Made by a program: the position numbers and the translations under genes. Positions 1 through 38,364 of a stretch of DNA of 38,364 nucleotides are shown here, in pieces. The number at the start of each line of letters is the position of its first letter. Within the stretch, counting starts at the first letter, position 1. The notes beneath the pieces are model-generated. The model did no database searches. It had not been told where the DNA came from and worked only from the letters and a program-made list of their open reading frames with translations. This DNA is from Acidobacteriota bacterium (GTDB taxonomy: Bacteria > Acidobacteriota > JAAYUB01), in contig JAAYUB010000144.1 of the NCBI GenBank assembly GCA_012517875.1, forward strand, positions 1 through 38,364, given 5' to 3'.

Positions 1-251
1 TCCAGCACCCGCGGCAGCGGCGCCCGCGCCACCCGGCAGCGGAGTTGGAACTCCCCCTCGCCGTGGCGGACGCACTCCTCCAGGCGGTGGGTCCGGAACG
101 ACTTGGTGTAACAGGCGCAGTAGACCGCCTCGAGCAGGCTGGTCTTCCCCTCGCCGTTGCGGCCGGCGAACAGGTTGATGCCCGGTGCGAACGCCACCGG
201 CTCCTCGGCCAGATTGCGGAAGGCGCGGGCGTGGAGGGATTCGATGCGCAT
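1..251 (-). CDS. recF: RecF, DNA replication/repair ATPase (N-terminal part, cut by window edge)
   Basis: The first 83 residues of RecF, the SMC-like ATPase that binds gapped DNA with RecO and RecR and helps load RecA. The ATG at 251 opens a frame beginning MRIESLHARAFRN, followed by the family pattern FAPGINLFAG and a Walker A loop GRNGEGKTS (residues 30-38), then LLEAVY and a TKSFRT segment that matches the SxRT region after Walker A in RecF. The signature and Walker B motifs lie beyond the window start. It is divergent from nikR, with 165 bp between them. recF often sits beside dnaA and dnaN; nothing here shows whether that holds on the missing side. The family call is firm; only a fifth to a quarter of the protein is visible. 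Confidence 0.88.
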   Translation of the reverse strand, partial: MRIESLHARAFRNLAEEPVAFAPGINLFAGRNGEGKTSLLEAVYCACYTKSFRTHRLEECVRHGEGEFQLRCRVARAPLPRVL

Positions 252-416
252 GGGCTCCGGTCCCGCCGGCTTCGGCCGCCGGCTGCCGGCCATCATACGG
301 CCATGCCGGGCAAATTGCAAGGCTGGCTGAGCCGCCCGCTCGGGCCGAAAACCATGGGCGGCGCCGCTCCGGCTGTGCTACTATTCGAGTCAGGCGTGGC
401 ATCTTCGGAGGCACCC

Positions 417-824
417 ATGGAACTGGCCCGATTCGGCGTGTCCTGCGACGCGGAACTGCTGGCTGCGTTCGACCACCGGCTGGCGGCGGAGGGTTTCAAG
501 AACCGCTCCGACGCCCTGGCCCATTTGATGCGCCAGCACCTGCTGGCGGAGAAGATCCGGGGCGGGGCCGAGGTGGTGGGCGTCGTGACCATGGTGTACG
601 ACCACCACCGCCGCGAGCTGTCGAAGCGGCTGACGCAGCTCCAGCACGACCACCACACCCACGTCCTGTCGAACCTCCACATCCACCTGACCCACGCCGA
701 CTGCCTGGAGGTGGTGGTGATCCGCGGCGCGGCCGGCCGCGTCCAGGAGCTGGCCGACCGCCTCATCAGCACCCCCGGCGTCAAGAGCGGCCGCGTGTTC
801 ATCCCGGCGGCGCTGGGGGAGTGA
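417..824 (+). CDS. nikR: NikR, nickel-responsive transcriptional repressor
   Basis: A 135-residue ribbon-helix-helix regulator, the usual NikR length. Residues 1-45 form the DNA-binding ribbon-helix-helix (LARFGVSCDAELLAAF, then KNRSDALAHLMRQ). Residues 53-135 form the ACT-like tetramerisation and nickel-binding domain. The square-planar nickel ligands of E. coli NikR (H76, H87, H89, C95) align with H77, H88, H90 and C96 in QHDHHTH...LHIHLTHADCLE. The ATG at 417 is preceded by GGAGG (407-411); a longer upstream in-frame reading has no family match. It leads a nickel ECF transporter operon and presumably represses it when nickel is plentiful. I found no GTATGA-N16-TCATAC E. coli-type operator upstream, although a lone TCATAC half-site is present at 293-298. 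Confidence 0.95.
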   Translation: MELARFGVSCDAELLAAFDHRLAAEGFKNRSDALAHLMRQHLLAEKIRGGAEVVGVVTMVYDHHRRELSKRLTQLQHDHHTHVLSNLHIHLTHADCLEVVVIRGAAGRVQELADRLISTPGVKSGRVFIPAALGE

Positions 825-828
825 ACCG

Positions 829-1500
829 ATGCACATCCCGTACGGACTGCTCTCCGCAGAGGTTTCGGTCGTAACCGGCGCGCTGGCGGCGCCGGCGGTG
901 GGGTTCGCCCTGTGGCGGGTCAGGCGGCGCTACGAGGAGCGGACGGTGGCCCTGATGGGCATGCTCGGGGCGTACGTCTTCGCCGCCCAGATGATCAACT
1001 TCCCCGTGGCCGCCGGCACCAGCGGCCATCTGCTCGGGGCCGCCCTGGCCGCCTTCCTACTGGGCCCCGCGCCGGCGATGCTCATCTTGGGCACCGTGCT
1101 GCTGGTCCAGGCGCTGCTGTTTCAGGACGGGGCGATCACTGCGCTCGGGGCCAACGCGCTGAACATGGCGGTGCTCGGGCCGCTCACCGCCTGGGGGATC
1201 TGGACCGGCTGGCGGCGGCTGCTGGGCGGACGCCTGGCCATGGCCGGGCGGGCGGTGGCGGCCGTCGCCTCCATCGTCGTCCCGGCGGCGGCCTGTGCCG
1301 TCGAGATTGCCGTCAGCGGGCTCTACCCGCTGACAGTGGCGCTTGGGGCCATGGCCGGCGTGCACACCGTCATCGGCGTGGCCGAGGCGGCCATCACCGT
1401 GGTGATCCTGCGGTTCCTGGCGGCGGCCCGGCCCGATCTGCTGGCGCCGGCCGGCGTCCCCGGAGGTGCGGCCCATGCCGCGGCGCAGTCCGTCGAATAG
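829..1500 (+). CDS. nikM: CbiM/NikM-type substrate-capture subunit of an ECF nickel (cobalt) transporter
   Basis: A 223-residue integral membrane protein with about six to seven hydrophobic helices. It begins MHIPYG; in NikM/CbiM the processed N-terminus with His2 forms the metal site, together with a His in the GTSGHLLG segment, here H67. Both are present. The consensus MHIPDG is changed at residue 5 (Tyr for Asp). FQDGAITALGANALNMAVLG (residues 98-117) is also family-typical. It starts 4 bp after nikR ends, so it is co-transcribed with it. The NikR neighbour argues for nickel over cobalt; the protein sequence alone would not decide this. No nickel enzyme is encoded in the window. Confidence 0.92.
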   Translation: MHIPYGLLSAEVSVVTGALAAPAVGFALWRVRRRYEERTVALMGMLGAYVFAAQMINFPVAAGTSGHLLGAALAAFLLGPAPAMLILGTVLLVQALLFQDGAITALGANALNMAVLGPLTAWGIWTGWRRLLGGRLAMAGRAVAAVASIVVPAAACAVEIAVSGLYPLTVALGAMAGVHTVIGVAEAAITVVILRFLAAARPDLLAPAGVPGGAAHAAAQSVE

Positions 1501-1771
1501 GCGCTGGCTGGCGCCGCTCGGCCTCATCGTGATCGGGCTGCTGTCGGCGGCGGCGGCCACCACGCCCGACGGCCTCGAGTGGGCGCTGGAACGGCTGGGT
1601 TACACGCCTTCGGCGGAGGACCCGTACCGTGCCCCGGTGCCCGACTACACCTGGCCCGCGAGCCTGCCCGCCACACTGCAGGGGATGCTGTCGGTGGCGG
1701 GCGGCGGGCTGCTGGTCTGGGGCCTGCTGAAGCTGATGACGCTCGGCCGCCGGCCGCCGGGGGGCGCATGA
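1475..1771 (+). CDS. nikN: PDGLE-domain small subunit (CbiN/NikN-like) of the nickel ECF transporter
   Basis: A 98-residue membrane protein with two hydrophobic segments (about residues 11-28 and 66-88) flanking a short extracytoplasmic loop. The loop carries the diagnostic PDGLEWALE (residues 31-39) just after the first helix. Proteins of this kind take the place of CbiN and assist the M subunit in metal loading. I chose ATG 1475 because GGAGG lies at 1462-1466 with an 8 nt gap; the in-frame GTG at 1466 overlaps that ribosome site. It overlaps the end of the M gene by 26 bp and its own stop overlaps the next start (ATGA at 1768-1771), so translation of the three membrane subunits is probably coupled. 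Confidence 0.88.
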   Translation: MPRRSPSNRRWLAPLGLIVIGLLSAAAATTPDGLEWALERLGYTPSAEDPYRAPVPDYTWPASLPATLQGMLSVAGGGLLVWGLLKLMTLGRRPPGGA

Positions 1772-2547
1772 GGCACGACTTCATCGACCACCACAGCCAC
1801 GGCGAAAGCCCGGTCCACCGGCTGCACCCGACGGCCAAGGTGCTCGCAGCGGCGGTGTTCCTGGCGGCGGCGGTGGGCGTCCCCTACCCCCGCTTCCTCC
1901 CGTTCCTGCCGCTGGCGGCGCTGGGGCTGCTGGCCGCGCTGTTGTGCCGGGTGCCGCTGCCGCACCTGGCGCGCAAGATGGTCTGGCCCCTGGGGCTCAC
2001 GGCGGCCACCGTCTGCCTGATGCCCGTCCTGCGGCCCGCCGGGGACGGGCTCGTCCTACTGGAGTCGCCGGTCCGGCTGGCCGTCTACCCCGAGAGCGCC
2101 CGGCTGGCCCTGCACGTGGTCGCCCGCGCCGCGGTGGCGCTGGCCGGGGCGGTGCTCCTTGTGGCCGCCACTCCGTTTCGGGACCTGCTCCGGGTGCTGG
2201 AGTCGTGGCACACGCCGGGCCTGCTGCTGCGCATCCTGGCCGTGTTCTACCGCTACCTGTTCATCCTGGTGGACGAGGCCGAACAGATGGAGCTCGCAGT
2301 GAGCGCCCGGCTGGTGGGCCCGGCCCCGCGCCTGCGACTGCTCCGGATGGCCGGCAATATGGCCGGGACGCTCTTCCTGCGCAGTCTGGAGCGGGGCGAG
2401 ACCGTCTACCAGGCCATGTGCGCCCGGGGATTCGACGGCCGCTTCCCGACACTGGACGCGCCGCGCTGGCGGGCGCCCGACGCGGCGACCCTGGCGCTGG
2501 CCGCCGCCGCCGGGATTCTAACCGTGCTCCTGGCGGTGCTCCCATGA
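1768..2547 (+). CDS. nikQ: CbiQ/NikQ, EcfT-type transmembrane coupling subunit
   Basis: A 259-residue membrane protein that couples the ATPase to the metal-binding M subunit. It starts MRHDFIDHHSHGESPVHRL, in which 'SPVHRLHPTAKV' is the usual CbiQ beginning, followed by four to five hydrophobic segments. The cytoplasmic coupling helices carry the two short Ala-Arg motifs of EcfT proteins: SARLVG (first motif, with Leu where Gly is common) and CARGFDGR (second motif, canonical). Start and stop overlap both neighbours by 4 bp (ATGA at 1768 and at 2544), the tightest packing in the operon. Confidence 0.92.
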   Translation: MRHDFIDHHSHGESPVHRLHPTAKVLAAAVFLAAAVGVPYPRFLPFLPLAALGLLAALLCRVPLPHLARKMVWPLGLTAATVCLMPVLRPAGDGLVLLESPVRLAVYPESARLALHVVARAAVALAGAVLLVAATPFRDLLRVLESWHTPGLLLRILAVFYRYLFILVDEAEQMELAVSARLVGPAPRLRLLRMAGNMAGTLFLRSLERGETVYQAMCARGFDGRFPTLDAPRWRAPDAATLALAAAAGILTVLLAVLP

Positions 2548-3317
2548 CCGGCGTCGCGGTGATCATGGAGGCGGCCGCCTACTGCTACCCGGACGGCCGG
2601 GTGGGCCTGCACCCCCTCTCGGTGACGTTTCCGGCGGGGCAGTGCACCGCGGTCATCGGCCCCAACGGCTCCGGCAAGTCCACCCTATTGGGCCTCCTCA
2701 ACGGGATCCGCCTGCCCCAGGCGGGGCGGGTGCGGGTGGGGGACCTGACGGTGGGCCGCGAGTGCCTGCCGGAGGTCCGGCGGATCGTGGGGCTTGTGTT
2801 CCAGGATCCCGACTGGCAGCTGTTCTGCCCCACCGTGGGCGAGGACGTCGCCTTCGGCCCGCTCAACCTGGGCCTCGCGCCGGCCGAGGCACGGGCCCGG
2901 GCCGAGGCCACCCTGGCCCGCGTGGGCCTGGCCGGCATGGCCGGCCGCTCCCCGTTCCACCTGTCCGGCGGCGAGAAGAAACTGGTCTCGCTGGCCACGG
3001 TGCTGGCGATGGAGCCGCCGGTGCTCGCCCTGGACGAGCCCACCGCCGGCCTCGACGCCGGCCATCGGCGGCTGCTGGCGGAGCTGGTACGGGCGCACCC
3101 CGGCACGCGGATCTTGGCCACTCACGACCTCGACTTTGCCATGGACACGGCCCACCACGCCTGCCTGCTCAGCGCCGGCACGCTGGCAGCCGCGGGGCCG
3201 GCCGACGAGTTGCTCCGCGACGCGGCGCTCCTGCACCGCCACGGCCTGGACCTGCCGCTGCGCCTCCAGGGACCGGGCGCCGCGGCTCCCCGATCGTCCG
3301 GGCAGGCGGCTTTTTGA
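2544..3317 (+). CDS. nikO: CbiO/NikO, ATP-binding subunit of the nickel ECF transporter
   Basis: A 257-residue ABC ATPase with all motifs in order: Walker A GPNGSGKST (residues 39-47), Q-loop FQDPDWQLF (Q87), signature LSGGE (140-144), Walker B VLALDEP (160-166), D-loop AGLD and switch His in ATHD (H194). It powers nickel uptake with NikM, NikN and NikQ encoded just upstream, overlapping the Q gene by 4 bp. A single ATPase gene implies a homodimer, as in group I ECF transporters. The last 20 or so residues are Ala/Pro/Gly-rich with no recognisable domain. A short T-run follows at 3311-3315 but I do not see a convincing terminator hairpin. Confidence 0.93.
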   Translation: MTGVAVIMEAAAYCYPDGRVGLHPLSVTFPAGQCTAVIGPNGSGKSTLLGLLNGIRLPQAGRVRVGDLTVGRECLPEVRRIVGLVFQDPDWQLFCPTVGEDVAFGPLNLGLAPAEARARAEATLARVGLAGMAGRSPFHLSGGEKKLVSLATVLAMEPPVLALDEPTAGLDAGHRRLLAELVRAHPGTRILATHDLDFAMDTAHHACLLSAGTLAAAGPADELLRDAALLHRHGLDLPLRLQGPGAAAPRSSGQAAF

Positions 3318-3336
3318 CCGATTGCCGTTTCCGGGT

Positions 3337-3366
3337 TTGACTTGACCGCAACCCATCGTCTATAAT
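3337..3366 (+). promoter_or_regulatory. Sigma-70-type promoter of the PLP enzyme / homoserine dehydrogenase / AOR operon
   Basis: TTGACT (3337-3342), an 18 bp spacer and a perfect TATAAT (3361-3366). Transcription would start near 3373, about 93 nt ahead of the first gene. Confidence 0.8.
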
Positions 3367-3374
3367 TTCAATCA

Positions 3375-3389
3375 TTCAGGTCCACTGAA
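3375..3389. promoter_or_regulatory. Small inverted repeat at the predicted transcription start
   Basis: TTCAG-GTCCA-CTGAA, a 5 bp perfect inverted repeat with a 5 nt centre, starting about 2 nt after the predicted +1. It could be a repressor site or a 5' hairpin that protects the mRNA. It is not the TGAA-N5-TTCA order of a MetR box. The 100 nt leader has no aptamer that I recognise. Confidence 0.3.
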
Positions 3390-3465
3390 CTATCCGACAG
3401 GCCAGCCGGCCAGCTTTTCCGAGACATTTCATCGTCGATCCATCATCCCGTCTGAGGAGGCAGTC

Positions 3466-4845
3466 ATGGATTCCAGCTACTCCGAGGGTGTGCGGCGTTA
3501 CATGCGCGAAGCCGAGGCCTACCTCGCCCGGCGGACCGCCTACCGGGAACAGGTCAAGCGGCTCAAGTTCGACACCATCGCCGTGCACGGCATGTACTCC
3601 GTCGAGGAGGCGTTCGCCAACGGCCAGGGCGGCATCATCGAGCCCATCTTTCCCTCCACGTCCCAGGCCTACCGCGATTCCGACGAGATGGAGGCCGGTC
3701 TGGCCTACCTGGTGCCCACCTGGTGTTACTCCCGCATCCACAACCCCACCGTTTACTACCTGGAGGAGACCCTGGCGCTGCTCGAGGGGTACGGCAGCGG
3801 CTGCGACACCACCGCGCTCTGCACCTCGGCCGGAATGGCCGCGATCAAACAAGCCGCCGAGCCGTTCCTGGAGATCCGCGACGGCGACATCCGCAACCTG
3901 AATTTCGTCTCCGCCGCCCAGGTGTACGGCGGCACCTTCCAGCTGTTCAACCTGCGCATGCGCGAGCGCGGCGCCCAGGTGCGCTGGGTCACCCGACCCT
4001 GGGAGATGACCGAGTGGGAGAAACTGGTTGACGACGGCACGCGCTTCCTGTACGCCGAAATGCCGTCCAACCCGCAGCAGGCCTGCTTCGACATCGCCGC
4101 GGTGGCGGAACTGGCCCACCGCCACGAGATCCCCTTGATCGTGGACGCCACCATCGCCACCCCGGCGCTGATGCGCCCCATCGCCCATGGCGCCGACATC
4201 GTGGTGCACTCGCTGACCAAGTCGGTGGGCAGCGGCGGCTTCACCATCGGCGGCGCCATCGTCGCCCGTCGCCCCGTCACCAGCCGGCACCTGCCCGACG
4301 ATGTCAAGGCCGACTACGGCCTCTGGCTGAAGCTCTGGCCGTTCCGCGACTCGGGGCCGTGCATGTCGGCCCACTCGGCCTTTTTCCTCCTGAGCGACCT
4401 GCGCCTCCTGCGCACCAAGATGGCGCTCTTCTCCCGCAACACCATGCAGGTGGCCCAGTACCTGGCCGGCCACCCGCGGGTGGCGAAGGTCGATTACCTC
4501 GGCCTGCCGAACCATCCGCTGCACGCCCTGGCCGCGCGCTACATGAAGCTGGCGGACAGCGACGAGGCCGCCTTCGGCCACCTGATGTCGTTCGACGTCC
4601 GCGGCACCGCCGCCGAGACCCGGCGCGTGTTCGACGGCTTCCAGCGCATCTGGCGGGCGACGGACCTGGGCCGGATCAAGTCGGTGGCCACCATCCCGGC
4701 CATCTCCACCCACCAGCAGCAGGGCGAGACCGGCCGCAAGCTCGCCGGCGTCGCGCCCACCATGATCCGGCTCTGCGTGGGCGGCGAGCATCCCGACGAC
4801 GTCATCGCGGACCTCGATCAGGCGCTCAAGGCGATCGGGAAATAG
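3466..4845 (+). CDS. Cys/Met-metabolism PLP-dependent enzyme (cystathionine gamma-synthase / O-acylhomoserine sulfhydrylase / Met gamma-lyase superfamily)
   Basis: A 459-residue fold-type I PLP enzyme. The visible pattern is YSRIHNPTV (88-96), SAGMAAI after the small domain, VDATIATP (226-233, Asp227 pairing with the cofactor ring nitrogen), and HSLTKSVGSGG with the Schiff-base Lys252. The C-terminus has RLCVGGEHPDDVIADL, the substrate-carboxylate Arg region of this family. It is longer than the usual 380-430 residues because of about 35 extra helical residues before the common start (FDTIAVHG). GAGGAGG at 3453-3459 precedes ATG 3466. It is followed after 61 bp by homoserine dehydrogenase, which suggests a homoserine-derived substrate, so C-S bond formation or cleavage around homocysteine or methionine. 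Which reaction it runs cannot be told from sequence. Confidence 0.82.
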   Translation: MDSSYSEGVRRYMREAEAYLARRTAYREQVKRLKFDTIAVHGMYSVEEAFANGQGGIIEPIFPSTSQAYRDSDEMEAGLAYLVPTWCYSRIHNPTVYYLEETLALLEGYGSGCDTTALCTSAGMAAIKQAAEPFLEIRDGDIRNLNFVSAAQVYGGTFQLFNLRMRERGAQVRWVTRPWEMTEWEKLVDDGTRFLYAEMPSNPQQACFDIAAVAELAHRHEIPLIVDATIATPALMRPIAHGADIVVHSLTKSVGSGGFTIGGAIVARRPVTSRHLPDDVKADYGLWLKLWPFRDSGPCMSAHSAFFLLSDLRLLRTKMALFSRNTMQVAQYLAGHPRVAKVDYLGLPNHPLHALAARYMKLADSDEAAFGHLMSFDVRGTAAETRRVFDGFQRIWRATDLGRIKSVATIPAISTHQQQGETGRKLAGVAPTMIRLCVGGEHPDDVIADLDQALKAIGK

Positions 4846-4852
4846 AAGAGAG

Positions 4853-4900
4853 GGTGAATCGGTGAATCGGGCTGAAACACGATCATAATCATCATAGGAG
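4853..4900 (+). repeat. Short tandem-repeat spacer inside the operon
   Basis: Two copies of GGTGAATC (4853-4868) followed by GGCTGAA-like and ATCAT-rich words. It is AT-richer than the genes on both sides. The words GTGAATCG and GGCTGAA recur (or occur in reverse complement) in the spacers near 8519 and 19175-19192. Confidence 0.5.
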
Positions 4901-4906
4901 GACTGT

Positions 4907-5929
4907 ATGCGGTTACTGTTCGTCGGATTCGGGACCGTGGGACAGGGGTTGGCCGAGCTGCTCCTGGAGAATCACGAGGCGCTCCGCAACGAGTACGGCC
5001 TGAACTGGACGGCGGTGGGCATCGCCGACATGCAGAAGGGCATGGTCTACCATCCCGACGGCATCAATCTGACCCAGGCGCTGGAGACGCTCAAGGCGGG
5101 CCACTCCCTCAACGAGCTGCCCCAGGCCTACACCCGCGGCGACGCGCTGGCCCTGATCGAGGAGGCCGAGGCCGACGTGATGCTCGAGGCCACCTACACC
5201 GACATCAAGACGGCCCAGCCGGCCACCGCCCACATCAAGGCCGCCCTCCAGCGCGGCCTGCACGTGGTGACCACCAACAAGGGTCCGCTGGCGCTGCACT
5301 ACGCCGAGCTGCACGCCCTGGCCAGGGCGCGGGGCACCCACTTCCTGTACGAAGGCACGGTCATGAGCGGCACCCCGTGCCTCAACCTGATTCGCGAGAC
5401 GCTGGCCGGCTCCGGCATCCAGGAGATCCGCGGCATCCTCAACGGCACCACCAACTACATCCTGACCCGGATGGAGGAGGGGCTGTCCTACGCCGACGCC
5501 CTGAAGAAGGCCCAGGAGCTGGGCTACGCCGAGGCGGTCCCCGACGCCGACGTGCTGGGCTGGGACGCCCTGGCCAAGGTGACTATCCTGGCCAACACGG
5601 TCTTCGGCGCCACGAAGAAGCCGTTCGACTACCCGTGCGACGGGATCACGAAGATCAGCGCCGAGGCGATCGCCGAGGCCAAGCAGAAGGGATTCCGCTA
5701 CAAACTCATCGGCCGGGTCTGGCGCGAGGGGGGCGAGGTGCACGCCTCGGTGGCGCCCATGCAGATCCCCCTGAGCCACCCGCTGGCCGGCGTGATGGGC
5801 GCCACGAACGCCGTCACCATCAAGTCCCGCGCCATGGGCGACGTAACCATCGTCGGCCCGGGCGCCGGCCGCACCGAAACCGGCTACAGCATGCTCATCG
5901 ACCTGCTCCACATCGCCCGGACGCACTGA
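4907..5929 (+). CDS. hom: Homoserine dehydrogenase without ACT domain
   Basis: A 340-residue NAD(P)-dependent enzyme interconverting L-aspartate 4-semialdehyde and L-homoserine. The Rossmann fold opens with VGFGTVGQG (6-14), then VTTNKGPLA (121-129), EGTVMSG (149-155), NGTTNYIL (179-186) and DVLGWDALAK, in which D220 and K224 match the catalytic Asp and Lys of the family. The protein ends right after GPGAGRTETGYSML, so it lacks the C-terminal ACT domain and is unlikely to be feedback-inhibited by threonine in the usual way. There is no aspartokinase, semialdehyde dehydrogenase, thrB or thrC gene beside it; the flanking genes are a Cys/Met PLP enzyme and a tungsten-type aldehyde oxidoreductase. 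An AGGAGG (4896-4901) precedes the ATG. Confidence 0.9.
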   Translation: MRLLFVGFGTVGQGLAELLLENHEALRNEYGLNWTAVGIADMQKGMVYHPDGINLTQALETLKAGHSLNELPQAYTRGDALALIEEAEADVMLEATYTDIKTAQPATAHIKAALQRGLHVVTTNKGPLALHYAELHALARARGTHFLYEGTVMSGTPCLNLIRETLAGSGIQEIRGILNGTTNYILTRMEEGLSYADALKKAQELGYAEAVPDADVLGWDALAKVTILANTVFGATKKPFDYPCDGITKISAEAIAEAKQKGFRYKLIGRVWREGGEVHASVAPMQIPLSHPLAGVMGATNAVTIKSRAMGDVTIVGPGAGRTETGYSMLIDLLHIARTH

Positions 5930-5957
5930 CGCCGCCGGCGCCCACAGGAGGTACGCC

Positions 5958-7745
5958 ATGTACAAGGGCTACATGAACCGCTTTCTCGAGGTTGACTTGA
6001 CCCATCGCACGTTCCGTTTCGGCCAGCCCGATCCGTCGCTCTTCGCCGGCTGGATCGGCGGCAAGGGCGTCGGTCTGAAACTCATGGTGGACCGGGGGCT
6101 CGTCACTCATGACCCGTTCGCCCCGGACAATCCGCTCATCTTCATGACCGGGCCGTTCACCGGCACCCAGGTCCAGACGTCGGCCCGTTCGGTGGTCTGC
6201 ACCAAGTCGCCGCTCACCGGCACGTTCCTCGACACCCACGCCGGCGGCCACTTCGGACCGGCGCTCAAGAAGGCCGGCCTTGACTGGATCTGGATCACCG
6301 GCGAGAGCGACCGGCCGGTCTACCTCCATGTGCGCCCCGGCGAGGTCCGCTTCGAGGATGCCGCCCACCTCTGGGGCAAAGGGATATTCGAGACGGAGAA
6401 GGCGCTCCGCGAAGCGTACCCCAAGGCCCGCGTGGCCCTGATCGGTCCGGCCGGCGAGAACCGCGTCCGCTTCGCCTGCATCGGCACCGAGCTGTACCGC
6501 CAGTACGGCCGCGGCGGCGCCGGCGCGGTCATGGGCGCCAAGAATCTCAAGGCGCTCGTCGTGGAGGGCGACGAGAAAATCGCCTACCACGACCCCGCCG
6601 GCTTCCAAGAGCTGAACCGGCAGCTCACCAAAGACATCGTCGCCCACCCCAACCGGCAGCGCCGCGACGACCTCGGCACCATGATGTGGATCCGCATGGG
6701 CCAGGAACAGGGGCACTTCCTCCCCACTCACAACTGGCGCGACACCCAGTTCGCCGGTTACGAGGGAATCACCTCCGAGGCATGCCGCGAGAAACTGGCC
6801 TGGAAGAGCACCGGCTGCTTCAACTGCGCCATCCGCTGCTCCAAGGAGGCGCGCTGGGGAAATTATGAGGTGGAGGGCCCCGAGTACGAGACCACCGCCT
6901 TTCTCGGTTCCGGCTGCGACATCGATTCGGCCGAGGCGGTGGCCTATGCCAACTGGCTGTGCGACGACCTGGGGCTCGACACCATCTCGGCAGGCGTGGT
7001 CTGCTCCTTCGCCATGGAGGCGTTCGAGCGGGGCATCATCAGCGCGGCGGACACTGGGGGCGTTGCGCTCCATTTCGGCAGCGCCGAGGCCCAGGCCGCC
7101 CTGCTCCGCCAGATCGCCCACCGTGAGAAGATCGGCGACCTGCTCGCCGAAGGCACCCGCATCGCCGCCCGGCGCATCGGCAAGGGGAGCGACTACTTCG
7201 CCATCCAGATCGCCGGCATGGAGCTGTCGGGGGTGAACATCAAAGGATGCGCCTCCATGGGCCTGACCCTGGCCACGTCCGATTTCGCCTCCCACACCCG
7301 GTTCTGGTCCGCCTCGGCGGAGATGCGGAAAGAGCTGACCTGGGAGAGCACGCCCGATTTCGTGCGCATCGGCCAGGATGTCGTGAACACCCGGAACTGC
7401 CTCATCGTCTGCGATTTCGTGATGTACGACCTCGACCGGCTGGCGCCGGTGTTCGAGAAGTGCACCGGCATCCCCATGAGCGAGACGGACATGAACCGGC
7501 TCGGCAACAAGATCTCCAACCTGACCCGCCTCTACAACATCGCCAACGGCCGCACCCGCGCCGACGACACCCTGCCGCCGCGCTTCTTCCAGGAGCCCCA
7601 CGAGGCGGGGCTCTTCGAGGGGCGGCGCCTCACCCGGGAGAAGTTCGCCGAATGGCTGGACATGTACTACGCTTCGCGCGGCTGGGACGCCGCCGGCGCC
7701 CCCACACCGGCCACGCTCACCGAGCTGGGACTGAACCCGATCTGA
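5958..7745 (+). CDS. aor: Aldehyde:ferredoxin oxidoreductase family protein (tungsten enzyme)
   Basis: A 595-residue AOR-family enzyme, near the usual 605. These enzymes use a tungsten-bispyranopterin and one [4Fe-4S] cluster to convert aldehydes and acids with ferredoxin as electron carrier. Visible markers are GGKGVGLKLM (34-43), KSPLTGTFLDTHAGGHFG (83-100), LIGPAGENRVRFACI (161-175) and RGGAGAVMGAKNLKAL (185-200) in the N-terminal pterin-binding domain. Cluster ligands are C287-x2-C290-x3-C294 and, by position, C485 in NTRNCLIVCDF. The last element stands where typical enzymes have DxxGLC, so the usual Asp and Gly are replaced; this could alter pterin contacts or substrate choice. It starts 28 bp after homoserine dehydrogenase, behind AGGAGG, and ends at a terminator. 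No molybdopterin or ferredoxin genes are near. Substrate unknown. Confidence 0.9.
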   Translation: MYKGYMNRFLEVDLTHRTFRFGQPDPSLFAGWIGGKGVGLKLMVDRGLVTHDPFAPDNPLIFMTGPFTGTQVQTSARSVVCTKSPLTGTFLDTHAGGHFGPALKKAGLDWIWITGESDRPVYLHVRPGEVRFEDAAHLWGKGIFETEKALREAYPKARVALIGPAGENRVRFACIGTELYRQYGRGGAGAVMGAKNLKALVVEGDEKIAYHDPAGFQELNRQLTKDIVAHPNRQRRDDLGTMMWIRMGQEQGHFLPTHNWRDTQFAGYEGITSEACREKLAWKSTGCFNCAIRCSKEARWGNYEVEGPEYETTAFLGSGCDIDSAEAVAYANWLCDDLGLDTISAGVVCSFAMEAFERGIISAADTGGVALHFGSAEAQAALLRQIAHREKIGDLLAEGTRIAARRIGKGSDYFAIQIAGMELSGVNIKGCASMGLTLATSDFASHTRFWSASAEMRKELTWESTPDFVRIGQDVVNTRNCLIVCDFVMYDLDRLAPVFEKCTGIPMSETDMNRLGNKISNLTRLYNIANGRTRADDTLPPRFFQEPHEAGLFEGRRLTREKFAEWLDMYYASRGWDAAGAPTPATLTELGLNPI

Positions 7746-7777
7746 CCGGCGGCCCGCGGCCCACGGCTACCCCTTTC

Positions 7778-7806
7778 AGCGGACGGCATTCGCCGTCCGC
7801 TTTTTT
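7778..7806 (+). terminator. Intrinsic terminator after the AOR operon
   Basis: A perfect 10 bp stem, AGCGGACGGC / GCCGTCCGCT, with a 4 nt loop (ATTC), leading directly into TTTTTT (7801-7806). It lies 33 bp after the AOR stop codon. Confidence 0.9.
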
Positions 7807-7862
7807 CTTGGCCCGGCCGGTCCCTTTGTGGTGAAATCGGGGGGATCAGAAGGAGGCTTGCC

Positions 7863-8414
7863 ATGACCCGAGACGATGCCCTGGTCCTGCTCCACGAATG
7901 GACTCAAAAAGATGGCCTGCGCAAGCACGCCTACGGTGTGGAAGCCGCGATGCGCGCCTACGCCCGGCGCTACGGCGAGGACGCTGAGGCTTGGGCGGTG
8001 GTGGGGCTGCTCCATGACTTCGACTACGAGCGCTATCCCGATGCCGAGAACCACCCGTTCCGGGGCGCCGAGGAGCTGCGCCGCCGCGGGCTGGACGAGA
8101 CACTGGTCCGCGCCATCCTGGCCCACGCCAGCTATACCGGCGTGCCGCGGGACACCCTCGTGGCCAAGGCCCTCTTCGCCGTGGACGAGCTGGTGGGCCT
8201 CATCACCGCCGCCGCCCTGGTCACGCCCGACAAGAAACTGGCGGCGGTGGGCGTCCGCTCGGTGATCAAGAAGATGAAGGACAAGGCGTTCGCCCGCGCC
8301 GTCAACCGCGACGAGATCCGGCTGGGAGCCGAGGAGCTGGGCGTGCCGCTGGAGGAGCACATCGGCGTCGTGCTCGCCGCCATGCAGGCGAACGCGGCGG
8401 AGCTGGGGCTCTGA
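7863..8414 (+). CDS. HD-domain protein, probable metal-dependent phosphohydrolase
   Basis: A 183-residue single-domain HD-superfamily protein. The metal ligands appear as H22 (RKHAYGVEAAM), the H51-D52 pair (GLLHDFDYERYPD) and H88 (AILAHAS), with a later D in FAVDELVGLI; H64 also sits in a conserved-looking HPFRGAE segment. This pattern is widespread in small HDIG-type proteins acting on nucleotides or unknown phosphoesters; the substrate cannot be named. AGGAGG (7851-7856) is 6 nt ahead of ATG 7863. It follows the AOR terminator, so it is likely its own transcription unit. Confidence 0.82.
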   Translation: MTRDDALVLLHEWTQKDGLRKHAYGVEAAMRAYARRYGEDAEAWAVVGLLHDFDYERYPDAENHPFRGAEELRRRGLDETLVRAILAHASYTGVPRDTLVAKALFAVDELVGLITAAALVTPDKKLAAVGVRSVIKKMKDKAFARAVNRDEIRLGAEELGVPLEEHIGVVLAAMQANAAELGL

Positions 8415-8442
8415 CGGCAGGGTTCGGGGCTCGTTCCCATGC

Positions 8443-8520
8443 GTTGAGAGTTGAGGGTTGAAGGTTGAGAGTTCGTGCACGTAATCGTAATTCGCAATCG
8501 TAATCGTACTCGCAATCGAC
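8443..8520. repeat. Short tandem repeats in the HD-protein / GPP34 spacer
   Basis: The 269 bp spacer (8415-8683) contains four consecutive heptamers of the form GTTGANR (GTTGAGA, GTTGAGG, GTTGAAG, GTTGAGA; 8443-8470), then a roughly 6 bp-period run of GYAATC and GTAMTC words (8481-8518). A 20 nt segment at 8494-8513 recurs with two changes at 19114-19133. Nothing here codes. Confidence 0.7.
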
Positions 8521-8609
8521 GGCTGAATCGGTCATCGCGTCAAATGTAGATAAGGCGCCAGACTCCGCGATTCGCAACGGGGGGGGGACGCCGCTGGTAT
8601 CGCGGCGGG

Positions 8610-8638
8610 TGACGGCAAACAGTCTGATTCCGTATAAT
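8610..8638 (+). promoter_or_regulatory. Probable promoter of the GPP34 gene
   Basis: A perfect TATAAT at 8633-8638, 45 bp ahead of the start codon. The -35 is weak (TGACGG at 8610-8615, 17 bp spacer). Confidence 0.5.
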
Positions 8639-8683
8639 CAATCCACGGCGCGCCGACGCCATCGCGCGCGAGGAGAACCGCCC

Positions 8684-9364
8684 ATGAAGCTCACTCTGGC
8701 CGAAGAGCTGCTGCTGCTGAGTCTGCGTAACGACAAGGGGACCGTGCTGTGCTCCGCCTCGGTGGGCCTGCCGTTCGGGCTGGCCGCGGCGGTCCTGATG
8801 GAGCTGGCCATGCAGGAGAAGGTCCGGATCGAGGGCAAGAAACTGGTGGCCGTCCCGACGGGTGACACCGACGATGCCGTCCTGGACGAATGCCTGAATC
8901 TCATTCGGGCGGCGGCCAAGCCCAAAACAGTCCAGAGCTGGGTCTCCAGGCTGGGTGACCGGAAATCGATCCGGCGGGCCTATCTCGACCGGCTCGTGCA
9001 GAAGCGCATCCTGCGCCGGGAGGAGCACCGGATCCTGTGGGTCTTCCCCACGGAGCGGTTCCCCACTTCCAATCCGCTGGAGGAACTGGAAGTCCGCCGG
9101 CGGCTGCGCCGCACCGCGTTCACCGCCACCGCCCCTGACGCGCGCACCCGCTTCCTGGTGAGCCTGGTCCAGGCCTGCGACCTGGCGGGCGAGGTGTTCC
9201 CCGACGGCGACGAGCGGAAGGAGGCCAAACAGCGCTTTGCCGAACTGGTCAAGGAAGAAGCCTTCGGCAAGGCCGTCTCCGATCAGGTCGCCGCCGTCAT
9301 GGCCGCCTGCGCCGCCGCCTGCGCCGCCGCCTGCGTGGCCGCTACCGTCACCGCGTGCTCCTGA
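8684..9364 (+). CDS. GPP34 (GOLPH3/Vps74-like) family protein with Ala/Cys-repeat tail
   Basis: A 226-residue all-helical protein of the GPP34 family, the bacterial relatives of the Golgi phosphoinositide-binding protein GOLPH3. Recognisable are LTLAEELLLLSLRNDKGT (residues 3-20), GLAAAVLMELAMQEKV (32-47), the 'LDRLVQKRIL' helix (101-110) and FPTERFPT (121-128). The role in bacteria is unknown; membrane-lipid binding is inferred from the eukaryotic members only. The C-terminal 20 residues are Ala/Cys-rich, with AACAAACAAAC (207-217) encoded by a 12 bp-period repeat at 9302-9334 and a further Cys at 225. GAGGAG (8670-8675) supports ATG 8684. It is convergent with transaldolase; the 171 bp between them shows no gene. 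Confidence 0.8.
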   Translation: MKLTLAEELLLLSLRNDKGTVLCSASVGLPFGLAAAVLMELAMQEKVRIEGKKLVAVPTGDTDDAVLDECLNLIRAAAKPKTVQSWVSRLGDRKSIRRAYLDRLVQKRILRREEHRILWVFPTERFPTSNPLEELEVRRRLRRTAFTATAPDARTRFLVSLVQACDLAGEVFPDGDERKEAKQRFAELVKEEAFGKAVSDQVAAVMAACAAACAAACVAATVTACS

Positions 9365-9535
9365 GCCCCAAGGCGCCGACAGTCGCATCTGCCCGGTTGC
9401 GGCCAGGCGGCACGGCCTGCGGGAAGGGCGCGCCGGCCCGGCACCCGAATCTCGGCAAGCAGATGGAATTGCACCCATGATCGCCCGGGCGGTCGCGGGC
9501 ACGAAACGGCACGCGCAGGGGATGCGCCGCACCGG

Positions 9536-10192
9536 TCAGGCGATGGTGTTGCCGGGCAGTTTTTTCCAGTCGTCGAGAAAGCGCTGGATGCCGATGTCGG
9601 TGAGCGGGTGCTGGATGAGCTGCTGGAGCACCTTCCACGGCATGGTGGCGACGTCGGCGCCCATGAGCGCCGCCTCGACCACGTGCATCGGGTGCCGGAT
9701 CGAGGCGACCAGCACCTCGGTGGTGAAGCCATAGTTCTCGTAGATCTCCACGATCTGGTTGACCACATCCATCCCCGATGCGCCCACGTCGTCGAGCCGG
9801 CCGACGAAGGGGCTGACGAAGGTGGCGCCGGCCTTGGCGGCCATGAGCGCCTGGAGCGGGGAGAAAATGAGCGTCACGTTCGTCTTGATCCCCTCGCTCG
9901 AAAACGCGCGGACCGCCTTCAGCCCCTCCAGGGTCACCGGCACCTTGACGGTGATGTTGTCGGCGATCTTGGCCAGCTCGCGGCCCTCCTTGAGCATGCC
10001 CGCAGCGTCGAGCGCCACCACTTCGGCGCTGATGGGTCCGGGCACGGCGGCGCAGATCTGCCGCAGCAGGTCGCGGAAATCCCCTTTCTCTTTGGCGATG
10101 AGGCTTGGGTTGGTGGTGACGCCGTCGATCAGGCCCATGGACGCGGCCTGGCGGATCTCCTCCAGGTTGGCGGTGTCCAGAAAGAACTTCAT
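9536..10192 (-). CDS. tal: Transaldolase (TalC/Fsa subfamily)
   Basis: A 218-residue (beta/alpha)8 class I aldolase of the small transaldolase type, a non-oxidative pentose-phosphate enzyme moving a dihydroxyacetone unit. Visible are [22 protein letters not shown] (23-31), SAEVVALD (55-62), NITVKVPVT with Schiff-base Lys83, [11 protein letters not shown] (101-111) and [13 protein letters not shown] (125-137). Residue 57 is Glu where fructose-6-phosphate aldolase has Gln, which favours transaldolase activity. It is the last gene of the long minus-strand run, 58 bp after the FN3 lipoprotein, with AGAGGAG-like purines before its ATG. Confidence 0.92.
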
Positions 10193-10250
10193 GCAAGACT
10201 CCTCTCGGTCAGAATTTTGTTCCCGGGCGCCGCGGGCCCGCCCGCGACGG

Positions 10251-11345
10251 TCAGTGGGCGGCCGGCTGGTACTCGATCTCCGTCGAGGGCACGCTCCGGT
10301 TCCCGTGCCCGTCCACGGCGATGATCCGGTACCGCCAGGGACGGTTCAGCGGAGCCGTCGCGTCCACGAAGAGGGCGTCGGGCACAGGCGCCGGCGTCAC
10401 CGGCGTGAAGGCGGAGCCGACATCCTCGCGGCGCTCCACGAGGTAGCCCGCAGCGTCGGCGTCGGGAACCGGACTCCAGATGAGCTTGATGCGACCGTCC
10501 TCTATCAGCACCGCCGGGTCCGCGGGCGCCTCGGGCGGGAAGACGTCGCGCGTGTCCACCTCGAGCCAGACCGACGGCGCGCTCAGGACCTCGCCGCCGC
10601 CCACGCGGCGGACGAACACCAGCGCGTAGGCGAGCCGCTGGTCGGGCGCCGCCTCGGTGTCGGTGAACGCGCGCGCCGGCCGGCCGACTTCGCCGGCGGT
10701 TTCCACCGCCCCGTCCGGCAGCCGCCGCCGGAGCACCCGGCAGGCGTCCCACGCGGCGGGCGCCGTGCCGTCAAAGTTGCCGGCCGGCTCGTTCCACTGG
10801 ATGATGACGCCGGCCTTGGACGGAGCGGCGGCTGTGCCCGACGGCGTGTCGGCCACGGGCGCGGCCGGGCAGCGCAGGGCGGACGACGGCGGGCTCCACC
10901 GGCCGTGGTCGTTCATGAACCGGACCGACAGCACCACTGTGCCCTCGCTGCCGCCGAAGCGCCCGGCCAGGTTGAGGCGCGCCTCGAACCGGCGCTCCCG
11001 GAGCTGGGCCGCCAATGTGGTCTCATCCCAGTCGGCCACCACCGGCAGCGCGGCGGGGAGCGCGTCGAGGGCCGCTCCCGGCGGTGCCAGCACACCCAGC
11101 ACCTCCAGCCGGCGGTAGCCCTTGATGCCGGAACCGTCGGTGTTGGCGGCGGGGAGTCGGCAGCTCACCACCAGCACCGCCGCCTCCTGGGCGGCGGTGA
11201 CGAGCGCCGGCGCCGGCGGCAGGTGCTTGAGCGGCGGCTCCGGCGCACCCACCCGGGCGCAGCCGGACGCGAGCAGCGCCGCGGCGGTCAGGCCCAGGGC
11301 CAGGCGCCGGCAGGTGGCGGGGGACGTGGTCGTCGCGCGTCGCAT
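10251..11345 (-). CDS. Lipoprotein with fibronectin type III-like modules
   Basis: A 364-residue predicted lipoprotein of unknown role. ATG 11345 gives a signal peptide with basic residues, a hydrophobic stretch and the lipobox LLASGC (Cys29). A longer upstream frame runs back into hslU and is not used. The C-terminal half resembles FN3 domains: [19 protein letters not shown] followed by [19 protein letters not shown] and [15 protein letters not shown], the usual 'W..p.d.d..gY.V.R' and 'y.y.v.AvD..GN.S' pattern. An earlier, weaker module is centred on [13 protein letters not shown]. It starts 14 bp after hslU ends, so it probably shares its transcript. Likely exposed in the periplasm or at the cell surface. 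Confidence 0.78.
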
Positions 11346-11359
11346 GGGCTGTCCGTGCC

Positions 11360-12766
11360 TCAGAGGATGTACTTGCTCAGGTCTTCGCTCTCGATGATGC
11401 GAGTGAGCATCCGGTCCACGTATTCCAGCGAGATGGTGACCTGCTTGTCGGGCAGGTCGGCGCCTTCGAAGAGGATCTCGTCCAGTACGCATTCCATGAT
11501 GGTGTAGAGCCGCCGGGCACCGATGTTGAGCGCACTCCGGTTCACCTGGGCGGCGTAGTGGGCCACCCGCCGCACCGCCTCGGGCGTGAACTCCAGCGTC
11601 ACCCCCTCGGTGGCCATGAGCGCCTTGTACTGCTTGAGCAGGGCGTTCTCCGGCTCCACCAGGATCCGGTAGAAATCCTCCTCGGTCAGGCTGTCCATCT
11701 CCACTCGCAGCGGGAAGCGGCCCTGCAGTTCGGGGATCAGGTCGGACGGGGCGCTGACGTGGAACGCGCCCGCGGCGATGAACAGGATGTGATCGGTGCG
11801 CACCATGCCGTACTTGGTATGGACGGTGGTGCCTTCGACGATGGGCAGGATGTCGCGCTGGACACCCTCGCGGCTGACGTCGGGGCCGTGGCCGCCCTCG
11901 CGGCCGGCGATCTTGTCGATCTCGTCCAGGAAGAGGATGCCCGAGTGCTCCACCCGCCGGATGGCGTCACGGGCGACCTTCTCCTTGTCAATGAGGCGCC
12001 CCTCTTCCTCCTCGACCAGGTAATCCATGGCCTCGGCTACGGGGAGCTGGCGGCGCTTCTTCTGGCCGCCGAACATGCCGCCCAGCATGTCCTTGACGTT
12101 GACGCCCAGCTCCTCGACCCCGGACGAGCTGAAGATCTCCAGCGAGGGGAAGCGGGTCTCTTTGACCTCGAGTTCCACCTGGCGGTGGTCCAGCTCGCCG
12201 GCGCGGAGCATCTCCCGCATCCGCTCCCGCGACTTGAGGAAGTTGTCGTAGGCGGCCCAGTCGCCCGGCTCCTCGAGCCGTGACTTGTGCGGGCGGTGCG
12301 GCGGCGCCAGGAGCAGGTCCAGCATCCGCTCCTCGGCCGCGGCGACGGCCTTTTCGGCCACTTCCCGGGCCATCTCGGACTGAACCATGTCCACGGCCAG
12401 TTCCACGAGGTCGCGAACCATGGACTCGACGTCGCGTCCCACGTAGCCCACCTCGGTGAACTTGGACGCCTCCACCTTGAGGAAGGGGCTGTGGGAGAGC
12501 CGGGCCAGGCGCCGGGCGATCTCGGTCTTGCCCACGCCGGTGGGCCCGATGAGGATGATGTTCTTGGGCGCCACCTCCTCGGCCATGTCCGACGGCAGTT
12601 GCTGGCGCCGGACACGGTTGCGCAGGGCGATGGCCACCGCCCGCTTGGCCTTCTGCTGGCCGACGACGTACTTGTCCAGCTCGGCCACGATCTGGCGGGG
12701 GGTGAGGGTGTCCAGGTTGATGGGCCGGTCGGCCACCTCGGGCAGCAGCTTGCGATAGCGGCTCAT
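11360..12766 (-). CDS. hslU: HslU, ATPase subunit of the HslUV protease
   Basis: A 468-residue AAA+ unfoldase that feeds substrates into HslV. Markers are [17 protein letters not shown] (21-37), Walker A GPTGVGKT (74-81), the central-pore GYVG (107-110), an inserted I domain (about 115-250), Walker B ILFLDE (277-282), and the C-terminal SKYIL, the tail that docks into HslV. ATG 12766 lies in the ATGA overlap with the hslV stop (12763-12766). The frame stays open further upstream through hslV but family alignment supports this start. The hslV-hslU order with overlap is standard. Confidence 0.96.
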
Positions 12767-13329
12767 GCGTGGGGCTCCGCCTCGGGGGTCAGCGTCTCGA
12801 TTACCACCCGGTCGTTGGTGTAGATGCACAGGCCCGCGGCGATGCGCATGGCCTCGCGGGCCACCGCCTCGGCGTCCAGCGCGGTGTGGCGGTGCAGCGC
12901 CAGGGCGGCCGCCTGGGCGAAGGCGCCGCCGGAGCCGATCCCCAGCACGCCGTCCTCCGGCTCGATGATGTCGCCGGTGCCCGACAGGAGGAACGCCCGG
13001 CGGCCGTCGGTGACGAGCATGAGGGCTTCGAGGTGGCGGAGCGAGCGGTCGGTGCGCCACTCCTGGGCCAGCTCGACGGCCCCCCGCTCCAGGTTGCCGT
13101 TGCACTCGCGGAGCTTTTTCTCGAAGCGGGCGAACAGGGCGAATGCGTCGGCGGTGGCGCCGGCGAACCCGGCCAGGATCTTCCCGTCGAACAGGCGGCG
13201 GACTTTGCGCGCGGTGTGCTTGACGACGGTGTTCTGGAGGGTCACCTGGCCGTCGCCGGCCAGAACCGTGCGGCCGTCTTTCTGCACGAGCAGGATGGTG
13301 GTTCCGTGGATGGGCGGCAAGGCATTCAT
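12763..13329 (-). CDS. hslV: HslV, proteolytic subunit of the HslUV protease
   Basis: A 188-residue proteasome-beta-like threonine peptidase. A 9-residue leader ending in HG precedes the catalytic Thr10 (HGTTILLV), which becomes the N-terminus after self-cleavage. With Thr10 as T1, Asp26 and Lys42 fall at the active-site positions D17 and K33. The central IGSGG loop ([13 protein letters not shown]) is present. It works in a double ring capped by HslU, encoded directly after it. It begins 49 bp after frr ends. Confidence 0.96.
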
Positions 13330-13378
13330 GGCGTCTCCAGGCGCGCGGGCACGGCCGGGCGGGGCCGCGGTGCGGAAC

Positions 13379-13936
13379 TCAAACCTTCATCAGCTCCTGT
13401 TCCTTCCGCTTGACCACCTCGTCGATCTTCTTGATGAACTCATCGGTGAGCTTCTGGATCCGGTCGAGACCGCGGCGTTCGTCGTCCTCGGTGATCTTCT
13501 TGTCCTTCTGGAGCTTCTGAACCTGGTCACGCTGGGTCTGGCGGATCTGGCGGACAGCCACGCGGTGCTGCTCGGCGGCGGTGGTGACGCTCTTGACCAT
13601 CTGGCGGCGGCGCTCCTCGGTCAGCGGGGGCACCGGCAGCCGGATGATCTTGCCGTCGTTGCTGGGCGTGATGCCGAGATCGGAGCTGAGGATGGCCTTC
13701 TCGATGGCGGCGATGCCCGAGACATCCCACGGCTGGATGACGATGAGGCTGGGCTCCGGGGTGGAGATGGTGGCCAGCTGGTTCAGCGGGGTCAGCGTGC
13801 CGTAGTAGTCCACCCGGATGTGGTCCACCATGTGGGCCGACGCCCGGCCGGTCCGGAGCGACTTGAGCTCCTGTTCGAAATCGGACAGCGTCTTTTTCAT
13901 CTTGTCTTCCGACTGCTTCAACACATCGTTCAACAT
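13379..13936 (-). CDS. frr: Ribosome recycling factor
   Basis: A 185-residue RRF, the standard length, which with EF-G splits post-termination ribosomes. Visible markers are LRTGRASAHMVDHIRVDYYG (27-46), IQPWDVSGIAAIEKAI (66-82), NDGKIIRLPVPPLTEERR (92-109) and the terminal helix EEDDERRGLDRIQKLTDEFIKK-like region. It lacks the common upstream partner pyrH; purL is upstream instead, with a good promoter of its own in the 115 bp gap. Confidence 0.96.
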   Translation of the reverse strand: MLNDVLKQSEDKMKKTLSDFEQELKSLRTGRASAHMVDHIRVDYYGTLTPLNQLATISTPEPSLIVIQPWDVSGIAAIEKAILSSDLGITPSNDGKIIRLPVPPLTEERRRQMVKSVTTAAEQHRVAVRQIRQTQRDQVQKLQKDKKITEDDERRGLDRIQKLTDEFIKKIDEVVKRKEQELMKV

Positions 13937-13983
13937 GCCGGTTTCCTTCCTTGGCGTGGATGTCGGGACGGTTACGGGCGGTT

Positions 13984-14012
13984 ATTATACGGAAAAGCCG
14001 CCGGCCATGCAA
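13984..14012 (-). promoter_or_regulatory. Promoter of frr (-hslVU)
   Basis: Read on the minus strand: TTGCAT (14012-14007), 17 bp spacer, TATAAT (13989-13984), 47 bp ahead of the frr start. The Nudix gene at 37808 has the same -35 hexamer and spacing. Confidence 0.72.
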
Positions 14013-14051
14013 TCCGTTCCCGTCGGCCGGCGGGCGCTCCGATCCGCGGGA

Positions 14052-16274
14052 TCAGTGCAGGATCGTCTCCAGGCTGGTGGACCAGATGTCGCGCAGACTG
14101 ATGACGTCGTCGATCACCAAGGTGTGTCCGTTGAGGTGGATGGCGAACACGTCGCGGGACACCCGGCCGACGAGAGCGCACGGCACGGACCAGCTCGCGG
14201 CGATGGCCGCAATCCGGTCGACGTGCGCGTCGGGCGCCGACACCACGGTTCGGCTCTGCGACTCGCCGAACAGGATGGCGTCTTCGCGCAGGTCCTGCGC
14301 CAGGGTGACCTCCACCGCCATTGTCGGATCGGGGCTGGCGAAGCAGCAATCGGCCAGAGCCATGGCCAGCCCGCCCTCGGACACGTCGTGGCAGGAGGCG
14401 AGCAGCCCCGCTCCGATCATCTCCCGCACGGCGCCCTGGAGGTTAGCCTCACACCGGAGGTCCAGCTGCGGAATGGGCCCCTGCTTCAAGCCATGCACCA
14501 GTTCCAGATACTCGGTTCCGCCCAGTTCCTCCAGCGTCTCGCCCAGGAGGAGCACCGCATGGCCGGGCTCCTTGAAGGCGATGTCCATCCGCCGGTCGAC
14601 ATCGTCGATGACGCCCAGCATCCCGATGACCGGGGTCGGCATGATCTGCTTGCCCAGTGTCTCATTGTAGAAGCTGACGTTGCCGCCGGTGATGGGCGTC
14701 CCGAACGCGGCGCACGCCTCGGCGATGCCGTCGATGACCTCGGAGAACGTCCACATCACCTCGGGATCCTCGGGCGACGGGAAATTCAGGCAGTTGGTCG
14801 CCGCCAGCGGCCGGGCGCCGGCGCACACCAGGTTGCGGCAGGCCTCGGCCACGGCGATCATGGCGCCGCGGCGGGGATTCAGCCAGGTGTAGCGGCCGTT
14901 GCCGTCGGTGGTGATGGCCAGCGCCGCCCGGCGACCCTTGAGCCGCAGCACAGCGGCGTCCGCGCCGGGCAACAGGGCGGTGTTGGTCCGGACCATATGA
15001 TCGTACTGCCGGTAGATCCAGCGGCGGCTGCACAGGTTGGCCGCCGCCAGCATGTCCTTGAAGGCACGGAACAGCCCGCCCGGCAGGGCCAGGCGGTCCA
15101 GGTCCAGGACATTCACCTTGTCCAGGTAGGCCGGGCGGCGCAGCGGGCGCTCGTAGACGGGCGCGTCGTCGGTCAGGGCGGTGTTGGGGATCCGGGCCAC
15201 CACCCGCCCGCCCTGCTCCACGTGCATGACGCCGTCGGCGATCACCTCGCCGATGACCGCCGCCTCCAGGTCCCACTTGCGGAAGATCTCCAGGATCTCG
15301 CCTTCGCGGCCCGCCGCCACGGTCATGAGCATCCGCTCCTGCGACTCGCTGAGCATGATCTCGTAGGGAGTCATCCCCTCCTCGCGCTGCGGCACGCGGT
15401 CGAGCTCGATGCGCACACCCACGCCCCCGCGCGCCCCCATCTCGCAGGTGGAACAGGTCAGGCCGGCGGCGCCCATGTCCTGGATGCCCAGCACGGCGCC
15501 GGTCTTGAACGCCTCGAGGCACGCCTCGAGGAGCAGCTTCTCCTGGAACGGGTCGCCCACCTGCACGGTGGGCCGCCGCTCCTGCGAGGTCTCGTCGAAC
15601 TCGGCCGAGGCCATCGTGGCGCCATGGATGCCGTCGCGGCCGGTCCGGGCGCCCACGTAGATGACCGGGTTGCCCACGCCGCTGGCCTTGCCGTAGAAAA
15701 TCTGATCGCGACGGGCGACACCGAGGCACAGCACGTTGACCAGGGGGTTCAGGCTGTAGGAGTCGTCGAAGTAGACTTCGCCGCCCACAGTGGGAATGCC
15801 GATGCAGTTGCCGTAGCCGGCGATCCCGGCCACCACGCCGTCGAGCAGGAAGCGGTTTTTGGCGTCCAGGAGCGGCCCGAACCGGAGCGAGTCGAGGCAG
15901 GCGATGGGCCGGGCGCCCATGGTGAAAATGTCCCGGATGATGCCGCCCACGCCGGTGGCGGCGCCCTGGTACGGCTCAATGAACGAGGGGTGGTTGTGCG
16001 ACTCGATCTTGAACACGGCCGCCTCGCCCTCGCCGATGTCCACCACGCCGGCGTTCTCGCCGGGCCCCTGGATCACGCACGGCCCGCGGGTGGGCAGGCG
16101 GCGCAGGTGCACCCGCGAGCTCTTGTAGCTGCAGTGCTCCGACCACATGACCGAAAAGATGCCGAGTTCGGTCAGAGTGGGCGTGCGCCCCAGCGTGGCC
16201 ACGATGCGCTCGTACTCCGCGGCGGTGAGGTTGTGCTCCTCGACCAGGGCGGGGGTGATGGGTTGTTCTTCCAT
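14052..16274 (-). CDS. purL: Phosphoribosylformylglycinamidine synthase subunit PurL (small type)
   Basis: A 740-residue PurL, the small form that works with PurS and PurQ to make FGAM from FGAR, ATP and glutamine-derived ammonia. Markers are [16 protein letters not shown] with the catalytic His near the N-terminus, [19 protein letters not shown]-type ATP loop, [12 protein letters not shown] and a second AIRS-like half from about residue 400. ATG 16274 ([14 protein letters not shown]) is preceded by AGGAAG at a 7 nt gap; an in-frame ATG 54 nt further up would add residues without family match. It lies 50 bp after purQ. Confidence 0.95.
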
Positions 16275-16324
16275 GCGGTTCTTCCTCGATGTCATGGGTC
16301 GCGCTCCCGCGGGTCCGGCGCCCG

Positions 16325-17023
16325 TCACCGCGCCCCGGCATGGGCCGCCAGCAGGGACTGGAAAATCTTGAGGCCGTCGGCCGAGCCGAGCATCGCCTCG
16401 GCCGCCCGCTCCGGATGGGGCATCATCCCCAGCACGTTCCCCGCCCGGTTGCAGATGCCGGCGATGTGCTCCGCCGACCCGTTGGGGTTGGCGTCCGCGC
16501 GGAGGAGGCCCGCTTCAGTGCAGTAGCGGAAGACGATCTGGTCATGGGCCTTCAGCTCGGCCAGCGTCGCTGCGTCGGCGAAGTAGTTGCCGTCGTGGTG
16601 CGCCACCGGAATGCTGAGCACCTCGCCCGGCGCGCACAGGCCGGTGAAGGGGGTGCGGCGGGTCTCCACGCGCAAGTGCACGTGCCGGCAGACGAACTTG
16701 AGCTGCTCGTTCTTGAGCATCGCCCCGGGGAGCAGGCCCGCCTCCAGCAGGATCTGGAAGCCGTTGCAGATCCCGATCACCCGCCCGCCGTTGGCGGCGA
16801 ACCGGCCGACGCACTTCATGATGGGCGAGAAGCGGGCGATGGCGCCCGTGCGCAGGTAATCGCCGTAGGAAAAGCCGCCGGGCAGGATGACCACATCGCA
16901 CTCCTGCAGCGACTCGTCCTTGTGCCAGAGGAACACCGCCTCCTCACCCAGGACGTGCTTGGCCACGTGGTAGGCGTCGTGGTCGCAGTTGGAACCCGGG
17001 AAAACGACGATCCCGAATTTCAT
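16325..17023 (-). CDS. purQ: Phosphoribosylformylglycinamidine synthase glutaminase subunit PurQ
   Basis: A 232-residue class I glutamine amidotransferase supplying ammonia to PurL. It starts [16 protein letters not shown], has [12 protein letters not shown] (48-58), the nucleophile Cys86 in GICNGFQIL, and the His203-Glu205 pair in MPHPER. Its start overlaps the purS stop by 4 bp (17020-17023), which suggests coupled synthesis of the PurS-PurQ-PurL complex. Confidence 0.96.
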
Positions 17024-17268
17024 GCCCCCTCCAGCTCGAAGCGGAAGTCCTCGATGACCGTGTTGGTCAGAACGGTCCGGGCGATCTCCTCCACCACCTG
17101 GCGGGCCCGGTCCGCGGCGACGTCGTCGGGCAGAGCGAGCTCAAAGTACTTGCCCTGACGCACCTCCAGAACCTCCTTGAAGCCCAGGCTCTTGACCGCC
17201 CGCTGGACGGTCTTGCCCTGCGGATCGAGGACGTCCCGTTTCAAGGTCACATACACTTTTGCGCGCAT
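17020..17268 (-). CDS. purS: PurS subunit of FGAM synthase
   Basis: An 82-residue protein, typical PurS length, that bridges PurQ and PurL. Visible are [19 protein letters not shown] (3-21), QRAVKSLGF (22-30) and VRQGKYFEL (36-44). The ATG at 17268 matches the family start and has AGGTGG upstream; the open frame extends further up inside the dehydrogenase region but is not coding there. It heads purSQL. Confidence 0.94.
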
Positions 17269-17326
17269 AACACCACCTGAGTCCCTTGGAATGTCCGTCA
17301 GCCGCTGCCGGGGACGCGGCCCGCTG

Positions 17327-18289
17327 TCAGCACACCGGATGCAGCGGCCGGCCGGTGTCGAAAAACGCGACCACGTTGTCCACGGCCATCTGCACGATGG
17401 CCCGCCGCGCCGTATCCGTGGCCGAACCGATATGGGGCAGCAGCACCACGTTGTCCAGCGCCAGGAGTCCGGGATGCACCGCCGGCTCCCCCTCGTACAC
17501 GTCCAGGCCGGCGGCGCGGAGCCGGCGGGCCCGCAGCGCGTCGGCCAGCGCCGCTTCGTCCACAACAGGGCCGCGGGCCGTGTTGATCAGGATCGCCCCC
17601 GGTTTCATCGCCGCCAGCGCCCGCGCGTCGATGAGGTGCCGCGTCGCCGGCTCCAGGGGGCAGTGCAGGCTGACCACGTCGGCTGCGCGGAGCAGCTCGT
17701 CCAGCGGCAGCCACCGCGCCTCGAGTGCGGCCTCCACCGCCGGATCGACGGCATTGCGGTTGTGGTACACGATCCGCATGCCGAATCCCCGCGCCCGGCG
17801 GGCCACCGCCTGGCCGATGCGGCCCAGGCCGACGATACCCAGAGTCGCGCCATTGAGCTCCAGGCCCAGCAGCAGTTCCAGGTCCCAACCGGCGAACCGG
17901 CCGGCGCGCACGTAGCGGTCGGCTTCCACCACCCGGCGGGCGGCCGCCAGCAGCAGGGCCAGCGCCAAGTCCGCCGTGGCCTCAGTCAGGGCCCCCGGCG
18001 TGTTGGTGACGGTGATGCCCCGCGCCCGGGCGTGCGCCCAGTCGATGTTGTTGAAGCCTACCCCAACGTTGGCGATGATCCGCAGGTCGGGGGCGGCTTC
18101 GATGAGCGCCGCGTCGATCGTGTCGCTGAGCAGGCACACCAGGCCGCGGCAGCCTGGCAGGGCCGCGGTCAGCGCGGCGCGGTCCGGCCAGGCGACGCCC
18201 GGCGGCCGGCGCAGCGTGAAGTGAGCCGGAAAACGCCGTTCGGCTCCGAACGGCAGCGGATGCGTCAACAGCACGGTCACGGGCGGCAT
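17327..18289 (-). CDS. D-2-hydroxyacid dehydrogenase, glyoxylate/hydroxypyruvate reductase type
   Basis: A 320-residue NAD(P)-dependent D-isomer-specific dehydrogenase. Markers are NVGVGFNNIDWAHARARGI (74-92), TNTPGALTEATADLAL (95-110), nucleotide-binding GLGRIG (154-159), and the catalytic set Arg239 (NTARGPVVDE), Glu268 (DVYEGEP) and His286 (LLPHIGSAT). The NVGVGxNNID / TVTNTPG wording is closest to glyoxylate or hydroxypyruvate reductases, not to SerA, and there is no ACT domain. It lies between a BMC vertex gene (96 bp upstream) and purS (58 bp downstream). A role in serine or glycolate metabolism is an inference. Confidence 0.85.
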   Translation of the reverse strand: MPPVTVLLTHPLPFGAERRFPAHFTLRRPPGVAWPDRAALTAALPGCRGLVCLLSDTIDAALIEAAPDLRIIANVGVGFNNIDWAHARARGITVTNTPGALTEATADLALALLLAAARRVVEADRYVRAGRFAGWDLELLLGLELNGATLGIVGLGRIGQAVARRARGFGMRIVYHNRNAVDPAVEAALEARWLPLDELLRAADVVSLHCPLEPATRHLIDARALAAMKPGAILINTARGPVVDEAALADALRARRLRAAGLDVYEGEPAVHPGLLALDNVVLLPHIGSATDTARRAIVQMAVDNVVAFFDTGRPLHPVC

Positions 18290-18385
18290 GTCGCCTCTCT
18301 CCCAAGTTCATTCGCCCGGAGTATCCCCAGGCGCCCCCTGGCACGGGCGGGCCGCCGGACCATTCGGGCCGACAACGCCCCGCGC

Positions 18386-18703
18386 TCAGGGGGCCGGCGG
18401 GCCGGGCGGGCGCTGGGCCCCGCCGGCTGGCGAGAACCATTCGACGGCGTCCACCACGCCGATGACGGCGCGGTTGATGGGCCCCATCTCCCGACCGACG
18501 GCCTCCCAGGTCGAGCGGCCCTCCTCGAGGACCAGGACCAGGTCGCCGGCGCCGGCGTCGACGCTGTCCACCGCGATGAGCTTATCGCCGGCGGGCATTC
18601 CGCTCCGGGCATCCAGAGGCTGGACGTAGAGGAGCTTGAGCCCTTCGTATTGAAGGTGCTTGACGGTGGACTCGACGCTGCCGAGGACTCTCGCCAAAAT
18701 CAC
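18386..18703 (-). CDS. EutN/CcmL-family bacterial microcompartment vertex protein (BMC-P)
   Basis: A 105-residue member of the pentamer-forming EutN/CcmL family that caps the vertices of microcompartment shells. The pattern is MILARVLGSVESTVKH, then GLKLLYVQPLD, DSVDAGAGDLVLVLEEG (46-62) and RAVIGVVDAVEW, with a Pro/Gly-rich tail. The start is GTG at 18703, which fits the family N-terminus exactly. There is no Shine-Dalgarno sequence, and a TATAAT lies only 7 nt upstream, so the mRNA may be leaderless. It faces a second gene of the same family at 18795. No BMC-H or BMC-T shell gene and no encapsulated enzyme is visible in the window. Confidence 0.88.
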   Translation of the reverse strand: MILARVLGSVESTVKHLQYEGLKLLYVQPLDARSGMPAGDKLIAVDSVDAGAGDLVLVLEEGRSTWEAVGREMGPINRAVIGVVDAVEWFSPAGGAQRPPGPPAP

Positions 18704-18710
18704 AGTGGTT

Positions 18711-18716
18711 ATTATA
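18711..18716 (-). promoter_or_regulatory. -10 element directly before the BMC-P gene (minus strand)
   Basis: TATAAT on the minus strand, ending 7 nt before the GTG start. Transcription from it would begin at or next to the start codon. I do not see a good -35 (CTTTCC at the 17 bp position). Confidence 0.45.
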
Positions 18717-18794
18717 CCGCGTTTATGCTAAATGGAAAGCGCCGCCCGAACGGCCCGTCCCGCGGGCGGCAGCCCGAATCCGCGGAGGTCCGCC

Positions 18795-19076
18795 ATGCGC
18801 CTGGCTCGCACCATCGGCTGCGTCGTCGCCACCGTGAAAAACCCGTCCCTGACCGGGAAGCGGATCCTGCTGCTGCAGGAGGTGGACGAGGCGGACCGCC
18901 CGGTGGGAGAACCGTTCGCCGCCCTGGACGCGGTCGGTGTGGGCGCCGGCGAACGGGTCTTCTACGTCACCGCCCGGGAGGCCGCCCTGCCGTTCCTGCC
19001 CGAAGAGGTGCCCGCCGACGCCTGCGTGCTCGGCGTCGTCGATCGAGTGAATGTCAAGCCCGAGGTCCAAGGCTAG
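18795..19076 (+). CDS. Second EutN/CcmL-family BMC vertex protein
   Basis: A 93-residue BMC-P protein beginning MRLARTIGCVVATVKNPSL, followed by GKRILLLQEVD, DAVGVGAGERVFYVTARE (46-63) and ACVLGVVDRVNV (77-88). This is the full EutN/CcmL pattern. ATG 18795 has GGAGG at 18784-18788; the in-frame ATG at 18732 would add 21 residues with no family match. It is divergent from the other BMC-P gene, the two starts being 91 bp apart, and the two proteins differ a good deal in sequence, so this is not a recent local duplication. Confidence 0.87.
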   Translation: MRLARTIGCVVATVKNPSLTGKRILLLQEVDEADRPVGEPFAALDAVGVGAGERVFYVTAREAALPFLPEEVPADACVLGVVDRVNVKPEVQG

Positions 19077-19087
19077 AATCTCGTGTG

Positions 19088-19192
19088 CGCCACCGTGATT
19101 CGTGATCGGAATTGCAATCGTGATCGTATTCGCCCCTGTCCTCGAACCGTTTAAAGGTTCGCAGGTTCGCCGAATCGCCGATTCACCGGCTG
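19088..19192. repeat. Short-repeat spacer between BMC-P and corA
   Basis: A run of GTGATYG and GCAATCG words (19094-19133), then AGGTTCGCAGGTTCGC (two 8 bp units) and GAATCGCCGATTCACCGGCTGAAA. Positions 19114-19133 match 8494-8513 at 18 of 20 bases. It lies between converging genes and could be where both transcripts end, but I see no U-tailed hairpin. Confidence 0.6.
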
Positions 19193-19195
19193 AAA

Positions 19196-20266
19196 TCAGA
19201 GCCAATCTTTCCGCTTGAAGAATAGCAGCATACCGCCGGCCACCAGCAGCATCACGCCGATCACCGCCGGGTACGCCCACGGTTGGGCGAGCTCCGGCAT
19301 GTGCTGGAAGTTCATCCCGTAGAAACCGGCGATGAACGACAGAGGCATGAACAGGGTGGCGATGGTGGTGAGCACCTTCATCACGCCGTTCATCCGGTTG
19401 CTGAGACTGGACAGGTAGATGTCGAGCATGCCGGCGAGCATCTCGCGGTAGGTCTCCACGGTGTCGATGATCTGGATCACGTGGTCGTACAGGTCCCGAT
19501 AGTAGATGGCGTTCTCCGCCTGGATCAGGGGCGTCTCGTGGCGTTCCAGGGACAGCGCCATTTCACGCAGCGGCCAGACCGCCCGGCGCACCATCAGAAT
19601 GTCGCGCTTGAGCCGGTGGATGGTATGCAGCGTCTCGGTGGTGGGCGCGTTGACCAGGTGGTCCTCCAGTTCCTCCATCTGATCGCCCAAGCGCTCCAGA
19701 ATGACGAAGTAGTGGTCGACGATCACGTCCATCAGGGCGTAGGCCAGATAATCGCTGCCCAGCCGGCGCAGTCGGCCGCCGGGATCCTTCAACCGGTTCC
19801 GCACCGGGTCAAAGCTGTCGCCCTGGCGCCCCTCCTGGAAGGAGACAACGTATCCGCGGCCCATCACCAGGCTGACCTGTTCCGCCTGGAGTTCCTGGGC
19901 GGCCTCGTCGAATTCCAGCATCTTGAGGACGACGAACAGATAGTCGCCGAACACTTCCGCCTTGGGCCGGTGAAAGGTGTTCAGGATGTCTTCCATCGTC
20001 AGCGGATGGATGCCGAATGCTTCACCGACCCGGCCCACGGCGGCCACGTCGTGCAGCCCTTCGATATTTAACCAGAGCTTGTCCCCGTCGGTGTGCGGCC
20101 ACTGGCGCAGCTGGTCCAGGACCACCGGTCCGGTCTCCAACCGATCGGGACCGTAGCGGGTCAGCTCGCCCCGGATCTGGTCGGTCTTCTGTTCGCCCAT
20201 ATGGACCAGGGTGCCGGGCGACAACCCCACCGCCTGGCGGCGGTGGCGGCGGGACCTGCGGCTCAT
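19196..20266 (-). CDS. corA: CorA-family Mg2+/Co2+ transporter
   Basis: A 356-residue CorA channel. A large cytoplasmic N-terminal domain (LWLNIEGLHD, FGIHPLTMEDILN..HRPK) leads to two C-terminal membrane helices. The signature YGMNF (GMN at 317-319) ends the first helix and an MPEL loop follows; the C-terminus FFKRKDWL is basic, as usual. I chose ATG 20266 because AGGAGG sits 6 nt upstream; ATG 20272 directly abuts that site. It moves divalent cations down the membrane potential as a pentamer. It follows photolyase after 40 bp on the same strand. Confidence 0.93.
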   Translation of the reverse strand: MSRRSRRHRRQAVGLSPGTLVHMGEQKTDQIRGELTRYGPDRLETGPVVLDQLRQWPHTDGDKLWLNIEGLHDVAAVGRVGEAFGIHPLTMEDILNTFHRPKAEVFGDYLFVVLKMLEFDEAAQELQAEQVSLVMGRGYVVSFQEGRQGDSFDPVRNRLKDPGGRLRRLGSDYLAYALMDVIVDHYFVILERLGDQMEELEDHLVNAPTTETLHTIHRLKRDILMVRRAVWPLREMALSLERHETPLIQAENAIYYRDLYDHVIQIIDTVETYREMLAGMLDIYLSSLSNRMNGVMKVLTTIATLFMPLSFIAGFYGMNFQHMPELAQPWAYPAVIGVMLLVAGGMLLFFKRKDWL

Positions 20267-20306
20267 GGGCATCCTCCTCCGAAACCGAATCCGGGGCGGC
20301 GGCGCG

Positions 20307-21686
20307 TCACGCGTCCGCCCCGGCCAGTGCGCGCATCCGCGCGGCGTAGCCGTCGGCGTCGAACTTGCGCTTCAAACCGGCGGCGACCATGCAGCGGACT
20401 TTCCCGAACACGGGCCGTTCGCCCCAAGGCCGGTCGTGCTTGCCAAAACACCAGGCCACGCCGGCGTAACCATTGGGGTCGCGGCCGTCCAGCTCGTAGC
20501 GGTCGTTGAGACGGACGGCGACGCGGAAGGCGTCGCGGGGCGAGGCACTCCATTCGAGGATTTTCTTTCCCCAGTACATCCGCATGTAGCCGTGCATCTT
20601 GCCGGTGTGCACCAGCTCGAGCTGGGCGGCGTTCCAGTACGGATCATGGGTGGCGGCGCGTTCCAGCTCCGCGGGGGTGTAGCGCGCCGGGCGCGGATCC
20701 TTGGCGTGACGATTGAGGTCGGCGCGCGCCCAGGACGGCAGGCCGTGGTAGCCGTCGTAGGCCGGGTTATACCAGACGAAGTTGACGGCCAGCTCGCGGC
20801 GGACGATGAGTTCTTCGAGGAACGCCTCGGCGCCGGGCGAGCCGGAGGCCTGCGCGGCCAGGGCCGCCTCCAGCGGCGAAAGCTGTCCGAAGTGCAGGTA
20901 CGGGCTCAGGCCCGACACGGCGCCGGCGTTTGGGTCGTTGCGCCGGTCGGGATACGCGTCGAGGCCGCCGGCGACGAACGCGGCCAGCCGGGCGCGGGCC
21001 GCCGCCGCCCCGCCCGGCCAGCCGCACACCGGTGGGACCGAGCGGTCCACGTCCAGGCGCTCGAGCGCCGCCGCGGGATCGGCGATGTCGAAGGCATCCA
21101 AATCGAAGCGGAGCGACGAACGCCGCGGCGCCCGCGCCGGTGGCGGCGGCACGAAAAAGCGAGCCAGCGCCCGGCGGATCTTGGGGCGGAAGGTGGCGGC
21201 GGTGAATTCGTCCTTGGGCGAGGCGACGCCCACCGGGACCACCACGTCGGTCTCCACTTGGAGGAACGGGCATTCGCTCCGCGCTGCGGCCACGGCGCGC
21301 CACTCGCGCTGGTGGCGGAGGTAGCCGGCGTCCACCACCGTGAGTGCGGCGTCCGCCGCCAGAGCCAGCGCTCCGGCGGCCGGCGGTTCGCGCCGCACCA
21401 TCAGCCGGATGCCCCGCTCGGCCAGCGTCCGCTGTGTCTCGGCCAGCCCCTGCAGCATGAAGGCGAAGTGGCGGGCGTTGGCGCCGGGATATTGTTCCGT
21501 GAGCCCGAAGTACGCCACCACCGGCAGATCGCGCGCGTCGGCTTCCGCAACGGCCAGGGCCAGGGCGTGGTTGGCATCGGCGCGCTGGGCCGCTTGCATC
21601 CAATAGAGCACGTATTGTCCGCGCCGCGCCGGCCGGTCGTTCAGAGATTGGATCCGCTCAGGTTCCACGATTTGAGTCGGTTTCAC
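20307..21686 (-). CDS. phr: Class II CPD photolyase
   Basis: A 459-residue FAD enzyme that splits UV-induced cyclobutane pyrimidine dimers with blue light. It is class II by YVLYWMQAAQRADANHAL in the N-terminal domain, FLEELIVRRELAVNFVWYN, MHGYMRMYWGKKILEW, and LNDRYELDGRDPNGYAG with AWCFGKHDRPWGERPVFGK-like C-terminal FAD pocket. The minus-strand ATG at 21686 fits the family length. It shares the neighbourhood with a UVDE endonuclease gene, giving two independent UV-repair enzymes within 5 kb. Confidence 0.95.
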   Translation of the reverse strand: MKPTQIVEPERIQSLNDRPARRGQYVLYWMQAAQRADANHALALAVAEADARDLPVVAYFGLTEQYPGANARHFAFMLQGLAETQRTLAERGIRLMVRREPPAAGALALAADAALTVVDAGYLRHQREWRAVAAARSECPFLQVETDVVVPVGVASPKDEFTAATFRPKIRRALARFFVPPPPARAPRRSSLRFDLDAFDIADPAAALERLDVDRSVPPVCGWPGGAAAARARLAAFVAGGLDAYPDRRNDPNAGAVSGLSPYLHFGQLSPLEAALAAQASGSPGAEAFLEELIVRRELAVNFVWYNPAYDGYHGLPSWARADLNRHAKDPRPARYTPAELERAATHDPYWNAAQLELVHTGKMHGYMRMYWGKKILEWSASPRDAFRVAVRLNDRYELDGRDPNGYAGVAWCFGKHDRPWGERPVFGKVRCMVAAGLKRKFDADGYAARMRALAGADA

Positions 21687-21900
21687 CCTGCCAGTCTACC
21701 ACAGGAGAGTTGGGAGTGTGGAGCGAGGAGTGAGCAGGGGTGGCAGTCCGGGTTCACCGGTTACCAGGCGTGCGAATCAGCAGGTTCGGCAACAGATGAC
21801 GGTCAATAGTTGATGGTTGATGGTTGATGCCCCCAACTACATACTATTTCCTATTCTTGTCCACTGTTCACCGCTTACTGTTCCCGCTGAACTCCTCACT
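21687..21900. repeat. Spacer with heptamer-period short tandem repeats
   Basis: No gene is visible here. Three separate tracts have a 7 bp period: AGTTGGG-AGTGTGG-AGCGAGG-AGTGAGC (21708-21735), three perfect copies of GTTGATG (21809-21829), and ACTGTTC-ACCGCTT-ACTGTTC-CCGCTGA-ACTCCTC (21863-21897). The tract is clearly AT-richer than the genes around it. GTTGATG matches the GTTGANR heptamer at 8443-8470. Confidence 0.7.
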
Positions 21901-21935
21901 AAAAAAAGCCGGCCGGATGCGGGGCATCCGGCCGG
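21901..21935 (-). terminator. Intrinsic terminator of the M3 peptidase gene
   Basis: On the minus strand a perfect 12 bp stem, CCGGCCGGATGC / GCATCCGGCCGG (21935-21909), with a 3 nt loop, is followed by a run of seven U (21907-21901). It lies 28 bp after the stop codon. Confidence 0.9.
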
Positions 21936-21963
21936 GGCATCGGCGGCAACAGTCGGAACGGAT

Positions 21964-24126
21964 CTAGTTCAGGCCGCGGTTCTTCAACAGGGGCTCGATC
22001 TTCGGATCGCGGCCGCGGAAGTTGCGGTACATCACATCGGAGTCCATGGTGCCGTTGACCTCGAGGACGTGCTTGCGGAAGGCGTCGGCCGTCTTCGCGT
22101 CGAACAGGCTGGTCTCCTTGAATGCCTCAAAGGCGTCACAGTCCAGCACGCCCGACCAGATGTAGCTGTAGTAGCCGGCCGCGTAGCCGCCGATGATATG
22201 GGTGAAATAGGTGCTGCGGTACCGGCTGACGATCTCGGGAATCAGGCCGATGGTGTTGAGATAATCGGACTCGAACTTGTCGATGTCCAGATCCTGCGGC
22301 TCGGTCAGTGTGTGGTATTTCATGTCCAGGAGCGACGCGGCCAGGTATTCCACGGTTTCGAAACCCTGGTTGAACAGGCGGCTCTTGTTGATCTTGGTCA
22401 CCAGCGCGTCGGGGATCACCGCACCGGTCTGGTAGTGCCGGGCATACTGGCGCAGCACCTCCGGCTCGATCGCCCAGTGCTCCATGATCTGGGACGGCAG
22501 TTCCACGAAGTCGGTGGCGCGGAAGGTCGTGTCATAGGTCACGTTGGCGAGCAGGTTGTCGAGGGCGTGACCGAACTCGTGGAACAGCGTGCTGACCTCC
22601 TCGAGGCTCAGCAACGCCGGCCCGTCGCCGGAGGGCCGCGTGCAGTTGGTCACCAGCGTCACCACCGGCGGAACCTTCTGGCCGTTGCGCTTGTGCTCAC
22701 TGCGATACGCACCGCACCAGGCACCCGCGCGCTTGCTGGTCCGGGGATGAAAATCCATGTACAAAATGCCGAGGTGGGAACCGTCCTTGTCCTTCACCCG
22801 GAACACCTGGGCTTCGGGATGGGGCTTCGGCATGTCGGCCAGCGGCTCGAAAGAGAGACCGTACAGCCGGTTGGCGACGTAGAACACGCCGTCGCGCACA
22901 TTGTCCAGCCTGAAGTAGGGCCGCAGCTCGGCGTCGTCCAGGTCGTACCGGGACTTGCGGAGCTTTTCAGCGTAATACCACCAGTCCCAGGACGCCAGCT
23001 TGAATCCGCCGCCTTCCTGGTCGATGATGGCCTGCAGCTGCTGCGCCTCCTTGCGGGCCACGGGAAGCGCCGCCGCCCAGAGGCGGTTCAGCAGGTCATA
23101 CACGCGGTCGGGAGTGCGGGCCATCCGGTTCTCCAGGATGTAGTGGGCGTAGGTGGGGTAGCCCAGCAGTTTGGCCCGCTCCACCCGGAGTTTCATGATG
23201 TCGTTGAGGATGGCCTTGTTGTCGCTGGCGTTGTCGTTGTCGCCGCGCTGGATGTAGGCGGTGTAGAGCTGCCGGCGCAGTTCGCGGTTCTGCGCGTACT
23301 GCAGGAACGGCAGCATGCTGGGTTTCTGGGTGGTGAACACCCACTTGCCGGCCAACCCCGCCTCTTTGGCCGCATCGGCTGCCGCGGCCACCACGGACTC
23401 GGGGAGTCCGGCCAGGTCTTCGGATTTTTCGATCACCAGCCGGTAGGCGTTGGTTTCGGCCAGCACGTTCTGGCTGTACTGGACGCCCAGCACCGAGAGC
23501 TGGCGGTTGATGGCACGCAGTTTCTCCTGCTCCACTTCCGGCAGGCTGACGCCGCTGCGGATATAGCCCCGGTACAGATTCTCCAGCAGGTACAGCTGTT
23601 CGCCGGTCAAGCCGAGCTGCTCGCGCTGGTTGTAGAGCATCCGCACCCGCATGAAGAGCTTGGAATTCATCGCAATGGCGTCCCGGTGGGCCGCCAGGCG
23701 GGGTGCGATCTCCTGGTTGAGTTTCTGGATCTCGTCGTTGGTGTCCACCGACACCCGGCCGAAGAACACCGAGCTCACCTCGCCCAGCAGCTCGCCGGAC
23801 CGGTCCAGTGCTTCAATGGTGTTGGCGAAGGTAGGCGGTTGCGGATTGTTGACGATGGCATCGATTTCGGCCAGATTCCGTTTCATGCCCTCTTCGAAGG
23901 CGGGACGAAAATGCTCCAGTTTGATCTTTTCGAACGGCGGCACGTTGTACGGGGTGCCGTAAGGGGCTAAGAACGGATTGGCCGCCGTGGCCGGCTGCGC
24001 CGCCGTGTCGCAGCCGCCGCACCCGGGGGCGCAGGGACTCTTTTTGGCGGTCGATTCGGAGGCTTGCGCCAGACCGAGCGCGCCCAGCAGGAGTCCCGTC
24101 ATCGCCAACAGCAGAAACATGCGCAT
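21964..24126 (-). CDS. M3-family zinc metallopeptidase (Dcp-like peptidyl-dipeptidase), exported
   Basis: A 720-residue thimet-oligopeptidase-family enzyme that trims short peptides. A signal peptide (residues 1-22, MRMFLLLAMTGLLLGALGLAQA) suggests a periplasmic location. Next comes a short Cys-rich linker, C32-x3-C36-x2-C39, uncommon in this family. The M3 domain starts at about residue 50 (NPFLAPYGTPYNVPPF). The zinc motif is HEFGH (516-520) with the third ligand probably Glu542 in DFVELPSQ. The C-terminal IIGGYAAGYYSYIWSGVLD pattern is typical of Dcp. It is followed by a strong terminator and is 116 bp downstream of the UVDE gene. Confidence 0.92.
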   Translation of the reverse strand: MRMFLLLAMTGLLLGALGLAQASESTAKKSPCAPGCGGCDTAAQPATAANPFLAPYGTPYNVPPFEKIKLEHFRPAFEEGMKRNLAEIDAIVNNPQPPTFANTIEALDRSGELLGEVSSVFFGRVSVDTNDEIQKLNQEIAPRLAAHRDAIAMNSKLFMRVRMLYNQREQLGLTGEQLYLLENLYRGYIRSGVSLPEVEQEKLRAINRQLSVLGVQYSQNVLAETNAYRLVIEKSEDLAGLPESVVAAAADAAKEAGLAGKWVFTTQKPSMLPFLQYAQNRELRRQLYTAYIQRGDNDNASDNKAILNDIMKLRVERAKLLGYPTYAHYILENRMARTPDRVYDLLNRLWAAALPVARKEAQQLQAIIDQEGGGFKLASWDWWYYAEKLRKSRYDLDDAELRPYFRLDNVRDGVFYVANRLYGLSFEPLADMPKPHPEAQVFRVKDKDGSHLGILYMDFHPRTSKRAGAWCGAYRSEHKRNGQKVPPVVTLVTNCTRPSGDGPALLSLEEVSTLFHEFGHALDNLLANVTYDTTFRATDFVELPSQIMEHWAIEPEVLRQYARHYQTGAVIPDALVTKINKSRLFNQGFETVEYLAASLLDMKYHTLTEPQDLDIDKFESDYLNTIGLIPEIVSRYRSTYFTHIIGGYAAGYYSYIWSGVLDCDAFEAFKETSLFDAKTADAFRKHVLEVNGTMDSDVMYRNFRGRDPKIEPLLKNRGLN

Positions 24127-24242
24127 AGTGACCTCTCCATGAACGGAATGCGAAAGCCCATCCTAGACAAAAACGCCCGCCGGATCAAGCCTGCCGCGAC
24201 AGCCGGCGGAAACTGATGATACGGATGCACCGAGTCGAAGTT

Positions 24243-25184
24243 TTATGGAATCGACGGCTGTCCGCCGTCCGGCTCGAACCGCAACCCCGCGGCCGGCTGC
24301 AGTCGCGGATCGCCAACCGCCAGCGCCAGCGCCCGGAGCGCGCTCCGCTCCTTGTCCTTGATCTCCAGCATGAGGTCGAAGTCGTAGGGACGGGTATCCC
24401 GCAAGAATGTCTGAAAATCAGCCGCGTCCAGCGAGTGGCTGTGGGTACCGGGTCGCGCGTCCGGCGCCTGGCTGCTGTAATCAACCATGGGCGGGCCGTC
24501 TGAAGCGGACCAAGTCCGGGCGGCGGCGGCAAGCGCCCCAGCCATCGGTTCGCCCCGGTTCCGGATCGCGTGATGGAACGTGTCGAACAGAACCGGGATC
24601 CCACAGCGGACGTGAAGCTCCAGGCAGTCGCTCACGGGATAGTTGCGGTCATCGTTTTCCACCACCAGCCGCCGTCGGACCGCCGCCGGCAGCCGGGCCC
24701 AGTTCCGCGCGAAGCGCGCCAGGCTCTCCGCCCGATCGCCGTACACGCCACCCACGTGGATCTGCACCTTGGCTGCGTCGTCGAGCTCCAGCAGTTCCAG
24801 CACGCGAACGTGGTACTCGAGCTCGCGGACGCTGCGCCGAACGATCTCGGGCTCTTGCGCGTTGATCAGGGTGAACTGGTCGGGGTGCATCGAGATGCGC
24901 ATCCGGTTGTCCCGGATCATCCGCCCGATTTCGGCGAATCGCTCCCGGAAGGCGCCGCCCCAGTCATCGACACACACCGGGTGGGAGGCGAAGGGGACCA
25001 GGTCCGAACTGATCCGCAGGAACCCCAGACCGTGCCTGATGTTGTAGCGCACCATCGCCGCCAGGAAGTCCAGGTTGGCCGCCACGGTCTCCCTCAGGCG
25101 GGCGGAGGAATAGGAGGCCAGCCGGAACGTCCGGACCCGGGCGGGGGGAATCGATCGGTTGATGCACGGGTAGCCGATCCGCAT
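24243..25184 (-). CDS. uvsE: UV-damage endonuclease UvdE/UvsE
   Basis: A 313-residue TIM-barrel endonuclease that nicks DNA 5' to UV lesions (CPDs and 6-4 photoproducts) without photoreactivation. It begins MRIGYPCINRSI, the standard UVDE start, then FLRISSDLVPFASHP (60-74), RISMHPDQFTLINA with metal-binding His, IHVGGVYGD, RLVVENDD (metal-binding Glu) and LFDTFHHAI; H and D ligands follow in LMLEIKDKE. An in-frame GTG 15 nt further up (25199) is possible, but there is no clear ribosome site at either. The usual downstream Lys-rich region (EIKDKE) is intact, so the enzyme looks functional. Confidence 0.93.
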   Translation of the reverse strand: MRIGYPCINRSIPPARVRTFRLASYSSARLRETVAANLDFLAAMVRYNIRHGLGFLRISSDLVPFASHPVCVDDWGGAFRERFAEIGRMIRDNRMRISMHPDQFTLINAQEPEIVRRSVRELEYHVRVLELLELDDAAKVQIHVGGVYGDRAESLARFARNWARLPAAVRRRLVVENDDRNYPVSDCLELHVRCGIPVLFDTFHHAIRNRGEPMAGALAAAARTWSASDGPPMVDYSSQAPDARPGTHSHSLDAADFQTFLRDTRPYDFDLMLEIKDKERSALRALALAVGDPRLQPAAGLRFEPDGGQPSIP

Positions 25185-25220
25185 GGTTCCAGTGTACACC
25201 GGCTGTCCAGGCAGCGCGGC

Positions 25221-25251
25221 TTGGTCTGCTGACTTGGGGATAATGTATAAT
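25221..25251 (+). promoter_or_regulatory. Possible promoter of the lipoprotein gene
   Basis: TATAAT at 25246-25251, 55 bp before the start codon, with a weak TTGGTC at 25221-25226 (19 bp spacer). Confidence 0.4.
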
Positions 25252-25306
25252 TCCTGCTTCAGGACCGGCGCGCGCCGATCCTCACTCTCCGAATTATGAG
25301 GGTCGC

Positions 25307-26443
25307 ATGAATGACACCATGATCAGCCTGTGCTTGACGGCCGCAATGGTGCTGCTGGCGGGGTGCGCCTTCGTCTCCGGCGACAATCCGACGTCTCCGC
25401 CGGAGGGTTCTGCACCGGACGCCGCCGCCCCGGCTCAACGCACGGCGCTGCCGGCGGCGCCGTCCGGCTCCGGGACCTACCTCACCCTGTATCGGGAGCA
25501 GTCGCAGGGCGCTTTCCAGATGCTCATCCCCAAAGGCTGGCAGGCGGACGGCGGGATGATCGGGTCCGGACTCGGCTGGAACGTTGTGGACCTGGTGGAA
25601 TACAACATCCGCTTCCGGGTCACCAGCCCGGACGGTCAATCGTTCTTCGGCTACTATCCACGTTTCTACTTTCAGGATCCCGCGGTCACCGCCCGGAGCA
25701 GCATGGGCATGCTGCAACCGCAGCCGGGCCAGGTGCAGAACGGCTGTTGGCTGTACCCATACCTGTCGATCCGCCAGTACCTGGAGGTCATCGTCTTCGG
25801 ACAACTGGCCGCCCAAGAGATCCGGAACCCGCACTTCGTCGGGGACGTGGTGCCCGTCCCGGCGCTCAAGGCCCTCGTGCCAAGTGTCGCCTCCCATTAC
25901 CAGGCCGGTTATGCCGATTTCGTCTGCATGGTGCGGGGGGTTCCCAGTTACGGCCGCATTTACACGGTGCTTTACAATCTGCAGGACATGATCTGGTCCA
26001 CCGTGTTCACCGCCGGTTGGCTGGCGCCCCAGAGCCGCTGGCGCGAGGACGGCCGGATCATGGAGATCTGCCTGAAGACCTTCCGACTGGATCCCCAGTG
26101 GGCGGCCCGGGCCGCCGCCGCCGCCGCCGAGCGGTCCAAACAGTACGGAGACACGCTGCGCTACCTGAACGACGTCGACCGGCAGATCACCGAGCACCGC
26201 AGCCAGACCCGGTCGGACATCCAGGAGGAGTTCTACAAGGCCATCACGGGCCAGATCGAGACCCGCGACCCCCAGACCGGTCAGGAAACCTGGCTGCCGG
26301 CGTACCGTTTCGCCTTCACCGACGGCCGCGGCAACTATTTCCTGAGCGACGATCCCAATCATAACCCGACCCGCGCCCATCCCGAGTGGCGCGCCCTGGA
26401 TCTGATCAACCGCAACGATCCCGACTACCGGTCCCGCCGGTAG
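25307..26443 (+). CDS. Predicted lipoprotein of unknown function
   Basis: A 378-residue protein I do not recognise. The signal peptide ends in the lipobox LLAGC (Cys20), followed by a Pro/Ala/Ser-rich linker to about residue 55. The globular part starts GTYLTLYREQSQGAFQMLIPKGWQ, resembling proteins in which a beta-rich domain opens with 'f.v.lP.gW'. It is rich in aromatic residues and keeps Cys at 147 and 224-226 region (NGCWLYPY, DFVCMVRG). A helical stretch AARAAAAAAERSKQYGDTLRYLNDVD-like precedes a polar C-terminus ending YRSRR. GAGGG at 25298-25302 supports ATG 25307. It appears to be a single-gene unit. Confidence 0.72.
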   Translation: MNDTMISLCLTAAMVLLAGCAFVSGDNPTSPPEGSAPDAAAPAQRTALPAAPSGSGTYLTLYREQSQGAFQMLIPKGWQADGGMIGSGLGWNVVDLVEYNIRFRVTSPDGQSFFGYYPRFYFQDPAVTARSSMGMLQPQPGQVQNGCWLYPYLSIRQYLEVIVFGQLAAQEIRNPHFVGDVVPVPALKALVPSVASHYQAGYADFVCMVRGVPSYGRIYTVLYNLQDMIWSTVFTAGWLAPQSRWREDGRIMEICLKTFRLDPQWAARAAAAAAERSKQYGDTLRYLNDVDRQITEHRSQTRSDIQEEFYKAITGQIETRDPQTGQETWLPAYRFAFTDGRGNYFLSDDPNHNPTRAHPEWRALDLINRNDPDYRSRR

Positions 26444-26738
26444 CCGGGGCGCCGCGGACACCGGCGGTGCGGATGCATCGATCGGCGGTTCCATCGTTTG
26501 CCTGCACTCTCCGTAGCGTGCGCTGACGCTAGGCGGCGGATGCACCAATCCGCCCAACCGCCTCAGCCGACCAGCCCGTTCATTCATCATACCGTCTCCG
26601 GGATTCATGCAACAACAGGCACCGGTTAGACGTATGCCTTTCCGTCGCCCTGTTTTTGGAGTATGCTGTATTCCGTGAGTTGAATCGACGAATCAGCCCG
26701 GCACTCTTCCGGCTGACCATGAATTGAAACAAAACGTG
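26444..26738. other. Non-coding spacer before the metal-uptake cluster
   Basis: About 295 bp without a convincing gene; base composition falls from GC-rich to mixed here. It holds a hairpin GGCGGAT-6 nt-ATCCGCC (26535-26554) without a U-tract and two GTATGC words (26632-26637, 26661-26666) spaced 29 bp apart in the likely promoter region. A metal-dependent operator (Zur or Fur type) would be expected here but I cannot identify one. Confidence 0.4.
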
Positions 26739-27224
26739 ATGACGATACTGAAGCACGCTCAGCATTGGCCACCACCTAACCGAAACCGGCGATTCCAGCA
26801 CGGCGGCAAGACGCTCGTTGCCGTGCTGCTTCTGGTCACCTTCGGCTTGTTTCCGGCCCACCAGATTCTGCACTTGTTTTTCGCCGATCACACCCACCGA
26901 TACTGCAGGATCCATTACCAGATCGAAGATATTTATCCGACTGACGTCCTCGACTCGATCCTCACAGTCACCGAAGACCCGGCTCATGAAACCGTGCAGC
27001 CGCTCGACCCTGCGTCGCGCGCCTGGAATCATCGCCATCACGGTTGCGACATTCTGAAACTTTGCTTTGAATCCAAGTCGGCCGGTTCATTCCAGGCAAC
27101 CGAGGTCAGACAACCAGTCGTCACCCTGGTGGCACCGATGGTCTGGTCGATTGATTTCACCGGATCATGCCCGCTGGTGCTGCTCTCTCCCAAACACTCC
27201 CCTCCCCGGGCTTCCTGTCACTAG
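26739..27224 (+). CDS. Small membrane protein with His/Cys clusters, possibly metal-related
   Basis: A 161-residue protein that I cannot assign to a named family. One hydrophobic segment (about residues 30-47, TLVAVLLLVTFGLFPAHQIL) is followed by a probable periplasmic part containing HLFFADHTHRYCRIHYQIED, that is H-x-H-x2-C-x2-H, and a second cluster NHRHHGCDIL. It ends in LSPKHSPPRASCH. These are typical metal-binding spacings. ATG 26739 was chosen; GTG 26736 and TTG 26724 are in-frame alternatives and no clear ribosome site decides. It is the first gene of the unit with a porin, a ZnuA-like protein and a ZnuB-like permease, so a role in zinc or manganese handling is inferred from context. 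Confidence 0.6.
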   Translation: MTILKHAQHWPPPNRNRRFQHGGKTLVAVLLLVTFGLFPAHQILHLFFADHTHRYCRIHYQIEDIYPTDVLDSILTVTEDPAHETVQPLDPASRAWNHRHHGCDILKLCFESKSAGSFQATEVRQPVVTLVAPMVWSIDFTGSCPLVLLSPKHSPPRASCH

Positions 27225-27323
27225 TCAGCAAAAACCGTTCTTCATCGATCATCAGATCCTTCGCGTTTGGAAACCGGCTGTTTGCCGCCAGACGACATGC
27301 ACTCATTTGGGAGAATTCAAACC

Positions 27324-28718
27324 ATGAGTATAAGGCCACAAATTGTACCCATCTCACTGGCTATCGTTCTGACCCTTTTGCTCAGCGGCCTGACTACCGC
27401 CGCTGATGATCCGGCGCACCCGGCGCCGTCACCCGCCGTCACGCCAGTCCAACAACCCGTTGATGCCCGGGACGAGCGGATTCGCCAGCTCGAAGACAGG
27501 GTGCGGGAACTCGAACAGAAACTGGGCGTTCTGATGGAGCGCCTGGACATCGACGAGCAGCGCCAGATGATCCAGGAAGCGCAGGCGGCCGCCTTGCAGG
27601 CCGGCGAGGAATCCAAGCCGGAACAGCGGGAGTTTCTTGAGGGAGGCTTGGCGCTGCAGAAGTTGAATCCCGAAATCACTTTCTGCGCCGATTTTCTCGG
27701 CACCGTGATCATCGACGACGGCAAGTTCTACGCCGGCGAGACCGATCGCAGCGGCTTTCAAACGCGGTCGGACGGCCTGCATTTTCAGCATCAGTTGGAT
27801 CCCTACTCGAGTTTTAAGAGCGCTTTTCATTTTTCACCCGAGCACGGCGTCGACATCGAAGAAGTCTATATCAACTGGTCCGGAGTCATTCCCGCCATTT
27901 CATTCACGACGGGGCGTTTTCGGCAGAATTTCGGCATCCTCAACCGATGGCACGATCACGATCTGGACCAGACCAGCTATCCGGCCGCTCTCCGCCTGGT
28001 GCTGGGCGAGGAGGGCCTGGTCGGCAACGGGGTCATGGTCAAATGGTTGATGCCGCCGCTGTGGGCGCATGCCAACGAGCTGACGCTGGAGGTGGTCGAC
28101 GGCGACGACGAGACCCTGTTCTCCGGTCAGCACTTCAGCGTTCCCAGCACCTTGGTCCATCTGAAGAACTATTACGATCTCAGTGCCAGCACCTACCTGG
28201 AATTCGGCCTGACCGGAATGTTCGGCGGCAACAACCGACGCGGCTGGGCGAATGAAGCGGGCGAGTTGATCGACGAGCCCTGGCGGCGTACCCTTGCCGC
28301 CGGCATGGACCTGACTCTCTTCTGGTCGCCGCAGACCCGCGCCAAATATGACCAGTTGACCTGGCGGACCGAATTTTATTTTGTGGACAAGGAGCTGCCT
28401 CCTGACGCCGGGACGGTGTATTCGAGATCCTGGGGGTTGTATTCCTACCTGCAGAAACAACTCTCGGCGCGATGGTTTGCGGGCATCCGGGGTGACGCCG
28501 CCCGGCCGACCTTCCGCCAGCGCGACCTGGTCGCGTGGGATGTGGTCCCCTACCTCACCTTCTGGCAGAGTGAGTTCGTTTATCTCCGGCTGGAATACCA
28601 ATACGGCCGCAACCTGCCGGCCTGGTCGGAAACGGGTGGCTTCATGCCACGCACCGACAACCGCCTGCTGCTCCAGCTCAACTTCGCGGCGGGACCCCAC
28701 AAGCATGAAAAATATTGA
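27324..28718 (+). CDS. Outer-membrane porin-like protein with N-terminal coiled coil
   Basis: A 464-residue protein. ATG 27324 has GGGAG at 27309-27313. A signal peptide (about residues 1-27, ending TTAAD) precedes a Pro-rich linker and a periplasmic coiled coil (about 48-75, RIRQLEDRVRELEQKLGVL). The rest is alternating-hydrophobic beta-strand sequence ending in an aromatic-rich strand (RLLLQLNFAAG), as in barrel porins. GRFRQNFGILNRWHDHDLDQ is the segment shared by phosphate-selective-porin-like and metal-regulated OM proteins. It probably lets the metal cross the outer membrane for the binding protein encoded 13 bp downstream. It could equally be a general porin placed in this unit. Confidence 0.75.
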   Translation: MSIRPQIVPISLAIVLTLLLSGLTTAADDPAHPAPSPAVTPVQQPVDARDERIRQLEDRVRELEQKLGVLMERLDIDEQRQMIQEAQAAALQAGEESKPEQREFLEGGLALQKLNPEITFCADFLGTVIIDDGKFYAGETDRSGFQTRSDGLHFQHQLDPYSSFKSAFHFSPEHGVDIEEVYINWSGVIPAISFTTGRFRQNFGILNRWHDHDLDQTSYPAALRLVLGEEGLVGNGVMVKWLMPPLWAHANELTLEVVDGDDETLFSGQHFSVPSTLVHLKNYYDLSASTYLEFGLTGMFGGNNRRGWANEAGELIDEPWRRTLAAGMDLTLFWSPQTRAKYDQLTWRTEFYFVDKELPPDAGTVYSRSWGLYSYLQKQLSARWFAGIRGDAARPTFRQRDLVAWDVVPYLTFWQSEFVYLRLEYQYGRNLPAWSETGGFMPRTDNRLLLQLNFAAGPHKHEKY

Positions 28719-28731
28719 CAGGAGTAACTCC

Positions 28732-29571
28732 ATGAACAATCGACTCCCGTGGCTCTTTTTGATACTGGGCGCCCTATGTTGGGGCTCGGTCCCCGCCCGG
28801 ACGGCGGACGGCAAATTGCGGGTGGTTGTGACCTACTCGGCCTACCACTCCATTGCAGAGTATATCGGCGGCGACAAGGTAGTCGTGTCACACATAGTGG
28901 AGGGCAATCAGGACCCTCACATCGTCCGCCCAAAGCCCAGTTTGGCCGTGATGCTCAAATCAGCAGACGTCTATGTGGCCACCGGTATGGATCTGGAAAT
29001 GTGGTCACCGGCCCTGGTGGATATGTCCGGCAATCCGAACATTCGCAGCGGTCAGAAAGGCTACGTTTCCGCCAGCGCCGGGTTGCGCCTGCTCGAGACA
29101 CCGGTCACGATCTCCCGGGCGGAAGGTGACGTGCACATCTACGGCAACCCCCACATCCACACCAGTCCGCTCAACGGGAAAACCATAGCCGAAAACATCT
29201 GCGTCGGTCTGAAGCGGAACGCGCCCGAACACGCTGAGTATTTCGACCAGAACCTCAAACGCTTCATCGAGGAAATCGACCGGCGGACGTTCGGCGACGA
29301 GTTGGTCCGGCTGCTGGGCGGCAGGGTGCTGACCGACCTGGCGCAAAAGGGCCAACTGTTTTCATTTCTTGAAAACAAGCAATACCACGGCCAGCCGTTG
29401 TCGGCTCGCCTCGGCGGCTGGATGAAGGCCGCCGAGCCGTTGCGCGGCTTGAAGATTGTCGCGTATCATAAAAACATCAGCTATTTCGCCGAACTGTTCA
29501 ACATCGAGATCGTCGATTACCTGGAGCCCAAGCCGGGCATCCCCCCACCCCGGGCCACATCACGACGGTGA
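28732..29571 (+). CDS. ZnuA-like metal-binding protein, N-terminal part (frameshifted gene)
   Basis: The first 279 residues of a cluster A-I (zinc/manganese) ABC substrate-binding protein. A signal peptide (1-24, no lipobox) is followed by KLRVVVTYSAYHSIAEYIGGD. Likely metal ligands are His63 (GNQDPHIVRP), His141 (YGNPHIHTSP) and His246 (AYHKNISYF). At PKPGIPP the frame departs from the family and stops ten codons later. Adding one base to the run of six C at 29541-29546 restores PGIPPTPGHITTVIDKM and joins it to the next frame. So this is one gene broken by a -1 shift, either a real mutation or a sequencing error. AGGAG at 28720-28724 precedes the ATG. Confidence 0.82.
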   Translation: MNNRLPWLFLILGALCWGSVPARTADGKLRVVVTYSAYHSIAEYIGGDKVVVSHIVEGNQDPHIVRPKPSLAVMLKSADVYVATGMDLEMWSPALVDMSGNPNIRSGQKGYVSASAGLRLLETPVTISRAEGDVHIYGNPHIHTSPLNGKTIAENICVGLKRNAPEHAEYFDQNLKRFIEEIDRRTFGDELVRLLGGRVLTDLAQKGQLFSFLENKQYHGQPLSARLGGWMKAAEPLRGLKIVAYHKNISYFAELFNIEIVDYLEPKPGIPPPRATSRR

Positions 29572-29801
29572 TCGACAAGATGCACAGTCAGCACATCCAC
29601 ATCCTGTGGGCCGAAAACTATTTCGACATCGCTCAGGTGAAAAAAGTCGCCGAACGAGTCGGCGCTAGGCCAGTGATCGTTGCCTTGGCGCCCGGCAGCC
29701 AGCCGGACATGCGAACATTTTTTGACATGTTCGACATCTGGATCCGCGAACTCAAAAACGCTGCGCTGGAAAACGGATCGCGCCATCCAGCCAGTTCCTG
29801 A
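29568..29801 (+). CDS. ZnuA-like metal-binding protein, C-terminal part
   Basis: Seventy-seven residues that complete the broken gene: KMHSQHIHILWAENYFD, then VAERVGARPVIVALAPG and DMFDIWIRELKNA, the usual end of the second lobe of ZnuA-type proteins; an acidic residue in WAENYFD would be the fourth metal ligand. A GTG at 29568 overlaps the upstream stop (GTGA), so independent translation by coupling is conceivable. A free C-terminal sub-lobe would not make a working binding protein unless the two halves associate. It ends 14 bp before the permease gene. Confidence 0.7.
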   Translation: MIDKMHSQHIHILWAENYFDIAQVKKVAERVGARPVIVALAPGSQPDMRTFFDMFDIWIRELKNAALENGSRHPASS

Positions 29802-29815
29802 TAGCCGGGTGTGAC

Positions 29816-31165
29816 ATGAACATTCTGGAACTGATGGCCGCCCCGTTCGTTGAATGCCTGGTGTTGGTTGCCATCCACACCTATTTGGGCATCCATGTGC
29901 TGAAGCGCCGGGTGATATTCGTGGATCTGGCACTGGCCCAGATCGCCGCCCTGGGTTCGACGGTCGGATTCCTGTTCGGGATCATGCCGGACACCACCGG
30001 CGCCCTGCTCTTTTCCATCGCTTTCACGTTCATCGGAGCTGCGGTCTTCGCCGTGACCCGTTTTCGGCACGAGCGGGTGCCCCAGGAGGCGATCATCGGG
30101 CTGACCTATGCCGTTTCCTGCGCCGTGGCCATCCTGGTGATTGAAAAGACCCGTGGCGCCGAACACCTGAAAGACATTCTCGTCGGCAACCTGCTGTGGG
30201 TCACCTGGTCCGACGTCGCACTGGCGGCGGCGGTCTATCTCGGCATCGGGGGCATCCATTTTTTCCTGCGCAAGAAGTTCCTGATGATTTCCGACGATCC
30301 GGAAAATGCGCGGTTGATGGGCCTGCAAGTGGGCGTCTGGGACTTTGTTTTTTATCTGACCTTCGGCGTGGTGATCAGTCTGTCGACCCGTGTCGCCGGC
30401 GTGCTGCTGGTGTTCGTGTTTTTGGTGGCGCCGGCCATTCTGGCCTTTTCACTCACGCAACGCATGTCCACTCAGTTGCTCATCGGCTGGGGGACCGGAA
30501 CCATCGTCACCACAGTGGGTCTGTATCTGTCGTGGGCGGCGGACCTTCCCAGCGGTCCGGCGGTGATCGCCTTCTACGGTGTGGCGTTGGTCCTGGCCGG
30601 CATTGTCATCTTTCTGGTCCGGGCTGAAGACCGAAAGCGGGCTTGGCGATTGTTCGCGGCCGGCATCGCCATGGTGTTCCTGGTCGCCGCGGCGCTGTGG
30701 TTCGTGGGCACCTGGATCGCCTCCTCGACAATCGCCGTGAGCGAGGAGGCGCAACTGGTCGAGCAGGATCTCGGCCGGGATCGTTCGGTGGCGATCGAGC
30801 GTGATGCCCAGGAGCGTGAGATCCAGCACCGGCTGTTGTCGGATCGGGTCGGTTTCTGTGTGGCGACCAGTCGAATCACCGAGTATCTGGACCGGGCCGG
30901 TCCCGAAGCGCGGATCGAATACATCCGGATCCAGCTGAACGCTGAGCCACGAAAGGGATTGGAGTACCTGGTGATCGCATTGGCCGATGATGACATGGCC
31001 GTACTGTACCGTGAAGAGTTGGTGCAGATCTTGAAGGAGACCACGGGTCGGAAGTTTGGATTTGACCCGCAGTTGGACTACGCTGCCAATGCACCATCCA
31101 TCAAGCGGATCTGCCGACATCTTCGAAGCTTCCCCCGCGTCCGTCGGGGCACGGGGTCATTATAA
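29816..31165 (+). CDS. ABC-3 family (ZnuB-like) metal permease with soluble C-terminal extension
   Basis: A 449-residue protein. Residues 1-268 are a complete ABC-3 permease: ALAQIAALGSTVGFLFG (39-55), QEAIIGLTYAVSCAVAILV (90-108), DILVGNLLWVTWSDV (120-134), the DDPENARLMGLQVGVWD coupling region (160-176) and STRVAGVLLVFVFLVAPA (190-207). Usual members end there. Here an extra membrane helix (about 279-300) leads to some 145 further residues. Their end, ALADDDMAVLYREELVQIL then TGRKFGFDPQLDYAANAPSIKRI, resembles the last unit of HEAT-repeat domains. It imports zinc or manganese with the ZnuA-like protein upstream. No ATPase gene lies in the unit, so it must come from elsewhere. Confidence 0.85.
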   Translation: MNILELMAAPFVECLVLVAIHTYLGIHVLKRRVIFVDLALAQIAALGSTVGFLFGIMPDTTGALLFSIAFTFIGAAVFAVTRFRHERVPQEAIIGLTYAVSCAVAILVIEKTRGAEHLKDILVGNLLWVTWSDVALAAAVYLGIGGIHFFLRKKFLMISDDPENARLMGLQVGVWDFVFYLTFGVVISLSTRVAGVLLVFVFLVAPAILAFSLTQRMSTQLLIGWGTGTIVTTVGLYLSWAADLPSGPAVIAFYGVALVLAGIVIFLVRAEDRKRAWRLFAAGIAMVFLVAAALWFVGTWIASSTIAVSEEAQLVEQDLGRDRSVAIERDAQEREIQHRLLSDRVGFCVATSRITEYLDRAGPEARIEYIRIQLNAEPRKGLEYLVIALADDDMAVLYREELVQILKETTGRKFGFDPQLDYAANAPSIKRICRHLRSFPRVRRGTGSL

Positions 31166-31227
31166 GGGTGAAAAGACAACGCCGCCCCCGGCGGACCGGA
31201 TGTCCCGGCCGGGCGGTGGTCATCAAA

Positions 31228-31243
31228 AAACAAACGTTTGTTT
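31228..31243. promoter_or_regulatory. Perfect 16 bp palindrome, TetR-operator-like
   Basis: AAACAAACGTTTGTTT is fully self-complementary. The ACAAACGTTTGT core is the form often bound by TetR-family repressors. No regulator gene is beside it; the nearest downstream start is tonB, 342 bp away. Function is inferred from symmetry only. Confidence 0.45.
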
Positions 31244-31472
31244 CCGGTCACGGCTTCGGGTGATGTTGCCCAATCGGCGCGGCGTGCGCGTCCGTCACCA
31301 ATCGGTTCAGGCGGATCGGATTTCTCAGGTCCCCGCGTCCGACGGCGAGACGGTTCACTTGGGAAGTCTGCCGGGACGATACCGCGTGCTTCATCGGATG
31401 CCGGGTTGATTCCGCCGCCGGCTGCGGTCCGTGGGCAACTTTTTAAACTTTATCCCCGTAGAAGCAATCTAA

Positions 31473-31520
31473 CTCCCTGTGGCTGACGCTTCGAACCGGT
31501 CGCCGGCGGTATACAGGGAG
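31473..31520. repeat. Inverted repeat just upstream of the tonB promoter
   Basis: CTCCCTGT (31473-31480) and ACAGGGAG (31513-31520), a perfect 8 bp pair separated by 32 bp, ending 2 bp before the -35 hexamer. It could be a two-site regulator target or chance. Confidence 0.3.
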
Positions 31521-31522
31521 CG

Positions 31523-31551
31523 TTGACTTGGACCCTGACGGCAGGTAGAAT
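31523..31551 (+). promoter_or_regulatory. Promoter of tonB
   Basis: TTGACT (31523-31528), 17 bp spacer, TAGAAT (31546-31551); 33 bp ahead of the start codon. Confidence 0.72.
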
Positions 31552-31584
31552 ACGGCGGTTCGGCAGGCAACCGACGGGCGAAAC

Positions 31585-32376
31585 ATGACCGAGAACAGCC
31601 AGAGCATCAAACGCGAAGCGCTCTCCGACCTCCTCTTCCGCGAGGAGCGGCGGCCCCTGCGCCCCGCCATCATCGCCGCGATCATCTTCCACATCATCAT
31701 CTTCTTCATCCGCTTCCCCGACTTGGCGTCCCGCATGCTCGAGCCCACCGTCTACCGCCTGGTCAACATTCAGTCGCTGGCGCCGCCCCAGAACGCCGGT
31801 GGCGGCCGCGGCGTCACCAAGCCGAGTCCCGAGACGCCCCAACAGGCCACCACCATCCCCAAGCCGGACCCGGTCTTCGTCCCCGTGCCCGATCTGACAC
31901 CTGACCAGCCGGAACCCACCTACGAACCGGAGAAGATCACCCTGCCCACATTCGAAGGCGAGATCGTCAACGACCTGAGCCTCGGCGAGATCTACGCGCC
32001 GGGCGGCGGCACCACCGGCGGCGGCACCGGCGGCGGCTACGGCGGCGGCACCGGCGGCGGCATCGGCCCCGGCGAGGGGGACGGGGTCTACTCGGTCGGC
32101 GCGGGCATCATCCCCCCCGAGGCGGTGATCAAGCCGTCGCCCAAATTCACCGACGACGCCATCCGCAACCGCATCTCCGGCATCGTGCTGCTGTACGGGA
32201 TCATCCGCAAGGACGGCCGCGTGGACAGTCTCAAGGTCATCCGCAGCCTCGGCTACGGCCTGGACGAGGAGGCCCTCACCACGGTGGCCACCAAATGGAA
32301 GTTCCGGCCGGCGATGAAGGACGGCCGGCCGGTGGACTGCTACGTCACCATCGAAGTCAGCTTCACGCTGTATTAG
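31585..32376 (+). CDS. tonB: TonB-family energy transducer
   Basis: A 263-residue inner-membrane-anchored periplasmic protein. One transmembrane helix (about 28-43, PAIIAAIIFHIIIFFI) is followed by a Pro-rich section (PETPQQATTIPKPDPVFVPVPD), a Gly-rich stretch (about 141-170, GGGTTGGGTGGGYGGG) and a C-terminal TonB domain (about 175-263) with ISGIVLLYGIIRKDGRVDSL and ALTTVATKWKFRPAMKDGRPV. It would transmit proton-motive force to outer-membrane receptors. No exbB, exbD or receptor gene is close. It has an unusually long cytoplasmic N-terminus (27 residues). It converges with lipM, the stops being 10 bp apart. Confidence 0.88.
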   Translation: MTENSQSIKREALSDLLFREERRPLRPAIIAAIIFHIIIFFIRFPDLASRMLEPTVYRLVNIQSLAPPQNAGGGRGVTKPSPETPQQATTIPKPDPVFVPVPDLTPDQPEPTYEPEKITLPTFEGEIVNDLSLGEIYAPGGGTTGGGTGGGYGGGTGGGIGPGEGDGVYSVGAGIIPPEAVIKPSPKFTDDAIRNRISGIVLLYGIIRKDGRVDSLKVIRSLGYGLDEEALTTVATKWKFRPAMKDGRPVDCYVTIEVSFTLY

Positions 32377-32386
32377 AAGTCCCCGC

Positions 32387-33193
32387 TCATTCGGAAGGCA
32401 CGGCGAACTGACCGGCCAGAGCCCGGGCGCGCTCCAGTTCCGCCGGAGTGAACGCGCCCCGCGGGGCGGCGTCAGCGAGCCTGAACTCCTCGGCGAAACC
32501 CCGGGCGAAGGCCCCCGCCAGGTCGGCATACGGCGGTGTCGGCGTAACAAAGTCGCCGATTGAGGCCATGACCGCCTGCAGCGGGGCGGCCTCGACCCCC
32601 ATGGCGCCCGCTTGCAGCCGCCAGTCGTAGGCGTACGGGATGGAGCCGTGCTGGAGGAAGGCGGCGCGGAGGCGTTTCTGGGCGCTGCCGATGATCTTCC
32701 GCTCGCCCACAATGATCTCGTAATGGGAGGCGCTGGAAAAGCAAGGGTGCGGATTGTGGATGTAATTGTCGCTGCGCGTCGGGGCCAGGCTGCCGTGGTT
32801 CTGAATCGCCGCCGGCGCGCCCAGCAGCTGGAGACCGCGGCACAGCGCCCGGGAGATGCACAGGTAGATGTCCAGAATGCGCTGGACCGGGAAGTGGTCC
32901 CGGTCATTCGAGACCACGCTGTAGGTGAGTTCCAGGTGGTGGAGCACCGCCCCGCCGCCGGTGGGCCGGCGGACGATCGCCACGCCGTTGTCGCGGCAGA
33001 ACGCCGCGTCGGCGGCGCGGGCCACGTCCTGCTTGTTGCCCAGACTCAGGGTGGGCACATCCCACTGGTAGAAGCGCAGCGTGGTTTGGGGTGAGCCGGC
33101 GGTTTCCGCCAGCTCCAGCACCGCGGCGTCGCGGGCCATGTTCTCGATCCCGCTGAGCGCACCGTCGATGATGATCCGCCAAGGTCCGGCCAT
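32387..33193 (-). CDS. Lipoate/octanoate transferase, LipM-like (LplA family fold)
   Basis: A 268-residue biotin/lipoate A/B ligase-family protein. Visible are the RRPTGGGAVLHHLELTYS loop (75-92), the family Lys166 in GERKIIGSAQKR, and FLQHGSI (179-185). Cys151 in HPCFSSASHYEI stands at the position of the catalytic Cys of octanoyltransferase LipM, which transfers octanoate from ACP to GcvH or E2 domains; ATP-dependent LplA ligases lack it. So LipM is favoured over a salvage ligase. There is no lipA, gcvH or E2 gene nearby. It has its own start 48 bp downstream of the UspA-gene stop on the same strand. Confidence 0.82.
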   Translation of the reverse strand: MAGPWRIIIDGALSGIENMARDAAVLELAETAGSPQTTLRFYQWDVPTLSLGNKQDVARAADAAFCRDNGVAIVRRPTGGGAVLHHLELTYSVVSNDRDHFPVQRILDIYLCISRALCRGLQLLGAPAAIQNHGSLAPTRSDNYIHNPHPCFSSASHYEIIVGERKIIGSAQKRLRAAFLQHGSIPYAYDWRLQAGAMGVEAAPLQAVMASIGDFVTPTPPYADLAGAFARGFAEEFRLADAAPRGAFTPAELERARALAGQFAVPSE

Positions 33194-33241
33194 GGGGCAC
33201 CTCCTCGAAAGGGGGCACTATACCCAAGCCGGTCCGGCGAT

Positions 33242-34165
33242 TCAAGGGCATTCCAGCGGACACGTCATGGTCACCACCGGGCAGGCGGCGTGGCGGATAA
33301 CCTTGTCGGTCACGGCGCCGATGAACCGCTCCCCTGTGAAATCGCGGCCGTGGAGGCCCATGACGATGAGATCGCTGCCGCCTTCCTGCGCACGGTCCAG
33401 AATCTCCAGCGCCGACACCCCCGGGACGACCTCGGTGGTCACCGTTCCGGCGTAGCCGGCGAGGCCGTCGGCCACCGTCTGGAGACGCTGCCGGGCGCCG
33501 GCCAGCCGGCCCTCGTGGAAATTGGGGAACGGGACCACCATCCCCACATCGAAACCGATGGGGAAGACATCCTCCAGCACGTGCAGAAGCTGGATGACGG
33601 AGCCGGCGGGCGTCCCTAACCCGCGCGCCATGCGCACCGCCGACAGGGAACATTCGGAGAAGTCCACCGGCACCAGGATCCGCTGGAATCGGACGTAGGT
33701 GGCCGGATCGGCCGGGTCCACCGCCAGGTCCGGTCGCTCCGTCACCGACAGGACGGGCTTGCTGAGGAGCTTGAGCATCCGGTCGAGAGTGGATCCGTAA
33801 ATCCACCGCTTCAATCCGCCGGTGCCCCGGCTGCCCGCGACCACCAGGTCGACGCCCCACTCGCCGGCGCACCGAGCGACCTCCTGGGACGCCCGCCGGC
33901 CGAACACGACATGGGTACGGACATCCGTGATCGCCGCCTTCAACGGGGCCTGGTACCTCGCCATCTGCCCCTCTGCATACGCCGAAAACTCCGCTTTCAG
34001 CCGGGTGCACGCCTCACTATCCTCCTCGCTCCAGTCCCCCTCACAGCAGACGTGTAGGATGTCCAGACCGGCGCCATGCGCCTGCGCCAGCGATAGCGCG
34101 TACAGGTACGCGGTCTGGGCGTGCCGGCTGAAGTCGGTGGCAAAGAGAATCCGCCCGATGGTCAT
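33242..34165 (-). CDS. Tandem universal stress protein (two UspA domains)
   Basis: A 307-residue protein with two Usp domains. Domain 1 (about 1-145) starts [19 protein letters not shown] and has a perfect ATP-binding motif G-x2-G-x9-GS at 111-125 ([15 protein letters not shown]). Domain 2 (about 161-302) starts [18 protein letters not shown] and has GLHG (270-273), nine residues, then GA (283-284), so the Ser/Thr of the motif is Ala and this half may bind ATP less well. Such proteins respond to stress or energy limitation. It is divergent from pyrophosphatase with overlapping promoter regions. Confidence 0.92.
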
Positions 34166-34186
34166 GATGGCACCCCCGGGTTGAGA

Positions 34187-34216
34187 TTGCGGTTGTTGCT
34201 TTCATTTTACTATAAT
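34187..34216 (+). promoter_or_regulatory. Promoter of ppa
   Basis: TATAAT (34211-34216) with TTGCGG (34187-34192) 18 bp upstream. On the other strand TATTAT (34217-34212) overlaps it and could serve the divergent Usp gene. Confidence 0.6.
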
Positions 34217-34273
34217 ACCCTCATCGCCGTGGCGACAAGAGCCCATAACCACTCCGACCGGACAGGAGCCTCC

Positions 34274-34840
34274 ATGAAGCATCCTTGGTTTGACGTCGGT
34301 GTCGGTGAAAACACACCCAAGGAATTCTTCGCGCTGATCGAGATTCCCAAAGGCTCCAAGAACAAATACGAGATGGACAAGGCGACCGGCCTGCTGCGGG
34401 TGGACCGGGTGCTGTACTCGGCGGTGCACTATCCGGCCAACTACGGTTTCATCCCGAAGTCATACTGCCTCGGCGACGATGATCCCCTCGACGTGCTCGT
34501 GCTGGGTCAGGAGCCGGTGCATCCGCTGTCCCTTCTGTACGCCCGCGCCATCGGCGTGATGCAGATGGTGGACGAGAAGGAGGAGGACGACAAGATCATC
34601 GCCATCCATGCCAACGACCCGGAGTACATGCACTACCGGGACATCGCCGAGCTGCCCGACCATAAGCTGCAGGAGCTGCAGCGCTTCTTTGAGGACTACA
34701 AGGCGCTGGAGCACCGCAAGGTCACGGTGGAGCGGTTCATGGGCCGCTTCGACGCCTACCGGATCATCCAAGACAGCCTGCGGGTGTTCGAACAGAAGGC
34801 AGCAGAACTGCGGGCGCGTTACGGCTGGCCGGCGCGGTAG
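34274..34840 (+). CDS. ppa: Inorganic pyrophosphatase (family I)
   Basis: A 188-residue soluble pyrophosphatase, splitting PPi to two phosphates and pulling biosynthetic reactions forward. Active-site features are [18 protein letters not shown] (22-39, with Lys31), YPANYGFIP (53-61) and [10 protein letters not shown] with Asp68, Asp70 and Asp73 at the metal-binding DxDPxD positions; further acidic residues follow in [17 protein letters not shown] (34264-34268) supports the start. It is slightly longer than the 175-residue E. coli enzyme, with extra N-terminal residues. Confidence 0.94.
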
Positions 34841-34897
34841 CCCTTCCACCCGTCGCCCATTCGTCCATCAGTCGGCGCAACCGCCGGCACTGCAGAT

Positions 34898-36517
34898 TCA
34901 CGCGCAGGGTTCCGGCCCGTTGTCGGCTCGCGGCAGAGTGAAGGTGAAGGTGGAGCCGACGGTCCACTGGCTCTCCACGCTCAGCTGGCCGCCCATGATC
35001 TCCACGAACCGGCGCGCGATGGACAGCCCCAGCCCCGTCCCCGACTGTGTGTCGCCGGTCGGGTTTTCCAGTTGCACGAATTCGGTGAAGATCTTGGGCA
35101 GATTCTCCGGCTTGATCCCGATGCCCGTGTCCCGAACCGAAATGCTGACAAACGCCGGGTTGTGCTTGGCCAGGCCCGCCGACACGGTGACCTGGCCCTT
35201 GCGGGTGAACTTGATCCCGTTGCTGACCAGGTTGAGCAGCACCTGCTGGATCCGCCCGGCATCCCCCATGACGTTGGGCAGCGGTTCGTCGATGGTCAGG
35301 CCGAGCTCGATCTGCTTGTTCTTCAGCAGCCCCGCGCCGGTGTTGATGACCGCATGCAAGATGGGCTTGAGGTTGACCCGTTCGACGATGAGCTCGAATT
35401 TCCCCGCCTCGATCTTGGAGATGTCAAGGATGTCGTTGATCAGCCCCAAGAGGTGGCGGGCGCTGTTGTAGATGGTGGTGATGTCGCGGCGCTCGTTTTC
35501 GTTGAGCGGGCCGTAGAGCTCCTGCAGCAGAACCCCGGAGAAACCGATGATCGAGTTGAGCGGTGTCCGCAGCTCGTGGGACATGCTGGCGAGAAACGCG
35601 CTCTTGGCCCGGTCGGCGGCCTGCGCTTCCCGCACGGCGCCCTGCAGCAGCTCGTTCTTCTCGGCCAGCTCGCGCGTGCGCTCGCGCACCTTCTCCTCCA
35701 TGTCCAGATAGAGGCGGTGCAGCTCGCCGGCGTACTCATCCTTCTCCTTGATGGTGGTGCGCAGATTCTGGATCATGGAATCGAATGTGCTGGCCAGACC
35801 CGCCAGTTCGTCGCGGGTGCGCACCGGCGGCACCCGCACGTCCAGGTTGCCGGCGCCCACCTGGCGGGCCGCCGCGGCGAGTTCCTTCACGGGACCGGTG
35901 ATGCCCACGGCGAAGAAGAACGAGCCGAGGATGCCCAGGAGCACGAACAGCACGGCCGACTGAATCATGCGCGTGGTGACCTGGGCCAGGCTCCGCTCCA
36001 TCTCCTGATATCCGAAGGTGTACCGCAGCGTGTAGCTGTGCTTCCCCCACTCCTCCACAAAGGGGTAGATCACTTCGATGGCCTCGCCGTCGGCGTGGGC
36101 GACGTGGTAATCGACGCTCTTTTCGATCCCGCGAATCCGGCTCAGGATGTCCGGGTCGGTGATGACGCGGCCCGCCGGATTGTCCGGGGCGACCGACGTC
36201 TGCTGGATTTCCGCCGAGTCAAACAGGATCACTCCGTTGACATCGATGAGCTCGATCGTGCGGACGTCCTGGCTCAGCACCAGGATGTCCAGCAACAGCT
36301 CTTTGAACTTGATGAAGCCGCTGTGGAAGTAGTTGTTGAATGCCTCGACGAGCGGCCGGGACGAAAGCATGGTGTACGCGTCCACCTTTTCGCGGATCTG
36401 GTTCTCCAGAATCTGGCGCTGGATGCGGTAAAACTGGTAGGCGTTGAACGAGAAGATCAGGGCGATGAGCAGGCTCGTGACCAGGATCAGCTTCCAGCGC
36501 AGCGAAATGGAGATCAT
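34898..36517 (-). CDS. Membrane sensor histidine kinase (HAMP, HisKA, HATPase)
   Basis: A 539-residue kinase with an extracytoplasmic sensor (about 30-183) between two membrane helices (8-28 and 186-207), a HAMP domain (about 208-260), a coiled coil (260-305), HisKA with phospho-acceptor His314 (SMSHELRTPLNSI) and an HATPase domain with N433 (NLVSNGIKF), DTGIG (463-467) and GTGLGLS (493-499). There is no receiver domain and no response regulator gene nearby, so its partner is unknown. Its start overlaps the stop of the alpha/beta hydrolase by 4 bp (36514-36517), so it is the third gene of a Nudix-hydrolase-kinase unit. Confidence 0.93.
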   Translation of the reverse strand: MISISLRWKLILVTSLLIALIFSFNAYQFYRIQRQILENQIREKVDAYTMLSSRPLVEAFNNYFHSGFIKFKELLLDILVLSQDVRTIELIDVNGVILFDSAEIQQTSVAPDNPAGRVITDPDILSRIRGIEKSVDYHVAHADGEAIEVIYPFVEEWGKHSYTLRYTFGYQEMERSLAQVTTRMIQSAVLFVLLGILGSFFFAVGITGPVKELAAAARQVGAGNLDVRVPPVRTRDELAGLASTFDSMIQNLRTTIKEKDEYAGELHRLYLDMEEKVRERTRELAEKNELLQGAVREAQAADRAKSAFLASMSHELRTPLNSIIGFSGVLLQELYGPLNENERRDITTIYNSARHLLGLINDILDISKIEAGKFELIVERVNLKPILHAVINTGAGLLKNKQIELGLTIDEPLPNVMGDAGRIQQVLLNLVSNGIKFTRKGQVTVSAGLAKHNPAFVSISVRDTGIGIKPENLPKIFTEFVQLENPTGDTQSGTGLGLSIARRFVEIMGGQLSVESQWTVGSTFTFTLPRADNGPEPCA

Positions 36518-37368
36518 GGTGCCGCCCCCGGTGGCGGCGGGGTGCCGCCGGTGCGCAGATGGGTGCGCACGAACCGCGCCACTGCCTCACGATATGTGTC
36601 GCCGCCGACCAGGAAGATGTTGTTGTGATCCGCCTCCGGCACCGGATAGAAATCCTTGGGCGGCGGCGCCAGGCGGAACAATGCCTGGCTCTGGTCGAGG
36701 GGCACAATCGTGTCCTGGGTGCCGTGGATGAACAGCTTGGGCAGTTCACAGGCCCGCACGTAGGCCGACGTGTCCAGTTCCAGCGACGAGAAGAAAAAGA
36801 GCGCCTGGAGCAGCGGCTTTTCCACCGCCATCGCCTCGGCGTTGAAGAAGGGCGCCTCCAGCACCAGGCAGCCGGCTTTTTCCCGGCTGGCCAGATAGGT
36901 GGCGGGAACATTGCCGATGGAGAATCCCCACAGCACGAGCCGTTCCGGTTCCGGACAGAATTGCGCCCGCACGACCTCCAGCGCGGCCTCGCCGTCCCGG
37001 AACAGGCCCGCCTCGGTGGGCCGGCCTTCGCTCCGGCCGTAGCCCCGGTAATCGGGCAGGAACCAGCTCCAGCCCAGGGGCCGCATCCGCTGAACGAATT
37101 CCAGGCAGTAGCCGATGTTGCCGCCGTTGCCGTGGAAAAAGAGCACCACCGGCGCTCCGGGCTCGCCGGCGAAAAACCAGCCATGCAGCCGCACGCCGTC
37201 GCGGGTGGTGAAGTTCACATCCTGCGCCGGCAGGCCCAGCTGGGCCGGGGTCAGCGGATACTCCTTGTAGGGGAAAAAGACGAAGCGGTTCTGCAGCAGC
37301 AGCACGACCACCTTGACCAGCAGGAACAGCAGGGCCACGGTCATGCAGATGATGAGGATCTTTTTCAT
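36514..37368 (-). CDS. Membrane-anchored alpha/beta hydrolase (BEM46/ABHD-like)
   Basis: A 284-residue serine hydrolase with an N-terminal membrane helix (4-26). It has the oxyanion segment FFHGNGGNIG (77-86), PDYRGYGRSEGRP (105-117), the nucleophile Ser150 in GFSIG, Asp219 in HGTQDTIVP and His248 in EADHNN, so a complete catalytic triad. The pattern is that of the BEM46 / ABHD13-17 group, acyl-protein or lipid esterases of mostly unknown substrate. Both ends overlap neighbours by 4 bp, so it is tied to the Nudix gene and the kinase. Confidence 0.88.
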   Translation of the reverse strand: MKKILIICMTVALLFLLVKVVVLLLQNRFVFFPYKEYPLTPAQLGLPAQDVNFTTRDGVRLHGWFFAGEPGAPVVLFFHGNGGNIGYCLEFVQRMRPLGWSWFLPDYRGYGRSEGRPTEAGLFRDGEAALEVVRAQFCPEPERLVLWGFSIGNVPATYLASREKAGCLVLEAPFFNAEAMAVEKPLLQALFFFSSLELDTSAYVRACELPKLFIHGTQDTIVPLDQSQALFRLAPPPKDFYPVPEADHNNIFLVGGDTYREAVARFVRTHLRTGGTPPPPGAAP

Positions 37369-37808
37369 CGGGCGAACTCTCGCATCCGGTTTCGATAGTG
37401 GGTGAGGATCACGGCGTGGTCGAACGCCAGCGGGTCGGGCAGGTCGTCGAGGGCGTACACCGCGGCCGCCGCGGCATCGTCACCGCCCTGCGGCTGCCCG
37501 TCGGCGTCGCCGACGAACACGACGCTGACGGTGTGGCCCCGCGGATCGCGCCGCGGATCCGAGTAGACGCCCAGCAGCCCGGCCAGTCGGACGCGGAGTC
37601 CGGTCTCCTCCGCCGCCTCGCGCACGGCCGCGCTCTCAACGGTTTCGCCCACGTCCACGAATCCGCCGGGCAGCGCCCAGCCGGGCGGCGGGTTGCGGCG
37701 GCGGACGAGCACGATCCGTCGGGGATCGCCCACCCGAATGACCAGGTCCACGGTCAGCAAGGGAGTCCGGATCGGCACGGCGGCGCTCCTGTAGATTCCG
37801 TCGGGCAT
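37365..37808 (-). CDS. Nudix hydrolase
   Basis: A 147-residue Nudix protein with a complete box, G-x5-E-x7-REAAEETGL (residues 49-71, GFVDVGE ... REAAEETGL). NPPPGWALPGGF just before it is common in ADP-ribose and NDP-sugar type pyrophosphatases, but the substrate is not decidable. It is the first gene of the overlapping Nudix, alpha/beta hydrolase, histidine kinase unit. There is no obvious Shine-Dalgarno sequence before ATG 37808; the promoter lies about 40 bp upstream. Confidence 0.9.
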   Translation of the reverse strand: MPDGIYRSAAVPIRTPLLTVDLVIRVGDPRRIVLVRRRNPPPGWALPGGFVDVGETVESAAVREAAEETGLRVRLAGLLGVYSDPRRDPRGHTVSVVFVGDADGQPQGGDDAAAAAVYALDDLPDPLAFDHAVILTHYRNRMREFAR

Positions 37809-37846
37809 TGCCCGGCTGGCGTCGACGCAACTGTTGCCTAAGGTTT

Positions 37847-37875
37847 AATATAGCGGAACCACCGGAGCCATGCAA
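37847..37875 (-). promoter_or_regulatory. Promoter of the Nudix / hydrolase / histidine kinase unit
   Basis: Minus strand: TTGCAT (37875-37870), 17 bp spacer, TATATT (37852-37847). It has the same -35 and spacing as the frr promoter. Confidence 0.6.
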
Positions 37876-37946
37876 CGGCTACTTTCCCGGCTCGCCGCTT
37901 TCTGCTACAATGCTTCCGCTCAACCTCAGTCCCGGATGCCGACCTC

Positions 37947-38364
37947 ATGACCACGGACCGTGCAACCGACAAGTCCACCGTCTCAGTGGTGCTGCCTCTG
38001 CTCGACTGCGAGGACGGGGTGCTGAACCTGGTGGAGGAAATCCACCAGCGCGTCACAGCCAAGATCCCCGGCGCCGAGATCATCGCCGTGGACGCCGGCA
38101 GCCGTGACCACACCTGGGGCATCCTGCGCGAGCTGACCACCGCCTACGACGAACTGAAGATTTACCGCAGCAAGGACCCCGTGCCGGTGGGGGGGGCCAG
38201 CTTGCGCGGTTTCCTGGAAGCAACGGGCAAATTCGTCTTCCACCTGGAGCCCCATTGCCCCTGGCGGGTGGATCTGTTTTGGGACATGGCCCGCCTGCGC
38301 GCCAACGCGGGCCGCGGAGCGGTGTTCGCCGTGCGCGGGCCGTCGCTGCGGGGCATGAAGGAAA
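37947..38364 (+). CDS. GT2-like glycosyltransferase, N-terminal part (cut by window edge)
   Basis: One hundred and thirty-nine residues of an open frame starting MTTDRATDKSTVSVVLPLL at 37947 and still open at the window end. The pattern VSVVLPLLDCEDGVLNLVEE, then GAEIIAVDAGSRDHTWGIL (42-60, the GT2 'vDdgS.D.T' motif) and a GGASLRGFLEATGKFVFHLEP segment mark a GT-A, family 2 fold. Where GT2 enzymes have the metal-binding DxD after the 'G..i..lD.D' strand, this has HLEPHCPW, so catalytic metal binding may be changed. TACAAT at 37906-37911 may be its -10. The product cannot be named more exactly. Confidence 0.72.
   Translation, partial: MTTDRATDKSTVSVVLPLLDCEDGVLNLVEEIHQRVTAKIPGAEIIAVDAGSRDHTWGILRELTTAYDELKIYRSKDPVPVGGASLRGFLEATGKFVFHLEPHCPWRVDLFWDMARLRANAGRGAVFAVRGPSLRGMKE

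Follow-up and report, generated by a model that had tools for sequence, protein, structure and literature searches.

On the forward strand of the window (the whole stretch of 38,364 nucleotides of Acidobacteriota DNA analysed here), genes for a PLP enzyme of the Cys/Met metabolism family, a homoserine dehydrogenase (HSD) and a tungsten-type aldehyde:ferredoxin oxidoreductase (AOR) form three intact ORFs in tandem. We read this unit, with a probability of about 0.6, as a catabolic module that takes homoserine to aspartate in a presumed anaerobe, and in which the AOR would replace the usual aldehyde dehydrogenase (ALDH). The observed base of the module is the order of its genes, the return of that order in distant lineages, the exchange of AOR and ALDH, and residues specific to one AOR clade.

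In the proposed pathway the PLP enzyme would eliminate the gamma-substituent of a gamma-substituted 2-aminobutyrate (candidates are methionine, cystathionine, canavanine and O-substituted homoserine) and add water to give homoserine, the step of which we are least sure. From its family and kin, the HSD would then oxidise homoserine to aspartate semialdehyde with NAD(P)+, and the AOR, as the swap with ALDH and the gene linkage suggest, would oxidise aspartate semialdehyde to aspartate and pass two electrons to ferredoxin, so that low-potential electrons which an NAD-linked ALDH would lose would be kept. More tentatively, the unit may represent a widespread anaerobic pathway that runs from a new PLP gamma-lyase subfamily through HSD to a ferredoxin-coupled tungsten AOR clade specialised for aspartate semialdehyde, with methionine as the most abundant candidate substrate and with AOR and NAD-linked ALDH having replaced each other more than once.

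Aspartate semialdehyde is a specific substrate prediction for the AOR clade that comes from two lines, the operon partners and the swap with a dehydrogenase of known type. If it holds, an amino-acid semialdehyde would join the substrates of the AOR family, a new job for that family, and the module would illustrate a way for anaerobes to retain low-potential electrons from homoserine. It would also give a first function to an unnamed Cys/Met PLP subfamily whose nearest named models are sulfhydrylases. Among the matches listed in searches of open-licence papers, none reports such an HSD/AOR/PLP unit.

Architecture and recurrence of the three-gene unit

The three-gene unit is real and intact. One sigma-70-like promoter site (TTGACT-18-TATAAT, 3337..3366, + strand; 11 of 12 consensus matches) was found, with 0.5 expected in shuffles; L034 and L035, two loci of the same genus, share both of its hexamers although their spacer differs. 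It is followed on the same strand by a 5' leader (3367..3465), the final 78 bases of which have six differences from L034; an Rfam scan of the window at the gathering threshold gave no match. The PLP enzyme gene (3466..4845, 459 aa), the HSD gene (4907..5929, 340 aa) and the AOR gene (5958..7745, 595 aa), all on the + strand, are separated by gaps of 61 bp and 28 bp. Downstream, an intrinsic-terminator-like hairpin with a T-run (7778..7806, + strand) has a 10-bp stem with 8 G-C pairs, the stem and T-run occupying 7778-7801; this stem is the longest among three terminator-like sites, a count not above chance (2.2 expected). The initial annotation had described an intact unit with a promoter, short gaps and a terminator, with which the ORFs, domains and promoter conservation agree.

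We surveyed 80 named loci, those ranking best among 156 that the PLP protein retrieved, counting genes as near when within 5 kb (many contigs end sooner) and dropping ALDH matches below 40% identity; the first neighbourhood map used crude ORF picking, in which some high-GC frames were wrong. An HSD gene lies near the PLP gene in 32 of these best 80 loci, and nine of the 80 have both HSD and AOR, in the same order in eight, a recurrence beyond chance. Two of those eight (L034, L035) are close copies of the window, with PLP enzymes 95% identical to that of the window, and four of the nine are titled Bacteroidetes/Bacteroidales. The arrangement recurs across distant lineages and is not confined to one genome, and the pathway idea of the initial annotation, which was to fail if the order occurred in this genome only, survives.

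An NAD-type ALDH (PF00171) accompanies HSD in 20 of the best 80 loci; L103 has both AOR and ALDH. Altogether 28 of the 32 HSD-bearing loci also have AOR (9) or ALDH (20), L103 being counted in both. Not all 20 ALDH cases are operons, since in L064, L066 and L070 the HSD or ALDH gene lies kilobases away from the PLP gene or is encoded on the opposite strand. ALDH occurs without HSD in three loci (L061, L085, L092), and 13 of the 80, several on short contigs, have none of HSD, AOR, ALDH and threonine synthase nearby.

Threonine synthase adjoins the PLP gene in another set of 32 of the best 80 loci, 20 of which also have an apgM-type proposed homoserine kinase, and HSD and threonine synthase occur together within 5 kb in none of these 80. 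These partners may be two outlets of the PLP enzyme, both routes for disposing of homoserine; in E. coli, homoserine toxicity is relieved by conversion to threonine (PMC9792984). PF00742 was absent from five of 24 chosen PLP-family genomes (not a sample), all five with the PLP gene by threonine synthase or an apgM-type kinase. We did not use this as evidence, and set aside the idea that the PLP enzyme supplies homoserine in HSD-less genomes, because 49 of 199 genomes of the phylum lack PF00742 anyway.

The PLP enzyme and the homoserine dehydrogenase

The PLP enzyme matches Cys_Met_Meta_PP (PF01053, E=4.5e-82), the fold family of O-acetylhomoserine sulfhydrylase and methionine gamma-lyase, and keeps the PLP lysine and the Tyr, Arg, Tyr and C-terminal Arg motifs of that family, which we take to be catalytic. 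It differs from the named members in forming its own subfamily with an N-terminal extension, and reaches no curated NCBIfam cut-off among the matches listed (25 of 47 families): the best, TIGR01326 (O-acetylhomoserine sulfhydrylase), gives 292.5 bits against a cut-off of 495.1, and TIGR01328 (methionine gamma-lyase) 224.8 against 549.7. The Gly-His that follows the PLP lysine in five of seven other aligned sequences is found in none of 96 readable rows (of 98) of the subfamily, in which 'TIPAISTH' replaces 'HPAS-TH'; in the motif alignment, 97 subfamily rows represent 94 different sequences. At a site that we take to be comparable with Cys116 of methionine gamma-lyase, the subfamily has YGGT, which follows a sulfhydrylase-like pattern and is also common to lyase-like PRK08249 sequences. 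The window enzyme, which we predict to be a gamma-lyase/hydrolase releasing homoserine, is 55% identical to the subfamily member of L103.

The HSD consists of the NAD_binding_3 and Homoserine_dh domains and scores 413 bits against PRK06270, above the equivalog cut-off of 373. The initial annotation had singled out a lone HSD without an ACT domain; the absence of ACT holds, and the special status does not, because the genome has three HSDs and the other two (358 and 349 aa, best match PRK06270, under its cut-off) are short too. The window HSD shares 44-50% identity with plasmid-borne HSDs of Rhizobium, Mesorhizobium and Priestia, and in all five plasmid loci viewed, of 40 matches listed, an ALDH gene follows the HSD gene. 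This kinship may point to a catabolic, homoserine-oxidising preference of the window enzyme. PMC10228743 cites a set of HSDs with a strong bias towards oxidising homoserine, one R. leguminosarum HSD among them.

The HSD-linked AOR clade and its exchange with ALDH

The AOR matches AFOR_N (PF02730, 247 bits) and AFOR_C (PF01314, 359 bits) over its full length and belongs to the AOR/WOR family. Like Pyrococcus furiosus AOR (PfAOR) and other Class I tungsten oxidoreductases, it has these domains with no adjoining partner-subunit gene, the four [4Fe-4S] cysteines (C287, C290, C294 and C485, present in 17 of 17 clade rows), and equivalents of PfAOR Thr243, Glu313 and His448 (T241, E311, H446). It differs at the position of PfAOR Tyr427, which is Tyr in 22 of 23 other AORs and Val (13) or Ile (4) in all 17 clade rows, with Val in the window, so that three of the four PfAOR second-shell residues are kept. 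It differs further in its HSD linkage and in a clade-specific Arg/Asp/Asn set: residues including R479, D486 and R532 occur in 17 of 17 clade rows and are absent or rare in other AORs. The four second-shell residues mark most, not all, aldehyde-oxidising members (PMC13328260, PMC12096430), and Tyr427 has been put forward as the residue that positions the aldehyde within AORs (PMC12096430). The usual AOR chemistry is therefore not guaranteed in the clade.

In the AOR tree, the HSD-linked AORs form one group (99/99) in which 15 of 17 rows are linked to HSD, nine of them fetched through the PLP protein. A search of 396 genomes of the phylum, scoring at most three candidates per genome, found a clade member in at least seven genomes outside the genus, with HSD in the same gene run in five of seven, among the matches listed. 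HSD lay near none of 23 other AORs, viewed up to about 6 kb on each side, with several contigs ending sooner on one or both sides (L184, L186, L191 and L199-L201 among them); 20 control AORs were the best-scoring other loci returned rather than a random draw. The tree left out L001, L004-L006, L120 and L142-L151, which are partial copies or were replaced by longer stretches, and it contained three own-genome AORs in duplicate, the extra rows being taken out for the residue comparison; long branches lead to the own-genome AORs and to L013/L014.

Two clade members appear without HSD: L177, with none within about 5.6 kb, and L176, which ends at a contig edge. The front end of the unit varies, because L172-L175 have the HSD and AOR pair with an aminotransferase and an unknown protein (411-414 aa; AlphaFold mean pLDDT 47) instead of a PLP gene of this family. 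L178 has a clade AOR and HSD with a PLP enzyme of another subfamily, and L179 and L180, from two genomes of a single genus, have a second, unrelated AOR beside PLP and HSD genes.

A PF00171 ALDH takes the place of the AOR in sister loci, which fits the oxidative exit suggested by the initial annotation; its proposal of a unit handling a C4 amino aldehyde, with AOR acting on aspartate semialdehyde, likewise gains support from these comparisons. Three changes of the AOR label are needed on the HSD tree, and supported branches force at least two of these. The window HSD groups (95/95) with the AOR-linked L049 and the ALDH-linked L070; its grouping with ten ALDH-linked HSDs is weaker (85/78). This tree left out L001, L004-L006, L009, L010, L013, L014, L120, L142-L144 and L151, as well as L053, because its HSD is in two pieces, and L179-L181, outside the ORF set used; L002, L003 and L115-L119 each have a single row under another name, L103 was labelled AOR-linked, and several HSD rows are long branches. 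The ALDH of the sister locus L044 is 60% identical to an ALDH adjoining HSD on a Priestia plasmid and 50-51% identical to those of three rhizobial loci. Those rhizobial loci also encode aspartate ammonia-lyase, a DapA-like protein, a homoserine kinase/phosphotransferase and a regulator that is Lrp-type or of another winged-helix kind. Similarly, in two of the AOR loci, L098 and L101, DapA-like and ThrB-type homoserine kinase genes follow the AOR gene (families scanned on L099 members).

Known pathways and alternative readings

The closest known systems are homoserine and canavanine catabolic operons, a parallel that the initial annotation had not drawn. Canavanine utilisation in Pseudomonas canavaninivorans and rhizobia reportedly involves a canavanine gamma-lyase, HSD, aspartate-semialdehyde dehydrogenase and aspartate ammonia-lyase. 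That pathway and the unit share a Cys/Met-fold PLP enzyme, HSD and an aldehyde-to-acid enzyme, which is an ALDH in the canavanine operon and an AOR in the window. Two plasmid loci may be canavanine operons, judged from a B3/4 gene and gene order; their HSDs are 46-47% identical to the window HSD and their ALDHs 50-51% to that of L044. The canavanine pathway proper was rejected for the window because its PLP enzyme is not the PLP protein of these operons (26-27% identity). The flanking genes scanned in the window include no B3/4 gene and no amino-acid ABC transporter. A Rhizobium leguminosarum homoserine catabolism cluster is cited in PMC10228743 and may correspond to L116 and L119, where HSD occurs with ALDH, DapA-like, aspartate ammonia-lyase, homoserine kinase and Lrp regulator genes; these loci differ from the window in having an NAD-type ALDH, aerobic hosts and no PLP lyase by the HSD.

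The reverse, biosynthetic direction, in which AOR and reduced ferredoxin would make aspartate semialdehyde from aspartate, HSD would turn it into homoserine and the PLP enzyme would form homocysteine or cystathionine, we consider very improbable, even though AOR reactions are reversible in principle and the PLP enzyme's best NCBIfam match, under its cut-off, is a sulfhydrylase. The initial annotation had offered this ferredoxin-driven bypass of aspartokinase and proposed a look for aspartokinase (lysC) and aspartate-semialdehyde dehydrogenase (asd) elsewhere in the genome; both are present, side by side on contig C115, and we rejected the bypass because of them. The presence of an ALDH in 20 of 32 HSD loci (from the best 80 of 156 PLP loci) also speaks against it, as PF00171-type ALDH does not reduce the free acid, and so does the HSD-then-ALDH order of the five plasmid loci. 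It is unlikely, too, that a methionine gamma-lyase is paired here with an AOR scavenging methional or other aldehydes, the HSD being an unrelated passenger. In L037, L048 and L052 a second Cys/Met PLP gene does precede the PLP gene, at a distance of 0.2-2.7 kb, and the L052 copy, the only one scanned, is nearest to methionine gamma-lyase models (459 against 666 bits, under the cut-offs). PMC13328260 describes PfAOR as a presumed detoxifier of aldehydes derived from amino acids; a search of its text gave neither 'homoserine' nor 'semialdehyde'. However, the window PLP enzyme is far under the TIGR01328 cut-off, and HSD partners the AOR clade even without the PLP gene (L172-L175) or with a PLP of another subfamily (L178). 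General aldehyde detoxification, the plainer alternative of the initial annotation, is disfavoured because HSD accompanies none of the 23 other AORs and five of seven clade members among the matches listed.

There is also a small chance that HSD and AOR form a homoserine-to-aspartate branch while the PLP enzyme consumes homoserine derivatives, for example by phosphohomoserine sulfhydrylation, so that the cluster balances the homoserine node. Because of the threonine synthase neighbours, the PLP enzyme could equally be a biosynthetic, phosphohomoserine-using enzyme, and its YGGT fits a sulfhydrylase, though lyase-like sequences share it. Such balancing gives no account of the oxidising ALDH or AOR beside HSD in 28 of 32 loci, and in the known parallel, the canavanine-type operon, a PLP lyase that releases homoserine stands with genes that handle it (PMC10018355).

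Gene content and genomic setting of the unit

ORF calling and Pfam domains bore out the three open reading frames, gaps and domains of the initial annotation: a Cys/Met-type PLP enzyme (3466-4845), a homoserine dehydrogenase (HSD, 4907-5929) that scores over the PRK06270 equivalog cut-off, and an aldehyde:ferredoxin oxidoreductase (AOR, 5958-7745), all on the plus strand. The window lies on contig C144 of a 4.02 Mb genome in 182 contigs. Its closest named relatives are two Acidobacteriota MAG loci of the same genus, L034 and L035, where the PLP protein is 95% identical. A promoter-like site upstream of the unit matches the consensus at 11 of 12 positions, with both hexamers unchanged in L034 and L035 and the spacer between them altered, and the terminator-like element has a 10-bp stem and a T-run. 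The last 78 bases of the leader (window 3388-3465) differ at 6 positions from L034, the promoter spacer and upstream DNA diverging far more; this conserved leader before the PLP gene is possibly regulatory. No Rfam match was found in the 5' leader.

Directly upstream (829-3317), an ECF transporter of the cobalt/nickel type is encoded by CbiM, CbiQ and ABC-ATPase genes, and the gene downstream encodes an HD-domain protein, so the three-gene unit appears free-standing. Long frames antisense to the PLP and AOR genes (minus strand, 3376-4791 and 5895-7601) were rejected as genes, such frames being usual in high-GC coding DNA.

The genome encodes three HSDs and four AOR-family proteins, and its threonine synthase is on contig C16. 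The idea that the AOR lets the cell bypass aspartokinase is disfavoured: lysC and asd, which the initial annotation proposed looking for elsewhere in the genome, adjoin one another on contig C115 (aspartokinase, 334.8 bits against a cut-off of 208.7; aspartate-semialdehyde dehydrogenase, TIGR00978, 431.9 against 301.2), and with the normal aspartate route present the bypass is unneeded.

Conservation of the unit and its AOR group

The PLP-HSD-AOR unit is real and conserved. We took the best 80 named loci of 156 confirmed for the PLP subfamily and counted neighbours within 5 kb of the PLP gene, finding HSD at 32, AOR at 9, NAD-type aldehyde dehydrogenase (ALDH) at 23, threonine synthase at 32 and none of these at 13. 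HSD and threonine synthase occurred together at none of the 80. All nine AOR loci have HSD, and the gene order does recur in other genomes, as had been suggested for checking: eight keep PLP-HSD-AOR, namely L034 and L035; L088 and L089 (both titled uncultured bacterium); and L098, L101, L103 and L107 (titled Bacteroidetes or Bacteroidales). The ninth, L049, has AOR-PLP-HSD.

These nine loci were reached via the PLP protein; a search with the AOR itself covered 396 phylum genomes, scoring at most three candidates per genome. Outside the genus, seven genomes have an AOR of the same group at 47-66% identity, the next AORs among the matches listed reaching at most 41%. When longer stretches were viewed, HSD lay in the same gene run in five of the seven (L172-L175 and L178); L176 stops at a contig end and L177 is without HSD. 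Among 23 control AORs (three from the genome itself and the 20 further loci that scored best in this search), none had HSD, PLP, ALDH or threonine synthase genes nearby, within up to about 6 kb each side. In a tree of 45 AOR rows, the 15 HSD-linked AORs together with those of L176 and L177 form one group with support 99/99. In L013/L014, whose longer stretches are L179/L180, the AORs next to PLP and HSD fall on a separate long branch; in L179 (3727-8572) and L180 this distantly related AOR is directly 3' of the PLP gene, with HSD upstream, and judged from sequence it is a second, independent recruitment to the PLP/HSD unit, in two genomes of one genus. Across the 48 rows of the HSD tree, AOR linkage needs three label changes, at least two of them forced by supported branches, and the HSD of the window clusters 95/95 with those of L049 (AOR) and L070 (ALDH), and 85/78 with ten further ALDH-linked HSDs. 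On this sample, therefore, AOR and ALDH have been swapped near HSD more than once.

The enzyme encoded in front varies. The order AOR, aminotransferase, 411-414 aa protein, HSD is found in L172 and L173 and, judged by gene sizes, in L174; the aminotransferase ahead of the AOR in L175 is a different one; and the PLP gene ahead of HSD-AOR in L178 is of the PRK08249 family, as is that of a Priestia plasmid operon (665 and 764 against 600 bits). HSD and AOR thus form the constant core, and a varying front enzyme is expected if different enzymes supply homoserine or aspartate semialdehyde. The 411-414 aa protein (L172:5323-6564; L173:4872-6107, minus strand; L174:8335-9570; L175:1578-2819, minus strand; L082:3909-5141) is 62-88% identical among loci, and its gene adjoins HSD both in the AOR-linked phylum operons and in six Aminicenantes loci. 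It had no Pfam match (L172, L173, L175 and L082 scanned) and no NCBIfam match at strict thresholds (L082 and L173 scanned), and its AlphaFold model, with a mean pLDDT of 47, is too poor for use. In the Aminicenantes loci L064, L066, L070, L082, L090 and L093, genes for an SDR, a small protein that we read as cupin-like and an aminotransferase precede the PLP gene, HSD being about 4 kb off.

No gene for a partner subunit adjoins the AOR gene of the window, and its product retains all four cysteines of the cluster. All 17 rows of its group share R236, W282, W300, N427, N477, R479, N480, D486, N530 and R532, among others, which are absent or rare in the 23 other AORs; Arg at 236 also occurs in the L013/L014 AORs. 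Equivalents of PfAOR Glu313, His448 and Thr243 are retained, and each of the 17 has Val or Ile where PfAOR has Tyr427, a residue proposed to form a hydrogen bond with the aldehyde (PMC12096430). At a guess, the new Arg and Asp residues may touch the amino-acid end of the substrate. The same paper gives glutaric semialdehyde as the proposed natural substrate of the family member FOR (PMC12096430).

Aldehyde dehydrogenases in place of the AOR and the predicted route

ALDH occurs in 20 of the 32 HSD-bearing PLP loci, in most of them about 1.2 kb or less from the PLP gene. Loci L064, L066 and L070 have the genes wider apart or on the opposite strand. The ALDH of L044, the one scanned, belongs to PF00171, and its nearest models (lactaldehyde, sulfoacetaldehyde and phosphonoacetaldehyde dehydrogenase) all score below cut-offs. 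Its identity is 60% with the ALDH that comes after HSD on a plasmid of Priestia megaterium, and 50-51% with those after HSD on three Rhizobium/Mesorhizobium plasmids. The genes of one of the latter, L118, run B3/4-domain protein, ABC transporter, PLP enzyme, SMR transporter, HSD, ALDH, DapA-like protein, aspartate ammonia-lyase, phosphotransferase and Lrp regulator; L116 and L119 have HSD, ALDH, DapA-like protein, aspartate ammonia-lyase, homoserine kinase and Lrp regulator, with no PLP gene next to HSD. In the canavanine route, canavanine gamma-lyase is reportedly followed by HSD and aspartate-semialdehyde dehydrogenase activities (Hauth et al. 2022). In the AOR loci L098 and L101, and in L099, which has HSD and no AOR seen, genes for a DapA-like protein, a ThrB-type homoserine kinase and an SDR lie downstream of HSD/AOR (families scanned on the L099 members); rhizobial homoserine-type loci likewise have HSD together with DapA-like protein and homoserine kinase. 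PMC10228743 cites an HSD group with a strong bias towards homoserine oxidation and, in R. leguminosarum, a cluster for homoserine catabolism. The canavanine operon of P. canavaninivorans is preceded by a B3/4 protein gene, a homologue of which adjoins canavanine genes elsewhere (PMC10018355).

We predict from these comparisons that the unit carries out a variant, linked to ferredoxin, of the homoserine/canavanine catabolism already known, in which the PLP enzyme would yield homoserine, HSD aspartate semialdehyde, and the AOR aspartate and reduced ferredoxin. For the AOR the oxidative direction is favoured, since sister loci have an NAD-type ALDH in its place. The PLP gene has two alternative sets of partners, HSD with ALDH or AOR, and threonine synthase with homoserine kinase (apgM-type in 20 of 32 threonine-synthase loci, ThrH in some); as these are the two outlets for homoserine, it is the likely intermediate. 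In E. coli, homoserine toxicity is eased through conversion to threonine (PMC9792984). Against this reading, a biosynthetic PLP enzyme using phosphohomoserine would also fit at the threonine-synthase loci. Five of 24 PLP-bearing genomes lack HSD, which is no proof, because it is absent from 49 of the 199 phylum genomes searched (a quarter) anyway.

In the Priestia megaterium plasmid locus (L117:1291-8512), genes for M24 and M20 peptidases, cyclodeaminase, a PLP enzyme of the PRK08249 type, HSD and ALDH form a single run downstream of eutB. This is likely a catabolic operon of a related kind, perhaps with a link to hydroxyectoine utilisation.

The PLP enzyme

The PLP protein of the window is a member of PF01053 and scored below the curated cut-off in all 25 families listed (of 47), the best being TIGR01326 (292.5 against 495.1 bits). 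It retains what we take to be the PLP- and substrate-binding motifs, and an N-terminal extension is a feature of its own. Gly-His after the PLP lysine is found in none of the 96 readable family rows (of 98) and in five of seven other aligned sequences. Near the C terminus, 'LGR-KS-ATIPAISTH' is mostly conserved in 95% of the 98 rows, two positions being so in 80%. The proteins of L103 are 55% (PLP), 51% (HSD) and 49% (AOR) identical to those of the window. Among plasmid sequences, the PLP protein has its nearest relative (42-44%) on an Agrobacterium vitis plasmid (L114:5359-17308), in an apparent biosynthetic cluster with genes for diaminobutyrate transaminase, N-monooxygenase, KAS III and carbamoyltransferase.

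What the first reader, a model, noticed from the sequence alone, without database searches (positions are those of the whole stretch)
18386..19076. Two divergent microcompartment vertex genes with no shell or cargo genes in sight
Two full-length, clearly different EutN/CcmL proteins face each other across 91 bp, yet no BMC-H, BMC-T or signature enzyme appears in 38 kb. Vertex proteins alone cannot close a shell. Either a BMC locus elsewhere recruits these as satellites, or BMC-P pentamers have a stand-alone role. A D-2-hydroxyacid dehydrogenase follows one of them and could be linked.
Basis: partly seen in the sequence, partly recalled or inferred. Interest (0 to 1): 0.6.

Follow-up and report, generated by a model that had tools for sequence, protein, structure and literature searches.

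The report
Displaced microcompartment vertex genes in Acidobacteriota
Two genes for the corner proteins of a bacterial protein-shelled organelle sit apart from its other shell genes; they are the second and third members of a three-gene set that many related Acidobacteria keep together, so this is a scattered version of a known organelle rather than a new stand-alone protein, although two cousin genomes carry such corner proteins with no detectable shell.

Summary
In detail: window 18386-18703 (-) and 18795-19076 (+) are intact, different EutN/CcmL (BMC-P) genes, 91 bp apart, divergently transcribed, with no PF00936 gene on the contig. The window is one whole contig of an Acidobacteriota MAG. 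Elsewhere the same genome encodes BMC-H, a third BMC-P, PduS and a PduT-like BMC-T (one locus, cut in this assembly inside pduS), plus a class II aldolase and an acylating aldehyde dehydrogenase with encapsulation-peptide-like tails. In a tree with 27 acidobacterial H-P-P-P triplets, the three proteins fall into first (main-locus gene), second (window + gene) and third (window - gene) position. The adjacent 2-hydroxyacid dehydrogenase is the ortholog of the one beside such triplets, and purS-purQ follow the triplet directly in other families. The pair is thus a satellite left by fission of an ACI-type (Acidobacteria) locus, conserved in both genera of the family under purifying selection: not a remnant, and not shown to act alone. 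One puzzle remains: two sister-family genomes keep P2-type vertex genes (one also P3), the dehydrogenase and tagged enzymes, but show no BMC-H, BMC-T, first BMC-P or PduS.

The parts
18386..18703 (-). P2: third-position-type BMC-P (EutN/CcmL) vertex gene, GTG start
   Evidence: PF03319 70 bits; groups with third-position triplet proteins; BMC-P fold
18795..19076 (+). P3: second-position-type BMC-P (EutN/CcmL) vertex gene
   Evidence: PF03319 75.5 bits; groups with second-position triplet proteins, 100/99; BMC-P fold
18704..18794 (.). Divergent spacer; AT-rich core conserved between two genera, TATAAT box for P2 at 18716-18711 just before its GTG (probably leaderless or nearly so)
17327..18289 (-). 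D-2-hydroxyacid dehydrogenase, ortholog of the one beside ACI-type triplets
   Evidence: PF02826/PF00389; best match in seven triplet genomes is the triplet-adjacent copy; tree
17020..17268 (-). purS; part of the ancestral neighbourhood, presumably no BMC function
   Evidence: same order P2-HADH-purS-purQ-purL in f2; triplet followed directly by purS-purQ in G094 and G074
16325..17023 (-). purQ; ancestral neighbourhood
14052..16274 (-). purL; ancestral neighbourhood

Best explanation
The two genes encode the second- and third-type vertex pentamers of an ACI-type (Acidobacteria) catabolic microcompartment whose genes have been scattered over the chromosome. The ancestral cluster was roughly aldolase-H-P1-P3-P2-hydroxyacid dehydrogenase running into purS-purQ-purL. 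In this family it broke: H and P1 now sit with pduS-pduT, the aldolase sits elsewhere, and P3 lies inverted beside P2, which in the window's genus kept its old downstream neighbours. Inferred working: P1, P2 and P3 pentamers cap the vertices of a shell of BMC-H hexamers and PduT-like trimers; the tail-tagged class II aldolase and acylating aldehyde dehydrogenase sit inside; PduS/PduT carry electrons across the shell; the hydroxyacid dehydrogenase recycles NAD(H) or handles a product. Separate divergent promoters would let vertex supply be set apart from facet supply. Shown: gene identity and orthology, the locus cut by the assembly, conservation, purifying selection, promoter core. Inferred: assembly into one shell, cargo loading, substrate, regulation.
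For: H, P1, PduS and PduT-like T elsewhere in the genome in one locus in three relatives, with pduS split exactly over the two contig ends in this genome. Each of P1, P3, P2 falls in the first, second, third position group of 27 acidobacterial triplets; swapped labels fail in all 200 bootstrap trees (wider tree). HADH orthology and synteny H-P1-P3-P2-HADH and H-P1-P3-P2-purS-purQ in other families. Tailed aldolase and EutE-like aldehyde dehydrogenase in the genome. Pair conserved in all four f1 genomes, dN/dS 0.09-0.27, conserved promoter core. Satellite BMC-P pairs formed by fission and the ACI gene set are described in PMC8217296.
Against: No direct evidence that P2/P3 enter the shell made by H, T and P1. 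P2 and P3 lack the GSSAR motif of P1, but so do the second and third members of intact triplets. The f2 genomes keep P2 (and one P3) without any detected shell gene. PduL was not found. Tail helices are only moderately amphipathic against shuffles (p 0.006-0.09). The hydroxyacid dehydrogenase is not next to the pair in G003 and no ortholog was found there.
Confidence: 0.87

Rival explanations
1. Stand-alone role: P2 and P3 pentamers act outside any shell, for example as scaffold or metabolite-binding proteins tied to the hydroxyacid dehydrogenase and the tail-tagged enzymes; in f1 they coexist with a shell, in f2 they act without one.
For: f2 genomes (82% and 94% complete) keep P2-HADH-purSQL under selection (P2 dN/dS 0.135), one keeps P3, and neither has a PF00936 match even at E<=1, a P1 or a PduS ortholog. 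HADH starts directly after P2 in f2.
Against: Enzymes in f2 keep encapsulation-peptide-like tails, which imply a shell; the missing genes form one locus in f1, so one gap per MAG explains the absence; in the window's own genome shell genes exist. Of 52 sampled genomes with EutN only these two and the 79% complete G050 lack PF00936.
Confidence: 0.1
2. Remnants: the pair is a decaying left-over of a lost or replaced microcompartment locus.
For: They are away from H and T, and the cluster has clearly broken up.
Against: Intact, full-length, dN/dS well below 1, divergent arrangement and promoter core kept across two genera; second/third-type signatures intact.
Confidence: 0.03
3. The pair belongs to a second, different microcompartment of the same cell, not to the H-P1-PduS-PduT locus.
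For: The loci are unlinked; P2 keeps an ACI neighbour (HADH) while the main locus has PduS-PduT.
Against: [quoted passage not shown] P1 is the position-1 member of the same triplet set; PduS-PduT also occurs as a separate satellite in other triplet genomes.
Confidence: 0.02

Closest known systems
ACI-type microcompartment of Acidobacteria (Sutter et al. 2021, PMC8217296)
   Same: BMC-P triplet, BMC-H, class II aldolase with C-terminal tail, PF00389/PF02826 hydroxyacid dehydrogenase, aldehyde dehydrogenase at another place
   Different: Triplet is split 1 + 2; second and third vertex genes are divergent; H-P1 is joined to pduS-pduT; aldolase is elsewhere; class is a small one not named in that survey's main text
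Type I HO microcompartment satellite (Haliangium ochraceum; PMC8217296)
   Same: Satellite locus with two BMC-P genes and one enzyme gene, explained as fission from the main locus
   Different: HO has other facet proteins (BMC-Tdp) and a different aldolase; there the two BMC-P sit with an aldolase, here with a hydroxyacid dehydrogenase
FRAG microcompartments (PMC8217296)
   Same: Shell genes dispersed over several genomic places, with a BMC-P triplet
   Different: Here origin from an ACI-type locus with recognisable enzymes can be traced
Satellite / satellite-like loci (Axen et al. 2014, PMC4207490)
   Same: Only PF03319 genes, contiguous, another BMC locus in the genome
   Different: A BMC-related enzyme gene is adjacent, so strictly satellite-like

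Membership tests
BMC-P (EutN/CcmL, PF03319) | Full-length PF03319 domain and its fold | tested here: met
BMC-P (EutN/CcmL, PF03319) | Pentamer at shell vertices | not testable with these tools
   only monomer models were made; needs biochemistry or cryo-EM
ACI-type BMC | BMC-P triplet with at least one BMC-H | tested here: met
   three BMC-P of the three positional types and one BMC-H per f1 genome, but dispersed
ACI-type BMC | Class II aldolase PF00596 with C-terminal encapsulation peptide | tested here: met
   single PF00596 gene with linker and amphipathic tail in G000, G001, G003; none found in G002; peptide function not tested
ACI-type BMC | Hydroxyacid dehydrogenase PF00389/PF02826 of the ACI kind | tested here: met
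   absent in G003
ACI-type BMC | Aldehyde dehydrogenase in a satellite locus, of the ACI/MIC3 branch | tested here: inconclusive
   acylating TIGR02518-like enzyme with tail helix, unlinked; its place on the published aldehyde dehydrogenase tree was not tested
ACI-type BMC | One main locus holding triplet, H, aldolase and hydroxyacid dehydrogenase | tested here: not met
   spread over at least three places, so it is described as a dispersed derivative of ACI, not as a standard ACI locus
[quoted passage not shown]
   satellite-like in the strict sense because of the adjacent enzyme gene
FRAG BMC | Shell genes in many places grouped by shell-protein composition | not tested
   the published FRAG shell-protein profiles were not at hand

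The most novel reading that the evidence does not exclude
In the sister family f2, third-type (and in one genome second-type) vertex proteins, a hydroxyacid dehydrogenase encoded directly behind one of them, and tail-tagged aldolase and aldehyde dehydrogenase are kept under selection without BMC-H, BMC-T or a first-type vertex protein: a shell-less, vertex-protein-organised enzyme assembly derived from a microcompartment.
Probability: 0.18. Interest if true: 0.75.

Novelty: new variant of a known kind. Interest (0 to 1): 0.4.

Why it matters
It shows a microcompartment gene cluster breaking up while its parts stay under selection, and it gives the three vertex paralogs fixed positional identities across Acidobacteriota. 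That makes the open question why some microcompartments need three kinds of vertex protein, when only 12 pentamers are required, directly testable. A confirmed f2 case would be a hint that vertex proteins do something without a shell.

Tried and rejected
Remnant reading: rejected by conservation, dN/dS and promoter core. [quoted passage not shown] PduL searched for, not found in six genomes. PduS in f2: only an RnfC-like homolog at 34% identity in G005. Rhomboid flank in G005: no BMC gene beside it, which does not settle whether the locus lies elsewhere. My literature terms for BMC-P without BMC-H found nothing on point in the open library, which is not proof that nothing exists.

Full report
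What is there. The window is one whole contig (C144) of a 4.0 Mb, 182-contig MAG, 96% complete, of the Acidobacteriota (from record titles of near relatives). At 18386-18703 (-) and 18795-19076 (+) lie two complete EutN/CcmL genes, 91 bp apart and divergently transcribed. Below, P2 is the minus gene, P3 the plus gene and P1 the third EutN gene of the genome. Both match PF03319 nearly end to end (70 and 75.5 bits, cut-off 25), are about 33% identical and are predicted to fold as BMC-P subunits (mean pLDDT 86.1 and 85.5; best solved matches CcmL, GrpN, EutN and the H. ochraceum shell).

Shell genes elsewhere. A whole-genome search finds one BMC-H (C173:17372-17599), followed by P1, and one tandem-domain BMC-T (C21:89289-89798), both near contig ends. 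In three relatives BMC-H, P1, a PduS-like protein and the BMC-T lie in one row. In the window's genome PduS residues 1-398 end contig C173 and residues 406-457 sit at the end of C21, so the same locus is present and merely cut by the assembly. By profile, H is EutM-like (above cut-off), T is PduT-like (below the equivalog cut-off), and the electron-transfer protein is RnfC-like; I call it PduS-like from its place between the shell genes.

Conservation of the pair. In the same family (f1: G000-G003, two genera) the divergent P2|P3 pair occurs in all four genomes; in G001 it is split over two contigs, with a piece of P3 next to P2. The spacer holds an AT-rich core, with a TATAAT box for P2, that is shared by both genera although the rest of the spacer has diverged. 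Pairwise dN/dS (NG86) within the genus is 0.12-0.27 for P2 and 0.09-0.21 for P3, and 0.135 for P2 between the two f2 genomes. Values within the genus rest on few changes.

What the pair is. Sutter et al. 2021 (PMC8217296) describe BMC-P triplets, satellite loci that arose by fission (type I HO: two BMC-P plus an aldolase), and ACI, a type found only in Acidobacteria with BMC-H, a BMC-P triplet, a class II aldolase with a C-terminal encapsulation peptide, a PF00389/PF02826 hydroxyacid dehydrogenase, and an aldehyde dehydrogenase in a satellite. In an even sample of 99 Acidobacteriota, 52 genomes carry PF03319 genes, most of them three, often as H-P-P-P. A tree of 27 such triplets with our genes puts all first-position proteins with P1, all second-position proteins with P3 and all third-position proteins with P2; each group is one side of a branch (ultrafast bootstrap/SH-aLRT 100/95, 100/99, 95/65), and swapping P2 and P3 fails in all 200 bootstrap trees. 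A wider 203-row tree agrees. With 92 columns, branching inside the groups is not resolved.

Neighbours. The gene after P2 is a D-2-hydroxyacid dehydrogenase (glyoxylate/hydroxypyruvate reductase-like). In all seven searched genomes in which such a gene adjoins the triplet, the best match to the window's protein is that adjacent copy (271-306 bits), ahead of each genome's own paralogs. A tree puts the window gene, the two f2 genes and three triplet-adjacent genes in one supported set (96/94). After it come purS, purQ and purL. The order P2-HADH-purS-purQ-purL recurs in the sister family f2, and in two further families (G094, G074) the intact triplet runs straight into purS-purQ. In G094 the row is aldolase-H-P1-P3-P2-purS-purQ followed by a 788-codon ORF in purL position. 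The window thus shows the tail of an ancestral ACI-type cluster from which H-P1 and the aldolase have moved away and in which P3 is inverted.

Cargo candidates. Five of the six genomes of the class have one class II aldolase (none found in G002), with a linker or short spacer and an amphipathic C-terminal tail. An acylating aldehyde dehydrogenase of the TIGR02518 kind with a tail helix occurs in f1 and in G005. The helix test is weak by itself: hydrophobic moments are in the top 0.4-2.5% of each protein, but shuffle p-values are 0.006-0.09. The hydroxyacid dehydrogenase has no such extension. PduL was not found in any of the six genomes.

The unsolved part. G004 and G005 (f2; 82% and 94% complete; 34-36% GC contigs) have P2-HADH-purSQL and a tailed aldolase; G005 also has P3 and a tailed aldehyde dehydrogenase. 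Neither has a PF00936 match even at E<=1, a P1 or a PduS ortholog. In the 99-genome sample the only other genome with EutN and no PF00936 is G050, 79% complete, whose siblings have shells. In f1 the missing genes form a single locus, so one gap in each MAG would explain the absence. Taken at face value the completeness figures put that near 1% (0.06 x 0.18), but MAG gaps are not random, and tagged enzymes imply a shell. I give the shell-less reading 0.18.

Verdict. The stand-alone reading is not supported for this genome. The satellite reading is, and can be made precise: second- and third-type vertex genes of a dispersed ACI-derived microcompartment. Loss of the vertex protein turns Pdu compartments into tubes (PMC9243111), so vertex supply on its own promoter could matter for shape; that is inference. 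How the parts assemble and what the substrate is (sugar-phosphate-derived aldehydes are the likely class, from the aldolase family and PMC8217296) remain inferred.

Noticed in passing
window 28828-29801 (+): A znuA-like zinc-uptake gene (PF01297, profile 4-143 of 263) stops mid-domain at 29571 and seems to continue in another frame at 29568-29801: frameshift in the genome or in the assembly.
   Followed up: no
window 5958-7745 (+): Complete aldehyde ferredoxin oxidoreductase (AFOR_N + AFOR_C) next to homoserine dehydrogenase.
   Followed up: no
L150:3637-5373, L152:8331-10079, L154:2457-3905: The f1 acylating aldehyde dehydrogenase carries, after its tail helix, about 50 more residues with a TPLAR(D/E)LG motif that the f2 enzyme lacks.
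   Followed up: no
L157, L158, L159: In other triplet-bearing Acidobacteriota a PduS-like/PduT-like pair forms its own satellite beside a TolB-like gene; in the window's family it is joined to H-P1.
   Followed up: partly
L209:1285-6909 (-): In G094 the triplet sits in a row aldolase-H-P-P-P-purS-purQ-(purL position); linkage of microcompartment shell genes with purine synthesis genes recurs in four families and is unexplained.
   Followed up: partly
L126 and L160 (G018): One acidobacterial genome has six EutN genes in at least two loci, one near a deoC-like gene, suggesting two microcompartments.
   Followed up: no
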